A program made the position numbers and the translations under genes. A DNA stretch of 64,000 bases from Bacillus cereus (GTDB lineage Bacteria > Bacillota > Bacilli > Bacillales > Bacillaceae_G), in NCBI RefSeq assembly GCF_002584535.1, contig NZ_NUOT01000069.1:5706-69705 (forward strand), given 5' to 3'. Shown piece by piece: positions 1 through 64,000 of the stretch (its first letter is position 1; each line of letters starts with the position of its first letter). The notes under the pieces were generated by a model. That model was not told where the DNA came from. It saw nothing but the letters and a program-made list of their open reading frames with translations, and did not search any database.

Positions 1-98
1 TATGGAATCTTTTTCTTTATTTTTTTACCTTGAAAGATTTTATTTTAAATTATTTACGCCGTTTTTTCAAATATCTTTAGATAAGTGAAAATCTTTGT

Positions 99-920
99 CT
101 ATACAGAACCTACAACTTTCTCATCATCTACTTCATATTTTACTAAACAATCATTTTCCAAGACTAGTTCTTTGTCAACTAAGTTACCTGTGACACGATC
201 AACTATTTTTTTATAAACTTTATTTTGTCTGTATACTTTATCTATTTTTTTTACAAAACAATGATCTTCTTCAACGATAGAATACTTATATGGAGGATAC
301 TGAGATGCCCTAATTTCTCCGTATATATATTCTTCGTCAAGATGTAGATTGACTTGATAGGTAATATTTGAATTGTTTCTCAATTTGAGATCAATAATAC
401 CATTCATCAAAGTGGCACCTGTTCCAAATGGAATTACACGTCCGTAGTCAGGGAATGGATCGAAACTATGACGATATCTTTCCACTGTTTCCAACTCTGA
501 ATGAAGAAACATCCAGTAGAGAAGATTCCCTAACTGACAGAGACCACCGCCTATTCCCTTTATCGCTTCGCCATTCATTAGAATAATTCCTTCTTTATAT
601 CCAGCCTTTTCATTAGAATTACCAACAAGATGCCAAAATGAAAATGTTTCTCCCGGTCTAATTACTACCTGGTTTATTTTACAGATAGCTAACCTTAAAT
701 TGGTGATTTTGTTATATTGCAGCTGTATATCCGTATCACCTAACTTTCTAATAAGCAAAGATTTATGTTTATAAATCCTGTAAGGTAATGGATTTCGCTC
801 AAATGTTTTTGAAAATTTATGCCCTTCAAGACGGTCACTTATTTTTTTAAATAGCCTACGTTGTCTAATTCTAATAGGAATTAAAAAAGGAAATCTTTGC
901 GTTAATAATTTTCTTGCCAT
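99..920 (-). CDS. VanW family protein
   Basis: The protein has 273 residues and matches the VanW family, whose biochemical role is unknown and which often occurs near cell-wall genes. The diagnostic part is the middle: a PGETFSFW motif near residue 90, then GYKEG and the glycine-rich GIGGGLCQLGNLLYW near residue 125. The N-terminus is basic (MARKLLTQRFPF) and shows no clear signal peptide. The ATG follows a GGAG Shine-Dalgarno. It is transcribed in the same direction as the TagA-like gene behind it, but 127 bp separate them, so co-transcription is uncertain. The family call is secure; a link to glycopeptide resistance is not implied, because no van genes are nearby. Confidence 0.88.
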   Translation of the reverse strand: MARKLLTQRFPFLIPIRIRQRRLFKKISDRLEGHKFSKTFERNPLPYRIYKHKSLLIRKLGDTDIQLQYNKITNLRLAICKINQVVIRPGETFSFWHLVGNSNEKAGYKEGIILMNGEAIKGIGGGLCQLGNLLYWMFLHSELETVERYRHSFDPFPDYGRVIPFGTGATLMNGIIDLKLRNNSNITYQVNLHLDEEYIYGEIRASQYPPYKYSIVEEDHCFVKKIDKVYRQNKVYKKIVDRVTGNLVDKELVLENDCLVKYEVDDEKVVGSV

Positions 921-1047
921 TGAGAGTCGAGCTCCTTTACATATTTTTAATCTGTATATTTCAATTTATATTGCTCCAATAATACCGATCTTTCTCATTG
1001 ATCGTTTAGCTCTTCTCGATTATAGATGAAGTTTCTATCAGAAAAAG

Positions 1048-1800
1048 TTAATGAACACTTTTCCGGACTCTCTCAGCCATAACGGATACTAAAAATTTCG
1101 GAAGGATCAACTGTCGTTTTATTCTTTTAGGCTGTGTTACTAATCTATATAACCATTCTGTACCAGTATCCCTCATTAGTTTTGGAGCTCGTTTTACCGT
1201 GCCGGATAAAATATCAATCATACCTCCAATACCAATAGATAAAGGTACGTTTAACCTTTGAAGATTTTCATAAATGAATACTTCTTGCTTAGGAGATCCT
1301 AACCCTACCAATAGTAAGTGTGGTTCAAATTTTTGAATGTGAAGTTTGACTTCTTCTAACTGCTCATTTTTGACAAAGCCATGTTGTCCTTCAAAAATAG
1401 CATGTGGAAAGCGCATTTTTAAATTTCCTAACGCTTTCTCATTACTTTCTGGTGCAGCACCGAAAAGAAATACACGGTACCCCTCTTGATTACAATACTC
1501 TATTAAGTCATGCGTTAAATCTGCACCTGTAACACGCTCTTTCAATGTTCCTTTTAAAATTTTCGAACCGAGTATCACACCTATTCCATCTGCTGTTATT
1601 AAATCCGCAGATAGTAAAATGTTTTTGAAATGTACAGATTCCGCTGAAGTTTGTTTGGCCGACATCACAATTTCAGGATTCGCTGTAACAATAAACTTTG
1701 GTTTATTTTCCTTTTCAGATAACCAATTTTTTAATAAGTCTATTACTCTCTTATACTCTAAGCTACAAAATGGTATACCTTTTATGTACTGTTGTTCCAT
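1048..1800 (-). CDS. WecG/TagA/CpsF family glycosyltransferase
   Basis: The 250-residue protein is a WecG/TagA/CpsF (GT26) glycosyltransferase. Visible signatures are FIVTANPEIV (about residue 36), a TADGIGVI segment with the conserved Asp (about 70), LFGAAPES (about 113), and GLGSPKQE followed by GIGGMIDILSG in the C-terminal half. In Bacillus, TagA adds N-acetylmannosamine to lipid-linked GlcNAc at the first committed step of wall teichoic acid linkage-unit synthesis; that is the closest known role. No other tag or tar genes flank it, so it may act on another surface polymer. It acts at the inner membrane face as a peripheral protein. Confidence 0.85.
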   Translation of the reverse strand: MEQQYIKGIPFCSLEYKRVIDLLKNWLSEKENKPKFIVTANPEIVMSAKQTSAESVHFKNILLSADLITADGIGVILGSKILKGTLKERVTGADLTHDLIEYCNQEGYRVFLFGAAPESNEKALGNLKMRFPHAIFEGQHGFVKNEQLEEVKLHIQKFEPHLLLVGLGSPKQEVFIYENLQRLNVPLSIGIGGMIDILSGTVKRAPKLMRDTGTEWLYRLVTQPKRIKRQLILPKFLVSVMAERVRKSVH

Positions 1801-1856
1801 TTCTTACATACACTTCCCCTACGTGTTTTCTTATAATAAATGGCTTAAACTTTCTC

Positions 1857-3485
1857 TTATACACGCTGTAAATACTCATCAATATCCTTATTTATTTGAA
1901 GCAATGATTTCTCCCAAAACTCATTATCCGCAAGGTCAATGTCAAAGTATTGTTTCACCAACTCTTCGACTGGGCGCTTTCCAGTCTCACACAAGAATTT
2001 TTTATATTTGGAATGAAACTCACCACCATCTTGTTTTGCCATTTCTAATAATCCTAAACTTAGTAGATAACCAAATGTATATGGATAGTTGTAAAAAGGA
2101 ACATTCGCTGAATAAAATTGGCCATATTTCATCCAAACAAAAGGTTGATATTGAGTTAGAGAATTTCCATAAGCTGCTTTTTGTGAGAGTACAAATAATC
2201 TCTCTAATTCATCCGCACTTAAAGGTCCCTTATGAATTTCTTCATAAAATGTTTGCTCAAATTGAAAAGAAGCTCGAATGGCCATTACATAATTAAAGCT
2301 GTTTCTGATTTTCCAGCTAAGTAATGATTTTCTCAGTTCTTCACTTTCTGCTGTTTTAACTAAATAATCTACAAGTACCATTTCAAAGAATATGGATGCT
2401 GATTCAGCCATACTCATTGGAAGGTAATCATCCAAAAATGCGGTAGACTGCTCATCGCTCATTACATAAAAATGCCATGCATGTCCTAATTCATGTGCTA
2501 ATATTCTTACACTATCAATTGTTCCATCATACCGTAATGAAATTCGAGACTCTCCTTCACTTAAGAAAGGAGCGCAAAACCCACTAGGAGGCTTATTATC
2601 TCGTGGCTCAGCATCTACCCATTCATTCATAATAGCGCATTTTGCAAATTGTGCTAGTTCTTCATCAATTTCCTTTAAGGCATCATAAATATTCTCGATC
2701 GCTATTGAAAAAGGAATTTCAATCTGTTCATTTTCTTCTGATGTCATAAGTTTATGCCATGTAAGTGTTTCTTTACTATTTCTATAAAAATCTAAAACAC
2801 TCGATAACTTTTCAAGATTTCCTTCAATGGCATTCCACATTTCCAATAATGCATTTTTAGAAATCCCGTTTGATTGAAGGGATTGTGACAATACCTCTTT
2901 TTCTTGTAAGAGGTTACTTTTTAGATTACGCAATCTGCCCATATGATTTAGCACGCTAGCAAATACCGCTTCCTCCTTTTCCAATGCCTCTGTAAGAGAA
3001 GAAAATACCGATAATCTTTCATGATGAGTTTCAGCATTCATCGCAAGATAGTTTGCTTTTCCAAATGAGAATATTTCATTATTATTATGTATTTCTAATT
3101 TATTTCGCAATTGTATGTACATATCTTCCCAAGCTTTTAATTCATTTTCTATAAAGTTGATATTTTGATTTTCGGGGAAGTTACTTTTTTCATGATTCGA
3201 TTCTTGTAGTAATATATGAACTTCTGTTTTCAAAGTATTTATTTTTGTGTGGGGGAAAGCAGTAGTTGCTTCATCTGTTTGTTCAGTAGAAAGGCAATAA
3301 AAGTAATACTCTGCCTTTTCGATATTTTGTATAATTTTCGAAAGAATTGCTGGGTCTCGATTTTCTTTATATGTTTCTATTAATTGCTCTATTTTCTCTA
3401 TTTCTGTAGATAACATAGGGTCTTGTTCTTCAGGATATAGCCTTTTCAAATCCCAATTCGTCGGGTGATCAATTATTTGATTCAT
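1857..3485 (-). CDS. M3 family oligoendopeptidase
   Basis: This 542-residue protein is a zinc metallopeptidase of family M3 (PepF/thimet type). The zinc motif HELGH (in AHELGHAWH) lies around residue 333, and a downstream glutamate in MAESASIFFEM, about 30 residues on, fits the third zinc ligand. There is no signal peptide, so it should act in the cytoplasm on short peptides. It is somewhat shorter than typical PepF (about 600 aa). The ATG follows a strong TAGGAGG. It converges with nothing and stands as a single gene, 56 bp upstream of the TagA-like gene on the same strand. Confidence 0.9.
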   Translation of the reverse strand: MNQIIDHPTNWDLKRLYPEEQDPMLSTEIEKIEQLIETYKENRDPAILSKIIQNIEKAEYYFYCLSTEQTDEATTAFPHTKINTLKTEVHILLQESNHEKSNFPENQNINFIENELKAWEDMYIQLRNKLEIHNNNEIFSFGKANYLAMNAETHHERLSVFSSLTEALEKEEAVFASVLNHMGRLRNLKSNLLQEKEVLSQSLQSNGISKNALLEMWNAIEGNLEKLSSVLDFYRNSKETLTWHKLMTSEENEQIEIPFSIAIENIYDALKEIDEELAQFAKCAIMNEWVDAEPRDNKPPSGFCAPFLSEGESRISLRYDGTIDSVRILAHELGHAWHFYVMSDEQSTAFLDDYLPMSMAESASIFFEMVLVDYLVKTAESEELRKSLLSWKIRNSFNYVMAIRASFQFEQTFYEEIHKGPLSADELERLFVLSQKAAYGNSLTQYQPFVWMKYGQFYSANVPFYNYPYTFGYLLSLGLLEMAKQDGGEFHSKYKKFLCETGKRPVEELVKQYFDIDLADNEFWEKSLLQINKDIDEYLQRV

Positions 3486-3569
3486 GTTATAGCCTCCTAC
3501 TTTTACAAATAGTTACAATACTGCCTTCATTAGCTAATTATATATGAATTAATATAATTTTCATATCTT

Positions 3570-3674
3570 TCAATATTCCAACTTTTCAAAGGAGACTCCG
3601 CCAGTAATCTTACAAATCTCTCCATACCAATCTTGTACATGTCCATTGTTGTAACATAAAAAGGGATTGATCAT
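3570..3674 (-). pseudogene. Short protein-like relic upstream of the M3 peptidase gene
   Basis: A 34-codon reading frame ends in a protein-like stretch (NGHVQDWYGEICKITGG). Its upstream end runs into the terminator of the nuclease gene and no Shine-Dalgarno precedes the ATG. The best reading is the C-terminal remnant of a lost gene. I do not recognise the family. Confidence 0.25.
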
Positions 3675-3692
3675 ACTAATCAATCCCCTTAC
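3659..3692 (-). terminator. Terminator of the nuclease gene
   Basis: On the minus strand GGGGATTGAT and ATCAATCCC form a stem with a 7-nt loop, followed by TTTTT. It lies 32 bp after the endonuclease stop codon. Confidence 0.75.
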
Positions 3693-3723
3693 TTTGACAA
3701 AGATATTTATACAAAAAATTGAT

Positions 3724-4560
3724 TTATTTCCAAATTTCATTTACCCATTCAGGATGATCTACAAATGGATTTCGGTTATGTTGATACTTTGTATAGATTA
3801 TTTCATTACGTTTTCGCTCAAAATCATCAACAGGGTCTTGTTCATTCCATTTTAGTAAGACTGATAATTTCCCCATATATGGATCTTTATTGTTATTTAC
3901 TTTTTCATTAAGTTCTAAATCTACTTCACCGCTATCTCCTTCATAACGAACAGCCATGTAAAATAACATTCTAGCAATATCGCCTTTCACACTATCACGA
4001 GGTTCCCAAGAATCTTTATCGTATTTACACTCTGTCGCTTCTGAATGATTCACACCGCCATTATCAAAATCCAAATTCCCACGTGAACTATTGACTGATA
4101 CATCCGTAGCTCTTAAATGATGAAGGTCAGTTCCAGGACCTGCAGCCGTTCCAAAATCACCGTGAGATTTTGCCCAAACATGCTCTCGGTTCCAATTATC
4201 AACCCCTGAACCATTCGTGAATTTCCCTTGTGAACGTCCTGTATATAAAAGGAGCACATTATTTTTATTATTTGGATCTTCATCAGTATCTCTTAGTGCA
4301 TCCCAAACTGCACTGTAGGATATCTTTGTATGATTATCAATAATATTATGAAGTTCCTTTTTCAATTCTACTCCCGTTTTCCCCTTCGCGCTATTATAAT
4401 ATGTATCATCATAATTCGCTGCCGCTACACCTTGATTTACTTTTGAAGTCGAAGAAGTGCCTTCACCATATACGGTATCTGTAAACGATAAAGATGAAGA
4501 ACCTAGAATAAATAATGAAGAAATAGTAAAAATAGCAAGTTTTGTATTTCGGAACACCAT
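3724..4560 (-). CDS. Secreted endonuclease I family nuclease (Bsn-like)
   Basis: The protein has 278 residues counted from the ATG at 4560; a GTG six bases upstream sits too close to the AAGGGG Shine-Dalgarno. An N-terminal hydrophobic signal segment (TKLAIFTISSLFIL) indicates secretion. The endonuclease I (EndA/NucM/Bsn) core is visible: NREHVWAKSHG near residue 138 with the catalytic His, then DLHHLRATD and NSSRGNLDFDNG. Family members degrade RNA and/or DNA without strict specificity outside the cell. It follows the phospholipase C gene by about 110 bp on the same strand, with no obvious terminator or separate PlcR box between them, so it may be co-expressed with that exoenzyme. It resembles the Bsn extracellular ribonuclease of B. 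subtilis. Confidence 0.87.
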   Translation of the reverse strand: MVFRNTKLAIFTISSLFILGSSSLSFTDTVYGEGTSSTSKVNQGVAAANYDDTYYNSAKGKTGVELKKELHNIIDNHTKISYSAVWDALRDTDEDPNNKNNVLLLYTGRSQGKFTNGSGVDNWNREHVWAKSHGDFGTAAGPGTDLHHLRATDVSVNSSRGNLDFDNGGVNHSEATECKYDKDSWEPRDSVKGDIARMLFYMAVRYEGDSGEVDLELNEKVNNNKDPYMGKLSVLLKWNEQDPVDDFERKRNEIIYTKYQHNRNPFVDHPEWVNEIWK

Positions 4561-4675
4561 ATACACATATCCCCTTTAAAATTTAATTTTAACTAATGAA
4601 CGAAAACAACTCTTTCTAAATACATGAAATATTTCAAAACTACATACACATTTTCTTTTAATATTATAGAAAATC

Positions 4676-6106
4676 CTATTCAGCCTCTATAAGTTTCCAT
4701 GCTTTTGGTTTATCCGTTTTTTTCCCTAAAACAATCCAGCTTTTTTCTTTTCCATTTTCTTGATAATTGATTGGATAGCCATCTGTATATAAGAAATATT
4801 CAGTTGGATTATTTGGATTTGGATACACTTTAAACTGTGCAGTATTTGTTTTTCGTTTCGCAAGGTGTACCCAATTTGTCATGTTAGAGTAATTTAGGAA
4901 CACATAATTATCATAGTTGGATTGTGTCATTTTCAGCAGTACACTTTCTCCTCGATGAAGGATTCCGTTATTATCTTTATCAAATACAAACTGAACTGGT
5001 GTGCCATGAACTTTATTATCATCTACGTGATTCGATAATAATGCGTAGTCATTAGAAGCATATACTTCAAATGTTAAGCCTCTATTTAGAAACTCACTCG
5101 GTACGACGAAGTATTTTTTATTTTCTTGTATTGCTTCTCCCTTAGAATCTTTCACTATCGTATTTTCAATATCTTCAGCAGCCGTTTTGCCAACATATGT
5201 TTTAAACCATAAATGGATAAATCCCGCTGTATTTCTTTGGGCTGTTTGCAAGCTCCTCTGAACAGCTGGCATAACTTCTTGCTGCCAAAGAGCATTGTTT
5301 CCTTTATTATAGTGAGATTTAATCTCGTCATTGGTAATGTTTCCGATTTCCACTTTTGCGAGTCTCGCTGTTTCATGGATCCACTGTTTTGGATCATTAG
5401 AATTCACTAAATTATATACGCCCTCACCATCAGATACTTTATACTGATCCTGAATTGTCGTCACGTAATTTTCAAAAGCACTATGAAACTTTAAAGCACT
5501 CATATCGACAGCTGTAAAATTAGCGGCATGCATTGGTTGGGTTGCATCTGTAAAGTAATGCGTCGCAACACCTAAATAATAAAAAGCTTGTTTTCGGTCA
5601 TCCTTCTTGAAGTATTCACCTGCTAATTTAAAATATTTATCTCCTTGCGAGAGAGCTGTTGGTTCTTCTTCTCCTTTATAATTCTTTCCCGTATCAGGAT
5701 CATAGAAATGAGATTTCCATCCTCCCCTAATTAGCCCATCGATGCCAATTGTACCTGTACCTCCATCGTTAAATTCATCCAGGTAATCAGCATCATAAAG
5801 ACCTCTTTCAAATAACTCCTTATATTCAGGCGTATTTAAAAATTGCAATTCATTTTCTTGAACTGTCTTATCTTGATTGCGACTCATAATTTGAATTGCA
5901 TTTTGTGCAATCCATAAATGTGTACTTTCATTTGAATGATGCGGATGCTCTGCAGACCATCTTTTCACACGTTTATGTTCTTGTTGTTCTTGGTTTTCTT
6001 GTTTCATTACTTCTCCTATTCCACAAGCTTGTACTTCTGCTGGGATTACCACTGTACCAGAAGCTATCGCTGTGACAAGAGCCATTGTACATAATTTCTT
6101 TTTCAT
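4676..6106 (-). CDS. Secreted zinc-dependent phospholipase C with C-terminal extension
   Basis: This 476-residue protein starts with a signal peptide (KKKLCTMALVTAIASGTVV), then a short propeptide ending just before WSAEHPHH. That Trp aligns with the N-terminal Trp of mature B. cereus PC-PLC, which is a zinc ligand. Other zinc-site segments are present: THLWIAQNAIQIMSRN, SHFYDPDTGK, YLGVATHYFTDATQPMHAANF and FHSAFENYV, ending with QRNTAGFIHLWF. The catalytic domain ends near residue 305. About 170 more residues follow that are absent from the 283-residue PlcB and do not look like the PLAT domain of C. perfringens alpha-toxin. A perfect PlcR box lies 114 bp upstream, so PlcR-PapR quorum sensing should control it. 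A GGAG Shine-Dalgarno supports the start. Confidence 0.88.
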   Translation of the reverse strand: MKKKLCTMALVTAIASGTVVIPAEVQACGIGEVMKQENQEQQEHKRVKRWSAEHPHHSNESTHLWIAQNAIQIMSRNQDKTVQENELQFLNTPEYKELFERGLYDADYLDEFNDGGTGTIGIDGLIRGGWKSHFYDPDTGKNYKGEEEPTALSQGDKYFKLAGEYFKKDDRKQAFYYLGVATHYFTDATQPMHAANFTAVDMSALKFHSAFENYVTTIQDQYKVSDGEGVYNLVNSNDPKQWIHETARLAKVEIGNITNDEIKSHYNKGNNALWQQEVMPAVQRSLQTAQRNTAGFIHLWFKTYVGKTAAEDIENTIVKDSKGEAIQENKKYFVVPSEFLNRGLTFEVYASNDYALLSNHVDDNKVHGTPVQFVFDKDNNGILHRGESVLLKMTQSNYDNYVFLNYSNMTNWVHLAKRKTNTAQFKVYPNPNNPTEYFLYTDGYPINYQENGKEKSWIVLGKKTDKPKAWKLIEAE

Positions 6107-6219
6107 ACGAATCTCCTAAACCTTAATTTCATCTATAACGTAAACGGTTTCACTTTAAGCAAAGATACCCTTCTACATTAAAATGTAGTTTAATCATAAC
6201 TTATATATTTCAATTTATT

Positions 6220-6235
6220 TATGCAATTATACATA
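6220..6235. promoter_or_regulatory. PlcR box
   Basis: TATGCAATTATACATA matches the published PlcR recognition palindrome TATGNANNNNTNCATA at every fixed position. It sits 114 bp before the phospholipase C start, with a possible -10 (TATGAT) about 20 bp downstream towards the gene. PlcR bound to the PapR peptide activates secreted virulence and nutrient-acquisition genes in the B. cereus group. Confidence 0.85.
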
Positions 6236-6285
6236 TTTGATTACTAGATAAAAATTCTCTATGCAATGAAACAGAAAAACGAAGA

Positions 6286-6408
6286 TTAAAAACAATTTCT
6301 ATCCAGTTTGTTTTCAGGATACAAGTTCCCCTTGCGGCAATCCTTTATGTATACGAATTTGTCGTATTCGTTTCCCGATTTGCATGTTTCCACCCCGTAT
6401 TCAAACAT
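6286..6408 (-). pseudogene. Short cysteine-containing ORF or gene relic
   Basis: A 40-codon frame with protein-like composition (EYGVETCKSGNEYDKFVY, three Cys in total) runs between the PlcR box and an orphan hairpin. The ATG abuts an AGGA with no spacing, so translation initiation is doubtful. It could be the tail of a lost gene or a real small protein. I do not recognise it. Confidence 0.28.
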
Positions 6409-6489
6409 TCCTAATAATGAAATAACTATTTAAATACTGATTCTATTTTAATTATACTGTTGTAATTCTATAATTTCTATCCACTTGTT

Positions 6490-6520
6490 AAAAAAAATTG
6501 GTAAAAAAGCCAATTTTTTT
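6490..6520. terminator. Orphan terminator-like hairpin
   Basis: AAAAAAATTGG and CCAATTTTTTT form an 11-bp A/T-rich stem that could terminate transcripts from either side. No intact gene ends here, which fits the loss of a neighbour. From here to 6877 I see only A+T-rich sequence with no convincing gene. Confidence 0.45.
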
Positions 6521-6877
6521 ATCATTTTTTTATAAAATTTAACTACTTGTTATTAACATAAACGGCATTGTATATTTTAAATATGATAAACTTGCTAGAA
6601 AAAAGATTTGAAGCAAATATAAACAATTGTTATTTCTACCCTATCTCTAGCAGCTTGCACTTATTTATTACACAAATATGATGTATGGATTTCTTATCAT
6701 ACATGTGATATTCGATTCATCACACCAACTTATTACATATGGATTTGTCTATTACGTATTCGGAAAAATCAAGACATCTTATTAAACAAAATAACGGTTG
6801 TTAAATGAGCTACAAGGAGTTATTGTTTATCGATTATTACAATCAAAAATATTTATTAAATAAGAAGAGGGATGAAT

Positions 6878-7066
6878 ATGATTTAGAGAACACATGACAA
6901 AAAGGCGCGAAAAATAGTAAGATATGTTGCAGGATTTACTACACTTTTAATACTAGTATCCTTTATTTATCAATGGAATAACGGTTTAAACATTGATACG
7001 ACTGAGAGAGTTTCTTTCGGACTAGTTCTCACTTCACTACTTTCCTTTGCAGCTTTTTACCCGTAA
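6878..7066 (+). pseudogene. Small membrane protein gene interrupted by a TAG at codon 3
   Basis: The frame begins with an ATG eight bases after AAGAAGAGGG, reads ATG ATT TAG, then stays open for 59 more codons to a TAA. The downstream part encodes a basic N-terminus (THDKKARKIVRYVAG) and two hydrophobic stretches (FTTLLILVSFIY and FGLVLTSLLSFAAF), that is, a plausible 62-residue two-helix membrane protein. A strong terminator follows 22 bp later. No alternative start codon exists before the first helix. The simplest explanation is a CAG-to-TAG nonsense mutation; suppression or a sequencing error are alternatives. It is a single gene on the plus strand and the family is not recognised. Confidence 0.6.
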
Positions 7067-7087
7067 AAAAACAAATCAATGAATAAT

Positions 7088-7126
7088 AAAAAAGTACTTG
7101 AGGATAGACCTCAGGTACTTTTTTTG
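7088..7126 (+). terminator. Rho-independent terminator
   Basis: GTACTTGAGG and CCTCAGGTAC pair over 10 bp (one G-T) around a 5-nt loop and are followed by TTTTTTT. It closes the interrupted small membrane gene, which supports that gene having been real. Confidence 0.85.
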
Positions 7127-7179
7127 CAAGATAACATGTTATGTCTAATTATGTTAGCAGTATTCTTAATTGTATAACA

Positions 7180-7208
7180 AAAAGGATTGATCAAAAGATC
7201 AATCCTTT
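7180..7208 (-). terminator. Terminator overlapping the DegV stop codon region
   Basis: AAAGGATTGATC and GATCAATCCTTT form a 12-bp stem with an AAAA loop; a T-run follows on the minus strand. Confidence 0.8.
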
Positions 7209-8067
7209 ACTCTACTTCATTTAAGAAAAACAGTGTTACAACGCCTGGTCCTGTATGCGCACCGATTGCTGCACCAATTGTATTTACAATAAATACTTCA
7301 CAGCCAAATTTTTCAGTAATTAATGCCTTTAATGCATTGGCAGTTTCTAAATCATCACCATGTGTGATTCCGATTGTTTGATCTTTCAGGTTCTTTCCTC
7401 GACCTTCCATGATATCAACCATTCGGCCTAAAACTTTCTTTCTTCCTCTTATTTTTTCAAGCGGTACAAGCTTTCCTTCTTCAACGTTTAAAATTGGCTT
7501 AATGTTTAATAGGCCACCAATAAATCCAGCTACCTTACTTAAACGCCCACCTCTAACAAGATACTGCAGGTCAGCTACAGTAAAGATATGCTCCATATGT
7601 TTTGTTAGAAAAGCAATTCGGTTCAAAATTTCTTCCTTTGAAGCACCCTCTTTAGCCATTTTCGCAGCCTCTAATACAACAAGCCCTTGACCAAGTGAAG
7701 CGCACTTTGTATTAATAATCTCTAAATCTAAATCCGCATATGTTTCTTTTACTTCTTCTTTAATTACTACTGAAGATTGATATGTACCAGAAAGTTCAGA
7801 TGAAAAAGCTACATATATACAAGGTGTACCTAGCTTTGCATATGTAACAAATTTTTCTTGAAATGTTTCTAATGATGGTAACGACGTTTTGTACACTTCG
7901 CCCTCTCTCATCTTTTGTAACAATTGAGTCGATTCTAACGTTACCCCGTCTAAATACTCAGTTTCCGCTTCATCATATACACGAAGTGGAATCAAATCAA
8001 TATCGTAAGTTTGCAGCAATTCTTTTGGTAAATCCGCCGCACTATCCGTAATGATTTTGACGCTCAT
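7207..8067 (-). CDS. DegV family fatty-acid-binding protein
   Basis: The 286-residue protein is a DegV family member, related to FakB, which binds fatty acids for the FakA kinase. The N-terminal signature VKIITDSAADLP is intact, SLPSLETF follows near residue 60, SSELSGTYQS lies near 90, and RGGRLSKVAGFIGGLLNIKPIL near 170 is the typical lipid-binding loop. The end (GAAIGAHTGPGVV) is also typical. It is a soluble cytoplasmic protein. The gene stands alone, with its own terminator downstream and a GAGG Shine-Dalgarno. The family is certain; the fatty-acid specificity is not visible. Confidence 0.93.
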   Translation of the reverse strand: MSVKIITDSAADLPKELLQTYDIDLIPLRVYDEAETEYLDGVTLESTQLLQKMREGEVYKTSLPSLETFQEKFVTYAKLGTPCIYVAFSSELSGTYQSSVVIKEEVKETYADLDLEIINTKCASLGQGLVVLEAAKMAKEGASKEEILNRIAFLTKHMEHIFTVADLQYLVRGGRLSKVAGFIGGLLNIKPILNVEEGKLVPLEKIRGRKKVLGRMVDIMEGRGKNLKDQTIGITHGDDLETANALKALITEKFGCEVFIVNTIGAAIGAHTGPGVVTLFFLNEVE

Positions 8068-8306
8068 TTTTTAAACCTCTATTCTATTATAAGTATACGA
8101 AAAAAGAATAATTACCTTTAAATTATATACGTAAAACACTTGTGAAGAAAGAAAAAGTATTATTAGACTATTCTATGCATGAGATAGCAAGAAATGAACT
8201 TCTTTTCAACATGATTTATATGGAGATACGAAACTATTATTTTATTACAAGTCACGTTATCACCTATATAATAGAAATATAAAAACTTTTCAAGGGGTGT
8301 ATTTTT

Positions 8307-8738
8307 ATGGGAATCAAGTTTGCTTCATTAGAAGATTTAGAATGGATTAATTATCAATATGAAGACGCGGGATTTGTGCCAAGTGACTTGAAAAAGGATA
8401 AAGTTGCGATTATAACGTACAACGGAGAATATGCAGGGTTAGGACGTTTAGTATATATTGATCAAAATACGATAGAGATGGGCGGTATTTACATCCTTCC
8501 CAAATACAGAGGTTATAAATTAGCTGGAGATCTCGTTTCTTTTTTAGTGCAAGAAGCCAAACAATCAGATGCATCTCATGTCTATTGTATTCCTTTTGAG
8601 GAACTTGCGGATTTTTATAAAAAATATGGTTATAAAAATGTTGATACAGATCAAAAAGCTGTTCATCCTATTATCATAGCTAAATATAAGTGGTGCTTAC
8701 AAGAATACGATAAGAATGTTTTATTGTTTGCACTATAA
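8307..8738 (+). CDS. GNAT family N-acetyltransferase
   Basis: The 143-residue protein has the GNAT fold order: an N-terminal helix (SLEDLEWINYQYEDAGF), strands around AIITYNGEYAGLGRLVY, the motif A region MGGIYILPKYRGYKLAGDLV with the acetyl-CoA pyrophosphate loop near residue 75, and a C-terminal ADFYKKYGYK motif. The substrate is unknown. AAGGGGTG precedes the ATG. It is monocistronic, with a strong terminator after the stop. Confidence 0.82.
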   Translation: MGIKFASLEDLEWINYQYEDAGFVPSDLKKDKVAIITYNGEYAGLGRLVYIDQNTIEMGGIYILPKYRGYKLAGDLVSFLVQEAKQSDASHVYCIPFEELADFYKKYGYKNVDTDQKAVHPIIIAKYKWCLQEYDKNVLLFAL

Positions 8739-8759
8739 AATTTTAATCAGTTACGACTG

Positions 8760-8808
8760 ACAGAAGTCTCCTCCCTAACACATGCCTTGAGACAGGAGAC
8801 TTCTGTTT
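8760..8808 (+). terminator. Rho-independent terminator
   Basis: ACAGAAGTCTCCT and AGGAGACTTCTGT form a perfect 13-bp stem with a 21-nt loop and a short T-run. It closes the GNAT gene and could also serve the opposite strand. Confidence 0.75.
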
Positions 8809-8816
8809 GAATGCAG

Positions 8817-9089
8817 TTAAAGTGTATTATACTTTTTCACTTGTAATGGAATGGTAACTACATATAAATCAACCGCATAATAAGTAATCCAAATTCCTTT
8901 TCCTTCAGCATCCAGTTTTGATTGAAAAAATTGTTCCGACACTTTTCTTTTCCCCCACTTTTTAGGAAACCATTGAAATACTTTAGGAACATTATACTTC
9001 TTGTTAGACCACACTTTTAACCTCCATAGAGCAAAAATAACTACAATCAGGATGATTAAATTTAAAAAATCAGAATATGAAGCTTTCAA
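8817..9089 (-). CDS. Small membrane-anchored protein of unknown function
   Basis: I place the start at a TTG (9089), nine bases after GGGGGA, because the upstream GTG directly abuts that Shine-Dalgarno. The 90-residue product has one N-terminal membrane helix (LNLIILIVVIFALWRL) followed by a basic soluble tail rich in Lys and aromatic residues (PKVFQWFPKKWGKRK). It lies 36 bp downstream of another small membrane protein gene on the same strand, so the two probably form an operon. I do not recognise the family. Confidence 0.6.
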   Translation of the reverse strand: MKASYSDFLNLIILIVVIFALWRLKVWSNKKYNVPKVFQWFPKKWGKRKVSEQFFQSKLDAEGKGIWITYYAVDLYVVTIPLQVKKYNTL

Positions 9090-9125
9090 AAAAAACACTC
9101 CCCCTTTTTATTAAAAATGTAACAA

Positions 9126-9329
9126 CTACCCTCTTAAAATAGCCTTTTTCACAAAAAAATACATGATAGAAAATAGTAAACATGTACCTACTATACCAAC
9201 AATCGCGATCGAAATTTCACCTGCCATCGTTTCATTTGGATCTAAAACATGAGGGAAAACTGTACCAAAAATTTCCACACACGCTAACATTACCATCGTA
9301 CCTTTTAAAACTTTCACTTTCTTATTCAT
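9126..9329 (-). CDS. Small two-helix membrane protein
   Basis: The 67-residue product has a basic start (MNKKVKVLKG) and two hydrophobic segments (TMVMLACVEIFGTVF and ISIAIVGIVGTCLLFSIMYFFV) joined by a short loop. AAGGAG lies nine bases before the ATG. It is the first gene of a probable two-gene unit with the 90-residue membrane protein. Function unknown. Confidence 0.6.
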   Translation of the reverse strand: MNKKVKVLKGTMVMLACVEIFGTVFPHVLDPNETMAGEISIAIVGIVGTCLLFSIMYFFVKKAILRG

Positions 9330-9535
9330 ACTAATTATCTCCTTACGTCCTTAATAGTGGGAATAATAAGGTTCTTGTTATGAACTGAAAAATAAATTCT
9401 TTATTCCTTATAAAATAATACACAATGATAGTATAAAATCCCATCTAAAAATAAGGAAACAATTTCATGTTTTCATCAAAAAACGTTATAATAGATTGTA
9501 GCCTCTACGACTATGTTATAAAGGAGAATGAAATA

Positions 9536-9856
9536 ATGGCTAAAATTAAAGTATACCAAGCAAAAGAAGAACACATGGAAACAGTAAAAGACATTATTGA
9601 TGTTCAAGAAGAAAACCCAACTGCTGAACATTTACAAATGCTATACACATGTGTATTAGATACAGAGGATATGGCATTGCCTGAATCATATATCGAAGAA
9701 GATATTTTAATCGATTCTATTGAAGTAATGGTAAATGTGTCTCAAAATAAATTAAGAGACCTAGGCACATACGATGTAATTGAAGTACAAAACAAAGGCA
9801 AAAAAACACAAATTTTATTATTAGCAGACGAAGAATACGAAATAATTGAAGGCTAA
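9536..9856 (+). CDS. Conserved acidic hypothetical protein
   Basis: The start is the ATG at 9536, ten bases after AAGGAG; an upstream in-frame ATG at 9467 lacks a Shine-Dalgarno. The 106-residue product (MAKIKVYQAKEEHMETVK...) is acidic, without membrane segments or recognisable catalytic motifs, and ends DEEYEIIEG. A bidirectional terminator follows. It looks like a conserved cytoplasmic Bacillus protein, but I cannot assign a family. Confidence 0.7.
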   Translation: MAKIKVYQAKEEHMETVKDIIDVQEENPTAEHLQMLYTCVLDTEDMALPESYIEEDILIDSIEVMVNVSQNKLRDLGTYDVIEVQNKGKKTQILLLADEEYEIIEG

Positions 9857-9872
9857 TTGGTTACGTTACATA

Positions 9873-9911
9873 CGAAAAACTCCTTTCTAATCTAGAAAGG
9901 AGTTTTTCGTT
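9873..9911. terminator. Bidirectional terminator
   Basis: CGAAAAACTCCTTTCT and AGAAAGGAGTTTTTCG form a perfect 16-bp stem with A- and T-runs on both sides, between convergent genes. Confidence 0.85.
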
Positions 9912-9913
9912 TT

Positions 9914-11449
9914 CTATGCTTTTGATGTCTCTGCTTTTATATTTTTTTGTTCCTTCTTATATACCATTCGCTCATTCCCCATAAAGAAGATAAACAAGAA
10001 TGCTAAACCTGCTGGAACTAATGCCCACATAAATGTCTGAACGATAGAACTCGAAAGTGCATCAATAATTTTATCTAATATTTGCGGTGGAATTTGAGAT
10101 CTTGCGCCTTCTGAAAGGATTGCTCTTGCATCCCCTAGCGCATTACTATTGATTCCATCGTCCATGCCTTTAAATGCTTCTTCTAATTGATCTTGAAAAC
10201 CTGTTCTTTGAATCATACCAAAGATAGTAATTCCAAGTGTCATCCCTAGTGAACGAACAAAGTTACTCGTTGAAGTTGCCGATCCTCTTTGATTCATACC
10301 GAAATTATGGATTGCAGCCATACTTAATACCGAGAATGAGAAACCTACGCCAAAACCGATAATAATCATATAAATCGTTAACCATACACGACTTGTTTCT
10401 GGTGTTAATGTGCTTAGTAAGAACAATCCACCAAGCATAATAACAGCTGAAATAATCATGATATTACGGTAACTTAGCTTTGATGTTAAAAATCCACCTA
10501 ACTGTGCTGTAACGACTGACCCTAACATCATTGGTAATAGTAATAGACCGGAATTCGTTGCGGACCCGCCATATACTCCTTGAATGAATAAAGGAATATA
10601 GACAGTTGCTGACATAAAAGCAGCCCCGTAAAATAAAGCGATAATTGTACTCATCCCAAATAAACGCTGTTTAAACATTTCAAACGATATGATAGGTTCT
10701 TCCACTTTTCTTTCGATGAAAATAAACATAATCATTAAAATAGCGAATGCTGCAAATAAACTTAAAATAAAAGTAGAATCCCAATCATACTTCTGTCCGC
10801 CAAGTTCTAATGCAAACATTAAGCACACGACTGCACCAACAAGTGTAATTGCACCAAACCAATCGATCTTTTGTTTTTGATGAACGCGTGATTCTTTATA
10901 AAAGAATATAATAAAAATAAGTGATAGAACCCCTAGCGGCAAGTTAATATAAAACACCCAGTGCCAGCTAATATAGTCTGTAATATATGCACCAAGTAAC
11001 GGACCGAAAATACTAGACAATCCAAACACCGCACCAAACAATCCGCCCATTTTCCCTCGTTTTTCGGGCGGAAAGATATCAAATACAATCGTAAATGCAA
11101 TCGGAACAAGCGCTCCCCCGCCAATACCTTGAATCGCACGATAAATACCTAACTGCGTAATATTTTCTGCTGTACCACAAAGTGCAGAACCAATCATAAA
11201 AACAATTAAACCGAAAATAAAGAATTTCTTTCTCCCATACATATCTGATAACTTTCCAAAAATCGGCATCCCTGCCATTTCCGCTACCATATAGGCGGAT
11301 ACGACCCAGACAAAGTTTTCTAATCCGCCTAAATCACCAACAATCGTTCCCATTGCTGTCACAACAATGGTATTATCCATTGATGCCATTAAAATCCCTA
11401 GCAATAAACCGGCAACTACAAAGCCGAGTTTACTATCCTTTGCAACCAT
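9914..11449 (-). CDS. DHA2 (EmrB/QacA) family MFS drug exporter
   Basis: The 511-residue protein fits the 14-helix DHA2 family of proton-driven exporters. Visible marks are the first helix with the acidic motif LMASMDNTIVVTAMGTI (motif D1 type), motif A GKLSDMYGRKKFF near residue 65, motif B-like YRAIQGIGGGALVPIAF near 105, and motif C GLSSIFGPLLGAYI near 145. It exports hydrophobic compounds from the cytoplasm; the substrate is unknown. It lies 24 bp after the second bactofilin gene and is probably the last gene of the yhbD-led operon, an unusual partner for bactofilins. Confidence 0.9.
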   Translation of the reverse strand: MVAKDSKLGFVVAGLLLGILMASMDNTIVVTAMGTIVGDLGGLENFVWVVSAYMVAEMAGMPIFGKLSDMYGRKKFFIFGLIVFMIGSALCGTAENITQLGIYRAIQGIGGGALVPIAFTIVFDIFPPEKRGKMGGLFGAVFGLSSIFGPLLGAYITDYISWHWVFYINLPLGVLSLIFIIFFYKESRVHQKQKIDWFGAITLVGAVVCLMFALELGGQKYDWDSTFILSLFAAFAILMIMFIFIERKVEEPIISFEMFKQRLFGMSTIIALFYGAAFMSATVYIPLFIQGVYGGSATNSGLLLLPMMLGSVVTAQLGGFLTSKLSYRNIMIISAVIMLGGLFLLSTLTPETSRVWLTIYMIIIGFGVGFSFSVLSMAAIHNFGMNQRGSATSTSNFVRSLGMTLGITIFGMIQRTGFQDQLEEAFKGMDDGINSNALGDARAILSEGARSQIPPQILDKIIDALSSSIVQTFMWALVPAGLAFLFIFFMGNERMVYKKEQKNIKAETSKA

Positions 11450-11473
11450 GTGTCTTACTCTCCCTCTTAATAC

Positions 11474-12181
11474 CTATATTTGTTTATGATCTTTTACAAC
11501 TGATTTTCCTTTTTGATTAAAACTAGTATGGTATTCTACAACACCAATTTCACACCTAGGACCAATGGTAACATTGTTTCCCCTTACTACTTCAGCTATT
11601 GTATGTTCTAAATAAATATCATCCCCTTCAATAAGGCTTGCTTGAAGGGTACCAGTATGGGGTGTAAAAGGCATAAATCTAGATTTTTTTTGTACCGTAA
11701 TCTTTTTGCCACCTATTTCTCGTATTTTGCTTCCTTCATAACGGAGTGTAATATGAATATTTTCAGCATTTAATAGACCTTCACTTTCAAGTCCACCTGT
11801 TAATAATAGCTCTTCTACTTCAATATCCTCCTTAACATGTAAAGCTCCTTTAATATCTACAACATTTCCAGATAATTTGCCTTTGACTTCAAACATACCT
11901 CTCACTTTCATCTTCTCAACGTGGCCATTACCTTGTACTTGCGTATTTCCATACACTTTCACATATTCTGCCTGTATATTTCCTTGAACTTCACTTTCTC
12001 CATAGACGACATAATTTTTTGCCTTCATATCACCAGAAACATCACTCGTTCCATACGTCTTAAATTCATTACAACTAACATGGTTAGAAATCGTTCCTTC
12101 ACCACGGATTTTCACTTTATTATAAGCTCCACCTGCTGAACTACCTGATCCGTTCACAGTGAAACTATGCTGATTTCCCAT
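11474..12181 (-). CDS. Bactofilin-like polymer-forming protein (YhbF/BacF-like)
   Basis: The 235-residue protein is built of short repeated beta strands with regularly spaced Gly and Val (VYGESEVQGNIQAEYVKVYG), the right-handed beta-helix pattern of bactofilins. The C-terminal segment VRGNNVTIGPRCEIGVVEY is almost the same as in the next gene upstream (VRGNNVTVGPNCEIGLIEY), so the two are tandem paralogs. In B. subtilis the equivalent pair (yhbE/yhbF, bacE/bacF) forms polymers needed for early flagellar assembly. GGGAGGAAGTGAGG precedes the start. Which paralog equals BacE or BacF cannot be settled here. Confidence 0.82.
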   Translation of the reverse strand: MGNQHSFTVNGSGSSAGGAYNKVKIRGEGTISNHVSCNEFKTYGTSDVSGDMKAKNYVVYGESEVQGNIQAEYVKVYGNTQVQGNGHVEKMKVRGMFEVKGKLSGNVVDIKGALHVKEDIEVEELLLTGGLESEGLLNAENIHITLRYEGSKIREIGGKKITVQKKSRFMPFTPHTGTLQASLIEGDDIYLEHTIAEVVRGNNVTIGPRCEIGVVEYHTSFNQKGKSVVKDHKQI

Positions 12182-12206
12182 ATCTATTCCTCACTTCCTC
12201 CCAAAA

Positions 12207-12917
12207 TTAAACTTGCTGAATTTCTTTTACTTTCGCATTTTTATCCACATGAAGAACTCCCGTATATTCAATCAGTCCAATCTCACAATTTGGCCCTACC
12301 GTAACATTGTTCCCTCTTACTGTTTTGATTTGTACGTGATCAATATCTATATTGTCACCTTCTAATAATTCAGCTTCTAAGTGCGACCCAAACACTGTTT
12401 TAAAAAGTCTACTAAATGCTGTTTCTCTATGCCTTACTTTAATTGTTTGACCACCTATTTCTTTTGCTCTACATGTACCGTGAATATCGATGTCAATTTC
12501 ATCGGCGCTTAGTAGACCTCCAATTGTAAACTGTCCTTCTGACGAAAAGATATCTACTTCACAATTACCGTCAATAGTCGCTTGCCCGCGGATTTTAAGC
12601 TCTTCACCTTTCAAAGTACCACCAATTGCTCCTTTTCCAGCAATTTTCAAATCGTTAGCCGTTACATCTTTTGTAATCGTTGCTTTTCCATCAATTCGCA
12701 TATTTTCAGTGCTTACTGTACCGTCAACTTTACCAGACCCACTAATTTTTGCGCTCTTGCTTTTTAAATCACCATTTACACTACCAGAACCGTTACATTC
12801 AAAGTTGTCACATTCAACATTCCCGTTCACAGTTCCTTTTCCGTTTAATTGTACTTTATGAAACTCCCCACCATTAGAAGAACCGTAACCATTTATAATT
12901 AAATTTTCTGTACGCAC
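12207..12917 (-). CDS. Bactofilin-like polymer-forming protein (YhbE/BacE-like)
   Basis: This 236-residue paralog starts with a GTG seven bases after GGAGGAG. The first 120 residues are a clear ladder of beta-helix repeats (NGSGSVNGDLKSKSAKISG, GSGKVDGTVSTENMRIDG and similar). It ends with the shared VRGNNVTVGPNCEIG block and a charged tail. It should assemble into cytoplasmic, possibly membrane-associated filaments together with its paralog 25 bp downstream. It lies 13 bp after yhbD, so the order yhbD-bactofilin-bactofilin matches the B. subtilis yhbDEF cluster. Confidence 0.83.
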   Translation of the reverse strand: MRTENLIINGYGSSNGGEFHKVQLNGKGTVNGNVECDNFECNGSGSVNGDLKSKSAKISGSGKVDGTVSTENMRIDGKATITKDVTANDLKIAGKGAIGGTLKGEELKIRGQATIDGNCEVDIFSSEGQFTIGGLLSADEIDIDIHGTCRAKEIGGQTIKVRHRETAFSRLFKTVFGSHLEAELLEGDNIDIDHVQIKTVRGNNVTVGPNCEIGLIEYTGVLHVDKNAKVKEIQQV

Positions 12918-12930
12918 TATTTCTCCTCCA

Positions 12931-13554
12931 CTATAATAGTTTTGATTTTAACGTTTCTGTATATTGCATAATTGTTAAACGTACAACTACCTTCGTACCT
13001 TTCTCGAAAAATAAATCATCTACATTTGATACTAAGAAGCATGTAGAAATACCGAGTTTACGAGCCACAACTAATTCACTATTCTTTTGTTTCATGATTT
13101 CATAATGTTCTTGAAATACTTGCAGTATCATCTTGCCTTCTTCCAAGCTAATTTCTCCGGATTGAAGCAATTCCTCTAAAATAAATACATAAAGAATATC
13201 TACAAACTGAAATTCTGCCTGTTTATTCATTTGTTCTATAAAAAATTGTACAACCGGTTCTGAAGCAATACCCTTTCGGATGATGTCTTCTTTCATGAAA
13301 GAAATCTCAGATACACTTGGTGAAAACATATTTGCTAATTCATCAAGCGATAGGTCTTCTTTCATCGTTTGAATTTTATCAATACGCTCTAATATCTTTT
13401 CTTTCGGAAAAAATGTTTCTTGCCCTGTAAAAGTCGATTTCCTGATAAACCAATCTTCTGGTATTAAATTCTTTCGTTTCCACCTATATAGCTGCCCGTA
13501 TGAAATACCAGTCAGTTCCAATAAATCTTTTTTTGAAATTAAATCTGTACTCAA
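12931..13554 (-). CDS. yhbD: YhbD family protein (MerR-like HTH)
   Basis: The start is a TTG at 13554, preceded by GGAAGGAG at a 10-base distance; the longer frame would place the Shine-Dalgarno inside the coding region. The 207-residue product begins MSTDLISKKDLLELTGISYG followed by QLYRWKRKN, a MerR-type helix-turn-helix, and continues with a helical C-terminal half. YhbD heads the bactofilin cluster in B. subtilis. A perfect 11-bp inverted repeat lies just upstream, suggesting autoregulation, though that is inference. It is the first gene of the operon ending with the DHA2 exporter. Confidence 0.8.
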   Translation of the reverse strand: MSTDLISKKDLLELTGISYGQLYRWKRKNLIPEDWFIRKSTFTGQETFFPKEKILERIDKIQTMKEDLSLDELANMFSPSVSEISFMKEDIIRKGIASEPVVQFFIEQMNKQAEFQFVDILYVFILEELLQSGEISLEEGKMILQVFQEHYEIMKQKNSELVVARKLGISTCFLVSNVDDLFFEKGTKVVVRLTIMQYTETLKSKLL

Positions 13555-13577
13555 CTGTATAACACTCCTTCCTGATA

Positions 13578-13605
13578 ACAATGTAACATAACACTGTTAC
13601 ATTGT
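13578..13605. promoter_or_regulatory. Inverted repeat upstream of yhbD, candidate operator
   Basis: ACAATGTAACA and TGTTACATTGT form a perfect 11-bp inverted repeat separated by 6 bp, 23 bp before the yhbD start codon. The spacing does not fit the TnrA/GlnR pattern (N7). A MerR-like or other dimeric regulator is the likely reader; YhbD itself is the first candidate. Confidence 0.6.
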
Positions 13606-13667
13606 AAATGAGTGTTTTCCATAAATATGCATAATCATGTTCACAACCAGACGTTTATTCCACATAA

Positions 13668-13712
13668 AAAAGACCCTTTCGTATGCCATTTCATTTCGAA
13701 AGAGTCCCTTTA
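13668..13712 (-). terminator. Terminator of the SgrR-like gene
   Basis: GACCCTTTCG and CGAAAGAGTC pair over 10 bp (one G-T on the minus strand) and are followed by a T-run in the minus direction. Confidence 0.7.
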
Positions 13713-13714
13713 TA

Positions 13715-15451
13715 TCAAGGTTTAAACCATATATGGTAAAAATCAATCCATCCTTGAGAATTAATTCTTATATTTTGTACTTTTTCATGTGTACTTATGT
13801 GCTGTTTATTACGATATAAAGGAATAATATGAATGTTACGTAACAATGTGTCCTCCACATCGCGTAACAATGTCATTCGTTTTTCTGCATTCGGTTCATT
13901 AAAGTACGCATGTAATTGTTTATTAAAGTCTAGAGAGCTATGTTGATTTATAAAACTATTTTTTGCAAGAAACATTTGTAAAAAACTTAGCTCTATTTTC
14001 TCACTAATTGTGGCGCTATCATGAATCAAATCCGCTTGTTCCATTGTTTCCGCTCGTAATAATTCCAGTGCATCGAGAAAATGTATTTCAATTGTAATTC
14101 CGTACTTTGCACATTCTTTTTGAATCCACTTAGAATCTTCCACATGATCTTGTTCTTTAAACGTATATAAGTATAATACTTCGCCACTATATTCGCTCTT
14201 TTGTAGAAGAGTGTTCACACCCTCATTTATGCTCCAAGTTGCACGATTTGCTAGTAATAATTCATCTGCTCCCTCACCGCGTTCTCCCTCTAACTCATCT
14301 ATTATTTTATTACTATGAATTATTCCATATAATGCTTGCCTAAATGTACTATTTTGCAAAGGTCCTTGTTTTTTAGTATTTAACGTAACATACGTTACGT
14401 TAGATTCCATTTTAGAAAGTTCTTTATGAGGGTTCTCTATCTCTTTATGCTCAGCTTTCATCGAAACGTCATATTCATCCGTACTTTTCGGCACATTCCA
14501 AAGTTCAATTCGATCAAGAAATGGTCGTTCACGAAAGTATGAATTATGTACTTCTAATACAAAGATAGAATCGTTATTTTCTCGTAATTTAAATGGCCCT
14601 GTTCCACTTACATTCCCTTCTTCATCTTCCGTTACAATAGAACACTGTTCTGCACCTAGAATATGTAATAGCAACTTATTTTCTGTATGCAAGTATATCT
14701 CCACAATATGTTCATTTACAATATGGATTCTTTCAACATGCTGCAACATCCACAAGTACGGATTATCCTCCCTATTCATAAATCTATCGAATGAGTAGAC
14801 AACATCATGAGCTGTGAAACGTTTACCATTATGAAATTGCACACCTTTACGCAAATAAAAAGTCCACACTTTTTGGTCGTCATTATACTCCCAATGAAAC
14901 GCAAGTCTCGGCTCTATTACATTGGTACTTTCGTTCACATATACAAGCGTGTCGTAAACATGTTTCACCATATGACATTCTGAACGCATTGTAGCATATA
15001 CAGGATCCAATAGAATCTTCGGACGCATTTCAACTTGTAAACGAAGTACATCTTGTCTACCTTGAGTCGTCATTTCAATTTGATAACCAAATATTGAATT
15101 TATCCAAGTTTGGAATTGTTTTTGCAGCATTGGAAAATACTCCATATATTGTTCAACAAATTCTTTTCCGCCTTTTACATCCCCCTGTTTCGTTATTTCT
15201 TTCCCCTTTTCTAAAATTAATACAGCGGGATCTTTTTGAAACCATACCTTTGATCGATTCCCTCTCCCGCGTCCTGGAGACCAACAAACCCATCCTAGCT
15301 CTTCTAATTTTTTTATAATAAATTTACTGTTTCTATCAGTACAAAACAATGTTTCAGATATATTTTGTAATGTTATTTCTATTTTTTCTCCCTCTGGTCT
15401 CCCTTTTCCATACCGGATCCAAAGCTGAACGTACTGATCTAAAATAACCAT
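13715..15451 (-). CDS. SgrR-like HTH / ABC peptide-binding-domain regulator
   Basis: I start at the ATG of MVILDQYVQLWIRYG (15451), six bases after a GGGGG, giving 578 residues. The first about 110 residues are the SgrR-type winged helix domain (LFCTDRNSKFIIKKLEELGW). After a linker comes a family 5 solute-binding domain: RPKILLDPVYATMRSE, VWTFYLRKGVQFHNGKRFTA and VEIYLHTENK are typical of OppA/SgrR. The protein lacks a signal peptide, so it is a cytoplasmic regulator that senses a small ligand with a binding-protein fold. It is divergent from an MFS gene 103 bp away, its most likely target. Confidence 0.83.
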   Translation of the reverse strand: MVILDQYVQLWIRYGKGRPEGEKIEITLQNISETLFCTDRNSKFIIKKLEELGWVCWSPGRGRGNRSKVWFQKDPAVLILEKGKEITKQGDVKGGKEFVEQYMEYFPMLQKQFQTWINSIFGYQIEMTTQGRQDVLRLQVEMRPKILLDPVYATMRSECHMVKHVYDTLVYVNESTNVIEPRLAFHWEYNDDQKVWTFYLRKGVQFHNGKRFTAHDVVYSFDRFMNREDNPYLWMLQHVERIHIVNEHIVEIYLHTENKLLLHILGAEQCSIVTEDEEGNVSGTGPFKLRENNDSIFVLEVHNSYFRERPFLDRIELWNVPKSTDEYDVSMKAEHKEIENPHKELSKMESNVTYVTLNTKKQGPLQNSTFRQALYGIIHSNKIIDELEGERGEGADELLLANRATWSINEGVNTLLQKSEYSGEVLYLYTFKEQDHVEDSKWIQKECAKYGITIEIHFLDALELLRAETMEQADLIHDSATISEKIELSFLQMFLAKNSFINQHSSLDFNKQLHAYFNEPNAEKRMTLLRDVEDTLLRNIHIIPLYRNKQHISTHEKVQNIRINSQGWIDFYHIWFKP

Positions 15452-15553
15452 ATTCATCCCCCTAAAAGGTGAAAAATCCCACTCTTTCATTCTACCCTTT
15501 TTCATTCCTTGCTTCTATCTTAAGATTTCCATATAGAAAGGAGGAAATAAAGA

Positions 15554-16759
15554 ATGAAAACTCTTATAAAACGTTATAGTAAACCGATTTGGATTCGACT
15601 ACTAGGTGAATTGTTAACAAGAACAACTGAGGCGATGTTAGCAATAATTTTTATTGTACATGTCAATAAAGCTTTAGAAGGAAATGTCGTCCTGACGATG
15701 CTTCTCTTTGGCTTGCAACCACTTTCTGATATCATATTCACAATCATTGCTGGAGGCGTAACAGATAAGTACGGTAGAAAGAAAATTATGTTACTTGGAT
15801 TATTCATACAGGCAATTGCAATCGGTGGATTTGTTTTCGCTGCATCAGTCCCGTTCTTTGCTTTGTTATATGTAATGAATGGTGTTGGCCGCTCCCTATA
15901 CATTCCTGCTCAGCGTGCTCAAATTGCAGATTTAACTGCGCCAGAACAACAAGCGGAAATATTTGCTGTTCTTCAATCAGTGGGAGCAGTCGGAGCTGTA
16001 ATTGGTCCGTTCATTAGTGCCTTTATTTATAACAGTCATCCTGAATACTTATTTATAATTCAAGCTATGGCTCTCCTGCTATATGCCATTCTCGTATGGA
16101 CGCAGCTTCCCGAAACAGCGCCAATCATTCAAACAGCTCAAAAATCAACACAAGTCACAACAAAGAAAGAATTTATTTTTAAGCATTATGCCGTATTCGG
16201 ACTTATGATATCTACTCTTCCGATTAGCTTTTTCTATGCTCAAACTGAAACAAATTATCGTGTATTTGCAGAGAATATCTTTCCAAATTTCTTATTCGTT
16301 CTCGCATTCATTTCAACTTGTAGAGCAATTATGGAAATCATACTACAAGTTGGTCTTGTCAAATGGTCTGAACGATTTTCAATGCCAAAAATCATCATGA
16401 TTTCATATGTTTTTTATACATTGGCAGCCATCGGTTATGGTTATTCTACAACATTATGGTCACTCTTCTTTACATTGCTTTTCCTTACAATTGGTGAAAG
16501 CATTGCTTTAAATCACTTACTCCGCTTTGTTTCAGGAATCGCACCAAGTCACATGCGCGGATTATATTTTTCCATTTACGGCATACACTGGGACATTTCT
16601 CGAACATGCGGTCCCGTTATTGGAGCAATGGTATTAGGCCATGTAAACGGCAGTACCCTATTTTATATTTGTGCTTGCTTATTAATAATCGGTGGAATCA
16701 TCCAAACCTATTTTGTTTCTTCTGTAGAGCGCAACAAATCAAAAGAGCTGTCTTTGTAA
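15554..16759 (+). CDS. MFS transporter next to an SgrR-like regulator
   Basis: The 401-residue protein has 12 predicted helices and MFS motif A (GGVTDKYGRKKIM near residue 68), plus a GRSLYIPAQRAQIADL region typical of drug-exporter-like members. AAGGAGG lies nine bases before the ATG. The divergent SgrR-like regulator suggests induction by a transported or metabolised small molecule, by analogy with SgrR-SetA where the regulator drives a sugar exporter of the same superfamily. The substrate is unknown. Confidence 0.87.
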   Translation: MKTLIKRYSKPIWIRLLGELLTRTTEAMLAIIFIVHVNKALEGNVVLTMLLFGLQPLSDIIFTIIAGGVTDKYGRKKIMLLGLFIQAIAIGGFVFAASVPFFALLYVMNGVGRSLYIPAQRAQIADLTAPEQQAEIFAVLQSVGAVGAVIGPFISAFIYNSHPEYLFIIQAMALLLYAILVWTQLPETAPIIQTAQKSTQVTTKKEFIFKHYAVFGLMISTLPISFFYAQTETNYRVFAENIFPNFLFVLAFISTCRAIMEIILQVGLVKWSERFSMPKIIMISYVFYTLAAIGYGYSTTLWSLFFTLLFLTIGESIALNHLLRFVSGIAPSHMRGLYFSIYGIHWDISRTCGPVIGAMVLGHVNGSTLFYICACLLIIGGIIQTYFVSSVERNKSKELSL

Positions 16760-16775
16760 AAGAACAGCTTTTTTC
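16740..16775 (+). terminator. Terminator of the MFS gene
   Basis: AGCTGT and ACAGCT, extended by A/T pairs to about 11 bp, surround the stop codon region and are followed by TTTTTT. Confidence 0.7.
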
Positions 16776-16819
16776 TTCTCTTTACTAACCAGCACCATTA
16801 TTCATGTTATCTTCTAGAG

Positions 16820-16933
16820 AAAATACAGAGATACGATCCTTGGATAATTACTTTTAATGCAATTTGTTGTATCCCCGCCGGTTATTCGTTTATACCGATC
16901 GTAATATTACAGGCGCTTATGAGAAAAAATTAG
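16820..16933 (+). pseudogene. Relic of a hydrophobic protein C-terminus
   Basis: After the MFS terminator a frame reads RYDPWIITFNAICCIPAG and on to a basic end (ALMRKN, stop). It has a membrane-protein look but no start codon or Shine-Dalgarno, so it is best read as the tail of a deleted gene. The family is not recognised. Confidence 0.28.
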
Positions 16934-16963
16934 ATATAAGTACTGTTTTGAAAAAATAAACCA

Positions 16964-16994
16964 TTAAAAAAAGCTGCCCATTAAAGAGCAGCCC
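16964..16994 (-). terminator. Terminator
   Basis: On the minus strand GCTGC and GCAGC form a short stem followed by TTTTTTT, 12 bp after the stop of the acidic hypothetical gene. Confidence 0.65.
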
Positions 16995-17005
16995 TAAATA
17001 TGTAT

Positions 17006-17401
17006 TTATACCTCAATATCTTTACCATCTTCAACAATATGGTACAGTAAATGAGCCAAATGATGAATCGGACCATACTCTTCCTCTTCTTCATCTGTTT
17101 CACCTTGGAACTCAAGATCATTTAAGTATAATGCTAAAAATTGATAGAATAATTTCAAATCAAATCCATAGCAAGCACTTGGTTCTTCGTGATCTCCTTC
17201 ATATTGTAACATTAAGTATTGCTCGTTTCCTTCTGCATCTTCCGCATCAAAGAATACAAAGAATCCTACATTTGTATCTAAATCAAATAGATGGCGAGTA
17301 CCGTTTTCTGTTACTTTATTGAAGTCCTCTTCACTTAATTTATGTACTGTTGTTGCTTTTGCATTGTCTTCTTGATGAAAGTTTACTGTAAATGATTTCA
17401 A
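17006..17401 (-). CDS. Conserved acidic hypothetical protein
   Basis: I choose the TTG at 17401, eight bases after AGGAGGT; the longer frame would translate through that Shine-Dalgarno. The 131-residue product is acidic (EDAEGNEQYLMLQYEGD and a run of Glu near residue 110), with a hydrophobic segment (FYQFLALYLNDLEF) but no clear membrane helix. It ends HLLYHIVEDGKDIEV. It has its own terminator. I do not recognise a named family. Confidence 0.65.
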   Translation of the reverse strand: MKSFTVNFHQEDNAKATTVHKLSEEDFNKVTENGTRHLFDLDTNVGFFVFFDAEDAEGNEQYLMLQYEGDHEEPSACYGFDLKLFYQFLALYLNDLEFQGETDEEEEEYGPIHHLAHLLYHIVEDGKDIEV

Positions 17402-17461
17402 TGCTGACACCTCCTGATTGTATAACAGTAGCATAACAGATTAGGACAAATAATACAAAAA

Positions 17462-17489
17462 TGGATTGCTGACAATTGACAGCAATCCA
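17462..17489 (-). terminator. Terminator of the GlsB-like gene
   Basis: TGGATTGCTG and CAGCAATCCA form a perfect 10-bp stem with an 8-nt loop, followed by TTTTT on the minus strand. Confidence 0.85.
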
Positions 17490-17495
17490 CTTAAT

Positions 17496-17744
17496 TCACT
17501 TTCGCAATGCACGCAGTAATAAGCTAACAATAAATATTAAAATGATTGCACCAATTAATGCTGGAATAATTGCATAACCTCCGATAACCGGTCCAAACGT
17601 ACCCAATAATAATGTTCCAAGCCAAGAACCAATAATCCCAGCAATAATATTTCCAATTACACCACCAGGTACATCTTTACCAACGATTAAACTTGCTAGC
17701 CACCCTAAAATACCACCAACAATTAATGACCATATGAATGCCAT
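17496..17744 (-). CDS. GlsB/YeaQ/YmgE family membrane protein
   Basis: This 82-residue protein is a transglycosylase-associated (GlsB/YeaQ/YmgE) membrane protein. It has three hydrophobic segments and the signature order GGILGWLASLIVGKD, GGVIGNIIAGIIGSWLG and a C-terminal LIGAIILIFIVSLLLR. Members are often stress induced; the molecular role is unknown. GAAGGAGG precedes the ATG. I looked for a sigma-B promoter upstream and found no convincing one. Confidence 0.9.
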   Translation of the reverse strand: MAFIWSLIVGGILGWLASLIVGKDVPGGVIGNIIAGIIGSWLGTLLLGTFGPVIGGYAIIPALIGAIILIFIVSLLLRALRK

Positions 17745-17856
17745 ATTATTTCCTCCTTCATATCATAAAAAAATAATCCTAAATCATCGCTTACCATTAG
17801 TTATGTTACTTTTTTTATTAAGTTATACTTTTAACTTGTGTGTTGTAAAAATACGA

Positions 17857-17946
17857 TTAACCCAAACGATTTAAAGTAACACTGCCATCGTCAACAAGGA
17901 TTTTACGGGAGACATAATCTATATCTTTATTCTTTGATCTAATTAT
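17857..17946 (-). pseudogene. Short C-terminal gene relic
   Basis: A 29-codon frame without a start codon reads KDIDYVSRKILVDDGSVTL and ends shortly after. The codon use and composition look like a true protein tail. The rest of the 17745-18064 gap shows nothing else I can support. Confidence 0.3.
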
Positions 17947-18064
17947 TCAAGATTGGGTTTAATGGGTGCATGTATAATCCCCCAAAGGCTCCACAAACAG
18001 AACGCATGTTTTTTTATTTTTCTTAAGATTCAGTAAAATGAACATATGAAAAGGGGAGCATAAA

Positions 18065-18552
18065 TTGAACAAAGTCGATTTACTATTATTAAACCCATCA
18101 GAAGTGAGAAGACGAAGCATAAAAGTTTGGACAACTATTCCTGAGGATACATTAGATTGGAGACCAGATGCTGAGGCATTAAGTTGTAAAGAGATGATAA
18201 GACATGTTTTAGAAGCTGAATACATTTATCTGCAAATATTAAAAAATCAAGGTGATGCACAAAATGTAACGTCACCTTATGAGACAAGAGCATTTACATC
18301 TGTTTCGGACGAACTCCATTTTGCACAACCATACCATGAACTGTTTATTGATTTTATAAAATCTTTATCAAATGAAGAATTAGAAAATATAAAAATAAAT
18401 CGTTCAAACCTAACTGAACTTGGATACACGGGATATATTCGCTCTTTAGGTGATATGCTACTACGAATGCGTATCATGAAAGTGTTCATACAGGACAAAT
18501 ATTAGATTATATGAGAACGATGCAGATAGATCGACCAGGTATTTGGGACTAA
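18065..18552 (+). pseudogene. DinB-like protein gene with a frameshift near its 3' end
   Basis: A TTG start after GGGGAG opens a DinB/YfiT-like four-helix protein (TIPEDTLDWRPDAEALSCKE, then MIRHVLEAEYIYLQ). Near 18467-18470 the frame slips: the natural continuation, AYHESVHTGQILDY ending IDRPGIWD, lies in the next frame and stops at 18552. One missing base explains this. The unshifted frame runs on to 18505 with unrelated sequence. The lost segment carries the conserved His pair (HESVH) that binds metal in this family, so the product is probably non-functional. Intact DinB-like paralogs exist at 37350-37841 and 48796-49314. Confidence 0.8.
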
Positions 18553-18594
18553 GGTGCTTGATATTTACACATTGAAGAGAATAATTCTCTATTC

Positions 18595-18659
18595 GGCGGA
18601 ATAATTGATCCTAGGCCGTGATTTCCATGGATTTCCGAAAAAACAAAGGATCTTCCGCC
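18595..18659. repeat. Interrupted inverted repeat
   Basis: GGCGGAA-TAATT-GATCCT on one side pairs with AGGATC-TTCCGCC on the other, a 13-bp stem with a 5-nt bulge around a 34-nt loop. It lies in a gap after the broken DinB gene and may be a weak terminator or relic. Confidence 0.4.
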
Positions 18660-18691
18660 ATCATTGGTCGGCTCGCTCCTTTCATTATTTT

Positions 18692-18841
18692 TTACCTTCG
18701 TAACATAAACATTTCAGTTACAATCTCAAGGATATCAATATTACATGTTTTATCAGCACAATTTAAAGCAGCCGCATCATTGATACCAAAATCTCCAAAA
18801 AAAGATTGTTTTTTATTAACTCTCTTCCCCCTCCTTATCAT
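18692..18841 (-). CDS. Candidate 49-residue small protein
   Basis: An ATG at 18841 opens 49 codons: a basic start (MIRRGKRVNKKQ), then SFFGDFGINDAAALNCADKT and a hydrophobic ILEIVTEMFML end. An AGGAGGGGG lies inside the frame, eight bases before a GTT, so the true start could be non-canonical or mutated. The composition is protein-like and Gly-Asp-Asn-Cys in the middle is unusual. No family recognised. A short ORF (MMAEDPLFF) follows on the same strand but I do not call it. Confidence 0.35.
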   Translation of the reverse strand: MIRRGKRVNKKQSFFGDFGINDAAALNCADKTCNIDILEIVTEMFMLRR

Positions 18842-18988
18842 ATTCTACTATTATTAGTATGTGAAAAAGACAAGGCGGTGAAACAATAAAAAATAAAAAA
18901 GCCACCTATTTGCTGGCAGCTATAAAGAGATAATACAATTGTTTTCCTTATATTCAACTAACGTTCATTTTTTAAATATGAATACAAC

Positions 18989-19228
18989 TTAGTTAGCTTT
19001 CATTTTCCTCTTAAAACCTAAAACAGCAATTACAAAGATAATAATCGTATTGCCAACTACCCATAATAAAGGTACAACCAGATCACGGTATTCACCAGAT
19101 AAAGCAAATCGTGTAGCATCAACCGCATGAGCAAATGGCAATGCGTAACCGATTGTTTTAATTGTACCACCCATCATATCTAACTTGAACCAAGTGCCAC
19201 TTAACCATGTGGAAATGAAACAAGTTTA
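18989..19228 (-). pseudogene. Truncated ABC-2 type permease, C-terminal fragment
   Basis: Only the last about 80 residues remain: FISTWLSGTWFKLDMMGGT, then ALPFAHAVDATRFALSGEY and a terminal membrane helix (VVGNTIIIFVIAVLGF) with KRKMKAN. This is the end of an ABC-2 type permease. The frame is open up to 19228 and is cut exactly where a 60-nt dispersed repeat begins, so the repeat or an associated deletion removed the rest together with any ATPase partner. A weak hairpin with a T-run near 18895-18925 would end the transcript. Confidence 0.75.
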
Positions 19229-19288
19229 TCATATTTAGCGAGAAGACCTCTACCTCAAGCGCGTAACGGTAGGTGGGGGGAGTTCAAT
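19229..19288 (+). repeat. 60-nt dispersed repeat, copy 1
   Basis: This 60-nt block (starting TCATATTTAGCGAGAAGACC and ending GAGTTCAAT) recurs as a reverse complement at 31532-31591 with one mismatch. It contains a CTACC...GGTAG hairpin with a 13-nt loop. The layout resembles the right end of IS605/IS1341-type elements (a hairpin shortly before the cleavage end), but no transposase is present; that link is inference. It separates a truncated permease from a small gene. Confidence 0.75.
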
Positions 19289-19289
19289 G

Positions 19290-19490
19290 TTAAAGGACTT
19301 TATTATTAACAGCAGTTTCCCTCTTTTTATAAGACAAATATGCTAATACATTCTTACTTGCATCATATTTGGGATTATTTCCTTTTCTTGGCTCCCTAAC
19401 ATGTGTCTTCTCAAATCCAGGAATTTCAGGCATGCTCTCCAAAAATTCGACAATTTCTTTTTCAGTTCCCTCAATACGTACACGAATCAT
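19290..19490 (-). CDS. Small conserved protein (possibly DUF3970/YvzF-like)
   Basis: The 66-residue product begins MIRVRIEGTEKEIVEFLESM, continues PEIPGFEKTHVREPRKG, and ends ETAVNNKVL. From memory it resembles the small DUF3970 (YvzF-like) family; this is unverified. The stop codon lies 1-3 bases from the 60-nt repeat, so the last residues may be altered by the insertion. A weak GGAG-like sequence precedes the ATG. Confidence 0.55.
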   Translation of the reverse strand: MIRVRIEGTEKEIVEFLESMPEIPGFEKTHVREPRKGNNPKYDASKNVLAYLSYKKRETAVNNKVL

Positions 19491-19559
19491 TTTTACTACT
19501 CCTCAATCTTGTTTTTCTCCATATTAAGTATAACGTATCTGGAAAAGGCTGCAAGATAA

Positions 19560-20345
19560 TTATCTTTTTAAAGTTGGGCTTTTTTGACATACAAAGAGCG
19601 CCATCTCAGTATAAAACGATTCTACTTTATTATTTTCAAAACAAATTTTGAAAAACTCCTTTATTTCATTTGAAGTCTTCATCATACAATCTGTTAACTT
19701 TGAGCGCGTTTGCTGTGGCACATCCATCATGTCGCACCACCAATCAAAATTAAATTGTTTCTCAAATGTAATACATGATCGCATTTGCAAACCGTTTTTT
19801 TCTAATAATGAAATCCATTCTGTTTTTGTCAAAGCCCGCTCGTGACTCGGATCACGTTTCTTCTCAATAAAATTATAAAATGTATCATACTCTGGATTTT
19901 CTGGAGAAACATTATCAATTAAAACGAAAAAACCCATTTCTTCTAATACTCGATGTACTTCCTGAATGAACTGAGATGGATTTTGGAAATGATGTGCTGC
20001 AATACGACATACTACTGTATCAAATGACGCATTAGAGAATGGTAAATTCTCAGCATTTCCAGCTACAAATGAAACGTTATCATGTCCATTAGAATGAATA
20101 AATTCTTTTGCTTTTTCCAACATTTGTTCCGTTAAATCAAGAGCAACTACACTTTTGAATAATGGTGCTAATGTATTCGCTACATGTCCACCTCCTGTAG
20201 CAATATCAAGAAGACGAGCATTTTTATGATCTTGAACTTGCTGCATTAAGTATTGCAAATCTGACCCTTTTGCATGAATTTGACTTTTGACATACTTTTC
20301 AGCGTTACTACCAAATTGAGTCTTTATAAGTTCTTCATTATTCAT
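19560..20345 (-). CDS. Class I SAM-dependent methyltransferase
   Basis: The 261-residue protein has the class I methyltransferase motifs: RLLDIATGGGHVANTLAPLF (motif I, near residue 45), VVALDLTEQMLEKAKEF (motif II, with the acidic residue binding the SAM ribose), NAENLPFSNASFDTVVCRIA (motif IV) and a FVLIDNVSPE strand. It is closest to the UbiE/YcgJ-like group acting on small molecules; the substrate is unknown. It is cytoplasmic and monocistronic. Confidence 0.88.
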   Translation of the reverse strand: MNNEELIKTQFGSNAEKYVKSQIHAKGSDLQYLMQQVQDHKNARLLDIATGGGHVANTLAPLFKSVVALDLTEQMLEKAKEFIHSNGHDNVSFVAGNAENLPFSNASFDTVVCRIAAHHFQNPSQFIQEVHRVLEEMGFFVLIDNVSPENPEYDTFYNFIEKKRDPSHERALTKTEWISLLEKNGLQMRSCITFEKQFNFDWWCDMMDVPQQTRSKLTDCMMKTSNEIKEFFKICFENNKVESFYTEMALFVCQKSPTLKR

Positions 20346-20386
20346 TCTGGATCAACTTCTTTCAACATATATTTACATATTCTTTT

Positions 20387-20500
20387 TCAGCAAGAATATA
20401 TAAATATCCTCTTTTCATCGTAGTATAGAAGTTTATTTGTACCTTCTCTTTTTAACTTCGCCAAAATCCCCTCTATATTTTTATCACGCCAAGCATACAC
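20387..20500 (-). CDS. Candidate 37-residue small protein or relic
   Basis: A GTG frame reads VYAWRDKNIEGILAKLKREG then TNKLLYYDEKRIFIYSC. The composition is clearly protein-like. The Shine-Dalgarno is weak and a stop codon lies two codons upstream, so this may be the remnant of a longer gene. Family unknown. Confidence 0.35.
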   Translation of the reverse strand: MYAWRDKNIEGILAKLKREGTNKLLYYDEKRIFIYSC

Positions 20501-20527
20501 TCTTTACGCAACGAAACACCGTTTGAA

Positions 20528-20575
20528 TAATAAAAAAATCCTGAGAAATAACGATTCTCAGAATTTTCACTTTAA
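20528..20575 (-). terminator. Terminator of the Hsp70 operon
   Basis: On the minus strand TTCTGAGAATCG...TTTCTCAGGA forms a stem of about 9 bp (CTGAGAA/TTCTCAG core) followed by TTTTTTT, just after the DUF1266 gene. Confidence 0.7.
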
Positions 20576-20583
20576 AAATATTC

Positions 20584-21255
20584 TTAATTCAAATCTGTAA
20601 GCAGTTCGTTTTCCCATGCAATTGTATTCACGTATGAGTCCTTACTTCTAAACATTCTAAGCGTATAATTAAGATTGTACTTGTCCTGATTTATAAATTC
20701 TGTGTCCAATTTATTAAAATGACTACCGATATGAAAAGCAAGAAAATACTCGTTCCAATCCGAATAGGAGTTTTGGGCAAGTTTTGCTGCTTGCACCATG
20801 TAATGATTCGCTTCCTTTTTGGATAAATAACCTAATCTCCTACCAATCCGGCTCAAACAAATACACCATGCATAATCAAATGCAGCAATCCCCGAATCCG
20901 GTAACATATGTAACCCATGATTAGCGACATAAAGTTTTTCATAGTCGGGTTGATCTTTAGGTAACTGTTTCCTCCTCGCTTCTGAAAGAGGGCTTAATTG
21001 ATTGCGCATAGAATTAAATTCGTAACGCGACCCCTCTTCTAAAAACCACTCAATTCTCTCTTTTAGCGCTGCTGGTTCTTGACAACCACATTTTCTCAGC
21101 GCTTTTTTTAAATGCTTTTTACCAAGTATACGGTCTCTTATGAAAGTAAATTCATATTCAGTATAATAATTCATAAGAAAATGAGTATCCAAACATACTG
21201 TGGACAAGCAGCGAAAATATTGGTCAATCTGCTTTCTTTTCCCTAGAACTAGCAC
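20584..21255 (-). CDS. DUF1266 family protein
   Basis: The 223-residue protein matches DUF1266 (the YbeU/YbeR type of E. coli). The typical segment is SGIAAFDYAWCICLSRIGRRLGYLSKKEA, followed by NSYSDWNEYFLAFHIGS. It starts with a GTG after GGAGGAG and lies 12 bp after the J-domain gene, as the last of three genes. In E. coli, DUF1266 genes also sit beside J-domain genes and hscC. The conserved company suggests a client or cofactor of the chaperone system; the function is unknown. Confidence 0.8.
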   Translation of the reverse strand: MLVLGKRKQIDQYFRCLSTVCLDTHFLMNYYTEYEFTFIRDRILGKKHLKKALRKCGCQEPAALKERIEWFLEEGSRYEFNSMRNQLSPLSEARRKQLPKDQPDYEKLYVANHGLHMLPDSGIAAFDYAWCICLSRIGRRLGYLSKKEANHYMVQAAKLAQNSYSDWNEYFLAFHIGSHFNKLDTEFINQDKYNLNYTLRMFRSKDSYVNTIAWENELLTDLN

Positions 21256-21267
21256 CCTGTCTCCTCC

Positions 21268-22548
21268 TTATGCTTTAATTTTCAGTCTGCAAAATTTCCA
21301 TAATTCCCAAATAATTGGAAGGAGAAAGAAATATTGAAGCGGCAACCGGGTTACCATTGTAATAATGAATAATACAACATAAATCCAAGTACGTCTTAAA
21401 AACATGAAAGTATAATACAAAATATAACTCATTATATGTTTCTTTGTTAACTTCTGCTTCTCTTCTTTTCTTCCATTTCTAACAAATAATTCATTGATAT
21501 ATGAAGCAAATTCCACGCGGTTCAAATCGATTTCTCGCGCCTCTTTCGCCTTATCTTCGGCTTTTTCTAACTCCCCTATCTTAGCTAAACATTTCGTCAT
21601 CATCAACATAGCATCCATATGCTCCGGTTGAATCGAAAGCAGATGTTCACAATCCTTAATGGCAGTGTCAAATTGGCTACGGTTATAATTTATACGAGCG
21701 CGATACAATAAAGCATCTGGATCATCCGCATCAATTAACAATACGTCGCTAAATGATTGCAGTGCACGTTCCTGATTTTCTGTACGTAAATAATAAATAC
21801 CTTGCATACGTAACAACTCTGGATCCTTTTGATACATTGAATATGCACGAGTTAACACTTCATCTACGGCTTTTAGTTCGTTCGCTATAAGTTGCCTTTG
21901 TACTTCTTCTCGTAAATAAAAATACGTTTCGAAATCGAAATGATTGTCCTTCTCGAAAACGTCATAACGCATCCCCTTTAATCCGCTAATTCTCTCTAAT
22001 AAAAACTGCACATTTTCTTCACCATATTCACTTTCCAAATCCTCTTTTTGCTCACTAAAACGGAAAACATTGTCGAGCAACACCCAAATTGAATGTGGAA
22101 AATAATAATGATATAAGAGGAACTCTATTAATTGATCTTGAAGTGCTGCTGCGTATTGAACATCCCATATCACATCAGAACGCAATAATTCTTCCCAGTT
22201 TTCCGATTCCATTCGTGCAAAGAAATCATCATAAAGTGCCTCAATCCTTTCCATAAATGAATAAACTGGGTGCTCTGCAATAACGGTAGTAGCGATTTCG
22301 GCGTTGCTGTCAATCCATGGAGAGATTATAGGCTCTCTATCATGCCCATCCATTTCTTCTAGTTGAACGAGCGGCTTGTCTTTCATTTGCTTCGCACTTT
22401 TAATCGCTTGATCGTATGCCTCTCTCAACCGTTGATACCCTTCTGGATCATCTTCTGGATGATGTATTTTTAAACGTTTTGCATAAGCTTTTTTTATAGC
22501 TGAAATATCATCGGTCGATTCAATCTCTAACGTACTCCAAATACTCAT
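21268..22548 (-). CDS. J-domain / TPR membrane protein, co-chaperone of the HscC-like Hsp70
   Basis: The start is the ATG of MSIWSTLEIES, overlapping the Hsp70 stop as TAATG, which implies translational coupling (426 residues). Residues 1-50 form a J-like domain with AIKKAYAKRLKIHHPEDDPEG: the loop reads HPE, not HPD. Residues 215-325 contain TPR-like helices (AYSMYQKDPELLRMQGIYYL and FDTAIKDCEHLLSIQPEHMD). Two hydrophobic segments near the end (WIYVVLFIITMVTRL and FFLLPIIWELWKF) anchor it in the membrane. Known J-proteins recruit and stimulate Hsp70 ATPase; this one probably tethers its partner to the membrane. Confidence 0.82.
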   Translation of the reverse strand: MSIWSTLEIESTDDISAIKKAYAKRLKIHHPEDDPEGYQRLREAYDQAIKSAKQMKDKPLVQLEEMDGHDREPIISPWIDSNAEIATTVIAEHPVYSFMERIEALYDDFFARMESENWEELLRSDVIWDVQYAAALQDQLIEFLLYHYYFPHSIWVLLDNVFRFSEQKEDLESEYGEENVQFLLERISGLKGMRYDVFEKDNHFDFETYFYLREEVQRQLIANELKAVDEVLTRAYSMYQKDPELLRMQGIYYLRTENQERALQSFSDVLLIDADDPDALLYRARINYNRSQFDTAIKDCEHLLSIQPEHMDAMLMMTKCLAKIGELEKAEDKAKEAREIDLNRVEFASYINELFVRNGRKEEKQKLTKKHIMSYILYYTFMFLRRTWIYVVLFIITMVTRLPLQYFFLLPIIWELWKFCRLKIKA

Positions 22549-24248
22549 TAACGATTGATCCACCTTTCTATACTCTCGATATGTTCTTTTAAAATACTAG
22601 CGGCTTCTTTAATCTTTTTATCATTTTGTGTCATAAGTACACTTTCAAATTGTTGTAGCAATATAGCAATTTTTTTCCGTTCATCACCAAGAAATTCTTC
22701 ATAAAGTCGTTCACCTTTTGCTAGAAGCAATCGATTTTCTTCTCGATCTCGTGGATGAATTTTAATGTCTCTCAATTCTAAAAGTCTAGACTCAATTTCT
22801 TCATCTGTAAGATTTCCAGCATTTTGTTGAATAACGACTCTTTTCTTCTCTCCAGTTGTTGTACTTATTACTTCAACTTCAAGAATACCGTTAATATCGT
22901 ATGTATATCGGACATCAATAGACTCTTTCCCTGCAGGAGCTGGGGGTACTTTAATTTTGAGTTCCCCAAGTTTTAAATTGTTTACTACCATACGGTTTTC
23001 TCCCTGATACACATCTACAAGTATATATTGTTGCTTATCCATAATAGTATAAAGTCTTTCCACTCTACTTACAGGAATCGGTGTATTCCGCTCAATTATT
23101 GGGAGGAAATACCCAGACTCTTTCTTTCCATCACCTAATTCTTGAACAACACTTGTTCCTAAGGAATATGGACAAACATCGGTTAAGATAACTTCTTCTA
23201 ACGCCTTATTTCGTTCTTTTAGAGCAACTTGAATTGCAGCACCTAAGGCAACCGTTTCATCGGGATTTATATTCGCATACGGCATACGTCCAAACATTTT
23301 AGAAATAACAGATTTGATAAGCGGCATTCTCGTCGCCCCACCAATTAAAATAACAGCATCTAAATCCTTCGGGTCCAGTGAGGCATCACGCAGTGCACGT
23401 TCTATAGGATAACGAAGTCGTAAAAGAAGTGGTGTTACGATTTTTTCAAATTCGCCTCTGTTAATACGAGTTTCGTATGTCTTATTATTTATCATAACCT
23501 TCATATTCGCAGCATGTTCATCACATAAAGTAAGCTTACAACGTTCTGCCTGTGTATAAATTAATGATAACGTTTTCGAATCAAGAGAATCGGAATCAAG
23601 TTGATGTGACTCAAGAAAAAAATTCATTAAACTTCTTGTGAAATCTTCGCCTCCAAGATAATTATCACCAGCGATTGATTTCACATCCATTATTCCTTCA
23701 AACAATTCCAAAATGGAGACATCGAAAGTACCCCCACCCAAATCAAATACAAGAAATTTTGTTTCTGACTCTTCTTGATATAATCCATATGCAATTGCAG
23801 CTGCTGTTGGTTCACTAATGAGGCGCTCAACCTTTAATCCAGCAATTTCTGCAGCTCGCTTTGTAGCTTTACGCTGTGCATCATTAAAATATGCAGGTAC
23901 ACTAATCACAGCACCCGTAACAACTTCATTTAAATAATCCTCTGCATCTTGTTTCAAGGATTTAATAACAAAAGATGAGAGTTCTTCAGAAGAAAAAGTA
24001 TAAGTACCTAGTTCATATTTTTTCTCTGTTCCTATGAAACGTTTAAAAGTTGATGCTGTCAGTTGTGGATGAGTAATTAATCGTTCTTTTGCAATACGCC
24101 CTACTAAAATTTCACCACTCTCATCAACACTGACTACCGATGGTGTAAGAAATTCGCCAAGAACATTCGGAATAAGGGTCGCACCATCCTCCGACCAAGA
24201 GGCTACTAAACTATTCGTTGTTCCTAAATCAATTCCAATTGTTGCCAT
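22548..24248 (-). CDS. HscC-type Hsp70 chaperone
   Basis: This 566-residue protein is a short Hsp70 of the HscC type. Phosphate-1 (IGIDLGTTNSL, residue 4), phosphate-2 (FLVFDLGGGTFDVSIL, near 170) and the adenosine motif (VILIGGATRMPLIK, near 300) are intact. The substrate-binding domain follows (SLGTSVVQELG, then NTPIPVSRVERLYTI), and the C-terminal lid is short compared with the about 610 residues of DnaK. The housekeeping dnaK operon (grpE, dnaJ) is absent here. It is the first gene of a three-gene operon with a J-TPR protein and DUF1266, the same cast as the E. coli hscC neighbourhood. Confidence 0.9.
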   Translation of the reverse strand: MATIGIDLGTTNSLVASWSEDGATLIPNVLGEFLTPSVVSVDESGEILVGRIAKERLITHPQLTASTFKRFIGTEKKYELGTYTFSSEELSSFVIKSLKQDAEDYLNEVVTGAVISVPAYFNDAQRKATKRAAEIAGLKVERLISEPTAAAIAYGLYQEESETKFLVFDLGGGTFDVSILELFEGIMDVKSIAGDNYLGGEDFTRSLMNFFLESHQLDSDSLDSKTLSLIYTQAERCKLTLCDEHAANMKVMINNKTYETRINRGEFEKIVTPLLLRLRYPIERALRDASLDPKDLDAVILIGGATRMPLIKSVISKMFGRMPYANINPDETVALGAAIQVALKERNKALEEVILTDVCPYSLGTSVVQELGDGKKESGYFLPIIERNTPIPVSRVERLYTIMDKQQYILVDVYQGENRMVVNNLKLGELKIKVPPAPAGKESIDVRYTYDINGILEVEVISTTTGEKKRVVIQQNAGNLTDEEIESRLLELRDIKIHPRDREENRLLLAKGERLYEEFLGDERKKIAILLQQFESVLMTQNDKKIKEAASILKEHIESIERWINR

Positions 24249-24488
24249 ACTAATCCCCTCTCTTTTTTAACTATATTTTACTATATCATTAGAATTAGGA
24301 AAAGTATGTAAAAACAAGGAATTCCAAAGGGATAAAACATTATATTAGTTTAGTTAAACACAATCTTGTTACGTGTAACTACTCCTCCATATACGAATGT
24401 TGAACGCATATTCGTGTTATCGAAAGTCAGCCTAATAAACTACAGTTTCGTCTTTCTAAACGTAAAGAACCAAGTAAGTCCTCTCTAT

Positions 24489-25073
24489 TCAATGAACTAA
24501 ACACTCTACTTCCTTCCGATCTTCATGTTTTATATATTTATATACATTTAAACCATATGCTTGTACGACGAAGGAAAGTGACAATACAAATAGTTCTTTT
24601 AACACATCCTCTTCGTACTCATCGACCCAATCCTTTGTTTCTGCGCAAAAATTAAAAATCAATGTATAGAAACTTCCGCATTCAATTTCTGTTTTGCCTA
24701 CACCTATTTCTCTTAATAGCTCTTTACATAATAACGAATGTCTATCAATAAAACGCGGAGAGTAATAAGCATAAATCATTTCACGGCACTTCTCCCTAAT
24801 TATTTCCTCAAATTTAATATAGTATATTTTACTTTCAAAATTGAGCGCTCCTCTTGTTTTCCCACTATACTCCCGTAAAAAATCTTCAATTGTATCATAT
24901 GTATAGCTTTCGTGCGTTTGATTCATATGTACTAGAATACCACTAGAGTTCACCATATATTTTGGGACTGATATGTAATAATATGCAATCCAAAAACAAA
25001 GCTTTGCTATTATCTCCTCTTTCTGCTCCTGCAAAAACTCGTCGAACAATTTTTTAAAAAATTGTTGAATCAT
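24489..25073 (-). CDS. Hypothetical protein
   Basis: The ATG at 25073 (MIQQFFKKLFDEFLQEQ) follows GGGAGGG by seven bases and gives 194 residues; the longer frame starts before that Shine-Dalgarno. The protein is soluble, rich in Tyr, Phe and Glu, with a few Cys (YTLIFNFCAETKDW). No catalytic motif or known domain is visible. The composition is native-like. It lies upstream of the Hsp70 operon on the same strand but 240 bp away; I see nothing convincing in that gap. Confidence 0.6.
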   Translation of the reverse strand: MIQQFFKKLFDEFLQEQKEEIIAKLCFWIAYYYISVPKYMVNSSGILVHMNQTHESYTYDTIEDFLREYSGKTRGALNFESKIYYIKFEEIIREKCREMIYAYYSPRFIDRHSLLCKELLREIGVGKTEIECGSFYTLIFNFCAETKDWVDEYEEDVLKELFVLSLSFVVQAYGLNVYKYIKHEDRKEVECLVH

Positions 25074-25302
25074 GAGTATCCCTCCCTCATACATTTTAAA
25101 TTTATTCCAATGTATTTTCTAATATGTAAATTTGATTTTTTAGCTTTATAAATTCAATTTTTCATCCCAAACAAAAAGATTGAATTTCCGTTATCAAACA
25201 CGTAATATAGACTCTGATTCAAAAAAGAACGATTGAAATATATGAATAAAAGGAGGGTTTATATACAATTTTTCCTATTTTATAAGACTGAGAGGTTTTG
25301 TT

Positions 25303-26505
25303 ATGTGGCGTAATAAAAACGTCTGGATTGTTCTAAGCGGTGAGTTTGTTGCAGGACTCGGTTTATGGCTCGGTATTCTTGGTAATCTAGAGTTCATGCA
25401 AAAACATATACCATCCGATTTTATGAAATCAATGATTATGTTTATTGGACTATTAGCAGGTGTTCTTGTTGGACCAATGGCTGGCCGAATGATTGATCAA
25501 TATGAAAAGAAAAAAATCCTTCTATATGCAGGGTTTGGTCGCGTTATAAGCGTTGTTTTTATGTTTTTTGCTATTCAATATGAAAGTATTGCTTTTATGA
25601 TTGCCTTTATGATTGCCATTCAAATTTCAGCTGCGTTTTATTTTCCTGCATTACAATCAGTTATTCCACTTATCGTTCGTGAACATGAGCTATTACAGAT
25701 GAATGGTGTTCATATGAATATCGGGACAATTGCTCGTATCGTTGGTACATCCTTAGGTGGCGTTTTGCTTGTTATGATGAGTTTGCAATATATATACGCT
25801 TTTTCAATGATTGCATATGCACTATTATTTTTATCAACATTTCTATTACAATTTGAAGATCAAAAAAACAATACCCCAAATAAAAAAACAGAAAAAGACA
25901 ACAGTTTTATGGAAGTATTCCGTATTTTAAAAGGAATTCCAATCGCATTTTGTGCACTTATTTTAAGCGTCATTCCCCTTTTATTCATTGGCGGTTTTAA
26001 CTTGATGGTAATTAATATTAGTGAGATGCAACATGATACAACAATAAAAGGATTTATTTATACGATTGAAGGGATCGCATTTATGTTAGGAGCCTTCGTT
26101 ATTAAACGTCTGTCCGAGTATTTCCCACCAGAAAAATTGCTATACTTCTTTGCGTTCTGTACTGCTTTTGCACATCTTTCACTGTTCTTTAGTGATGTAA
26201 ATTGGATGGCACTTGTATCATTCGGGCTATTCGGATTTAGTGTCGGTTGCTTCTTTCCTATCATGTCGACAGTTTTTCAAACGAAAGTTGAAAAAAGCTA
26301 TCACGGACGTCTTTTCTCATTCCGTAATATGTTTGAAAGGGTCATGTTCCAAATTGTCTTACTTGGAACGGGATTTTTCTTAGATACAATTGGATTGCAG
26401 TATATGGTGCTTATTTTCGGTGTCATTTCATTATTCATTATCCTTATGTCGTTATCAAAACAAAAGCAAACAACTAAAAATACTTCCAAAGTATCAAACA
26501 TGTAA
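25303..26505 (+). CDS. MFS transporter
   Basis: The 400-residue protein has about 12 hydrophobic segments and an MFS motif A (AGRMIDQYEKKKILL, near residue 60). GEFVAGLGLWLGILGNLEFM opens helix 1. The central loop is hydrophilic and Lys/Asn-rich (QKNNTPNKKTEKDN). Its nearest kin are drug-exporter-like MFS_3 proteins. A GAGAGG precedes the ATG, and a terminator shared with the convergent pduL-like gene follows. Substrate unknown. Confidence 0.85.
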   Translation: MWRNKNVWIVLSGEFVAGLGLWLGILGNLEFMQKHIPSDFMKSMIMFIGLLAGVLVGPMAGRMIDQYEKKKILLYAGFGRVISVVFMFFAIQYESIAFMIAFMIAIQISAAFYFPALQSVIPLIVREHELLQMNGVHMNIGTIARIVGTSLGGVLLVMMSLQYIYAFSMIAYALLFLSTFLLQFEDQKNNTPNKKTEKDNSFMEVFRILKGIPIAFCALILSVIPLLFIGGFNLMVINISEMQHDTTIKGFIYTIEGIAFMLGAFVIKRLSEYFPPEKLLYFFAFCTAFAHLSLFFSDVNWMALVSFGLFGFSVGCFFPIMSTVFQTKVEKSYHGRLFSFRNMFERVMFQIVLLGTGFFLDTIGLQYMVLIFGVISLFIILMSLSKQKQTTKNTSKVSNM

Positions 26506-26537
26506 AATCCATCTCAACATTGAGATGGATTTTTTCT
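26504..26537. terminator. Bidirectional terminator
   Basis: AATCCATCTCA and TGAGATGGATT form a perfect 11-bp stem with a short loop and T-runs on both strands, between convergent genes. Confidence 0.85.
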
Positions 26538-27106
26538 TATTGTAAGAGTTGTCCAAAGTCTCCGGTTGTTATACTCCCACTATTTGCTTCATCTGTATCG
26601 ATTTGCATATCTAATGCGTAAGTATCTTTTACACGAATTAGTACTTGATTAAAAACCAATCCTCTGTTTCCTTCTACTTTAACACTTACATATTGTCCAT
26701 CTTTCACTTGAAAGGTATCAGCATCTTGAGGTGTCATATGTATATGACGCTCAGCGATGATTACGCCTTTTTCAATTTCTAAAGAGCCCTTTGGACCAAT
26801 AAGAGTAATTCCTGGCGTTCCATCAATATTACCTGACGCTCGAATCGGAGCATCTACTCCTAACTTACGTGCATCTGTTTTTGAAATTTCAACCTGTGTA
26901 AACTTTCGGATAGGACCAAGAATACGGACTTTTGAGATTTCTGCCTTTTCAGTCTTAATCGTTACTGTTTCTTTTGCTGCAAATTCTCCTGGTTGTGAGA
27001 GTTCTTTTGCAACCACTAGCTCATATCCTTCCCCAAAAAGTTTTTCTAAATCTTCGTTTGTCAGATGGATATGCCGATTTGATACGCCGATTGGAATTTG
27101 TTTCAC
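26537..27106 (-). CDS. PduL-like phosphate propanoyltransferase
   Basis: I place the start at the GTG (27106) after GAAGAGGTG; the longer frame reads through that site. The 189-residue protein has the two conserved PduL halves, each with a His-rich zinc motif: GVSNRHIHLTNEDL near residue 6 and VIIAERHIHMTPQDA near 120. PduL enzymes convert acyl-CoA and phosphate to acyl phosphate and CoA. No microcompartment genes are nearby and there is no N-terminal encapsulation peptide, so it is probably a free cytosolic phosphotransacylase. Confidence 0.88.
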   Translation of the reverse strand: MKQIPIGVSNRHIHLTNEDLEKLFGEGYELVVAKELSQPGEFAAKETVTIKTEKAEISKVRILGPIRKFTQVEISKTDARKLGVDAPIRASGNIDGTPGITLIGPKGSLEIEKGVIIAERHIHMTPQDADTFQVKDGQYVSVKVEGNRGLVFNQVLIRVKDTYALDMQIDTDEANSGSITTGDFGQLLQ

Positions 27107-27289
27107 CTGAAACACCTCTTCATTATATAGTAGCATTCATACTCTTTAGTCTTTCCTTCTTTTTCTTTTTACACAACTACATTTTGAATTCTGGCTCAAA
27201 AGTGTTAAAATATAATTATGTGTTTTCAGAATAATAAAAGAATATAAAAAGTAGATCATTGAAAACACAGTTTTTTAGGAGGGGTTTTG

Positions 27290-28489
27290 ATGACTTATAC
27301 GTTAGCAACTAGAATGAAAGCATTCCAATCTTCTATATTTAGTGAACTAGCAGCTTATAAAAAAGAAAAAATTGCAGCAGGTCACAAAATGATTGATTTA
27401 AGTATCGGCAATCCAGATATGCCTCCTGCTGATATTGTAAGAGAAGCTATGGTACATACAGCAAGTGGAAAAGAAAATTACGGTTATACTTTATCAGGTA
27501 TTCAAGAATTTCACGAATCCGTAACTGAATATTACGATAACAATCACCATGTTAAATTAGATCCAAACAATGAAGTTTTATTATTGATGGGTTCCCAAGA
27601 TGGGCTCGTTCACTTGCCGATGGTTTTTGCAAATCCAGGTGATCTTATTTTAGTACCTGATCCTGGATATACAGCATATGAAACAGGTATTCAAATGGCA
27701 GGTGCAAAACCTTACTTCATGCCTTTAAAAAAAGAAAATGACTTTTTACCTAATTTACAAGACATTCCTGAGGAAATTGCTAAACAAGCAAAAATGATGA
27801 TATTGAACTTCCCTGGAAATCCAGTTCCAGCAATGGCACATGAAGATTTCTTCAAAGAAGTTATTACCTTCGCGAAACAACACAAAATTATTGTGGTACA
27901 TGATTTTGCCTATGCAGAATTTTATTACGATGGAAAGAAACCAATCAGTTTCTTATCTGTTCCTGGTGCCAAAGAAGTTGGTGTTGAAATTAATTCCTTA
28001 TCCAAAAGCTATAGCTTAGCTGGTAGTCGCATTGGTTATATGATTGGAAATAAAGAAATTGTAGGTGCACTAACACAATTTAAATCAAATACAGACTACG
28101 GTGTGTTCTTGCCAATTCAAAAGGCAGCATCAGTTGCCTTACGTCACGGTGCCGACTTCTGCGCCAAAAATCGTATCATCTATCAAGAACGCAGAGATAC
28201 TTTAGTCGATGGTTTTGCTTCTTTCGGATGGCATGTTGATAAACCTATTGGTAGTATGTTCGTATGGGCGGAAATACCAATAGGCTGGACTTCATTAGAA
28301 TTTGCTTATGCATTGATGGATCGTGCGCATGTTGTTGTAACTCCTGGTCATGCTTTCGGACCACATGGTGAAGGTTTTGTGCGTATCGCACTTGTCCAAG
28401 ATAAAGAAGTGTTACAACAAGTTGTTGAAAATATAAAAAAGAGTGGTATTTTTTCTCTTGAAAAAGCAGATGTATTAGTCAAAAATTAA
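27290..28489 (+). CDS. PLP aminotransferase, LL-diaminopimelate aminotransferase-like
   Basis: The ATG at 27290 follows AGGAGG at seven bases and gives 399 residues. Fold type I marks are clear: DLSIGNPDMPP (N-terminal), NYGYTLSGIQEFHESV, PDPGYTAYE, HDFAYAEFYYDG with the PLP-pyridine Asp, and SLSKSYSLAGSRIGY with the Schiff-base Lys near residue 234. The usual NPNNPTG loop reads NFPGNPVPA, so substrate preference may differ. It resembles the DapL/PatA group; true LL-DAP activity is not certain, since Bacillus makes DAP through the acetylase route. A promoter-proximal TTTTCAGAA is only a weak CodY-like match. Confidence 0.85.
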   Translation: MTYTLATRMKAFQSSIFSELAAYKKEKIAAGHKMIDLSIGNPDMPPADIVREAMVHTASGKENYGYTLSGIQEFHESVTEYYDNNHHVKLDPNNEVLLLMGSQDGLVHLPMVFANPGDLILVPDPGYTAYETGIQMAGAKPYFMPLKKENDFLPNLQDIPEEIAKQAKMMILNFPGNPVPAMAHEDFFKEVITFAKQHKIIVVHDFAYAEFYYDGKKPISFLSVPGAKEVGVEINSLSKSYSLAGSRIGYMIGNKEIVGALTQFKSNTDYGVFLPIQKAASVALRHGADFCAKNRIIYQERRDTLVDGFASFGWHVDKPIGSMFVWAEIPIGWTSLEFAYALMDRAHVVVTPGHAFGPHGEGFVRIALVQDKEVLQQVVENIKKSGIFSLEKADVLVKN

Positions 28490-28494
28490 TTACA

Positions 28495-28530
28495 AATCCC
28501 CTGCTTGCTTTTAGCAGGGGTTATTATTTT
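28495..28530 (+). terminator. Terminator of the aminotransferase gene
   Basis: CCCCTGCT and AGCAGGGG form an 8-bp GC-rich stem with a 7-nt loop, followed by TTATTATTTT. Confidence 0.8.
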
Positions 28531-28561
28531 CCCATTTAAAGATTAAAGATCGGAGACCTTT

Positions 28562-28969
28562 ATGAATATCAAGAATATTAACGATATACTTCCTCATCGC
28601 TACCCATTTTTAATGATTGATAGAATCACAGACATTGAAGATGGAAGATCCGTTAAAGGATATAAGTTCATAACAAATAATGAATGGTTTATAACGGAGT
28701 CGCAAAATAACATGCCTCACTTGCTAATTGTAGAAGCACTTGCACAGCTTGGTGCGTTCGTAGGAACAAACAATTCTACTGGATTAGGATTTCTCTCTTC
28801 ATTAGACGGTGTAACATTTAATGGAACCGCTACACCTGGTGACAAACTAGATTTGCAATATGAAGTTCTGCGAAACAAACGAGGATTTATTCTTGGAAAA
28901 GGAATTGCTTCTGTAAACGGTAAACCAATTGTTACAGTTGAAAAATTATTAGTTTACATTTCTTCATAA
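28562..28969 (+). CDS. FabZ-like hydroxyacyl-ACP dehydratase paralog
   Basis: The 135-residue protein has a single hotdog fold of the FabZ type. [14 protein letters not shown] keeps the catalytic His region and [13 protein letters not shown] keeps the Glu. The usual stretch with HFPGHPVMPG is replaced by [11 protein letters not shown], which changes the entrance to the active site. FabZ proper is normally elsewhere in Bacillus (near murA or fabH), so this is a divergent paralog of uncertain substrate. It is followed 52 bp later by coaW and may share its transcript. Confidence 0.8.
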
Positions 28970-29021
28970 AGAGTCAATGATAGATGTTCATTATTATTAC
29001 ACAATGATAAGGGGTGCAAAA

Positions 29022-29843
29022 ATGAAGAGCGCCGTCGGTATTGATGCTGGAGGAACACTAACAAAAATCGCTTATTTTGATGATGACAATGAATTGCATT
29101 TCGAAAAATTTTACTCACATGAGCAAAACAAAATTAAAGATTGGTTCAATAAAAATAAATATATAAATAGATTGTCTCTGACTGGTGGTAAAGCTGAACA
29201 GTTACAAACAACATTTCCAGAAAAATACAATATAGAGTATGTTGCAGAATTCGATGCCACACTTGCTGGTGTTCATTATCTCATTGACCAAGAAAAGCAT
29301 TCCATAAACAACTTTATTTTAACGAATATCGGCACCGGTACGTCCATTCATTATGTCCATAACAACAAGTATATTCGCACTGGTGGAACAGGGATTGGCG
29401 GAGGAACTATCATGGGGCTATCAAAATTATTAACAGATATAGATTGTTTTGAAGAAGTCATTCAACATACAAAACTAGGATCTAGGCGGAATCTCGATAT
29501 TACAGTTGGAGATATTTATAACGGCATTCTTTCCCCTATTGATAGTAATTTAACAGCCAGCAATTTTGGAAAAGCTGTTAGCAGTGAAGTGGATTATAAC
29601 AAATCTGATTTACTTGCAACCCTTCAAGGTCTTGTCGGTGAAGTAGTTACTGCATTAAGCCTTCAATTTGCAGAAGCGAATGATGTAGCTCATATCATTT
29701 ATATTGGATCTACCCTTTCAAACAATAAAAAACTACAAGAGATTATAGGTGATTATACCGTGTATCAAAATAAAAAACCTATCTTCTTGCAAGATCACGG
29801 TTTTTGCGGGGCTATTGGGGCCTTATTGCGTACAACAAAATAA
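29022..29843 (+). CDS. coaW: Type II pantothenate kinase
   Basis: The ATG at 29022 follows AAGGGGTG and gives 273 residues. The protein is a type II (staphylococcal CoaW) pantothenate kinase of the ASKHA fold: [17 protein letters not shown] (phosphate-1), [12 protein letters not shown], and [18 protein letters not shown] (the ATP-binding loop near residue 125), with [12 protein letters not shown] in the C-terminal half. It phosphorylates pantothenate, the first step to CoA, and this type resists CoA feedback. Many Bacillus carry a type III kinase (CoaX) as well. The FabZ-like gene upstream uses acyl-ACP, a product of CoA metabolism. Confidence 0.9.
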
Positions 29844-29934
29844 ATTTATTATTAACTTAGGAAGAGCTAGAGATCGACTTCACGGCTTAATTTAGCCTTT
29901 AATGTAACTTACATAATAAAAAGGGCCCCTGAAT

Positions 29935-29977
29935 AAATATCATGTCATCCATTAATATTGTGGATGACATGATATTT
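29935..29977. repeat. 17-bp perfect inverted repeat
   Basis: AAATATCATGTCATCCA and TGGATGACATGATATTT pair perfectly around a 9-nt loop. It lies between coaW and the CcdC-like gene. It lacks a strong T-run, so it is either a weak terminator or a regulatory stem for the gene 40 bp downstream. Confidence 0.6.
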
Positions 29978-30016
29978 CCCATATAATTGAAATACATTAT
30001 GTAAAGGAGTGAAATT

Positions 30017-30514
30017 ATGGATACTTCTGCGTTTTACTCTATTGTGATCATAGTTGCTGCGTTGGTCTTATGGCGTAGAACTAGAGCAATGTATCGTCCT
30101 ATTAAAGGAAACGGGATCCGCATTCTCTTACCCATACTATTTTTGTTATTACCCTGCATTCCCATCATCTTAAATCCAAAAGCACATGCCTCAGGTTGGG
30201 AATTGATTTGTGCAGTTATCTTTGGGTTCCTTTTGTCAATTCCACTTATTTGGACCACTAACTATGAAATTCGATCCGATCAGCATATTTATGCTGTAAG
30301 AAACAAGAGCTTTATTATTACCTTTCTCATCGTACTTATTATCCGGTTTTTACTTCGTGATTATTTAAAATGGCTAGATCCAGAAACAAAAGCATCACTA
30401 TTTATGACTGTAGCACTGGGATATATCTTACCTTGGAGAATTATCTCTTTCATCAAATTTCGTCAATTATACAAAAGTCGAATCCAAACGAACGACAATA
30501 TTGACTTACGGTAA
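30017..30514 (+). CDS. CcdC-like multi-helix membrane protein, copy 1
   Basis: The 165-residue membrane protein fits the CcdC family: four to five helices with RAMYRPIKGNGIRILLPIL near residue 23, LLSIPLIWTTNYEIR near 73 and GYILPWRIISFIKFRQLY at the end. CcdC was named in cytochrome c biogenesis, but its biochemical role is unclear. A paralog with the same blocks (MHKPIKGNGKRILLPLLF, IPWRIACYIKFRKV) lies at 34779-35246 on the other strand. AAGGAGTG precedes the ATG. It stands alone between an inverted repeat and the pssA terminator. Confidence 0.8.
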   Translation: MDTSAFYSIVIIVAALVLWRRTRAMYRPIKGNGIRILLPILFLLLPCIPIILNPKAHASGWELICAVIFGFLLSIPLIWTTNYEIRSDQHIYAVRNKSFIITFLIVLIIRFLLRDYLKWLDPETKASLFMTVALGYILPWRIISFIKFRQLYKSRIQTNDNIDLR

Positions 30515-30524
30515 CACTGAATAC

Positions 30525-30560
30525 GTGCCCCTTCAGTACTTCTGAAAGGGCTTTCAAAGT
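30525..30560. terminator. Terminator between convergent genes
   Basis: GCCCCTTCAG and CTGAAAGGGC form a 10-bp stem with one mismatch (G-T on the minus strand); T-rich sequence follows on the plus strand. Confidence 0.55.
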
Positions 30561-31045
30561 TTTTTAAACCTAATTGGACTTACCATTAAGAGCGCGAGGA
30601 TTAAAGTAATCCATGCATTGCTATATAAAAACAACCCCATTCCAGCTAATGGCAATCCAGCGGCTGGGATAGGTAATCCCTTAAAATATCCAATGGTTGG
30701 TTTAACGCTAAATTTAGCTAATCTTAAGGCACCCATCGTTGGAAAAAGGATAAATGCCAAAGAAGTTAAAATAGATGGTGCTGCTATCGAATGAAATAGA
30801 AGTGCAGGAGCAACTCCGAAACTAACAATGTCAGCTAAGGAATCCAATTCTACGCCGAATTCACTGTTCACTTTCAATTTTCTTGCAATCCTTCCATCAA
30901 GAAGGTCTAAAACAGCAGAAAAGAAAATAAAAATAGAGGCTGCTTCCAAAAGGCCACTCATATTCAAGGTAATTGAAAAAACACCACACAATAAATTTCC
31001 GATCGTAAATAAATTGGGTATAGCTTTTACTATGTGATTGAACAA
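30554..31045 (-). CDS. pssA: CDP-diacylglycerol-serine O-phosphatidyltransferase
   Basis: I choose the TTG at 31045, six bases after AGGGGGG; the upstream ATG has no Shine-Dalgarno. The 163-residue integral membrane protein carries the complete CDP-alcohol transferase signature DGRIAR...G...D...D (LLDGRIARKLKVNSEFG then VELDSLAD, near residue 50). NLFTIGNLLCGVFSI opens helix 1. It makes phosphatidylserine from CDP-diacylglycerol and serine, the precursor of phosphatidylethanolamine. It is usually followed by psd in Bacillus; no psd is seen here. Confidence 0.88.
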   Translation of the reverse strand: MFNHIVKAIPNLFTIGNLLCGVFSITLNMSGLLEAASIFIFFSAVLDLLDGRIARKLKVNSEFGVELDSLADIVSFGVAPALLFHSIAAPSILTSLAFILFPTMGALRLAKFSVKPTIGYFKGLPIPAAGLPLAGMGLFLYSNAWITLILALLMVSPIRFKKL

Positions 31046-31315
31046 GGTTGTCCCCCCTAAATTGATCAAACTTCCCATATATGTAGCATTTTCTATATAT
31101 TCTTCTGTTATTCTTTAAAATAGATGACTACTGTACGCTAAGTAAATTTCGACAAGAGAAAAGTATCTAAGAAGGTTACAAACTTGAGGTTTATAAATTA
31201 AATACTGCATAATAAGCAGTATTTCTAAAGTGCGCTTAATCCCGACAACAGAGAGAATAAAATGATTTTCGTTTGTAGGTGAGATTAGCGTAACTGCTTC
31301 GCATGCCAATTTCAC

Positions 31316-31432
31316 TCATACATCTTCTTCGTTAATAAAAGGATTTGAATGAGATTCTTGTAATGGTTCTTCTTGTGTGAGAACGTTTTGTTTAATGTGG
31401 ATATTTTCATAAATACCCCGATATAAAAGCCT
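31316..31432 (-). pseudogene. C-terminal gene relic
   Basis: A frame with no start codon reads LYRGIYENIHIKQNVLTQE, continues PLQESHSNPFINEEDV, and stops. It looks like the true C-terminus of a lost protein. A longer open frame (31115-31315) follows on the same strand, but I do not regard it as a gene. The remaining gap to 31660 holds the second 60-nt repeat and the helD terminator. Confidence 0.35.
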
Positions 31433-31531
31433 TTATTTTCGTAATATTATATACTATCTAAAGTAAAACGAGTGTTGTAGTAAAACTATTTTTGATGTGA
31501 TAGTACATAAGGTCATATAGAGTTCTTCTAA

Positions 31532-31591
31532 ATTGAACTACCCCCACCTACCGTTACGCGCTTGAGGTAGAGGTCTTCTCGCTAAATATGA
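31532..31591 (-). repeat. 60-nt dispersed repeat, copy 2
   Basis: This is the reverse complement of the block at 19229-19288 with a single mismatch (GGGGGT versus GGGGGG). The flanking sequences are unrelated, which defines the repeat boundaries. Copies only 12 kb apart with nearly no divergence suggest recent spread. Confidence 0.75.
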
Positions 31592-31630
31592 CAAAAAGTA
31601 CACCACTCCCTAATAAGTGATGTACTAACA
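31592..31630 (-). terminator. Terminator of helD
   Basis: AGTACATCACT and AGTGGTGTACT form an 11-bp stem (one G-T) followed by TTTTTG on the minus strand, directly adjoining the 60-nt repeat. Confidence 0.75.
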
Positions 31631-31660
31631 ATTATATAATGTTACAGAGTAGCCTGTTTT

Positions 31661-34021
31661 CTATTGAACCTTTTCATTTTCTAACATATACGTATCTGTG
31701 GATACCGACTGCAAGAACGCATTCATTTCCCCTACAGAATAAATATATAACTCATGCATTGCACGTGTACAAGCAGTATAAAATAATTTCCGTTCACTTT
31801 CTCGGCTATATTTTTTCTTTGATGCATCATAGATGATAACCGCATCAAACTCTACCCCTTTCGATAAATACGATGGGATAATCAAAATACCTGTATCAAA
31901 CGAACTCGTTTCTTTCTTAATGAGACGAACTTGTAATGATGTTTGAAGTGCAAGATAAGCTTCTTTACTTTCCTCAGCTGTTTTACAAATAACCGCAATT
32001 GTCTTATGACCTCTTTGCTTCAACTGCTCGATTTGATCCACAATCTTTTTATGATGCGCTTTTCCTTCTTTCACTTCCGTTATACTTGGTTGTTTACCGT
32101 CACGCTGAAACGGTTCAATTTCATGCCCATCTGTAATTAACTGCCTTGTAAATTCAATGATTTGTTTTGTAGAGCGATAACTACGCGTAAGTACGATTCT
32201 TTCACTCAGCTCTTCTCCATACAACGTACTTAACTGTGAAAATTCATTCTCTGATGCATGTTCATAAATGGTCTGATTAAAATCACCTAGTATTGTCATT
32301 TTTGTATGAGGGAATATTCGTTTTAAGAATGCATATTGAAATGCAGAATAATCCTGCGCTTCATCAATAAATATGTGCTGCACAGATGTATTTCTTTGCA
32401 ACTCTTCCAGTTGATCTTTTAAATATAAATAAGGTGTTGCATCTTCATATGACATATAAAAATCTTGTATTTTTTCTATTGTTTCTTTACATATTTCATT
32501 CCATCTTTGCGGTAATTTACTTTCCTCTACAAGTTGCTTAGCAAACTGCGGATCTTTAAATATTTGTATATAAATTGCTGATGTATGAATAAATTGTAAT
32601 TTTTTCACACGTCTTCGGAGTGGTTTAAAATGTTCTTTCACAACGATAGCCGCCAACATATTTTGTTCTCGTTCAAATTCATCAAACGCATCCTGGGAAT
32701 ATTCTTGCCTTTGCTGTAATTTCTGATGAACTTTTGCATATGTTTCCTTATCTAATAACTGTACTTCTTCTTCCACCCAAAGTTTTTTTCTCTCTATTTT
32801 TTCTTGTTCTTTCAGCTCTTTTAGTAGCCATTCAGAAATTAATTTTATTCGATTTGGAATCCGTATTGAAGAATCAAATTCATAAAACCGTTCTTTTATT
32901 TGTTCTTTGGAGATTAATACTTCTCCTCTAAATTTAATATCTTTAAATAACATACCTTCTCGTTTTAAGTAAGATATATACCGATCTACTACTTCAATAA
33001 AATCAGAACTTGCTTTATATCTAATTCCTTCTAATCGTGTTTCATAACTCTTTTCTTCCATTCTTGTCAGTACATATTCCATTTGTGTAAATGGATCTTC
33101 CAATTCAAACTTCTTATCAACATGACGCTCTAAGTATTCTTGGAATGTCGTTTGTTTCATATTGTCCTCACCAAGTTCCGGTAGCACTGTGGAAACATAA
33201 CTATTAAACATCGAGTTGGGAGAAAAAAGAACGATTTGATCAGCGTGTAGAGAATCCCGATATCGATATAATAAATACGCGACACGCTGAAGTGCTGCCG
33301 ATGTTTTACCGCTTCCCGCAGCTCCTTGCACAACAAGCAAACGACTTTTTTCATTCCGGATAATTTGGTTTTGTTCCTTTTGAATTGTTGAAACAATGCT
33401 TTTCATTTGTGTATTAGCGTTATTCCCTAATACTTCTTGCAGTAATTTATCACCAATCGTAACACCTGTATCAAACATACTTACAATTTGGCCATTCCGA
33501 ATAACATATTGTCTTTTTAATGTCATTTCACCCGAAATCGTATCATTAGGTGCTTCGTATTTTGCTCTTCCTACAGAATAGTCATAATACAAACTTGATA
33601 TAGGGGCTCGCCAATCATATACAAGAAATTGTTCTGTATTTTCATCGTAGAATGAGTGAACACCAAGATAAATAGCATCTTCACTTTTTTCACCGTCTTC
33701 TAAGAAATCTATCCTTCCAAAGTATGGGGACTGTTGTAATCTTTGTAGTCCTTTTAGTTTTTGATAAGCATGGCGATGACTTTGCTCTCGTTCGGATAAT
33801 AACTCTGCTTGTTGTTTAATACTCGCTGCCGTTTCAATAGCCTCTTCTGTATTATCAACATTCACTGTTACATCGTCCCAAAAATGTTTTCGAATCTGGA
33901 CAACATCTTTCATTGCTGCACTCGTATATCGCTCTAATGTATCAATATGATTTTTTATCTTTCCAACTACTTCTTTCAGACGATGTTGTTCCTGTTTCCA
34001 TTCTTGATTTGTTTTTTCCAT
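31661..34021 (-). CDS. helD: HelD-type RNA polymerase recycling ATPase (UvrD/Rep-like)
   Basis: The ATG at 34021 follows AAGGAGTGG and gives 786 residues. The protein begins with a long coiled coil (KTNQEWKQEQHRLKEVVGKI), has Walker A VVQGAAGSGKTSAALQRVAYL in the first third, Walker B IFIDEAQDYSAFQYAFLK, and RSYRSTKQIIEFTR plus FDAVIIYDASKKKYS in the C-terminal part. This layout is that of HelD, which enters the RNA polymerase channels and releases stalled enzyme from nucleic acid. Bacillus cereus-group genomes carry more than one HelD-like protein, so it may be a paralog. A possible promoter, TTGTCA then TTATAG, lies upstream. Confidence 0.85.
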   Translation of the reverse strand: MEKTNQEWKQEQHRLKEVVGKIKNHIDTLERYTSAAMKDVVQIRKHFWDDVTVNVDNTEEAIETAASIKQQAELLSEREQSHRHAYQKLKGLQRLQQSPYFGRIDFLEDGEKSEDAIYLGVHSFYDENTEQFLVYDWRAPISSLYYDYSVGRAKYEAPNDTISGEMTLKRQYVIRNGQIVSMFDTGVTIGDKLLQEVLGNNANTQMKSIVSTIQKEQNQIIRNEKSRLLVVQGAAGSGKTSAALQRVAYLLYRYRDSLHADQIVLFSPNSMFNSYVSTVLPELGEDNMKQTTFQEYLERHVDKKFELEDPFTQMEYVLTRMEEKSYETRLEGIRYKASSDFIEVVDRYISYLKREGMLFKDIKFRGEVLISKEQIKERFYEFDSSIRIPNRIKLISEWLLKELKEQEKIERKKLWVEEEVQLLDKETYAKVHQKLQQRQEYSQDAFDEFEREQNMLAAIVVKEHFKPLRRRVKKLQFIHTSAIYIQIFKDPQFAKQLVEESKLPQRWNEICKETIEKIQDFYMSYEDATPYLYLKDQLEELQRNTSVQHIFIDEAQDYSAFQYAFLKRIFPHTKMTILGDFNQTIYEHASENEFSQLSTLYGEELSERIVLTRSYRSTKQIIEFTRQLITDGHEIEPFQRDGKQPSITEVKEGKAHHKKIVDQIEQLKQRGHKTIAVICKTAEESKEAYLALQTSLQVRLIKKETSSFDTGILIIPSYLSKGVEFDAVIIYDASKKKYSRESERKLFYTACTRAMHELYIYSVGEMNAFLQSVSTDTYMLENEKVQ

Positions 34022-34091
34022 ATCGCCACTCCTTATCAACTAATCGTTCTGATGCTCATTGTTTAATGCTATAACAAATTCAATAAAAAGT

Positions 34092-34121
34092 TTGACAAAC
34101 AAGTAATCGATTTGTTATAAT
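34092..34121 (+). promoter_or_regulatory. Consensus sigma-A promoter with no gene behind it
   Basis: TTGACA, an 18-bp spacer and TATAAT, with TG one base before the -10 (extended), form a consensus-perfect promoter on the plus strand. The only thing downstream is a short A+T-rich stretch and a strong terminator. Confidence 0.75.
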
Positions 34122-34127
34122 TAAATT

Positions 34128-34240
34128 GGATAATTATTGAGTTTTATATAAAAATAAACAATGAGCGTTTTTCCATTTTAACACATATATATGAAAAATC
34201 AATAAAAAGGAGATACAAATTTGTATCTCCTTTTTATTTT
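34128..34240 (+). ncRNA. Candidate small RNA of about 110 nt
   Basis: Transcription from the perfect promoter should begin near 34128 and end at the T-run after the 34204-34235 hairpin. The stretch has no ORF longer than six codons with a ribosome site. Its last part is a 16-bp stem carrying AGGAGAUAC and GUAUCUCC, and it contains an UAAACAAUGAGC arm of a larger inverted repeat. It is antisense to nothing except the last base pairs of the 2H phosphoesterase gene. The evidence is architectural only. Confidence 0.5.
34204..34235. terminator. Perfect bidirectional terminator
   Basis: AAAAAGGAGATACAAA and TTTGTATCTCCTTTTT are exact reverse complements (16 bp) with T-runs on either strand. It serves the 2H phosphoesterase gene on the minus strand and the candidate sRNA on the plus strand. 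Confidence 0.85.
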
Positions 34241-34740
34241 GGAAGTTCCACTTCAAATTCTATTATTGATTCTCCATCTTCCCCAATACGTTCAACACTT
34301 ACTTTTTCAATTACACATTTTAAGTTGATACTTAAATCCGGTAGCTCCTCTGCTATTTCTTTTGCTATTTTTTCATTTTCTTTTCTCCCGACCGTCACAT
34401 GCGGTATATAAGAAATATCGCTTCGGAAAAATGCCGCTAAAGGCCCTTTATATAACTTTTCATGTAATGTACTTACTTTTTCACTTCCCTTTTCAGTAAG
34501 TAAAAACAAGTACTCTCCTTCATTACTAATTCGATCTGTAAACTCGATTGCTATCGAATCAACCCCTTCTAGACTTTCAATAATGTGCTTTTTAAGTTCA
34601 TCGTTAGTAACCATGCTTTCAAAAGGGAATACAAGTGTAATATGAGGATTAATCAGTCCGAATAAAGGATCATGTTTTTTTCTAACCACTTCAATTTCAT
34701 CTATTTGCGCCTCATTTAGAAAAAGTAAAATAGTACGCAT
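34234..34740 (-). CDS. 2H phosphoesterase superfamily protein (2'-5' RNA ligase-like)
   Basis: The 168-residue protein has the two HxT motifs of the 2H superfamily: NPHITLVFPF near residue 32 and YIPHVTVGRK near 112. Related proteins are YjcG of B. subtilis and LigT-type 2'-5' ligases/cyclic phosphodiesterases. It is soluble and should act on an RNA end or a cyclic nucleotide. The gene starts after a GGAGG and lies 38 bp after the second CcdC-like gene. Confidence 0.85.
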   Translation of the reverse strand: MRTILLFLNEAQIDEIEVVRKKHDPLFGLINPHITLVFPFESMVTNDELKKHIIESLEGVDSIAIEFTDRISNEGEYLFLLTEKGSEKVSTLHEKLYKGPLAAFFRSDISYIPHVTVGRKENEKIAKEIAEELPDLSINLKCVIEKVSVERIGEDGESIIEFEVELPK

Positions 34741-34778
34741 TTTCTATTCCTCCTTCAACAAAACCAAAAACAGCAATT

Positions 34779-35246
34779 TTATGAAACTGCACGAAATACT
34801 TTTCTAAACTTTATATAACAAGCAATTCTCCAAGGGATGATATAAGAAGCAGCAACAACATAAAACAATAAGCCTATTGTTCGCTGATCCAAATCGATTA
34901 TATATTTCCTAGAAACATACCTTAAAACTACAATCCCTATAAAAGTAATGAGAAATGCTACACTTTTTTTCGTATATATATTCCCATCTTCTCTTCTCTC
35001 ATAGTTTGTAAGTATAATAAGCGGAAGCGCAAAAAGAATCCCAAATAATATCGCAAAACTAATGTATAATACAGCTGGATGAATAGGACCAAAAAACATT
35101 AAAATTCCTGGTGATAAAAAAAGTAGTGGTAATAAAATTCGCTTTCCATTTCCCTTTATCGGTTTATGCATTGATCGATAACGTCTCCTTAAAATTAACA
35201 TTGCAATACATAAAAATGAGGTTAATAGTGAAGAAGTATCCTCCAT
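34779..35246 (-). CDS. CcdC-like multi-helix membrane protein, copy 2
   Basis: The 155-residue product is a paralog of 30017-30514: it shares RYRSMHKPIKGNGKRILLP near the start, FALPLIILTNYERRED in the middle and IIPWRIACYIKFRKVF at the end. It has four to five membrane helices. Both copies sit within 5 kb, on opposite strands and not in tandem. It is followed by the 2H phosphoesterase gene and may share its transcript. Confidence 0.78.
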   Translation of the reverse strand: MEDTSSLLTSFLCIAMLILRRRYRSMHKPIKGNGKRILLPLLFLSPGILMFFGPIHPAVLYISFAILFGILFALPLIILTNYERREDGNIYTKKSVAFLITFIGIVVLRYVSRKYIIDLDQRTIGLLFYVVAASYIIPWRIACYIKFRKVFRAVS

Positions 35247-35287
35247 ACATTGTCCCTTCTCTCCTAAAATATTTATCTAACAATCAT

Positions 35288-35959
35288 TTATATCATTTGC
35301 TCAAAGGAAACTTTACGAATAAGTATACTACTAACTATGATATAGACTACAGTTAATCCCATTGAAATCATAATAAAATATGGTACGTCTATTAAGGTTT
35401 CACTATTTATAAACATGAAACTTCTTATCCCTACTTCTCCATAGAGCACACTCGTTACCCCTAAGAAAATCGTCCCCCCTACAGCAAGACCAATCCACTG
35501 AAATCGTTGTTTAAAAATAACTACTACTTGAAAAAAACTCGCTATTGTAACGTAGAATAAAAACTGTGCAAAAAATCCCCCTAGTGAATGCCCCCCTATA
35601 CGAGCGCTTTCTGAACTATATACTATATTCTGTAAAAAAATCAATTGAAGAGATGAAAATACTGCGGCTTGTAATGTTATATAACAAACTGCCCCAACAA
35701 AAAATTGTAGTCTTGTTACCCCAAACGAAACAACTAAACGAAATACTTCATCCTGTATAATAAAAGTGCTTACTACTATAAAAAATGTAATTGCAATCGA
35801 AGGATTATTTAAAATATCCTGTAAAAATCCTACTTTTATTCCGTTTAAATCCGCTGCACTCGTTGTTCCTTTTATAAGTAACGCCACAATCCAAAATATA
35901 AGAATCGCTTTGTAATGAAATTTCATATGTAACTTCAATTGTTTCATTAGCATCATCAT
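35288..35959 (-). CDS. ABC transporter membrane subunit
   Basis: The 223-residue protein has six hydrophobic segments (LIFWIVALLIKG, AITFFIVVSTFIIQDEV, FGVTRLQFFVGAVCYITL and others), the layout of YtrC/YtrD-like or YhcI-like ABC-2 permeases. FRLVVSFGVTRLQFF is a plausible coupling region. It overlaps the ATPase stop by four bases and completes the GntR-ATPase-permease operon. It pumps an unknown substrate, most likely a cell-wall-active compound by analogy with the B. subtilis ytr operon. Confidence 0.8.
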   Translation of the reverse strand: MMMLMKQLKLHMKFHYKAILIFWIVALLIKGTTSAADLNGIKVGFLQDILNNPSIAITFFIVVSTFIIQDEVFRLVVSFGVTRLQFFVGAVCYITLQAAVFSSLQLIFLQNIVYSSESARIGGHSLGGFFAQFLFYVTIASFFQVVVIFKQRFQWIGLAVGGTIFLGVTSVLYGEVGIRSFMFINSETLIDVPYFIMISMGLTVVYIIVSSILIRKVSFEQMI

Positions 35960-36834
35960 TTCACCTCATCATCTGTTATATAAATAAATAGTTTTTGTAG
36001 TGTTACGCTATCAATTTCTAATCCTTCTTTTTCAATAAATTGATAATCTTTAGTAGAAAACCCCTCCCATATAACAGCAATCTCCTTATTTCCATATACC
36101 TCTCGATGTACAACGTTTTTATTTATTAGAAATTCATCCACTTTATCTTTTCGGCCTGATATGCAATAGGCTTCCTGTAATAAATCTTCAACGGCTGATT
36201 GAACAACTACTTCTCCTCCTTTCAAAATCAGCACATCTTCCACAATATGCGCTACTTCTTCTACTAAGTGCGTTGATAAAATAATTGTTCGAGGGTGATT
36301 ACCATAGTCTTCTAACAACATATTGTAAAATAATTCTCGGTGCGCCGCATCTAAACCGGTAGTCGGCTCATCAAAAATTGTAATAGGTGCCCTACTTACT
36401 AATCCCTTAATAATTCCAACAACATTCTGCATACCATGCGATAATTTATGATATTTTTCTTGTACATTAAGCCCAAATTTCCTCGTAAGTTCTTCAGCAT
36501 AGGCTTGGTCCCAATTTTTATAAAACATGTTACATAGATTAAAAATCTCTTTCACCTTATAGTTTAAATAAACTTCTTCTTTCACTTTTACAAAACAAAT
36601 ATTTTGCAGCGCTTTCCTATTTTCAAAAACATTTTCATCAAATACGGATACACTTCCACTACTTGAAACGATCTGTCCAGAAAGAAGATGTAATAATGTC
36701 GTTTTCCCCGCCCCATTTCTACCGAGCAAACCGTATATTTTATGTTTTTCCATCGAAATCGTTACTGCATTTACAGCCGCTTTTCCCCTATATTTTTTCG
36801 ATAAGTCTTTTGTTTCGAATGCAATCATGGTCAT
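35956..36834 (-). CDS. ABC transporter ATP-binding protein
   Basis: The 292-residue ATPase has Walker A GLLGRNGAGKTTLLHLL (near residue 38), the Q-loop region NICFVKVKEEVY, a degenerate signature KLSHGMQNVVGIIKGL (LSHGM in place of LSGGQ), Walker B ITIFDEPTTGLD and the switch ILSTHLVEEV. It is typical of YtrB-like ATPases. It overlaps the GntR gene by four bases and the permease by four bases, so all three are translationally coupled. Confidence 0.9.
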   Translation of the reverse strand: MTMIAFETKDLSKKYRGKAAVNAVTISMEKHKIYGLLGRNGAGKTTLLHLLSGQIVSSSGSVSVFDENVFENRKALQNICFVKVKEEVYLNYKVKEIFNLCNMFYKNWDQAYAEELTRKFGLNVQEKYHKLSHGMQNVVGIIKGLVSRAPITIFDEPTTGLDAAHRELFYNMLLEDYGNHPRTIILSTHLVEEVAHIVEDVLILKGGEVVVQSAVEDLLQEAYCISGRKDKVDEFLINKNVVHREVYGNKEIAVIWEGFSTKDYQFIEKEGLEIDSVTLQKLFIYITDDEVK

Positions 36835-37205
36835 TCCCCCTCCTTCGTAATTTTTCGAATCATATTCATTAATTCTTCTTTTGAAATTTCAAGAACTTTT
36901 GCTTCTTCCCACACTTTAGGTAAAAATTCAGTCATAAAAGCATTTTGCCGTTTTTTTAATACAACTTCTTTTGCTCCCTTTGTAACAAACATTCCAATCC
37001 CTCTTTTTTTATATAAGATCCCTTCATCCACTAGTAAATTTACCCCTTTCGCTGCTGTAGCTGGATTGATTTGTAACATCTTAGCAAATTGATTTGTCGA
37101 TGGGACTTGTTCTTCTTCAAGCAATATCCCCTTTAAAATATCAGCCTCAATTGTTTCCGCAATTTGTATGTATATTAACTTGTTCTGCTCAAGTGTTGGT
37201 TTCAC
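36831..37205 (-). CDS. GntR family (YtrA subfamily) repressor
   Basis: The 124-residue protein starts with a GTG after AAGGTGG. Residues 10-75 are the GntR winged helix (YIQIAETIEADILKGILLEE then QVPSTNQFAKMLQINPATAAKG), and the short C-terminal part (about 45 residues) is typical of the YtrA subfamily, which dimerises without a ligand-binding domain. It almost surely represses its own operon with the ABC genes. The B. subtilis counterpart responds to cell-wall antibiotics. Confidence 0.9.
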   Translation of the reverse strand: MKPTLEQNKLIYIQIAETIEADILKGILLEEEQVPSTNQFAKMLQINPATAAKGVNLLVDEGILYKKRGIGMFVTKGAKEVVLKKRQNAFMTEFLPKVWEEAKVLEISKEELMNMIRKITKEGE

Positions 37206-37306
37206 GTTTTCACCACCTTAGGTTCATAGGTTCATTACTTATGTAATTAACCATATCACAGGAATATAGATTCATTCAATATTTTCCCATAATTTATTTC
37301 AAAAAA

Positions 37307-37338
37307 AGAAGTATCACACCTTACAGGATGATACTTCT
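37307..37338 (-). terminator. Terminator of the DinB-like gene
   Basis: AGAAGTATCA and TGATACTTCT form a 10-bp stem with a 12-nt loop, followed by TTTTTTT on the minus strand. Confidence 0.8.
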
Positions 37339-37349
37339 CTAAAAACTAT

Positions 37350-37841
37350 TTATAAAACGGTTGTATTTTCTATACATGCTTTCAAGTTCTTTTCATTTAA
37401 ACCATTTTGACAGAAATTCAGCTTCATTCCCTTTAATAATTTTGTACGATCTACCACTTGTCCTAAATGATAACCTGTATGTTCCACTAAATGAAACAGA
37501 TCATGCATGTCTATCCTACTCATTTCCTTACAAGCTTTAACATAACTTTTTTCCCATTCATCAAATGTCCTCTGTACAGTTTCACATAACATTTTTGGAC
37601 TCAATTGCACAATCGGAAAGTATTCTTCAATCCCATTTTCAAAATGTATATTTGGATTCGAATAACGGCTACTATTCCTTTTTATATGCTCACAAATATG
37701 TAATACGATGCCACCAATTGAATTCGCTGAATCCTCTTGCTTCCATAATTCTTCTGCATGTAAGTGCCCAATTGTTTGAATTAGTTTAGATAAATAATGG
37801 TCGTACATTCGATGATAGGCAATCTTATAAAACAGCTCCAT
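37350..37841 (-). CDS. DinB-like four-helix protein
   Basis: The 163-residue protein has the DinB/YfiT architecture: an initial helix (YDHYLSKLIQTIGHL), a conserved His in GGIVLHICEHIKRN near residue 50, and the C-terminal HLVEHTGYHLGQVVDR with the second and third metal-binding His near 120-125. It is intact. Members are putative metal-dependent thiol transferases or are of unknown function. It is one of three DinB-like genes in the window. GGAGGGAG precedes the ATG. Confidence 0.8.
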   Translation of the reverse strand: MELFYKIAYHRMYDHYLSKLIQTIGHLHAEELWKQEDSANSIGGIVLHICEHIKRNSSRYSNPNIHFENGIEEYFPIVQLSPKMLCETVQRTFDEWEKSYVKACKEMSRIDMHDLFHLVEHTGYHLGQVVDRTKLLKGMKLNFCQNGLNEKNLKACIENTTVL

Positions 37842-37989
37842 CTTTCTCTCCCTCCTGTCTCTTGATGAAAAAGATATGATCCTCTAAAATTGACTGATTT
37901 ATCTCATCTCTAAATCCTATCATGAATCATACAATTCCTTTCAAAAATATACGCACTTTAATCAAAATTAAAAATTTTCATTTTTTATG

Positions 37990-38018
37990 TTTACAATTAT
38001 CCATTAATTGTATATACT
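37990..38018 (+). promoter_or_regulatory. Probable sigma-A promoter of the yrzI array
   Basis: TTTACA, a 17-bp spacer and TATACT lie 42 bp upstream of the leader ORF. It is the only good promoter I find for the array, so all small genes may share one transcript. Confidence 0.6.
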
Positions 38019-38059
38019 TACTAACGTAAGAAAAAAATTCTAAAAGGAGGTCGAATGAA

Positions 38060-38134
38060 ATGATGAAATTAAAATTACATGTTGCACCTGTTTTACAATT
38101 AAATATTAGTTCGACCACCCTAATGGAGAATTGA
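38060..38134 (+). CDS. 24-residue leader ORF of the yrzI array
   Basis: After AAGGAGG an ATG ATG pair opens a short frame beginning MMKLKLHVAPVLQLN and ending STTLMEN. The Shine-Dalgarno segment (GGTCGAA, 38049-38055) is complementary to TTCGACC (38110-38116) inside the frame, so ribosome entry could be controlled by RNA folding. A two-codon frame (ATG AAA TGA) precedes it and overlaps. It may be a leader peptide or simply the first small gene. It is not YrzI-like. Confidence 0.5.
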   Translation: MMKLKLHVAPVLQLNISSTTLMEN

Positions 38135-38168
38135 AAATCGTTCGATATTTTCTTTAATTAACACATTC

Positions 38169-38204
38169 GCCACAGGAGGTCGTATGCTTACCTGTGGCTT
38201 TTTC
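38169..38204 (+). terminator. Terminator-like hairpin 1 in the yrzI leader
   Basis: GCCACAGG and CCTGTGGC pair perfectly (8 bp, 14-nt loop) and are followed by TTTTTC. Together with the next hairpin it separates the leader ORF from the yrzI genes. Confidence 0.75.
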
Positions 38205-38211
38205 ATGCCCT

Positions 38212-38246
38212 GCCACAGGAGAACCGTATCCTTCTGTGGCTTTTTT
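38212..38246 (+). terminator. Terminator-like hairpin 2 in the yrzI leader
   Basis: GCCACAGGAG and CTTCTGTGGC pair over 10 bp (one G-T) and are followed by TTTTTT. Its left arm repeats that of hairpin 1, so alternative pairings between the two are possible, as in attenuators. Confidence 0.75.
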
Positions 38247-38300
38247 GTGCGATCTTTTAAATCTCTGACACCATTTCTTTAAGAAAGGAGCAAATATTCA

Positions 38301-38441
38301 ATGACTTTTCACGTACTGTTTTTCAGTATTACAATTCAACGAAAGCAATTATCTGAAGTCGAAATTGTGCATGATCAACACATTCAAAAAGCTATGAGTG
38401 ATATAAAGGAGCGTCAAAGTCCTTACAGTAGTCACCTGTAA
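38301..38441 (+). CDS. YrzI family small protein, copy 1
   Basis: A 46-residue product starts MTFHVLFFSITIQRKQLSE, has a charged middle (HDQHIQKAMSDIKERQ) and ends SPYSSHL. This is the YrzI pattern: a short hydrophobic N-terminal strand or helix of about 12 residues followed by an amphipathic charged helix. AAAGGAG lies 11 bases before the ATG. It is the first of five tandem copies. The function of YrzI is unknown; in B. subtilis the yrzI transcript, which also codes for several short peptides, is a target of the ribosome-associated nuclease Rae1. Confidence 0.8.
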   Translation: MTFHVLFFSITIQRKQLSEVEIVHDQHIQKAMSDIKERQSPYSSHL

Positions 38442-38468
38442 TTCCTTTACGAAAGGAGGAATTCGTTA

Positions 38469-38612
38469 ATGACTTTTCACATTTTCTTTTTTACGATTAC
38501 TCTTCAAAAAAAATCTTTATCTGAAACTGATATTTTACGTAAACAACAATTAAAAGAGATTATGGACGAAGTAAAAGATCGCAAGAGTTCTTATTATAAT
38601 CAAATGTATTAA
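38469..38612 (+). CDS. YrzI family small protein, copy 2
   Basis: The 47-residue product begins MTFHIFFFTITLQKKSLSE, followed by a charged helix (RKQQLKEIMDEVKDRK) and SSYYNQMY. The N-terminal hydrophobic block is the most aromatic of the array. AAAGGAGGAA precedes the ATG, only 27 bp after copy 1. The sequence before it (ATTCCTTTACGAAAGGAGGAATTC) recurs before copy 5, showing duplication of whole gene-plus-leader units. Confidence 0.8.
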   Translation: MTFHIFFFTITLQKKSLSETDILRKQQLKEIMDEVKDRKSSYYNQMY

Positions 38613-38642
38613 AAAATAATTTTCAAAAGGAGCAATCATCTT

Positions 38643-38786
38643 ATGAAATTTCGTGTATTCTTTTTAACCATTACCATTCATAAAAATCAATTTTCTGAAA
38701 CTGAGATTTCACATGAACAGCAGATTCAAAAAATGATAAACGAAACAAAAGAACGTCAAGTTTCTTATTACAATCATATGTACTAA
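38643..38786 (+). CDS. YrzI family small protein, copy 3
   Basis: The 47-residue product begins MKFRVFFLTITIHKNQFSE, continues with an acidic-basic helix (SHEQQIQKMINETKERQ) and ends VSYYNHMY. Its C-terminus matches copy 2 and its N-terminus copies 4 and 5. AAAGGAG is correctly spaced before the ATG. Confidence 0.8.
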   Translation: MKFRVFFLTITIHKNQFSETEISHEQQIQKMINETKERQVSYYNHMY

Positions 38787-38815
38787 AAACTCATATAAAT
38801 AGGAGGATTTACCTG

Positions 38816-38956
38816 ATGAAATTCCAAGTATTCTTTTTAACTATCACAATTCACAAAAACAAAGTTTCTGAGTTCGAAATGTTACACGAACAACAAATTC
38901 AACACGCTATGAATGAAGTGAAAGAACGGCAACTTCCTTATTGCAGTCACCTATAA
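38816..38956 (+). CDS. YrzI family small protein, copy 4
   Basis: The 46-residue product begins MKFQVFFLTITIHKNKVSE, with a helix (LHEQQIQHAMNEVKERQ) and the end LPYCSHL, which pairs with the SPYSSHL end of copy 1. TAGGAGG precedes the ATG. It is the only copy with a Cys. Confidence 0.8.
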   Translation: MKFQVFFLTITIHKNKVSEFEMLHEQQIQHAMNEVKERQLPYCSHL

Positions 38957-38983
38957 TTCCTTTACGAAAGGAGGAATTCATTT

Positions 38984-39124
38984 ATGAAATTTCATGTATT
39001 CTTTTTAACGATTACGATTCAAAAGAAGCGATTAACTGAAGCTGAAATTGTACAAAAAGAGCAATATAAAAAAGTTTCTGATGAAATTCGAGATCGTAGA
39101 AGCAAGTATTATACACATCTATAA
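38984..39124 (+). CDS. YrzI family small protein, copy 5
   Basis: The 46-residue product begins MKFHVFFLTITIQKKRLTE, with a helix (VQKEQYKKVSDEIRDRRS) and the end KYYTHL. It is the most basic and most diverged of the five in its second half. AAAGGAGG precedes the ATG. Confidence 0.8.
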   Translation: MKFHVFFLTITIQKKRLTEAEIVQKEQYKKVSDEIRDRRSKYYTHL

Positions 39125-39162
39125 TGATGCAAATTTAAATATTATAAAAGGAGTGAATTAAG

Positions 39163-39219
39163 ATGTTAATGGCGCGGTGTAAAAAAATGATTTGGATTAT
39201 TGAGAGGGATTCCACATAG
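39163..39219 (+). CDS. 18-residue ORF closing the yrzI array
   Basis: After AAAAGGAG an ATG opens 18 codons reading MLMARCKKMIWIIERDST. It is not YrzI-like but has a proper Shine-Dalgarno and lies 38 bp after copy 5 with the terminator downstream. B. subtilis carries comparable short peptides in the yrzI transcript. Whether it is translated is open. Confidence 0.45.
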   Translation: MLMARCKKMIWIIERDST

Positions 39220-39272
39220 TTCGTTAACCTTTAAAAGGCCATATACTTCAAATAAGTATGCAAAAATCATAC

Positions 39273-39316
39273 AATAAAAACGGCTAATTACATCTTAAAA
39301 ACTAGGCGTTTTTATT
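39273..39316 (+). terminator. Terminator of the yrzI array
   Basis: AATAAAAACG and CGTTTTTATT form a 10-bp stem with a long loop and a T-run. Confidence 0.65.
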
Positions 39317-39406
39317 ATTATTTATATGTGTAAATTAACTTTAATCGTTATATATAACAAGGCAGCAATCCCCCTTCTTCAAATCTTTTTACATCACAAT
39401 CAAAAA

Positions 39407-39437
39407 AAGATACATTGCTAAAAAGCAATGTATCTTT
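39407..39437 (-). terminator. Terminator of the AI-2E gene
   Basis: AAAGATACATTGCT and AGCAATGTATCTTT form a perfect 14-bp stem with a 3-nt loop and a T-run on the minus strand. Confidence 0.85.
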
Positions 39438-39458
39438 CTTGATTCTTATGAATTCTTT

Positions 39459-40544
39459 TTATTTCCGATTATTTCTTTTCATCTTAATCAATCTCACCAA
39501 GTTTGAAACAATCGTTTTCGTCACAGCGTAAACTGGTACTGCTAAAATCATTCCAATAATACCAGCGAAATTACCTACACCAAGGATTAACACAATGATT
39601 GTTAAAGGGTGTATATTTAATTTCGAACTCATAATACGCGGTGAAATAATATTACTTTCAAATTGCTGTACAATTGTTACGATACCAATTACCCAAACAG
39701 CTTGCATGGGCGATACAAATAATCCAACAATTACAGCTGGTGCCGCTCCAATAAATGGCCCTAAGTTCGGAATAATATTAGTAAATGCCGCTATAATCCC
39801 TAAAACGAAAGCATACGGCAAATCAATAATTATATATCCTACAAATGTAAATGCACCGACAAATAAACAAACGAGCGCTTGTCCCTGGATATAGGCAGAC
39901 AACGTTTCGCCTGTTTCTTTTATAATATGAAGTCCTTCTTCACGATACGATTCTGGTAAAAAACCAACAGCTTTCCTTGGGAATGCATGACCATCTTTAA
40001 ACATATAAAACAAAATAAACGGTACTGTAAAAATTACTAATGCAACGTTTGTAATAATACCAAACAAAGCCGTTGCACTCGACGTGATTGTATTTGGTAT
40101 TTCTTTCAAATACTCCATTACATTTTTTTCAATCGTTTCAATTGATACATAATTTTGTGTAGCTAACCATTCAAATAGCCTATGATGAGATAATTCTTGT
40201 ATGTATACTTTTCCCTCTTTGATATATGTTGGCATATTTTTCACTAAATCCATCAGCTGCTGTGAAATCGTCGGAACGACTACACCAATTGAGACTGCAG
40301 TTAGTGTAATGATAAAAACATATAACAACAATATCGCTAAATTTCTAGGAACCTTTTTCCCTTCTAAAAACACTAAAATGGGATTAAATATAAAGTATAA
40401 AAACAAAGCGATTAAAATTGGGAAAAATAAAGTTGAAATGAATATACCAATGGGTTGAAATAAAAATGATATTTTTGTGCAAATAAATATAATCCCTACA
40501 ACCATTAGCACTTCCAATGTCCAAAAGTGCACTTTCAATTTCAA
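39459..40544 (-). CDS. AI-2E (PerM) family transporter
   Basis: The 361-residue protein has seven to eight membrane helices and the AI-2E/PerM signatures ALFLYFIFNPILVFLEGKKV near residue 45, PNLGPFIGAAPAVIVG and QQFESNIISPRIMSSKLNIHP near 290. Members are proposed exporters; some act as Na+/H+ antiporters, and AI-2 export was proposed for one E. coli member. The start is a TTG after AAGGAGGC. Substrate unknown. Confidence 0.88.
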   Translation of the reverse strand: MKLKVHFWTLEVLMVVGIIFICTKISFLFQPIGIFISTLFFPILIALFLYFIFNPILVFLEGKKVPRNLAILLLYVFIITLTAVSIGVVVPTISQQLMDLVKNMPTYIKEGKVYIQELSHHRLFEWLATQNYVSIETIEKNVMEYLKEIPNTITSSATALFGIITNVALVIFTVPFILFYMFKDGHAFPRKAVGFLPESYREEGLHIIKETGETLSAYIQGQALVCLFVGAFTFVGYIIIDLPYAFVLGIIAAFTNIIPNLGPFIGAAPAVIVGLFVSPMQAVWVIGIVTIVQQFESNIISPRIMSSKLNIHPLTIIVLILGVGNFAGIIGMILAVPVYAVTKTIVSNLVRLIKMKRNNRK

Positions 40545-40695
40545 AAAAACAGCCTCCTTTAAATTAGCACTTCACTTTATTGTATCAAAACACTCATGAA
40601 TTTTATACTCTATTTTCATCTTCAATGTTCCAAAATACTAATAAATACACTACAATAAGAATACATACAAATTTTCAGGGTAAAAGGTGATAAAT

Positions 40696-41526
40696 ATGAC
40701 GCAATGTATCATTTGCAGAAAAGAAACGAAAGAACTTAGTGAACAACATGTTGTCCCAGAGATTTTATGTGGATATTATTTTACAAATTTAATTTGTGAT
40801 ACTTGTTATGAGCATCTCACAACAAACGTAGACCGACCATTAATCAGGCATAAACTAATCCAATACAAAATCGAACAAATGAAGCAACAAATTGATTCTC
40901 CTCTTTATACGAATGAATATGGTCAAAAATTAGCGGCAGCGGAAACGGAAGAAGTTGAAACGAACGGCGAAGTATATTATTCTAATGCGTTAATTATGAA
41001 ACTATGTAAAAAACATGATATTTCACTACATAATGAAATTTGGAAAGAAGAACGTGTAACGAAAGTAGCAAGCTCCATTCAACGTGAATTACTTTTAGAT
41101 AACCGTAAATATAAAATGAGTATCTTAAAAATGGCTTATATATTCGCAGTACATACAATTGACGGTTATTTTAATGATCCTGATGCGATTGATATTTCTA
41201 CTATTATATCTAATGTTGACTTTATCGAATTAAAAGAACGAAGCATTGTTCGTGATTTAAGTAAAAGCTCATTGTGGAATACCCTCAATACGACTAGCGA
41301 TAACCATTACTTTATTTTATTAAGTGATAAAGATGGTCTATTCTGCTTTATTCGCCTATTTGATATTTTCGATGTTGTTGTCCATCTTTCTCGAAAAAAA
41401 TATCAACTTCCATCTCCAATTGTTGGAGTGAATGATGTAGAAAAGCAAGAATTCTATATTGAGAATTTAAAACAATACATGGATCAATTATTTAAACAAA
41501 AGAGTACACAAACGACTCGCGTTTAA
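40696..41526 (+). CDS. HNH-like zinc-finger endonuclease family protein
   Basis: The ATG at 40696 is eight bases from AAAAGG (an upstream GTG overlaps that site), giving 276 residues. The N-terminus has a Cys4-type HNH pattern: MTQCIICRKETKELSEQHVV then PEILCGYY and ICDTCYEHL, with CxxC, His-Val-Val-Pro and CxxC. The remainder is helical with no known domain (KMSILKMAYIFAVHTIDGYF, ending QKSTQTTRV). Such proteins are putative nucleases. It is monocistronic; no restriction partner is adjacent. Confidence 0.75.
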   Translation: MTQCIICRKETKELSEQHVVPEILCGYYFTNLICDTCYEHLTTNVDRPLIRHKLIQYKIEQMKQQIDSPLYTNEYGQKLAAAETEEVETNGEVYYSNALIMKLCKKHDISLHNEIWKEERVTKVASSIQRELLLDNRKYKMSILKMAYIFAVHTIDGYFNDPDAIDISTIISNVDFIELKERSIVRDLSKSSLWNTLNTTSDNHYFILLSDKDGLFCFIRLFDIFDVVVHLSRKKYQLPSPIVGVNDVEKQEFYIENLKQYMDQLFKQKSTQTTRV

Positions 41527-41609
41527 TAATCTTTGGATAACAAAGTTATTTTTACAGATTGAATCATAGTTAAATAACAAGAATTCGCAACAAGAACATA
41601 CGGTCTCCT

Positions 41610-41638
41610 TTCTTGTTGAAAAGACACTATGTTATAAT
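41610..41638 (+). promoter_or_regulatory. Extended -10 promoter of a candidate antisense RNA
   Basis: TGTTATAAT (TG, one base, TATAAT) is a consensus extended -10, with TTCTTG 17 bp upstream as a weak -35. It points towards the 3' end of the holin-like toxin gene. Confidence 0.55.
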
Positions 41639-41644
41639 GAGTAT

Positions 41645-41822
41645 GAAAAGAACAATACAATCACATAAAACAATTATAAATTGTATATAAATAAAAAAGA
41701 CTAGTGTGCGGCTACACACCAGTCCATGTAACTTAGCAGATTGGATTGTTCATTTATCCTATTTGTTTCTTACAAACGAAACAACCCACATTCTATTGGC
41801 GTAGGTGGGTTGTTATTTTTTG
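41645..41822 (+). ncRNA. Candidate antitoxin antisense RNA
   Basis: A transcript from the extended -10 promoter would run about 175 nt to the hairpin AACAACCCAC/GTGGGTTGTT (41780-41814) and its T-run. It would be complementary to about 130 nt of the toxin mRNA 3' end, including its last codon. The layout (convergent overlapping RNAs, toxin and antitoxin terminators nested) is that of the txpA-RatA type I system. Only the architecture supports it. Confidence 0.6.
41690..41724 (-). terminator. Terminator of the toxin mRNA
   Basis: On the minus strand GACTGGTGTG and CACACTAGTC form a 10-bp stem (one G-T) followed by TTTTTTATTT. Confidence 0.7.
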
Positions 41823-41905
41823 AGCTTATCGATTAAAACGACAACAAACGTTAACAGTGCAACGAGAAATAATCCGCCTTGCAACAATAACGAAATTTCA
41901 CTCAT
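41813..41905 (-). CDS. Putative holin-like toxin, type I toxin-antitoxin
   Basis: The 30-residue product starts MSEISLLLQGGLFLVALL, continues TFVVVLIDKLKK, and is a single membrane helix with a basic end. GGAGGTGATAATAA precedes the ATG, a strong Shine-Dalgarno of the kind these toxins carry. The Hol_Tox (txpA/bsrG-like) family consists of such short membrane peptides held silent by antisense RNA; overexpression damages the membrane. The convergent candidate antisense RNA overlaps the 3' end. No prophage is visible, so it is a chromosomal copy. Confidence 0.72.
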   Translation of the reverse strand: MSEISLLLQGGLFLVALLTFVVVLIDKLKK

Positions 41906-42007
41906 TTATTATCACCTCCCTTCAAGCCTGGAGAAGTGATAATTGAACAACCAACCGTACCATAAGTTACCTCTTAATTTTATCATATTTTCTAATTTTT
42001 TACGATG

Positions 42008-42038
42008 AAAACCGGCAAGTCTCTCGCTTGCCGGTTTT
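42008..42038. terminator. Perfect bidirectional terminator
   Basis: AAAACCGGCAAG and CTTGCCGGTTTT form a 12-bp perfect stem with a 7-nt loop. It closes the five-gene operon on the minus strand. Confidence 0.85.
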
Positions 42039-42054
42039 ACTGATTCCTATTCTT

Positions 42055-43128
42055 TTATTCCTCATCTTTCTCTAGTTTTTCAACAATTGCTTCATAAAAT
42101 CTCCGATTATCATCCACATTCACATGTACACGATTCACCTTTTTCGTAAATCCATATAGTAACTGCGCTGTTAACGGCTCTTTTAATTTGATTTCAAAGG
42201 TAGCCGGTTCTTTTATAAATTCCATTACCGTTGCTTCGAATATTTCTTTTCCTTCTTCCTTAGTTAATACTTCACCTTTGTAAAAGGAAATTTCTTCTAT
42301 TTGAAAAAATGGTACAACAATTTTCCTACCAAATCCAACTTGAATGATCATTTCTGTTTCTGTCATAATATATGGATTTTTACGGACTGCTTGTATCTCA
42401 GCTAAAAAATAAAGGATTCCATATATATTTAAAATGAGTAAAATCCAAGCTAACACTGGATTCCATTGATGAAGTAAATAATGAAACCCAATTGATTCAA
42501 TTAATGTTGCGTGAATCAGCATAATATAAAATGGAATTGCTCCAGTCTTTTTATGATATGAAAAAACATGCTGACTTTCTGGCATCTTTGTACGCCAAGA
42601 AAATAAAGCATAGTAAAATAACTTACATTCTGTAACGATCACATTTACTACAGTATTTCTTGTGAATGTTTTATCTAATGTTTTATCTAATGCCTTATCA
42701 ATTGCAAAAGAAAATGATGGATATTCATTCTTATATTGCTTATAACATCGTATAATCTTCGGTAATGCTCTAGCAGTCTTATATAGAATAAATAACTCTA
42801 AACCGATAAACACAATTTCTCCTGCAACTAAAATATAAGAAACAAATGAAAACGACTGTAAATAATCGCTTGGAATTATGAATCTTGCGGCAATATAGCC
42901 TGCTATTACAACTGGAAATATATAAGTTAACGAATAGCGTTTTCGTATGATAAAGAAATACGTAATAACTGGAATTACAATAAGAAAATCAAACAAGGAC
43001 CCTAGCACCATTTCCTTCGGTACAGCGGGTACAATAGGAAGTGTATATGCTAGATAATTTGATATTACAATTAAAGCAATAAGACCAATCGAAACATTTC
43101 TTCTTTTATGTGAAATTGAATCACTCAT
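42055..43128 (-). CDS. Multi-helix membrane protein of unknown function
   Basis: The 357-residue protein has eight or so hydrophobic segments in two blocks (VSIGLIALIVISNYLAYTLP, LVAGEIVFIGLELFILYK and WILLILNIYGILYFLAEI), a basic central loop with an internal tandem repeat (KALDKTLDKTFT) and a soluble C-terminal domain of about 90 residues rich in Lys and Glu (VPFFQIEEISFYKGEVLTKE). It is the last gene of the operon from the AAC(3)-like gene. I do not recognise a family. Confidence 0.7.
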   Translation of the reverse strand: MSDSISHKRRNVSIGLIALIVISNYLAYTLPIVPAVPKEMVLGSLFDFLIVIPVITYFFIIRKRYSLTYIFPVVIAGYIAARFIIPSDYLQSFSFVSYILVAGEIVFIGLELFILYKTARALPKIIRCYKQYKNEYPSFSFAIDKALDKTLDKTFTRNTVVNVIVTECKLFYYALFSWRTKMPESQHVFSYHKKTGAIPFYIMLIHATLIESIGFHYLLHQWNPVLAWILLILNIYGILYFLAEIQAVRKNPYIMTETEMIIQVGFGRKIVVPFFQIEEISFYKGEVLTKEEGKEIFEATVMEFIKEPATFEIKLKEPLTAQLLYGFTKKVNRVHVNVDDNRRFYEAIVEKLEKDEE

Positions 43129-43142
43129 GCACTCTCTCCTTT

Positions 43143-43517
43143 TTATTTAAAAATCTTATTAAGCTGGTCTTTATAGAACAAAATAGCTCTTTCATATTCT
43201 TTAATATTATATTTTGCAATGGAAAGAACTACTTTCATGGTTTCATTGTCCGGAAACTTTTTGAGCCCAGCTTCTAATGTAACAATCGCTTTATCGTATT
43301 CACCGATGCATCGATATGTACTTCCGAGTCCAATATATGCCCTACATAATGCTTCTCCTTTAAGTCCATTTACAATTGCTTTTTCGTAAAATGGAACAGC
43401 TTCTGTTTTAAGTCCCATTACATCATGTATATAAGCGCATTCATAGAGAACTTCTGGATGCTGGGTAAGGTTAGTTAACCCAATGAGTATATCCCTTACT
43501 TGTACATATTTCTTCAT
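43143..43517 (-). CDS. TPR repeat protein
   Basis: The 124-residue protein consists of three tetratricopeptide-like helix pairs (VLYECAYIHDVMGLKTEAVP, ALCRAYIGLGSTYRCIGEYD and EYERAILFYKDQL). It overlaps the HAD gene by four bases (ATGA) and precedes the membrane protein by 14 bp. TPR proteins form protein contacts, so it may scaffold its operon partners. Confidence 0.78.
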   Translation of the reverse strand: MKKYVQVRDILIGLTNLTQHPEVLYECAYIHDVMGLKTEAVPFYEKAIVNGLKGEALCRAYIGLGSTYRCIGEYDKAIVTLEAGLKKFPDNETMKVVLSIAKYNIKEYERAILFYKDQLNKIFK

Positions 43518-44341
43518 TCCGAAATTGAATCGTTTGCTCCAATAAGTGTTTCACCTACATCACTCCTTATCTGCTCCAGAATACATGCTATACCATCCTC
43601 TTCATTGCTATCTGTTATGCAATATGCTAATTCTTTTAGCTCCAAAATTGCATTTTCCATCGCAATTGGATAACCACATTCTTTGAACAAGCCGATATCA
43701 TTCCAATCATCACCAAATGCCATTACTTGTTTTGCACTTATCTCGTGCTTTTGGCACCAATTCAACACAGCATTTTCTTTCGAAACATTACGCCCCATTA
43801 TTTGGACGAGCTGATTTTGATCTGTACAAATTACGTTTACTTTATGCCGAAATTGTTCTTCTAATTTTTCATAGTGAGAAAACGAGTGTAACAGTATTTT
43901 AGATACAGAACGTTGTTTCATTTCTTCATTCGTCATAACAATCGGCTTCGTCGCTGTTATAAAATTTGTTTTTATATTTTGATTAATGTAACATGTATCT
44001 TGTACCTCAATTGCAATGAAAGAAGCAGGTTGCGTTTGCATAACAAAATTGATAATTTCCGCTGTGTGAACAGCATCAATTGGGTAATGGTAATTCATTT
44101 TTGTTATTTGATCCCGTAATAGAGCGCCATTGTAATACACCATCATTCCAATACTCTGTAATTCCTTTGGAAGAAACTGTTTTACAGAACGAGGAGCTCT
44201 TGCTGTCGCAAAAATAATATGTATTCCTTTTCTATGACAATCCAAAACTGCTTTTATATTTCTCTCTGATACCTTCTTTTCATTATTTAACAATGTACCA
44301 TCTAAATCTAATACAATGACTTTGATATTTTGAAAAAGCAT
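43514..44341 (-). CDS. HAD superfamily Cof-type phosphatase
   Basis: The ATG at 44341 lies seven bases after GGGAGAG; an upstream GTG is too close to it. The 275-residue protein is a Cof/YwpJ-type HAD hydrolase: the nucleophile motif VIVLDLDGTLLNNEKK near residue 8, motif II FATARAP near 45, and motif III/IV MAFGDDWNDIGLFKEC near 215. It should dephosphorylate a small sugar or cofactor phosphate. It overlaps the TPR gene and lies 16 bp after the CoaB-like gene. Confidence 0.9.
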   Translation of the reverse strand: MLFQNIKVIVLDLDGTLLNNEKKVSERNIKAVLDCHRKGIHIIFATARAPRSVKQFLPKELQSIGMMVYYNGALLRDQITKMNYHYPIDAVHTAEIINFVMQTQPASFIAIEVQDTCYINQNIKTNFITATKPIVMTNEEMKQRSVSKILLHSFSHYEKLEEQFRHKVNVICTDQNQLVQIMGRNVSKENAVLNWCQKHEISAKQVMAFGDDWNDIGLFKECGYPIAMENAILELKELAYCITDSNEEDGIACILEQIRSDVGETLIGANDSISE

Positions 44342-44357
44342 GAACACCTCTCCCTTT

Positions 44358-45065
44358 TTATAAACGGCCCAAACTCCCCTCTTCTACACGATTGCATAAC
44401 TGTTCTAATTTGGTTACAATCTCTTTTGCTGTTTCATCTTTCCCTTCACAAATACAAACATTACCATCTTCTCCGATTACATGATGGATGGCTGCATTTG
44501 AATATAATGAATGCGGAGAATTTGCTACCATAAGATTTGCTTTCGCCTGCCTCATTCTTTCACTCGCACGTTGAATTAATTCTACTTCATTGACATCGCT
44601 TTCAAGTTTAAATCCAACTAAAACCGTTTCTGGATCCCATTGTTTAATTTGTTTTAATATTTTTGGTGCTTTTTGAAAATGAATAATTGGTGCTATATCA
44701 CTTGAAATCTTCCCATTCTTATCAAGTATATTTCCATCTTGATCACAAATTTTATTAACGATCCAATCCGATCCAGCTGCCGCCATAATTACTGCATCAA
44801 TTTTCTCGTGTGTAATGATACTTTTCATCTTATCTTGTAAATCAACAATACCTTCGAATGGATGTAATTCTAATTGATCATTGGTAGTATGCGGCTTTTC
44901 AGCGAAATAACCATGTAAATATATAACGTGTGCTCCCTTTGTCATCGCTTCTTCAGCAAGCATTCTTCCGATTGTACCTTTTGCTAAATTTGTATGACCA
45001 CGTACTTGATCCCATTTCTCTAAACAGCCACCACTTGTAATTAAAATCTTTTTCCCCTTCATCAT
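44358..45065 (-). CDS. CoaB-like (phosphopantothenate-cysteine ligase fold) protein
   Basis: The ATG at 45065 is six bases after AAGGG and gives 235 residues. The fold is that of stand-alone CoaB: KKILITSGGCLEKWDQVRGHTN near residue 4, AAAGSDWIVNK near 98, and VLVGFKLESDVNEVEL near 160 with KANLMVANSP. The usual TNxSSGxMG segment of CoaB reads TNLAKGTIG, so substrate use may have shifted. It lies between the AAC(3)-like gene and the HAD gene. It may be a paralog of CoaBC with a different carboxylate substrate. Confidence 0.75.
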   Translation of the reverse strand: MMKGKKILITSGGCLEKWDQVRGHTNLAKGTIGRMLAEEAMTKGAHVIYLHGYFAEKPHTTNDQLELHPFEGIVDLQDKMKSIITHEKIDAVIMAAAGSDWIVNKICDQDGNILDKNGKISSDIAPIIHFQKAPKILKQIKQWDPETVLVGFKLESDVNEVELIQRASERMRQAKANLMVANSPHSLYSNAAIHHVIGEDGNVCICEGKDETAKEIVTKLEQLCNRVEEGSLGRL

Positions 45066-45074
45066 AACCATCCC

Positions 45075-45881
45075 TTACTTATTTTTCGAACGAAACCATT
45101 GTACACCAAAGTCAACAATTTCTTTTTGTTTCATTAATCTACACGTTGCATTTCCTACTTTATTAATTGTTACAGCATTTATACGTTCAAACTCTTTTCC
45201 AATCTCAACAAACAAGTCAGAATCATAATCCATTTCATCGAACTCTTTCCACACCCTTATGTTATTTTCTAAAACGGGTGCTCCAACTTTAATTAATTCA
45301 CGTGCTCCTGTACGTATTTCAGATAGGTGAATCGATGTATTAGAATCATAGCCTACACCTATCAACAATACATATCCATCTAAATCATATATTTTCTTTA
45401 AAGGTGAGTGTTCTCCAAAACTAATGGAAAGTGAATGCTCAGCTATAATAGTCTCTGCATGTTTCCCCCATACTGCGAAGCTATTTAATGGATGATTACT
45501 CCGTTTTACATTCGGATATGTACGAAAACATTCTACAACTTTTCCCATCGCGAGTGTTGGGGTTATATCTGGATGGAATGCTGGAACGTTGTCTCGAATA
45601 ATTTGCCACCAGCTTTCTGGGACAGGAGGTCTTGCCCAATTTTTTGGATCCGATAAATCAGACGTTTGTGTCGGCATAATGATCGTACCTTCTTCAGTAA
45701 TTACATTCATTAACGCTTCTACAACCGCGACTGCCCCACCAGATACCCAACCAATTGAACTAAGAGAAGAATGAACAATCACTGTCATTCCTTTTTTAAG
45801 TCCTAATGCCTGTAAATCATTCGATATCGTTTCAATTGTATTTGGTAATTGCGTTTCCGCCACTATGTCGTTTATTTTCAT
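45075..45881 (-). CDS. AAC(3) family aminoglycoside N3-acetyltransferase-like protein
   Basis: The 268-residue protein is of the AAC(3) family (antibiotic N-acetyltransferase): the CoA-binding start [21 protein letters not shown] near residue 33, the [16 protein letters not shown] segment near 65, and [15 protein letters not shown] near 128, with [14 protein letters not shown] near 175. GGGGGAG precedes the ATG. A structurally solved B. anthracis relative (BA2930) is the closest from memory. It is the first of five close genes, so its real substrate may be a metabolite handled by the CoaB-like and HAD partners rather than a drug. Confidence 0.88.
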
Positions 45882-46089
45882 GATTACTCCCCCGTTTGTT
45901 CTGTGTTAAGATTTTACAAACTACCAATTTTCACTTTGAATTCACTCTCAATATTTTATCATATTTTTCTCAATTTTTAATCTAAACAAACACGTTAAGT
46001 ACTAAATTTATAAATATAAGATTAAAAATTCGAAATAGTAAATTTATGGTATAATTATATGAATCATATTCTTTTTAAAGGTGGATAAT

Positions 46090-46539
46090 ATGAAAAAATT
46101 CATATTCATTTTTGGAGTACTGTGTATGATCGGATTAAGTGGATGTACTCTATTTACAAGCGATTATGAAAGCTATTGGGTTCTAGAAAAATCTAGATAT
46201 AATGAAGGTGAATTCGGACCAATTAATCTGTATGAAAAAGCACAAGAAGATCCAACACTTGTTCATCACTCAATTGAAAGAATTAGCGAAGAAAAAATGA
46301 TGATATTTTTAGCATTTGGCGAAAAATATCAGAATGATAAAATTACAGTAAAAGAAGTGAAAGATGAAAAAGATAAATCAGTTATTGTATTACATGTGGA
46401 AAAAGATAAAGGTAGAGATAAAAACCCTGTTATGTATATTGGCGTAAATAAATTAAGAGACTCTGTAAACATTGTAAATGAAGATGGTAAAAAAATTTTT
46501 GAGATAAAACAGAATGAAGGAGTTACGTCACAACAATAA
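46090..46539 (+). CDS. Small lipoprotein
   Basis: The ATG at 46090 follows AAAGGTGG. The 149-residue product has a signal peptide with the lipobox LSGC (MKKFIFIFGVLCMIGLSGC), so it is lipid-anchored outside the membrane after Cys 19. The mature part is charged and beta-like (NDKITVKEVKDEKDKSVIVL). It is monocistronic with its own bidirectional terminator. Function unknown. Confidence 0.75.
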   Translation: MKKFIFIFGVLCMIGLSGCTLFTSDYESYWVLEKSRYNEGEFGPINLYEKAQEDPTLVHHSIERISEEKMMIFLAFGEKYQNDKITVKEVKDEKDKSVIVLHVEKDKGRDKNPVMYIGVNKLRDSVNIVNEDGKKIFEIKQNEGVTSQQ

Positions 46540-46570
46540 AAACACAATACTTCATAACTAAAAAACCAAA

Positions 46571-46611
46571 GAAAAAGACGTCCTTATCTTCATAAGAAAT
46601 CCGTCTTTTTC
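46571..46611. terminator. Bidirectional terminator
   Basis: GAAAAAGACG and CGTCTTTTTC form a 10-bp stem between convergent genes. Confidence 0.75.
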
Positions 46612-46634
46612 ATTCTATTACTTTATACAAACTA

Positions 46635-47363
46635 TCACGATTTTACAATCTCGCTACCTTTTTCAGCATAACTCATATCGCCAACAGACTCAATTTTATA
46701 CGTCCCATCTTGATAGAGAATTTTAGTTACACTTGCATTTTCTACCCCCATTTTTGTTTTACTACTATCAAGCATTTCTACTAATGAAGTGATCATCAGT
46801 CCATGAGATACGATTAAAACGTTACCTCCTCCATTTTTGGCGGTGTCTTCACTAATTTTATCAATTTCTTTTTTGATACGAGTTGAAAATACTTCCCAAT
46901 TTTCAGCTTGTTTTGTAGAGTCTGCTTCTACAATGAAATTGGTAATCTCTTTAATAGAGAACTTCATTAATTCAGTCGCTGATTTCACACCAGCAAGGTT
47001 TTTAATAGCCTCCCACATATTTTCAATCTTTTCACCTTCATAAATCCCAAAATTTAATTCACGTAAATCTTTCCTTTGTTCAAGTTTTAAATTTGATTGT
47101 CCACTATACTTTAATACTAAGTTAGCAGTTTCAATTGCACGCCCACTATCACTACTATAAGCATCAACAAAAAGAATATCTTGTAATCCATTCCCTAAAC
47201 CTTTAGCTACTTCAATGCCTTTCTCCACTAATGGAGAATCAGCCCAGCCTTGTACACGTTCATTTGTGTTTAATATTGTTTTGCCGTGTCTAGTAATATA
47301 TAACGTAACGATATTATCCATGTTTTTATCTGTTATATTTATATCTTTTTCCATATTATTCAT
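46635..47363 (-). CDS. Histidine phosphatase (phosphoglycerate mutase-like) family protein
   Basis: The 242-residue protein has the phosphoglycerate-mutase fold: LYITRHGKTILNTNERVQGW (RHG motif, near residue 25), SSDSGRAIETANLVL near 70, the Glu in LRELNFGIYEGE near 100, and VLIVSHGLMITSLVEML near 185 for the second catalytic His. The N-terminal stretch of about 16 residues (MEKDINITDKNMDN) is an extension. The substrate is unknown. Confidence 0.88.
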   Translation of the reverse strand: MNNMEKDINITDKNMDNIVTLYITRHGKTILNTNERVQGWADSPLVEKGIEVAKGLGNGLQDILFVDAYSSDSGRAIETANLVLKYSGQSNLKLEQRKDLRELNFGIYEGEKIENMWEAIKNLAGVKSATELMKFSIKEITNFIVEADSTKQAENWEVFSTRIKKEIDKISEDTAKNGGGNVLIVSHGLMITSLVEMLDSSKTKMGVENASVTKILYQDGTYKIESVGDMSYAEKGSEIVKS

Positions 47364-47546
47364 TTCTTTCTCTCCCTTTAGCCTAATCTATTTGTTCTAT
47401 CCTTACTATGCGAAAACACGTCTCAGTAAACAGGAACTCCCACCTTTATTATATGTTACATATAAAGTTAGTATATATCAATTCATATGATTAAAACAAA
47501 AAAGGATCAGCCCACTATAATTATGCATCCGTTCCTTTCTCTTTAC

Positions 47547-47705
47547 TTAATCACTATAATCTGCAACTAGGAATTCAATTTCCCATCGTTGCCTTAGTAC
47601 AGTCACTTCCACCATAATGCTTTCCCTTCTCACTTTACTTATCTTATAGAATATATGATTGTCTTCTAATCTATTTAGAAAATGAATGAATCCTTTTAAT
47701 TCCAT
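47547..47705 (-). CDS. Small conserved protein, possibly truncated
   Basis: A 52-residue frame begins MELKGFIHFLNRLEDNHIFY, continues KISKVRRESIMVEVTVLRQ, and ends RWEIEFLVADYSD. The segment IMVEV...RWEIEF looks like a conserved beta pair of a small Bacillus family whose members I remember as longer, so this copy may be shortened at the C-terminus. A TAGGA precedes the ATG. The rest of the 47364-47762 gap holds only the downstream terminator. Confidence 0.5.
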   Translation of the reverse strand: MELKGFIHFLNRLEDNHIFYKISKVRRESIMVEVTVLRQRWEIEFLVADYSD

Positions 47706-47723
47706 GTAAATTCCTACATAAAA

Positions 47724-47760
47724 AAAATATTAGCTCCTTATTTTCAAAGAGCTAATATTC
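47724..47760 (-). terminator. Terminator of the DMT transporter gene
   Basis: AATATTAGCTC and GAGCTAATATT form a perfect 11-bp stem followed by TTTTTTT on the minus strand. Confidence 0.85.
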
Positions 47761-47762
47761 AT

Positions 47763-48701
47763 TCACGCCGTTATTTTTTCATCCTTTTTCACGACAACTG
47801 CAACATAGCTATGCAAAATCATTCCAACCACCACTAAACTCATTCCAATCCATGATAGCGATGATGGAAACGGAGCAGATAACCATATCAACTCCCCTAA
47901 TAGCGCAAATAAAACCTCACCAGATTGCGTCGCTTCTACAGTAGCTAATTTCTGCGGATCATCCTTTACAAGGTCAGTTGCAAAGAAAAATAATACAGTA
48001 GCAATTAAACCAGAACTAATTGCTACGATGAAGCATTGGAAGACTTGGTCACTTGATGGCAAGCCATTTGTAGAAACCTCATAACCTGATAACAAAAACC
48101 AAAATGGTAAACTTGCGAGTGTCATTCCAAGAACTCGCTGAAAAACATCTATCTCACCTTTACATATTTGCATCATTTTCCGATTACCAAATGGATAAGC
48201 AAACGCTGCAACTATTACAGGAACTACACATAAAACAGTTTCACGAATCCCTAAAGAAGAAGCTTGCTCTACTTGCATGAGAAGAACACCTAATAATATG
48301 ACAGCAGACATCATCAATTCTTTCATTGGAATTTTTTTATGTAGCGAATTCGTTGCGAAGAATGGTGTTAATAAAATTCCTGCTATAATCGTAATTTGCC
48401 ATGTTGAGGCAACGAGCCACCCTGGTCCAAATGCACCTGCGAAACTAAGTGGTGCATAAAAAAGACCGAAGCCCACAATACTCCATAACAACCACTCTTT
48501 CGGATTATTTTTCATATATTGAAAGAGTTGCTTTAAGTTTCCTCTATACATGACTATCATGACAAGTAGCGGAACCATAAAGTAATATCGTAACGATGCA
48601 CTCCAAATCCAGCTTCCCCCTTGTAAGTCCATCGCACGGTTCAAAATAAATGTAAAGGCAAAGAAAAACGATGCCAAAACTCCCGCTGCAATTGCTTTCA
48701 T
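47763..48701 (-). CDS. DMT superfamily multidrug resistance efflux-like transporter
   Basis: The 312-residue protein has ten membrane helices in the DMT layout; it opens MKAIAAGVLASFFFAFTFILN and contains FGLFYAPLSFAGAFGPGWL and KLATVEATQSGEVLFALLGE, typical of the EmrE-like multidrug efflux transporter subfamily annotated in bacilli. It exports an unknown compound. AAGGGGTT precedes the ATG. It is monocistronic. Confidence 0.85.
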   Translation of the reverse strand: MKAIAAGVLASFFFAFTFILNRAMDLQGGSWIWSASLRYYFMVPLLVMIVMYRGNLKQLFQYMKNNPKEWLLWSIVGFGLFYAPLSFAGAFGPGWLVASTWQITIIAGILLTPFFATNSLHKKIPMKELMMSAVILLGVLLMQVEQASSLGIRETVLCVVPVIVAAFAYPFGNRKMMQICKGEIDVFQRVLGMTLASLPFWFLLSGYEVSTNGLPSSDQVFQCFIVAISSGLIATVLFFFATDLVKDDPQKLATVEATQSGEVLFALLGELIWLSAPFPSSLSWIGMSLVVVGMILHSYVAVVVKKDEKITA

Positions 48702-48795
48702 CCTAAAACCCCTTATACCGTTTTCCCTCTACTATATAACAAAATATAATCAATTTGAAATAAAATTCGGAAATTTCATGCTTGAATTAGTGCTT

Positions 48796-49314
48796 TTATA
48801 TGTTTATTTCTTGTCGATACAATTTCCGTAATCGGCTTATGTGAGCTTGATGATAGCGGCTATGATCAGCTATATGCCATATCCCCCACCTAATCGTAGC
48901 TGTTTCAGCTTTTTCATAATAGACTTCGCGGGTTAAGTCGGTTTCTATTAGTTTTATACATTCATTATAAAACATATTATGAACATCTTGATAATCGTGC
49001 ATGAGTTCTTGCAAAGAACCTTTTGTTATATTGGGCAATTCTCCTTTTTCATCAAGCATAGGACCATATTTTTCTTGTAATACTAATGGAGCCTGCACAC
49101 CTTTCAAACGATACACCCAATGTAAATCTACAACTGCTAAATGCTGAAGAAGCTGTCCGATGCTATTTTCATCATTAGAAGGACCTTTGTAATACAATTC
49201 TTCTTTTCCTACACCTTCAACTAGATCTCTTAATCTTTTGAATGTGTCACTTACAGTAGCATATAATATTGCAACATGAGGGTTCATGTCCCTTTCTAAA
49301 TATAAATCTTTCAC
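48796..49314 (-). CDS. DinB-like four-helix protein
   Basis: The 172-residue protein has GTG as start after GGGAGA. The DinB/YfiT marks are QLLQHLAVVDLHWVYRLKG near residue 55 (first His) and WGIWHIADHSRYHQAHISRL near 145 with the other two His. It is intact, unlike the frameshifted copy at 18065. The function of most members is unknown. Confidence 0.8.
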   Translation of the reverse strand: MKDLYLERDMNPHVAILYATVSDTFKRLRDLVEGVGKEELYYKGPSNDENSIGQLLQHLAVVDLHWVYRLKGVQAPLVLQEKYGPMLDEKGELPNITKGSLQELMHDYQDVHNMFYNECIKLIETDLTREVYYEKAETATIRWGIWHIADHSRYHQAHISRLRKLYRQEINI

Positions 49315-49430
49315 TGTAATTCTCCCATCTAACTCTTTATCTTTTCATTGATCTCAGTTGCCTGTTCATGATGATTATAATGAATACGCCTCTTGTTTTT
49401 AAACACCTTCAACCCTTTTGAAACATTCTC

Positions 49431-49931
49431 TTAGAGAAATAAAACCATGTGCTCCTCATTACGATATACATCATTCATTTTCAACGCTCTTCTTTCTACA
49501 CCATACGTTGTAAAACCCATTGATTGATACAATGTTTTTGCTGCTTTATTATCTGAAACAACTCCTAAATTAATTTGCTCAATTTTCAGCTCTCTTGCTT
49601 TTTCAATTACTGCTCCAATTAAACATTTTGCGAATCCTTTCCCTCTACTTTGAGCATCTACATACATAGCAACAAGATGTCCTTTATGCTTAAAGGCTGC
49701 CTTTTGCTCTGTCAGTAATGTTACTACACCTAGCAGTCGATTTTCGTTATTAAAAGCTCCAAATGTGTAACTAGTTTTTGAATTAAAATTTTGAGCAACT
49801 TCCTCTACAGGATTTTCTTTTTGCATCGCTTCTTCATACGTGGTCACAAATGCATCTGGATTTACTCGTAATGCCTGCAAACGTAAATCCCAATATTGCA
49901 CTGCGTTAAGGTCAGATAAAATTCGAATCAT
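49431..49931 (-). CDS. GNAT family N-acetyltransferase
   Basis: The ATG at 49931 lies nine bases after AAAGGA and gives 166 residues. The GNAT order is clear: MIRILSDLNAVQYWDLRLQAL, the central strand LLGVVTLLTEQ, motif A LVAMYVDAQSRGKGFAKCLIG near residue 90 (R/Q-x-x-G-x-G/A type) and motif B INLGVVSDNKAAKTLYQSMGF. The substrate is unknown. Confidence 0.85.
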   Translation of the reverse strand: MIRILSDLNAVQYWDLRLQALRVNPDAFVTTYEEAMQKENPVEEVAQNFNSKTSYTFGAFNNENRLLGVVTLLTEQKAAFKHKGHLVAMYVDAQSRGKGFAKCLIGAVIEKARELKIEQINLGVVSDNKAAKTLYQSMGFTTYGVERRALKMNDVYRNEEHMVLFL

Positions 49932-49954
49932 TTTTATACATCCTTTCATAATTA

Positions 49955-49985
49955 AAAAGAAAAACCTGCTCTTTTAGCAGGTTTA
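49955..49985 (-). terminator. Terminator of the DUF5105 lipoprotein gene
   Basis: AAACCTGCT and AGCAGGTTT form a 9-bp stem with a 5-nt loop and TTTCTTTTT on the minus strand. Confidence 0.75.
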
Positions 49986-50068
49986 ACTCATATTTTTATT
50001 TTCTCTCTATATCGTCTTTAATAAATTACCGTGTTCTAAATAATATGTTTAATTAATTGATTCATACA

Positions 50069-51121
50069 TCATTTCATAAAAATACGATTCATACTTCCAG
50101 CAGATGTAGAATTTAATTTCCATTGATTTTTACCATGTTTCTCCATCTCAACTTCAGCCTTTTCTTCAATGCTAGAAGTTGTTACCTCTTGTAACAATTT
50201 CTCATAAACAGCAAATACCTGATTAACAATTTGTTCATCTGTGGCATTTGGATTTGTTGAAGCAAAGTTCATCATTTCACTTTGCATTTTAGATTCTAAT
50301 GCACTATTATCAATTGGTTTCCCTTTAATTTCAACCTTTGCTTTTCCATTTTTATTTGAAATTACTTTCGTTTCATACTTTACATTTTTTTGAATAGCTA
50401 ACTTTATTTTTCCTAATAAACTTTTTAATAAATCGTCATTCACCTTTTGACCGATTTCTCTTTCCATCGTTTGCTTAAATGCTGCTTCAAAATCATTTAA
50501 AAATTGAGTACTATCTTCACCAGTTAAAGTTTTTAATTTCCCCGCATCTTTGTCATAAAATGCTGCATTTATGTAGGCATTTAACGCTTCTGCTGGCTTT
50601 TGTAAATCCTTCGCCTTTTCAGCTAATTTTTTGCCATCAATCTTATATCTTACTTTTTCATCTTTATCTTTTTTCGGATCTGAAATGAACTTTGTATACA
50701 CTAGTTCATACTTTTCTCCAGCTTCTACATCAAAAAATATATTACCAGTAATTGACTTACCCTTATCCAACTCTCCAGGATTTAAGTTTCCTTCTGATCC
50801 AAAATAGGTTTTCATTTTCTTATCATCAAGATATAGAGCGAAATCATTTGGAAGAATATTTAATGATTTATCACCTTTATTTTTCATTGTCACTTCTACT
50901 TTTAATACTTGCTCATTTTCTAGTTTAGCGTATTGATCAGGTAAGACAAATTCAGCACTTTCTAATGTCATCTCGACATCTTTTAATTTGCTTGTGTCCC
51001 CTACTTCACTTACTTTTGTTTCCTCAGGTTTAGATTCTGTCTTCTTTGAGTTACAACCACTTAGAATACCTGCTGCTAAAATAGTTGCAAAGCAAATAGA
51101 CATGACTTTCTTGTTAATCAA
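50069..51121 (-). CDS. DUF5105-type lipoprotein with an N-terminal DUF4352-like domain
   Basis: The TTG start (51121) follows GGGGAG. The 350-residue product has a signal peptide with lipobox LSGC (ATILAAGILSGCNSKK), then a Ser/Lys/Glu-rich linker, an immunoglobulin-like beta domain (VEMTLESAEFVLPDQYA to about residue 160; DUF4352-like), and a helical C-terminal domain resembling DUF5105 (LQKPAEALNAYINAAFYDKD). It is anchored on the outer face of the membrane. The role of these lipoproteins is unknown; some are sporulation- or stress-related. Confidence 0.8.
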   Translation of the reverse strand: MINKKVMSICFATILAAGILSGCNSKKTESKPEETKVSEVGDTSKLKDVEMTLESAEFVLPDQYAKLENEQVLKVEVTMKNKGDKSLNILPNDFALYLDDKKMKTYFGSEGNLNPGELDKGKSITGNIFFDVEAGEKYELVYTKFISDPKKDKDEKVRYKIDGKKLAEKAKDLQKPAEALNAYINAAFYDKDAGKLKTLTGEDSTQFLNDFEAAFKQTMEREIGQKVNDDLLKSLLGKIKLAIQKNVKYETKVISNKNGKAKVEIKGKPIDNSALESKMQSEMMNFASTNPNATDEQIVNQVFAVYEKLLQEVTTSSIEEKAEVEMEKHGKNQWKLNSTSAGSMNRIFMK

Positions 51122-51201
51122 TTATGCCACTCCCCTTTGTAAAATAAAAACAATTCATTAACTAATCTTAATTATATACAATAATACGACAATTTGTGTA
51201 G

Positions 51202-51750
51202 CTAAAATTTTAAATTTACATTATTTTTATATTCATCTCTTAATATACTAAATCGATATCTATCAATAAACATTCCATTTCGTACTCTATCTCTCCTCAT
51301 AATTCCTTCACAAACAAATCCAGCATTTTCATAACTTTTTATTGCTTTTATGTTATCTACGTCTACACGTAGCCACACTTTCTCCAGACCAAATTCATAA
51401 AATCCAATTTGTAACATGCTGTATAACGCTGCGATACCATATCCGCACCCCCAATATTCTTTATTTCCAATTGCAATTCCTAATTCAGCATTTTTATTCG
51501 TTTTATCAAAGTTTTTTAGATCGACCCAACCGATATGCACACCATCCTCAGAAACGATAGCTCGTTGTTCATACCCATTTTCCCGGTTCATACACATTTC
51601 AATCCACCTTTTTGTCTCATCACGTGTAAATGGTGGGTATTGATCTGGTACCACTAAGTGCTTTGTTACTTTTGTATCCAATGACCATTGATATCGATCT
51701 TCTACGTCGTCTAATGTAAGTTCTCTTAACACAATAATTGGTACACTCAT
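51202..51750 (-). CDS. GNAT acetyltransferase (RimJ/RimL-like)
   Basis: The 182-residue protein is of the RimJ/RimL GNAT group: VLRELTLDDVEDRYQWSLD at the start, AELGIAIGNKEYWGCGYGIAAL (motif A, near residue 90), KVWLRVDVDNIKAIKSYENAGF (motif B) and a C-terminal basic tail (RRDRVRNGMFIDRYRFSIL). GGGAGATG precedes the ATG. It lies 15 bp after the nucleotidyltransferase gene, and the two probably share a transcript. Substrate unknown; small-molecule or protein N-terminal acetylation are both possible. Confidence 0.87.
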   Translation of the reverse strand: MSVPIIVLRELTLDDVEDRYQWSLDTKVTKHLVVPDQYPPFTRDETKRWIEMCMNRENGYEQRAIVSEDGVHIGWVDLKNFDKTNKNAELGIAIGNKEYWGCGYGIAALYSMLQIGFYEFGLEKVWLRVDVDNIKAIKSYENAGFVCEGIMRRDRVRNGMFIDRYRFSILRDEYKNNVNLKF

Positions 51751-51765
51751 TTTTTCATCTCCCTT

Positions 51766-52467
51766 TTATTTCCCTATGGAAAAACCTTCAAACAACCTGC
51801 CACCATAGTTTTCTAAAGTTTTCTCGACAAAAATAATCAGTCTCTTTTTCTCTCCAGTTTTATAAAAATGATCAAAAGCTGCAACAAACTCTTCTGCAAA
51901 TAATTCATCGTATTTTCTTAACACTCTAATAAACCATTTTGAATTTCCAACCCATTGCCCATTTACTCTAAGTACAAATTCATGAACCAACTCAGCCAAA
52001 AGATTAGCAATAAACAGTTCTTCTTCCCTCCTTGTCGCACCAATAAAATCATCTAATACATCCGTAATAAAGTAACGTTTCTGTCTAGTCAATTCTTCTG
52101 TCCACTTTTCAGGACCTTTATCTAATAATTGCCGTGCTTCCTGTTTTAAACTAGTTATAATTTCTTCCTTCCCCTTTAAAATAATCCCTTCCGAAACTAA
52201 TTGTGGTAAACTAGGTCTCCCGCACTTGCAGTCACTTTTAAAATATTCTTTATATGTTTTAAAATTATGTACAAACACTTCAACAGGCCAACCATTGCTA
52301 AAAAAAGATTCACGATAACAATGAGATAGACTATCATCCCATATTACAATATCAAGGTCAGATGTTTTTGTCGCTTCTCCTCTTGCAACACTTCCTCCTA
52401 ATAAAGCGGCATTACAATGTGGAAATTGCAATTCAATAAATTTGTGTGCAGCGTCAATTGCTTTCAT
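51766..52467 (-). CDS. Nucleotidyltransferase-domain protein
   Basis: The 233-residue protein opens with a minimal nucleotidyltransferase core: NAALLGGSVARGEATKTSDLDIVIWDD (GS...D.D motif, near residue 20), followed by WPVEVFVHNFKTY. The second half is helical (RREEELFIANLLAELVHEFVL), as in the kanamycin nucleotidyltransferase or HEPN-like partners. It could transfer a nucleotide to a small molecule or protein. Its start is 15 bp after the end of the DNA-alkylation-repair pseudogene. No antitoxin partner is seen. Confidence 0.82.
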   Translation of the reverse strand: MKAIDAAHKFIELQFPHCNAALLGGSVARGEATKTSDLDIVIWDDSLSHCYRESFFSNGWPVEVFVHNFKTYKEYFKSDCKCGRPSLPQLVSEGIILKGKEEIITSLKQEARQLLDKGPEKWTEELTRQKRYFITDVLDDFIGATRREEELFIANLLAELVHEFVLRVNGQWVGNSKWFIRVLRKYDELFAEEFVAAFDHFYKTGEKKRLIIFVEKTLENYGGRLFEGFSIGK

Positions 52468-52482
52468 GCCGTTCTCCTTCTT

Positions 52483-52924
52483 TCATTTACTTTTTTTATT
52501 TCGTTCTCTATCTCGGGCTTTTTTCATATACGCTTCTGCCTCAGATGTCTTACATGAAGTGACACCATGATCAACATCAGCTTTTCCAATTTCGCGTACA
52601 ATTGTGATTGCTTTTTGCTCAAAGTCATCATTTCGAATTCCAATCGTAATAAGTGCACTATGTATCGCTTCCTTTTTCCATTTTTTTCGTATGTATATGC
52701 ATCTGAACCTCTTTTAAAAATGGAAGAAAAAATTCATCTTCTAACACTTTATCCTTTATAGCAATATTAGCGAGTAATGACCAACCTGCTCTCGCAATCC
52801 ATTCATCCTGATAGATTGTCCATTCCTTCAATTTGCCTATTGCAATCGAAGACAACGATACAGATGACATAAGTACATCCATTAAACAATAATTATCAAC
52901 CTCTTGTTCATAATTTTCTTTACT
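52483..52924 (-). pseudogene. Remnant of a DNA alkylation repair (HEAT-like) protein gene
   Basis: Two frames together encode the C-terminal half of the AlkD-like family: first NYCLMDVLMSSVSLSSIAIG and DEWIARAGWSLLANIAIKD with FFLPFLKEVQ, then, one frame shifted near 52680-52700, KKWKKEAIHSALITIGIRND, GKADVDHGVTSCKTSEAEAY and the end. A missing or extra base, probably in the A-run, separates the two frames. The N-terminal half is absent, with a stop at 52925. It is thus both truncated and frameshifted. Intact family members have about 230 residues. Confidence 0.75.
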
Positions 52925-53168
52925 TTATACATGTACTTACGATATATTCGACACTATTTCTTATTTTCCTAGTTTTTTCTTCAAATACGGTATGTGAAAT
53001 TTATAATATTTAAAAACAGAATCCTGTTATATACCCCCTTGTTATCCTGACCACTCAAGCTTTTACCGGCCGTTTTTAATAAAAAAGATGTACGAAATAA
53101 ACACCTTATCTCACTAAAGAATGGTTCATCAATTTTCAATATAGGTTTTATAATAGAATATAAATTCT

Positions 53169-53267
53169 TTAAATATGTAAATTTTTGTTTTTTACCACTT
53201 CTTTTTTTATTTTTAAAAACCTGCTAAACAAGAGTAATCCCGTCAGTAAAACAACAATATCTTGCAT
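53169..53267 (-). CDS. Candidate 32-residue membrane peptide
   Basis: A frame starting with ATG reads MQDIVVLLTGLLLFSRFLK and then a basic tail ending NKNLHI. It has the shape of a small single-helix membrane peptide, but the Shine-Dalgarno is weak and no antisense RNA or terminator is obvious. Apart from it, the gap 52925-53372 contains only A+T-rich sequence and one copy of a 17-bp repeat (52985-53001). Confidence 0.28.
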   Translation of the reverse strand: MQDIVVLLTGLLLFSRFLKIKKEVVKNKNLHI

Positions 53268-53372
53268 ACTTTTCCACAAATTTTTTTGTACTTGTAAAAA
53301 TCTTTTTTTGCATTTCTCTATCTAAAATTGCTAATATAGTAGAGTAGAACTATTATAGAGAGAAGGAAAATT

Positions 53373-54200
53373 ATGCACAATAGAATTCGAATGACAACTT
53401 TAGTAAAGAGAGCATTGTTGATTTGCGTCGGGGTATTATTTTTGTACGAAGCAGTTTATGGATCAACTCATATTGCTTTAGCAAGTACGGAAGATGAAAC
53501 GAAGTCTGTTCAACTTGTAAGTGAAATTCAAACTGCTCTTGCCCCCAAAGAAGCTCCAAAGCAATATAACGGGCAAGTCAGAAAAGTTGCTTACTTAACA
53601 TTTGACGATGGGCCTGGAAAATATACTGCTGAGCTGTTAGACATGTTAAAAAAAGAAGATGCAAAAGCTACATTTTTCCTAATTGGAGCAAATGTTAAAG
53701 CATTCCCTGATCTTGTAAAACGCGAAGTTGCAGAAGGACATTATGTTGGTATGCATAGTATGACACATAACTACAAAAAGCTTTATACAGAAGGTCATTA
53801 TGTAGATGAAATGAAAGAAGACCAAGGCTTAATCGCTGGGGTTATTGGAAAATCACCAATATTAACTCGCCCGTCTTACGGATCAATGCCAGGATTAAAC
53901 GAAGCCCTTCGTAACAAGGTTGTAGAAAACGGCTTGAAAGTTTGGGACTGGACAATTGACTCTTTAGACTGGAAATATAATAAGATGCCAGTCGATGCTG
54001 CCTCAGCACAAATTGCGCAAAATGTTCTTGCTGGTGCAACAGACCCAACAGAAGTTGTACTTATGCATGATATTCACCCACAATCAGTAAAAGCAGTACC
54101 TGCCATCATTAAAGGTCTGAAGGAAAAAGGTTATGAACTGGAAAGCTATCATGAGGATGAACACTTCCCATTAAATTTCTGGCATGACAAACGTATTTAA
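53373..54200 (+). CDS. Secreted peptidoglycan deacetylase (polysaccharide deacetylase family)
   Basis: The 275-residue protein has an N-terminal hydrophobic signal-anchor (LVKRALLICVGVLFLYEAVYG) and a NodB domain. Motif 1 is LTFDDGPG near residue 76 (base and metal Asp), motif 2 HSMTHNYK near 128, motif 3 LTRPSYGS near 166, motif 4 VWDWTIDSLDW and motif 5 VVLMHDIHPQ near 230. All catalytic residues are present. It should remove acetyl groups from wall peptidoglycan GlcNAc or MurNAc, as several B. cereus-group paralogs do. AAGGA precedes the ATG; a terminator follows. Confidence 0.9.
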   Translation: MHNRIRMTTLVKRALLICVGVLFLYEAVYGSTHIALASTEDETKSVQLVSEIQTALAPKEAPKQYNGQVRKVAYLTFDDGPGKYTAELLDMLKKEDAKATFFLIGANVKAFPDLVKREVAEGHYVGMHSMTHNYKKLYTEGHYVDEMKEDQGLIAGVIGKSPILTRPSYGSMPGLNEALRNKVVENGLKVWDWTIDSLDWKYNKMPVDAASAQIAQNVLAGATDPTEVVLMHDIHPQSVKAVPAIIKGLKEKGYELESYHEDEHFPLNFWHDKRI

Positions 54201-54203
54201 TTT

Positions 54204-54246
54204 AAAAAGACTTGATTTTCTCCTTAGAAAAATCAAGTCTTTTTTG
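54204..54246 (+). terminator. Terminator of the deacetylase gene
   Basis: AAAGACTTGATTTT and AAAATCAAGTCTTT form a 14-bp stem with a T-run. Confidence 0.85.
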
Positions 54247-54319
54247 TTTCTAAAGACTTTTTTCGTATACGCGAAGTTGATTATCATTCATGATTTCGAT
54301 GTATGCTTGTAATGAGTAC

Positions 54320-54375
54320 TTCTTGTTGAAAAGATGGGAGTATTACTGCCCATTAATACGGGGTAAAATTATTTC
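54320..54375. repeat. Short relic of a bcr-like repeat
   Basis: The stretch around GGGAGTATTACTGCCC and TTAATACGGGGTAAA matches in outline the segment at 60320-60355 (TAGGAGTGTTACTGCTCG, TTAATATGAGATAAAG). Both are parts of a dispersed B. cereus-group repeat. The remaining gap up to the ltaS terminator holds only one copy of the 17-bp repeat (54431-54447). Confidence 0.4.
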
Positions 54376-54465
54376 GTTTCTGTAGTATGCAATAATTATA
54401 CACTTTTCATACATTCACTATACTCTATCCATACGGTATGTGAAATTACCTTGAGTCTCCTAAAT

Positions 54466-54508
54466 AAAAAAGCCTCCTTACAAGGAATATTTATCCTTAT
54501 AAGGAGGC
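54466..54508 (-). terminator. Terminator of the LTA synthase gene
   Basis: GCCTCCTTA and TAAGGAGGC form a 9-bp stem (with an inner AAGGA/TCCTT pair), followed by TTTTTT on the minus strand. Confidence 0.8.
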
Positions 54509-54532
54509 CGGCATTGATTTATTTTTTTACGT

Positions 54533-56506
54533 TTAACCTTCTTGCTCTTGCTTTGTTGTTTTTACCTGCGTTTTATTTTTATCACGATGATTATAATTAT
54601 ATTTCGAACGATCTACAGGTGTAAATCCTTCTGGTGTGTAGAATCGGAGTAAATCACCATTTACAACTTCGTCAGAAAGCTTAAGTTTCTGTTGAACCAT
54701 TTTTTCATTTTGTTTGATTTCATTCGTTGCTTCTACTGATTTTCCAGTGGTTGTATCATAATACTTTCCATTAAGCGCAGTAACGGTCGGACTTACATAG
54801 TTACCATTACGGAAAGGAACAACTTGTTGATGCTGTGTTGATAATAAATCTGTACCAAATTGGATATAATTCTTTGTATCTGTACCTAATAAGTGTAACA
54901 GTGTTGGGAGCACATCGATTTCTCCACCATATTGGTGTTGAACTCCGCCTTTCATTCCTGGAACATGAATGATTAAAGGTACACGTTGCAGTTGTGCATT
55001 TTCAAATGAATTAATTTCTTTACCCATAATTTGTGACATTGCTGCGTTATGATTATCTGAAATACCATAATGATCTCCATACATCACAATGATTGAATTG
55101 TCATATAAACCAGATTGCTTCAAGTAATCCATAAAGCCTTTTACAGATTCATCTAAATAATGTGCTGTTTGGAAATACGTATCTACAGATGTATCACCTG
55201 TTTTTGCTGGTTCAATTGTCGCTTCTTCCTTATTAATCGGATAAGGGAAGTGGTTTGACAATGTAATAAATTTCGCATAGAACGGTTGTTTTAATGTTTG
55301 TAACAATGGAATAGACTCATTAAAGAATGGCTTATCTTTTAGTCCATAGTTTACAACATCTTTTTCATTCATATCATAGTATGTTGCATCAAAGAATTTA
55401 TTAAATCCAAATGATTTATAAATATCATCGCGATTCCAGAATGTTTTATAATTACCATGGAATACTGCAGATGTATAGCCCTGCTGCCCTAAAATAGCTG
55501 GTGCTGCTTGATACGTGTTATGAGCTTTGTTTGTAAATACAGATCCTTGTGGCAATCCAAATATTGAGTTTTCTAACATAAACTCCGCATCAGATGTTTT
55601 ACCTTGTCCTGTTTGATGGAAGAAGTTATCAAAATACAATGTATTTGCATCATGCGTAAATGAATTTAAAAATGGTGTAACTTCTTGTCCGTTCAACTTG
55701 TAATTAATTAAAAAGTTTTGGAACGACTCTAAATGAATATAGATAACATTCATACCTTTCCCCTTACCAAAATACTCTGGATTAGGGCTTGCATAGTTCG
55801 ATGCAATATAATTTCTTACACCTGTCATACTATCTCCATCTGCTAAAGCTCGTTCTGTTGATGCTTTCATGCTTTGAATCCCATCATAAATCGTATAATT
55901 ATATGCACCTAAATATTTTACAATGTAGTTTCTGTCAAATGTTCTTGTCAGTAATTCCGGACGATCAGATTCTGCTAAACCTAAGTTGATGCTAAACAAC
56001 AAAATCCCTGTAATAAATACAAGTGACAATTTATGTTTTGCAACACGAATTGGTTTTGGATTTGCAAATTTTGTTATGACTAACACAAGTAGAATAATTG
56101 TATCTAAGAAATATAATGGGTCATATAGGTGTAATAACGCTAAAATACTACCACCTAAATCTCCAAAATTATTTGTTTGTGTTAATGTCGGGAACGTAAT
56201 AAAATCGCTGAAAAAGCGGTAATATACCACGTTTGAGTATAAAAGAATTGACAATAACAAATTAATAATAATTAACCAGATATAAGATCTTTTCCCTTTT
56301 GCAAATAATGCAAGTCCTAAAAATAGGACAGCTGAGCTTAACGGGTTGAAAAATAGCAAGAATTTTTGAATTGTGTTTGATATCCCTAGGTCAAATTCCG
56401 TAACATATGCTGCATATGTTTTTAACCAGAATAAAACAACTGCAAAAATGAAAAATCCAAAATGGTTACTTAACACACGTTTGCTCTTTAACAATAATTG
56501 TTTCAT
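54533..56506 (-). CDS. LTA synthase family protein
   Basis: The 657-residue protein has five N-terminal membrane helices (to about residue 180) and an extracellular sulfatase-like domain. It includes NVIYIHLESFQNFLINYKLN with the metal Glu, FHQTGQGKTSDAEFMLENSI with the catalytic Thr near residue 305, FHGNYKTFWNRDDIYKSFGF, and IIVMYGDHYGISDNHNAAMS with the metal Asp-His. LtaS-type enzymes polymerise glycerol phosphate from phosphatidylglycerol onto a glycolipid anchor. B. cereus carries several paralogs. It is monocistronic, with about 490 bp of non-coding DNA upstream. Confidence 0.92.
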   Translation of the reverse strand: MKQLLLKSKRVLSNHFGFFIFAVVLFWLKTYAAYVTEFDLGISNTIQKFLLFFNPLSSAVLFLGLALFAKGKRSYIWLIIINLLLSILLYSNVVYYRFFSDFITFPTLTQTNNFGDLGGSILALLHLYDPLYFLDTIILLVLVITKFANPKPIRVAKHKLSLVFITGILLFSINLGLAESDRPELLTRTFDRNYIVKYLGAYNYTIYDGIQSMKASTERALADGDSMTGVRNYIASNYASPNPEYFGKGKGMNVIYIHLESFQNFLINYKLNGQEVTPFLNSFTHDANTLYFDNFFHQTGQGKTSDAEFMLENSIFGLPQGSVFTNKAHNTYQAAPAILGQQGYTSAVFHGNYKTFWNRDDIYKSFGFNKFFDATYYDMNEKDVVNYGLKDKPFFNESIPLLQTLKQPFYAKFITLSNHFPYPINKEEATIEPAKTGDTSVDTYFQTAHYLDESVKGFMDYLKQSGLYDNSIIVMYGDHYGISDNHNAAMSQIMGKEINSFENAQLQRVPLIIHVPGMKGGVQHQYGGEIDVLPTLLHLLGTDTKNYIQFGTDLLSTQHQQVVPFRNGNYVSPTVTALNGKYYDTTTGKSVEATNEIKQNEKMVQQKLKLSDEVVNGDLLRFYTPEGFTPVDRSKYNYNHRDKNKTQVKTTKQEQEG

Positions 56507-56954
56507 CTCTCCACCTCTTTTTAACCATCCAAGGCTTATTTTTTTATAAGTCTATCTCTGTTTTTAATTTACGTCCCCAAACAACCCTCTCTTTTCTTTA
56601 ACCTTATGAAGAATATTAGTAATTATAAGTTTAAGGTTGTATTTATTCAACTATTTCTTACGAAACATGTTGACCTAGATATATATTTAATGAAATACAT
56701 TTGTAACATTTTTTATGACTAAAATCTAAAGACCATCCGTTTAACAGGACTCACCTACTATAAACCTTTATACACTACTTCGCAAACATTCTTATTTCCA
56801 AAATTACCAATTGGATTTGTTGTTACTAAATTATTCATGTATTAAGAGGTCTCGACTACTTTTTATTCCCTATAATTATTCATAGTTATAAGGAAATAAT
56901 ATAATTTACATCCAATATTCCCCTTGTTGTTCTTTATAAAATGCTCATTAAAAA
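56507..56954. other. Non-coding gap upstream of the LTA synthase gene
   Basis: This A+T-rich stretch between ltaS and the ABC-F terminator contains no convincing ORF, hairpin or repeat. It presumably holds the ltaS promoter and a long 5' leader. Confidence 0.5.
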
Positions 56955-56992
56955 ATAAAAACCCTCAATCTTATAATAAGATTGAGGGTTTC
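56955..56992 (-). terminator. Terminator of the ABC-F gene
   Basis: AAACCCTCAATCTTA and TAAGATTGAGGGTTT form a 15-bp stem between the ABC-F stop and upstream sequence; T-rich sequence follows on the minus strand. Confidence 0.85.
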
Positions 56993-57002
56993 ATACTGCA
57001 GA

Positions 57003-58643
<1,641 letters not shown>

Positions 58644-58763
58644 TTAATACTTTTATATATATATCTCACTAACTATAACATATTTAGCCATCTAAAGGTA
58701 TATCTAATCATCTTTCTATTTCAGCAACCGCAATTTTCTATTCAAAACCAAAAATGAAATCAC

Positions 58764-59936
58764 TTAAAAGAAATCATAAATAAACGGCTTATGTAATGGA
58801 ATCAAATGTTCTAACTCTTTCACTTCTTCCTCAGTTCCTGAAACAGAGCCAATTTCGTATAACTCTAGCGGACGTTTATATCCGAATAACATTGCTGATA
58901 AATCATTTATATTTAAATGAATTCCTCCACTGTTCCATTTTTCTGTTTCTTCTTTACTAATAATTACTACTTCTTTACTTTGTAATTTAACCGTCACATT
59001 ATTCCATGGGGCAAATGAATCTGAAATATGCAAAATCACTTCGTTTTGTTGATTACTCCAAACAAATGAATATTGATTTAAAAACTGCTCCACGTCTACA
59101 ATTCGAACCATAAAATAAGGAGTAATTTCAGCCTTAATTCGAGGCTCTTGCAGAGTATAAAGTAATGGCTCTGTTTCACTTAGTATCATCTTAAGTTCTC
59201 TTATCATAGAATCATGTTGGCAAATAAAATTCCAAAGTCCCCTTCTAGCTTCATTATTTAGCGGTACAAATTCTTCTACTGTCATTTTTGAATCATTTAT
59301 TTTGTACAGTATGTAACCAGTAGCTTCATTTTCTTCATTGTAATAGACTGCTGCCGCCTTGTCATGATAAACTGCTTGCCCCCACCAATCTGTACTTCTA
59401 ACTAGCATACCAGCGAATCGCCTCGCAAATTGCTCATATACTGCTTCTATTTCTTTTGGATGTGAATCTTTATTAAAACGTCTCACATTCCCTTTCACAT
59501 GCTTTTGCATCACTAAATCACTCTTCGTCATTGAACATACGAAACGATTGGCAAATAGTTCCCATCCAAACTTTCTGTAAAATGAAACTGCGAATGGATG
59601 TAACATTGATACACTAAATCCGTCTTGTTTCATTTTTTGCAGTACATGTTTCAATAGTTCTTTTACATATCCACTACGTCTATACTCTGGGTATGTTGCC
59701 ACCCCTGCAATTCCACCCATTTTAAATACCTCATCACCAATATTTATTTCTAACGGAAGAAGATGCAGTTTTGCTGCGAGTTGATCTCCTTCTAATATCC
59801 CAAACAATTGATGGTGCTTTTTCATTAATGTTAGACGCTTTTCAATCTGATCTTCTGGTACTTTATATTGGAAAGCATATTCGGATAATGTAATTGCTTC
59901 TCTATATTGTTGCCCTGCTAATTCAACTACTTTCAT
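58764..59936 (-). CDS. Eis-like GNAT acetyltransferase with C-terminal SCP2-like domain
   Basis: The 390-residue protein has the three-part layout of Eis-like acetyltransferases: an N-terminal GNAT domain (MGGIAGVATYPEYRRSGYVK near residue 75, carrying motif A), a second partial GNAT domain (TGYILYKINDSKMTVEEFVP near 210), and a C-terminal sterol-carrier-like domain (EVILHISDSFAPWNNVTVKL). Mycobacterial Eis acetylates aminoglycosides, but Bacillus relatives have unknown substrates. TAGGAGGAG precedes the ATG. Confidence 0.87.
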   Translation of the reverse strand: MKVVELAGQQYREAITLSEYAFQYKVPEDQIEKRLTLMKKHHQLFGILEGDQLAAKLHLLPLEINIGDEVFKMGGIAGVATYPEYRRSGYVKELLKHVLQKMKQDGFSVSMLHPFAVSFYRKFGWELFANRFVCSMTKSDLVMQKHVKGNVRRFNKDSHPKEIEAVYEQFARRFAGMLVRSTDWWGQAVYHDKAAAVYYNEENEATGYILYKINDSKMTVEEFVPLNNEARRGLWNFICQHDSMIRELKMILSETEPLLYTLQEPRIKAEITPYFMVRIVDVEQFLNQYSFVWSNQQNEVILHISDSFAPWNNVTVKLQSKEVVIISKEETEKWNSGGIHLNINDLSAMLFGYKRPLELYEIGSVSGTEEEVKELEHLIPLHKPFIYDFF

Positions 59937-60002
59937 GACTTTTCTCCTCCTATTCCCTTAATACATTCGTACTCATGCGGATAAAATCCTATGCAAAAAT
60001 GA

Positions 60003-60033
60003 GAAAGGGCGATGAAATATACATCGCCCTTTC
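60003..60033. terminator. Orphan terminator-like hairpin
   Basis: GAAAGGGCGATG and CATCGCCCTTTC form a perfect 12-bp stem with a 7-nt loop upstream of the Eis-like gene. No gene on the right ends here, so a lost or untranslated RNA is implied. Confidence 0.6.
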
Positions 60034-60075
60034 TAAAATCGTTATATATATTGGTGTAACAAAAAACATCTTCCA

Positions 60076-60175
60076 CATAAAGTGAAACTTTAATCAGTGG
60101 GGTTTTCTTCATCCCCCACTGATTATTAGCCCTCACCAATTGGGCTTTTACGGGCAGTTTATCTCCCACCTAACT
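60076..60175. repeat. bcr1-like repeat, copy A
   Basis: The block from ATAAAGTGAAACTTTAATCA through TTTTACGGGCAGTTTATCTC contains AATCAGTGGGG/CCCCACTGATT (11-bp stem) and a GCCC/GGGC stem. It is about 80 percent like the block at 60417-60505. From memory it belongs to the B. cereus-group dispersed repeat bcr1. Confidence 0.65.
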
Positions 60176-60193
60176 TCTTAAAGAAAAGCGGAA

Positions 60194-60290
60194 GCGGCTC
60201 GCACAGAATCGCAGGACGCCCAAACACCCGAACAGAGAGGCGCTTTTTGCCTCGTACAAGGGGGCGAAACGGCCGGAGATTCTAGCCGCT
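60194..60290. repeat. GC-rich structured core of the repeat region
   Basis: AGCGGCT (60194-60200) pairs with AGCCGCT (60284-60290), and AGAATC (60206-60211) with GATTCT (60278-60283), enclosing GC-rich sequence unlike the surroundings. It lies between the two bcr1-like copies and probably folds as RNA. Confidence 0.5.
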
Positions 60291-60416
60291 AGAGCTGGAC
60301 AATACTTTCGCTGAATTTTGAGGTAGGAGTGTTACTGCTCGTTAATATGAGATAAAGATTTTCCATAAAACAAAAGGTTCTTTGTACTAATCACTTTCAG
60401 CACGTCCTTTGTATAT

Positions 60417-60505
60417 CATATAAAGTGAAACTTTAGTCAGTGGGATTTTTCCTCATCCCTACGGATTATTAGCTCCACCGATTAGACTTTTACGGGCAGT
60501 TCATG
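60417..60505. repeat. bcr1-like repeat, copy B
   Basis: A diverged copy of the block at 60076-60175 in the same orientation; it keeps AAAGTGAAACTTT, the GTCAGTGGG half-stem and TTTTACGGGCAGTT but ends before TATCTCCC. Confidence 0.65.
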
Positions 60506-60649
60506 CAAGATAAAATATGCAAAGCAAATAGTGCCCTTGTTCGATCTTACAAATCGTTCGTTTAGATAATTTGAATACCCAGATGCATACATTATCTAAT
60601 TACTCCTCTATTCTTAACTAATAAATAAAGAAGGGAAGAATAAATAATT

Positions 60650-61186
60650 ATGAGTTCTTATTATGACAAATTAAATAGATTGAATGGAAATCGAGATTCC
60701 CTTTCTCAAAGAACAAATGGCGACCTTAGAGGAGAGAGTTGTGAATCTACAAGGCCATCAGCATTTAGAGCAGTCAACATATCTTCACTTCAACAAATAC
60801 CTGCTAATACTACTGTTAAAGTTTTATATCCTAACATTCAATTTGATTTGGCCAATGAATTCAATTCAGCTGCCTCCATGTTCATCCCTAACACAAGGGG
60901 TGTATACTCATTGATTGCCAGCCTTCTTTTTTCACCTAATAATTGTAATTCATCTTACAGAGGAAGAATAAACATTCAAGTAAATGGTCATGAAATAGCT
61001 GCTGATAATGATTTCTTTGGAGCAAATATCCAAATTAAAAATATTATATCCGTTTCTACCATTGCTCAATTAAAATGCGAGGATATTGTTGAGGTATTTT
61101 TTCTCTCTAACGTAGCTGGTACAATTAATATATTTAATAGCATTTCACGTTTTGAAGGAGCTAGATTTCCCTCTCCAGCAACCTAA
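60650..61186 (+). CDS. C1q/TNF-like (BclA C-terminal-like) protein
   Basis: The 178-residue protein starts SSYYDKLNRLNGNRDS, with a short disordered N-terminus. From about residue 40 it has the jelly-roll pattern of the BclA C-terminal domain: IQFDLANEFNSAASMFIPNT, GVYSLIASLLFSPNN, RINIQVNGHEIAAD, and LKCEDIVEVFFLSNVAGTIN followed by FEGARFPSP. There are no collagen-like Gly-X-Y repeats and no signal peptide. BclA-type domains form trimers on the exosporium surface; a role in the spore coat or exosporium is possible but unproven. AAGAAGGGAAG precedes the ATG. Confidence 0.7.
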   Translation: MSSYYDKLNRLNGNRDSLSQRTNGDLRGESCESTRPSAFRAVNISSLQQIPANTTVKVLYPNIQFDLANEFNSAASMFIPNTRGVYSLIASLLFSPNNCNSSYRGRINIQVNGHEIAADNDFFGANIQIKNIISVSTIAQLKCEDIVEVFFLSNVAGTINIFNSISRFEGARFPSPAT

Positions 61187-61190
61187 TCTA

Positions 61191-61235
61191 AAACGTCTAT
61201 AACAAATGTTTCACTAATGTTATAGACGTTTATTT
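61191..61235. terminator. Bidirectional terminator
   Basis: AAACGTCTATAAC and GTTATAGACGTTT form a perfect 13-bp stem with T-runs on both sides, between convergent genes. Confidence 0.85.
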
Positions 61236-62539
61236 TATGACTTTTCCAATTCAGTTTGTAGTTTGTTTAGTTCTTTAAAGAATGTAGGATACGAAACTCC
61301 AACAGCTTCTGCATCTTCTAGTATTGTGTTACCATCTGCTATAGCACCCGCAATCCCAAGCATCATACCGATTCGGTGATCACTATGACTATTTACTTTA
61401 TTCCCCTTTAACGAGGACTTACCGTAAATAATCATTCCATCAGCCGTCGCTTCAATATGTACTCCTAATTTAGTTAATTCAGCTACAACTGTATCTATTC
61501 GGTTTGTTTCTTTTACTTTCAATTCATGTGCATCCTTAATAACTGTATTCCCTTCTGCTTGTGTTGCCGCCAGCGCAATGATTGGAATTTCATCAATAAG
61601 TCTTGGGATAATATCTCCACCGATTTCAATCCCTTGAAGTGATGATGTTTCAATTGTAATATTCGCAGCTGGTTCTGACGCAGAATTATGAATAGGATGT
61701 ATTTCTAAATTAGCACCCATTTTCGTAAGAACATCAATAATCCCTGTACGAGTTGGATTCATTCCAACATTTTTTAATACAAGTTTACTATTTGGAACAA
61801 TCGCACCCGCAACTAAGAAAAATGCTGCTGAAGAGACATCACCTGGAACTTGGATATCCGTCCCGATTAAATGTTGCCCACCCGCAATTTTTACAGTTTT
61901 GTCCTCACGAATTACTGTAACACCAAACGCTTCAAGCATTTTTTCCGTATGGTCTCGTGAAATATGAGGTTCTGTAACAGTTGTTACACCTTCAGCCGTC
62001 AGCCCCGCGAGTAGAATGGCTGATTTCACTTGCGCGCTTGCTACAGGTGAAGTGTAGTCAATTGCTTTTAAATTTCCACCCCTTATTGTAAGTGGGGTAA
62101 ATGTTCCTTCTTCTCTACCGCCAATTTTTGCTCCCATAAGCCTAAGCGGATTCGTTACGCGTTTCATTGGCCTTTTTCCAATTGATGAATCCCCTTGAAT
62201 ACAGGAGTGGAAAGGCGTATTTGCAAGTATTCCAGACATTAACCGTATCGTTGTACCTGAATTACCAACATCTAAAACATTTTTCGGTTCTTGTAATCCT
62301 TCTATTCCTTTTCCAATTACAACTACTTCATCACCATTTTGCGAAATTTCTACTCCCATTTCTCTAAAACAAGAAATTGTACTTAAACAATCTTCACCAG
62401 GTAAAAAACCCTTAATTGTTGTTTTCCCTTGTGCAATTGCTCCGAACATAACCGCACGGTGTGAGATAGATTTATCACCAGGAATTGTAATTGTCCCTCT
62501 TAATCCACTTTTGACAGTTTGTATCATTACTTCTTTCAC
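61235..62539 (-). CDS. aroA: 3-phosphoshikimate 1-carboxyvinyltransferase (EPSP synthase)
   Basis: The 434-residue protein starts with a GTG after GAGAGGG. It is a class II-like EPSP synthase: [16 protein letters not shown] near residue 17, [17 protein letters not shown] near 90, [19 protein letters not shown], and [15 protein letters not shown] near 390 with Asp-Arg contacts. It joins shikimate-3-phosphate and PEP in the sixth step of chorismate synthesis. It is 18 bp after tyrA, in an operon with tyrA and hisC, as in other Bacillus genomes. Confidence 0.94.
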
Positions 62540-62557
62540 AGTGTCACCCTCTCCCTA

Positions 62558-63658
62558 TCATATTGTTTCATACGTTTGGTACTGTTCTTTCTGAAGTACT
62601 ATCGTCGCTTTTAAGCGATCTTCTTCTCTTTGGAAACTAATACGAAGCACACCAAGTAATCCTTCTCGCGCTTCTATAATTTGCAGATTTGTAATACTAA
62701 TTTCTTCATAAGCTAAAATACTCGTAATATGAGCTAATGCCCCTACTTTATCTAAAACATCAACATATAAGTCATGGAAAGCTGGAATCGCTCCGCTTTT
62801 TCGAACGGGTAAAGAATCACGGTACTGTTTCGCATTTTCAAAGTAGTTTTGTAATTCAACAGAATCACCTACAGAAACCGTCTTGTACAGCTCTTTCATC
62901 TCACTAATCCACTCTTCTAGTAATTGTAATAAATGACTTTGATTCTGTTTTACGATATCACTCCACATTTTCGGACTGCTCGAGGCAATACGTGTAATAT
63001 CCTTAAACCCACCTGCCGCAAGTTGATGGATAAGTGGATTGTCCCCTCCATGTTTTTCAACTTGTTTCACCAACCCCGCCGCAATTAGATGTGGAAAATG
63101 ACTCACAATTCCGGTTACATAATCATGCTCTTCTGTATTTAATACAAGAAAATGAGATCTTGTTCCTTTTAACCAATCTTTTAATTCTTCTACTCGATGA
63201 TCTGACACATGACTCCTTGGTGTTAAAATATAAAATGCATTTTCAAACAAGTGAGCCTTTGCACTTTCAACACCCGTTTTATGCGAACCTGCCATCGGAT
63301 GTCCCCCAATAAAAGCCACTCCTGCAGGTAATAGATCTTCAGCTTCATTCATAATCTTGCCCTTTGTACTACCTACATCTGTAACAATTACATCTTCACG
63401 TAAATCATATAATGCAAGCTGACGTAATAACTTTATTGTTTCTTCAACTGGAGAAGCAAAAATAATTAAATTTGCCTCTTCACAAGCAGCCTGTAAATCT
63501 CCTGCAACTTTATCAATTACATGAAATTCTTTCGCGCGCTCCATTTGTTCACTATGAATATCATAACCTGTAATCATCACTTCATGTTCCCTCTTTATTG
63601 CTAATGCAAGCGAACCACCTATTAAACCTGTCCCAATTAATACAACTTTTTTACACAT
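62558..63658 (-). CDS. tyrA: Prephenate dehydrogenase
   Basis: The ATG at 63658 (MCKKVVLIGTGLIGGSLALA) overlaps the end of hisC by 8 bp, giving 366 residues. The Rossmann motif GTGLIGGSLALAIK, the catalytic region GGHPMAGSHKTGVE near residue 115, DYVTGIVSHFPHLIAAGLV and GFKDITRIASSSPKMW are all present. The C-terminal about 70 residues form an ACT domain (FHDLYVDVLDKVGALAHITS), probably for feedback by tyrosine. It converts prephenate to 4-hydroxyphenylpyruvate with NAD+. Confidence 0.93.
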   Translation of the reverse strand: MCKKVVLIGTGLIGGSLALAIKREHEVMITGYDIHSEQMERAKEFHVIDKVAGDLQAACEEANLIIFASPVEETIKLLRQLALYDLREDVIVTDVGSTKGKIMNEAEDLLPAGVAFIGGHPMAGSHKTGVESAKAHLFENAFYILTPRSHVSDHRVEELKDWLKGTRSHFLVLNTEEHDYVTGIVSHFPHLIAAGLVKQVEKHGGDNPLIHQLAAGGFKDITRIASSSPKMWSDIVKQNQSHLLQLLEEWISEMKELYKTVSVGDSVELQNYFENAKQYRDSLPVRKSGAIPAFHDLYVDVLDKVGALAHITSILAYEEISITNLQIIEAREGLLGVLRISFQREEDRLKATIVLQKEQYQTYETI

Positions 63659-64000
63659 TTGCCTCATCTCGAAACTTATTCTTTCTATTTATAAAGTGCT
63701 GTTTTAACACTGAAATCACTCCTTCATTCTGTTCACTCGTTCCAATCGTAATCCGGACACCATTTGAAAACGGACGAATAATAAAACCTGCGTGTGCACA
63801 CCGTTCATAGATTTCCTCTGCATCGTCTACTGGTAAAAAGATAAAGTTTGTTTGAGATGGATAAAACGGAATCCCATTCTCGGTACAAAAACTCTCATAT
63901 CGCTCTAATCCTTCTCGATTTACACGAGCGATCTCCTTTATAAATCCATCATCATTACAAGCGATTGTTGCCGCTCTTTGCGCAAATAAAGAAACATTAA
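63651..64000 (-). CDS. hisC: Histidinol-phosphate aminotransferase, partial (C-terminal part)
   Basis: Only the last about 115 residues are inside the window. FYPSQTNFIFLPVDDAEEIY, then AGFIIRPFSNGVRITIGTSEQNE and the end are the typical C-terminus of HisC, a fold type I PLP enzyme used in histidine and, in Bacillus, tyrosine/phenylalanine synthesis. Its stop overlaps the tyrA start by 8 bp (AATGTGTAA), implying translational coupling. The N-terminus lies beyond base 64000. Confidence 0.9.
   Translation of the reverse strand, partial: NVSLFAQRAATIACNDDGFIKEIARVNREGLERYESFCTENGIPFYPSQTNFIFLPVDDAEEIYERCAHAGFIIRPFSNGVRITIGTSEQNEGVISVLKQHFINRKNKFRDEANV

Follow-up and report, generated by a model that had tools for sequence, protein, structure and literature searches.

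Predicted attenuator leader and codon-constrained 3′ ORF at a five-copy YrzI locus of Bacillus cereus

The window, a stretch of 64,000 nucleotides of Bacillus cereus, contained five tandem YrzI-family genes. We consider it likely that these are the payload of a translation-stress operon, which in vivo would be switched on by an attenuator in its leader and switched off through a 3′ ORF of the Rae1 type. A more specific version is put forward tentatively, at less than even confidence: a two-sided gauge of ribosome load, in which a six-segment relay attenuator (one stalled leader ribosome disarming two terminators) would be combined with a self-destruct ORF frozen at the codons GAG|AAR, the YrzI pulse would end as translation recovers, and the payload would have been multiplied in several Bacillales lineages. 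The proposed relay and the codon-frozen site are new here. The leader ORF with its tandem terminators is better evidence for translation-linked control than the array.

Searches with PF09501 gave matches in 39 and at least 193 genomes (at least 211 different genomes), and loci were taken from the better-scoring 142 of these, two genomes contributing two loci each. From the 167 loci gathered, one of Weissella (L001), one whose match contained a stop and had no match with our own YrzI profile (L012) and 21 exact duplicates were removed and the window was added, leaving 145 distinct loci, i.e. the window and 144 from other genomes; later additions (L168–L198) are outside all counts. Relatedness among the loci inflates every swap and codon statistic given below, and shuffles preserved single-base composition only. 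The recurrent unit of the 145 loci, which is spread over many relatives of Bacillus, comprised a promoter, a leader ORF, usually two terminators, one to five YrzI ORFs and a short 3′ ORF (Table 1). The flanking AI-2E-type protein, used as a query in the genome collection, matched only the Weissella homolog, so the B. cereus group seems to be absent from the collection searched. Scans for related loci in genome and viral contigs with a YrzI alignment gave no confirmed relative. A tblastn search of plasmids and phages with YrzI copy 5 gave no match, nor did a blastn search of plasmids with the YrzI unit. No plasmid matched 24 kb of the window, and positions 37000–40000 had no Rfam match up to E 1.

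Table 1. Features of the YrzI locus (positions in the window)
Feature	Position	Strand	Size	Remarks
Sigma-A-type promoter	37990..38018	+		TTTACA-17-TATACT, 10/12 matches; place kept in other loci
Leader Shine-Dalgarno and region 1	38044..38055	+		AAGGAGGTCGAA; complementary to region 2; compensatory variants in other loci
Leader ORF	38060..38134	+	24 codons	MMKLKLHVAPVLQLNISSTTLMEN; strong SD
Region 2	38110..38134	+		TTCGACCACCC...; predicted partner region 1 or 5′ arm of terminator 1
Terminator 1 (T1, segments 3:4), predicted	38169..38203	+		T-tract; AGGAGGTCG on 5′ side
Terminator 2 (T2, segments 5:6), predicted	38212..38246	+		T-tract
YrzI copy 1	38301..38441	+	46 aa	PF09501 and TIGR02413 match
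Spacer hairpin, predicted	38442..38468	+	9-bp stem	Directly 3′ of copy 1 stop; pairs copy 2 SD
YrzI copy 2	38469..38612	+	47 aa	PF09501 and TIGR02413 match
YrzI copy 3	38643..38786	+	47 aa	PF09501 and TIGR02413 match
YrzI copy 4	38816..38956	+	46 aa	PF09501 and TIGR02413 match
Spacer hairpin, second occurrence, predicted	38957..38983	+		SD-pairing, ahead of copy 5
YrzI copy 5	38984..39124	+	46 aa	PF09501 and TIGR02413 match
S1025-like 3′ ORF	39163..39219	+	18 codons	MLMARCKKMIWIIERDST; GAG AGG GAT TCC at 39202-39213
Terminator of YrzI unit, predicted	39273..39316	+		z -2.91; 3/200 shuffles fold equally well

Leader ORF, terminators and their pairings

Judged by its sequence, the leader is built like a transcription attenuator under ribosome control. 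In the window an SD-bearing leader ORF was followed by two predicted intrinsic terminators ahead of the genes, and the mutually exclusive antiterminator and anti-antiterminator helices (2:3 and 1:2) were locus-specific, though 2:3 was not the winner at equilibrium. Leader ORFs with a strong SD, mostly of 22–34 codons, were found at that place in 134/145 loci and were absent from the other 11; by the same rule the reverse strand gave 5, stretches further upstream 11 and shuffles 3.2. Six of the 134 picks stopped less than 50 nt from YrzI and differed in appearance from the others. All leader tests used these 134 loci. When 44 genomes with YrzI loci were searched, the leader pattern occurred 32 times, at most once per genome and always at yrzI. 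The sequence-only reading had placed the array under one promoter; the window by itself does not establish this (9 promoter-like sites vs 8.0 in shuffles), but the site 5′ of the leader ORF was conserved in place: 118/134 loci matched it at 10 or more of 12 positions (mean best match 10.2 vs 7.9 in single-base shuffles), and the end of its -10 box lay a median of 40 nt ahead of the leader ATG.

The leader peptide sequence was not conserved across loci. A region 2 motif, TCGACC or TCGGCC, was present in 98 of the 134 leader ORFs (1.7 expected from shuffling), the interquartile range of the distance from its end to the leader stop being 16–20 nt. As it occurred in all three reading frames (49, 19 and 30), region 2 was taken as an RNA signal rather than a peptide, and a conserved stalling leader peptide was rejected. 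The complement of region 2 formed an extension of the leader SD, and variants of the two regions covaried (GGCTGAA with TTCAGCC, GGTTGAAC with GTTCAACC; 0/2000 swaps were as good). No exact 5-nt match between regions 1 and 2 was seen in 29/134 leaders; the 46 variants account for 23 of these.

Between the leader ORF and YrzI, two terminators were predicted in 92/134 loci, at least one in 124 and a single one in 26, against 0.03 per stretch in shuffled controls. The sequence-only reading did not mention the two in the window. The gene upstream of the array there was divergent, so the leader terminators cannot serve that gene.

Pairing was tested by swapping segments among 57 representatives (less than 85% alike) of the 98 loci with at least two terminators, one of which (L021) has a pair of overlapping terminator calls. 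Helices 1:2, 2:3, 3:4, 4:5 and 5:6 were each locus-specific, with 0/500 permutations as good. Among the wrong pairings used as controls, 2:5 and 1:3 gave 392/500 and 394/500, and the pairing of the T1 and T2 5′ arms was borderline (25/500). Complementarity of 4:5 is also expected if T2 is a mere duplicate of T1.

Folding around T1 was examined in the 91 leader loci in which a 3′ ORF and one or more terminators were also present. With the T1 3′ arm not yet transcribed, helix 2:3 folded in 85/91 loci with region 1 masked and in 58/91 unmasked; in the window it had 15 pairs when region 1 was masked and none when it was not. Once T1 was complete, 2:3 persisted in 24/91 loci and was lost in the window, i.e. 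the antiterminator usually loses at equilibrium, and in complete leaders it was seen in 15/68 loci whether region 1 was masked or not. In the lowest-energy fold of the window, T1 and T2 were fused to a single long hairpin. Because equilibrium folding disfavours the antiterminator, the ON state would need co-transcriptional, kinetic folding, and equilibrium folding was dropped as a test of the switch.

From these segments the ON side may be pictured as follows. Transcription would start just 3′ of 38018, and its first product would be the leader ORF. With no ribosome loaded, region 1 (the SD) would pair with region 2 near the ORF end and T1 would form; with ribosomes at the leader stop codon, region 2 would be covered and T1 would form as well. 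A ribosome stalled early in the leader ORF would cover region 1 and leave region 2 free to pair with the T1 5′ arm. The freed T1 3′ arm could then pair with the T2 5′ arm, so that one event would undo both terminators and polymerase would reach the YrzI genes. The signal predicted by this model is slow elongation, not lost initiation.

It may instead be that only T1 is ribosome-controlled and that T2 answers another signal (Rho, NusG pausing or other) or lets a fixed share pass, which we regard as rather unlikely. It would agree with the 26 single-terminator leaders and with the pairing of region 2 with the T1 5′ arm (mean z -2.44, 91 loci) and not with T2 (-0.15, 71 loci). The locus-specific match of the T1 3′ arm to the T2 5′ arm, by which T2 could be disarmed, argues for the relay, although such a match would also arise if T1 had been duplicated.

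The 3′ ORF and Rae1

Behind YrzI, a short ORF with an SD, mostly of 17–22 codons and ending in ..EKDST, was found in 101/145 loci; ten control windows gave 0–2 and shuffles a mean of 0.4, and 44 loci had none by the rule used. Asp as the fourth-last codon is part of the rule and hence no finding. Of these ORFs, 62 had Glu at the sixth-last codon (stop counted), and every one of the 62 used GAG, while GAG made up 155/744 (21%) of the Glu codons in the YrzI genes of the same loci and 18/35 of those elsewhere in the short ORFs. Adjacent codons varied synonymously (Lys AAG 42 and AAA 28, Asp GAT 64 and GAC 28). In 37 genomes, mostly picked for having the 3′ ORF, the full GAG-site pattern occurred 27 times, at most once per genome and always at yrzI.

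By position and sequence, the 3′ ORF of the window is a likely counterpart of B. subtilis S1025. The primary paper on the B. subtilis yrzI operon (S1024/S1025/S1026) as a target of Rae1/YacP is reportedly that of Leroy (2017). Searches with PF05991 detected Rae1 in 79/80 genomes, with or without a detected 3′ ORF (G668 had the ORF and no match), so its presence or absence was uninformative as a test of the link. S1024, S1025, S1026 and yrzI are given among seven candidate Rae1 targets of B. subtilis, and S1025 as the first Rae1 substrate characterised there (PMC10632193, PMC11780869).

The 3′ ORF would put GAG-AAR-GAY (GAG-AGG-GAT in the window) into the decoding path, and its codon-frozen site probably lets a ribosome-linked nuclease, presumably of the Rae1 type, turn the YrzI genes off. 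Given the likely correspondence to S1025, cleavage would be expected to destroy the mRNA once ribosomes translate the 3′ ORF normally. The sequence-only reading had linked the array to Rae1. A link of this kind was supported, as yrzI and its neighbours are candidate Rae1 targets in B. subtilis, but the array itself was not borne out as the substrate, the Rae1-type feature being the separate 18-codon ORF. Its further suggestion that the array titrates Rae1 was rejected, as the candidate site lies outside the array and the 3′ ORF is also present at loci with a single YrzI copy.

That the 3′ ORF is kept as a stalling peptide, with EKDST at the stop and Rae1 incidental, seems unlikely: its C-terminal amino acids are conserved alongside the nucleotides, as such a peptide would be, but a constraint on the peptide would permit GAA, seen in 0/62 ORFs, whereas the Lys and Asp codons next to it do show synonymous changes. 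If the site is read by Rae1, a Glu codon that is never GAA would be a codon-level signature of recognition drawn from evolution, bearing on target choice by an A-site nuclease.

YrzI peptides and their array

All five ORFs matched PF09501 (E 3.6e-18 to 8.8e-21; cut-off 23 bits) and TIGR02413 (E 3.6e-20 to 1.5e-22), over the curated cut-offs and over nearly their whole length. NCBIfam gives TIGR02413 the type 'paralog'. The sequence-only reading had described five mini-genes at 27–30 bp spacing with strong Shine-Dalgarnos, a common N-terminal pattern, whole-unit duplication and retention by selection, and most of this held. The five YrzI-family ORFs (46–47 aa, 38301–39124) were separated by 27, 30, 29 and 27 nt, each gap carried an AAGGAG- or AGGAGG-type SD, and the N-terminal pattern was present in 5/5 copies. 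The leaders before copies 2 and 5 were identical over 26 nt from the stop codons of copies 1 and 4 onward, a 300-nt block (38286–38585) was 72% alike to 38801–39100, and the C-terminal ends of copies 1 and 4 and of 2 and 3 were alike. The start had been set at 38055, which falls at the leader ORF; the array proper begins at 38301. The leader that the sequence-only reading had noted before copies 2 and 5 corresponds to the two spacer hairpins, which had z of -1.45 and -0.94, neither significant singly.

The copies had diverged (41–67% amino acid identity). NG86 dN/dS was below 0.5 in 10/10 pairs (dN 0.21–0.42; dS 0.84–2.9, near saturation), and by this measure purifying selection acts on the YrzI peptides; the proteins themselves were therefore taken as the output of the operon. 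Each a short single helix whose N-terminus is hydrophobic, they would most likely be membrane- or ribosome-associated stress peptides, which is the weakest step of the mechanism.

YrzI might instead be a toxin-like, membrane-active peptide silenced by both attenuator and Rae1: its N-terminal part is hydrophobic and charged residues come after it, AlphaFold2 predicts one helix (residues 2–45, mean pLDDT 77.8), and silencing at two levels would suit a harmful product. We nevertheless think it improbable, since the apolar stretch of ~10 residues is short for a membrane span and no toxin family was among the Pfam, NCBIfam and Rfam matches. A promoter-like antisense site behind the array (39169–39141, 11/12) would also fit a toxin, but over the 145 loci this region scored as shuffles did (mean 7.7 vs 7.8; at least 10 in 3/145), and a conserved antisense promoter was rejected.

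Two to five tandem copies were counted with our own profile in 34/145 loci, and five in 3/145, the window included (for G410 the genome search gave three matches and our profile two). The tandem array is thus ordinary, and its expansion not unusual. An ordinary paralog array, with unequal crossing-over, a plain double terminator and incidental short ORFs, would agree with these counts and with the NCBIfam type, but is very unlikely as the whole explanation, since the leader ORF, the three-frame motif, the locus-specific helices and the codon-frozen 3′ ORF recur at single-copy YrzI, the exact leader and 3′ patterns occurred only at yrzI among the genomes searched, and in the window the leader terminators cannot serve the divergent upstream gene.

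Comparison with known systems

In PMC7604286, B. subtilis yrzI appears as a luciferase reporter of inhibited protein synthesis, and its mRNA is described as increased on depletion of tRNA maturases (PMC10100781). If true, the translation-stress operon would explain how this reporter behaves, down to the base pairs involved. A literature search found no published report of leader-dependent induction of yrzI. An Hfq-associated RNA of 234 nt, about the size of a terminated yrzI leader, is annotated between yrzI and yrhG of B. subtilis (PMC3574147).

Tandem YrzI copies (PF09501, TIGR02413) are known at other loci, and the window differs by its five diverged copies in one operon. In the B. subtilis yrzI operon, whose Rae1 targets are listed in PMC10632193, a short ORF likewise lies behind the YrzI gene(s). 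In two genomes taken as of the B. subtilis group (L015 and L016) this ORF ends in NVEKDSD or NVEKDTA; the window has five copies, and ERDST (GAG AGG) replaces EKDS (GAG AAR) at the predicted site.

The S. meliloti DUF1127 attenuator, in the account of PMC12218461, shares a small-protein gene, a uORF and pairing of the RBS with uORF codons, and it answers impaired translation, as the YrzI leader is predicted to do. The pairing codons there lie at the uORF start and their accessibility promotes attenuation; we claim no sequence relation.

The bmrB-bmrCD attenuator of B. subtilis shares with the model proposed for the YrzI leaders a translated leader, a terminator and an antiterminator, with read-through on ribosome stalling, and its antiterminator is likewise described as weaker than the terminator (PMC4191407). 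Its terminator lies within the bmrB ORF (PMC4191407), whereas YrzI leaders usually have two outside the ORF, with a possible relay. Like yrzI, bmrC and bmrD are given among Rae1 candidates (PMC10632193). These likenesses suggest that yrzI and bmrCD, two operons with Rae1 targets, are built to a common design, in which a ribosome-controlled attenuator would turn the genes on and ribosome-linked cleavage would turn them off.

The YrzI array and its surroundings

Five tandem YrzI mini-genes had been proposed in the sequence-only reading, and they are real: 5/5 ORFs exceeded the cut-offs of PF09501 and TIGR02413, the gaps measured 27–30 nt as claimed, and the leader said to be shared by copies 2 and 5 had the same 26 nt in both places, starting with the stop codon of the preceding copy. 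The proposed array start at 38055 did not hold, this coordinate being part of a different element. Selection on the copies, claimed from their retained frames, was borne out (dN/dS <0.5 in 10 of 10 window pairs, with dS near saturation). The observation stood, and the interpretation was half right.

Features of the yrzI region in the window
Feature	Position	Description
Leader ORF	38060-38134	24 codons; AAGGAGG Shine-Dalgarno (SD); upstream of array
Terminator T1	38169-38203	hairpin and T run; between leader ORF and array
Terminator T2	38212-38246	hairpin and T run, similar to T1; between leader ORF and array
YrzI copy 1	38301-38441	
YrzI copy 2	38469-38612	
YrzI copy 3	38643-38786	
YrzI copy 4	38816-38956	
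YrzI copy 5	38984-39124	
3′ ORF	39163-39219	18 codons, MLMARCKKMIWIIERDST; behind array
Terminator	39273-39316	behind array and 3′ ORF

The shared spacer before copies 2 and 5 folds as a 9-bp hairpin pairing the SD directly after the stop codon, so copies 1 and 2, and 4 and 5, are probably translationally coupled; these hairpins (z -1.45 and -0.94) are weak each alone, yet they occur twice. The two other spacers, which precede copies 3 and 4, gave no such signal (z 0.11 each).

Profile searches with PF09501 found matches in 39 genomes out of 299 for the class and in 193 out of 397 for the order (each a sample of a larger group). Regions around the better-scoring among the matches listed, together with the window, made up 145 distinct loci. 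A scan with the AI-2E-type protein adjoining the window's array gave no relatives from the B. cereus group, to which the window presumably belongs. Scored with our own profile, 111 loci had one YrzI copy, 24 two, 4 three, 3 four and 3 five; with arrays in 34/145 loci, the array as such is an ordinary habit of the family. The closest relative lay within the same array for 26 of the 86 copies scored in these 34 arrays, including all five window copies; for the window, the result is biased by the lack of close relatives in the set. Arrays of three comparison loci (L050, L048 and L054) combined near-identical copies (0.96–0.98 identity) with diverged copies, which suggests that several lineages are still undergoing duplication or conversion.

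The 197 copies followed the pattern ~M-T-(L/I/F)-N-(L/I)-(L/F)-F-F-T-I-T-I-x-K-R plus a charged stretch, and AlphaFold2 modelled the five window copies as a single helix (mean pLDDT 77.8, pTM 0.38); YrzI may be a membrane- or ribosome-associated stress peptide. The region's best promoter-like site (TTAACA-17-TATAAT, 11/12; minus strand, 39169-39141) was aimed into the array and was not conserved, at least 10 matches being found in 3/145 loci, with a mean like that of shuffles.

Judged by eye, an ordinary-looking row of a GntR-like regulator, an ABC ATPase and a membrane protein lies close to the array at 35288-37205 (minus strand) of the window, and a 279-aa HNH-like ORF (CIICRKETKELSEQHVVPE...CDTCYEH; 40687-41526, plus strand) adjoins the AI-2E-type gene. 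Neighbours of the unit elsewhere, also by eye, are presumably a glutaredoxin-like gene and a CggR-like regulator (L081, L085), a flavodoxin/quinone-reductase-like gene (L056) and an ArsR-like regulator (L076-L078). As neighbours differ by lineage, the unit seems not tied to them.

Leader ORF and terminators upstream of the array

A strong-SD leader ORF starting 90–420 nt before the first YrzI gene was found at 134 of 145 loci (six of the 134 stop <50 nt from YrzI and look unlike the others), as against 5/145 on the reverse strand, 11/145 further upstream and 3.2/145 in shuffled stretches. With AGGAGG required, the count was 106 versus 5, 1 and 0.6, respectively. A sigma-A-type promoter lay a median 40 nt upstream of the leader ATG, with at least 10/12 matches in 118/134 loci.

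The leader peptide was not conserved across the leader ORFs compared. The nucleotide motif TCGACC/TCGGCC occurred in 98/134 of them (1.7 expected from shuffling). Every reading frame was represented (49, 19 and 30), and for the central half of the occurrences the motif ended 16–20 nt ahead of the stop codon. The SD extension, GGTCGAA, is complementary to the motif of its own leader ORF, and the two often vary together (GGCTGAA with TTCAGCC; GGTTGAAC with GTTCAACC). When SD arms were redealt among loci, the observed complementarity was reached in 0/2000 trials, both for all 134 leaders and for the 46 variants; an exact match of ≥5 nt was lacking in 29/134 leaders, 23 of those being variants. 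Searching 44 genomes for the leader pattern gave 32 matches, at most one per genome and all at yrzI, and two for a reversed control.

Between leader stop and first YrzI gene, the 93 loci with a 3′ ORF had two terminators in 68, one in 20, three in 3 and none in 2; the 41 loci without it had two in 24, one in 6, three in 3 and none in 8 (mean of 0.03 in shuffled stretches). We numbered the segments 1 (leader SD and extension), 2 (the motif near the leader ORF end), 3:4 (T1 arms) and 5:6 (T2 arms). Region 2 was complementary to the T1 5′ arm and loop (mean z -2.44, 91 loci, 73% below -1.6) and not to T2 (mean z -0.15, 71 loci, 3% below -1.6). For 57 representatives, <85% alike, pairings 1:2, 2:3, 3:4, 4:5 and 5:6 each beat all 500 permutations. 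For the wrong pairings, permutation reached the observed value in 392/500 (2:5) and 394/500 (1:3), and pairing of the T1 and T2 5′ arms was borderline (25/500). The 4:5 pairing is suggestive of a relay between T1 and T2, not proof, because T2 as a plain duplicate of T1 would give an equal result.

In folds lacking the T1 3′ arm, masking of region 1 left 85/91 loci with 2:3 (≥6 pairs); when region 1 was present, 58/91 formed 2:3 and 73/91 formed 1:2 (≥6 pairs). The window gave 15 pairs of 2:3 (-14.5 kcal/mol) when masked, and no 2:3 and 7 pairs of 1:2 when unmasked. Once T1 was complete, 2:3 was kept in 24/91 loci and was lost in the window (T1 hairpin, -16.6). In equilibrium folds of whole leaders, masking had no effect (2:3 in 15/68 loci either way), and the window joined T1 and T2 as a single long hairpin. 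Given this indifference to masking and the loss of most 2:3 on T1 completion, the switch, if real, would be kinetic.

The short ORF behind the array

A 3′ ORF, defined by an ATG start ≤75 nt past the last YrzI stop, 14–30 codons and an end of D[STQ]x, was found at 101/145 loci. Counts in the ten control windows were 0, 2, 0, 0, 0, 0, 1, 0, 0 and 0, and those in 50 shuffles averaged 0.4 (maximum 2). Its length was 17–22 codons in 90/101, and position by position the commonest end was V-E-K-D-S-T-stop, the D being imposed by the rule. The sixth-last codon (stop counted) was Glu in 62 of 92 distinct ORFs and GAG in 62/62 of these, which are related and not independent sequences, versus GAG shares of 155/744 in YrzI genes of the same loci and 18/35 in 3′ ORF bodies. 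The codons that follow vary synonymously (AAG 42, AAA 28; GAT 64, GAC 28), and on this codon usage GAG looks like a nucleotide constraint within the reading frame. The window has the rarer Arg version, GAG AGG GAT TCC. Among 37 genomes, mostly chosen for their 3′ ORF, the string GTGGAGAARGAYWCNRC matched 27 times, at most once per genome and always at yrzI; a reversed control string occurred 5 times.

In B. subtilis, the ORF S1025 encodes 17 aa and is cleaved close to its Glu-Lys codons. Seven candidate targets of the ribosome-associated nuclease Rae1 are listed for that species, S1024, S1025, S1026 and yrzI among them, and S1025 was the first substrate to be characterised (PMC10632193, PMC11780869). 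The 3′ ORFs of two putative B. subtilis-group loci with two-copy layout read MMIQMKLRMHLNVEKDSD (L015) and MMIQMKLRMHLNVEKDTA (L016), which would fit an S1025 counterpart. Of 80 genomes, some having the 3′ ORF and some not, 79 had Rae1; the exception, G668, has the ORF, and the presence of Rae1 is therefore uninformative.

A second very short ORF (17–21 codons, e.g. MLSFRVLLLTMFFKKKS), possibly an S1024 counterpart, directly follows the 3′ ORF in L054 (4716-4769), L082 (4297) and L053 (4497). A further hydrophobic ORF of 25–26 codons with its own SD (~MFxMVxxLVxxxxIxxIIxxEVSVE) lies past the S1025-like ORF in L048 (about 5242), L049 (4936), L050 (4721), L054 (4946) and L087 (4488); none was seen in the window.

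Reading of the operon and known systems

What is new is a recurrent relay-type leader and a codon-frozen 3′ ORF bracketing the array. We consider it probable that this is a translation-stress operon, in which a ribosome-sensing leader switches YrzI on and a Rae1-type 3′ ORF switches it off. That the two form a two-sided gauge of ribosome load, a six-segment relay attenuator joined to a codon-frozen self-destruct ORF, is a more tentative proposal, somewhat below even chances. Confidence in both was slightly reduced because 2:3 pairs with region 1 present in the 58 loci.

B. subtilis yrzI is listed as a luciferase reporter for protein-synthesis inhibition (PMC7604286), depletion of tRNA maturase raises yrzI mRNA (PMC10100781), and sigW (PMC3498285) and yhfW (PMC7317962) mutants change yrzI with no plain translation link. 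For B. licheniformis, yrzI is listed with a 301-nt UTR element (PMC3871023), which we took for a 5′ UTR, and annotation at yrzI-yrhG includes a 234-nt Hfq-associated RNA (PMC3574147), which may be the terminated leader. No attenuator at yrzI was found in the literature searched on yrzI, PF09501 and TIGR02413; other papers may describe one.

An S. meliloti DUF1127 small-protein gene has an attenuator whose RBS pairs with uORF codons (PMC12218461), a logic similar to that of the yrzI leader, with no kinship claimed. For bmrB, an antiterminator less favourable than the terminator has been proposed (PMC4191407), an order of strengths that matches the folding of the yrzI leaders.
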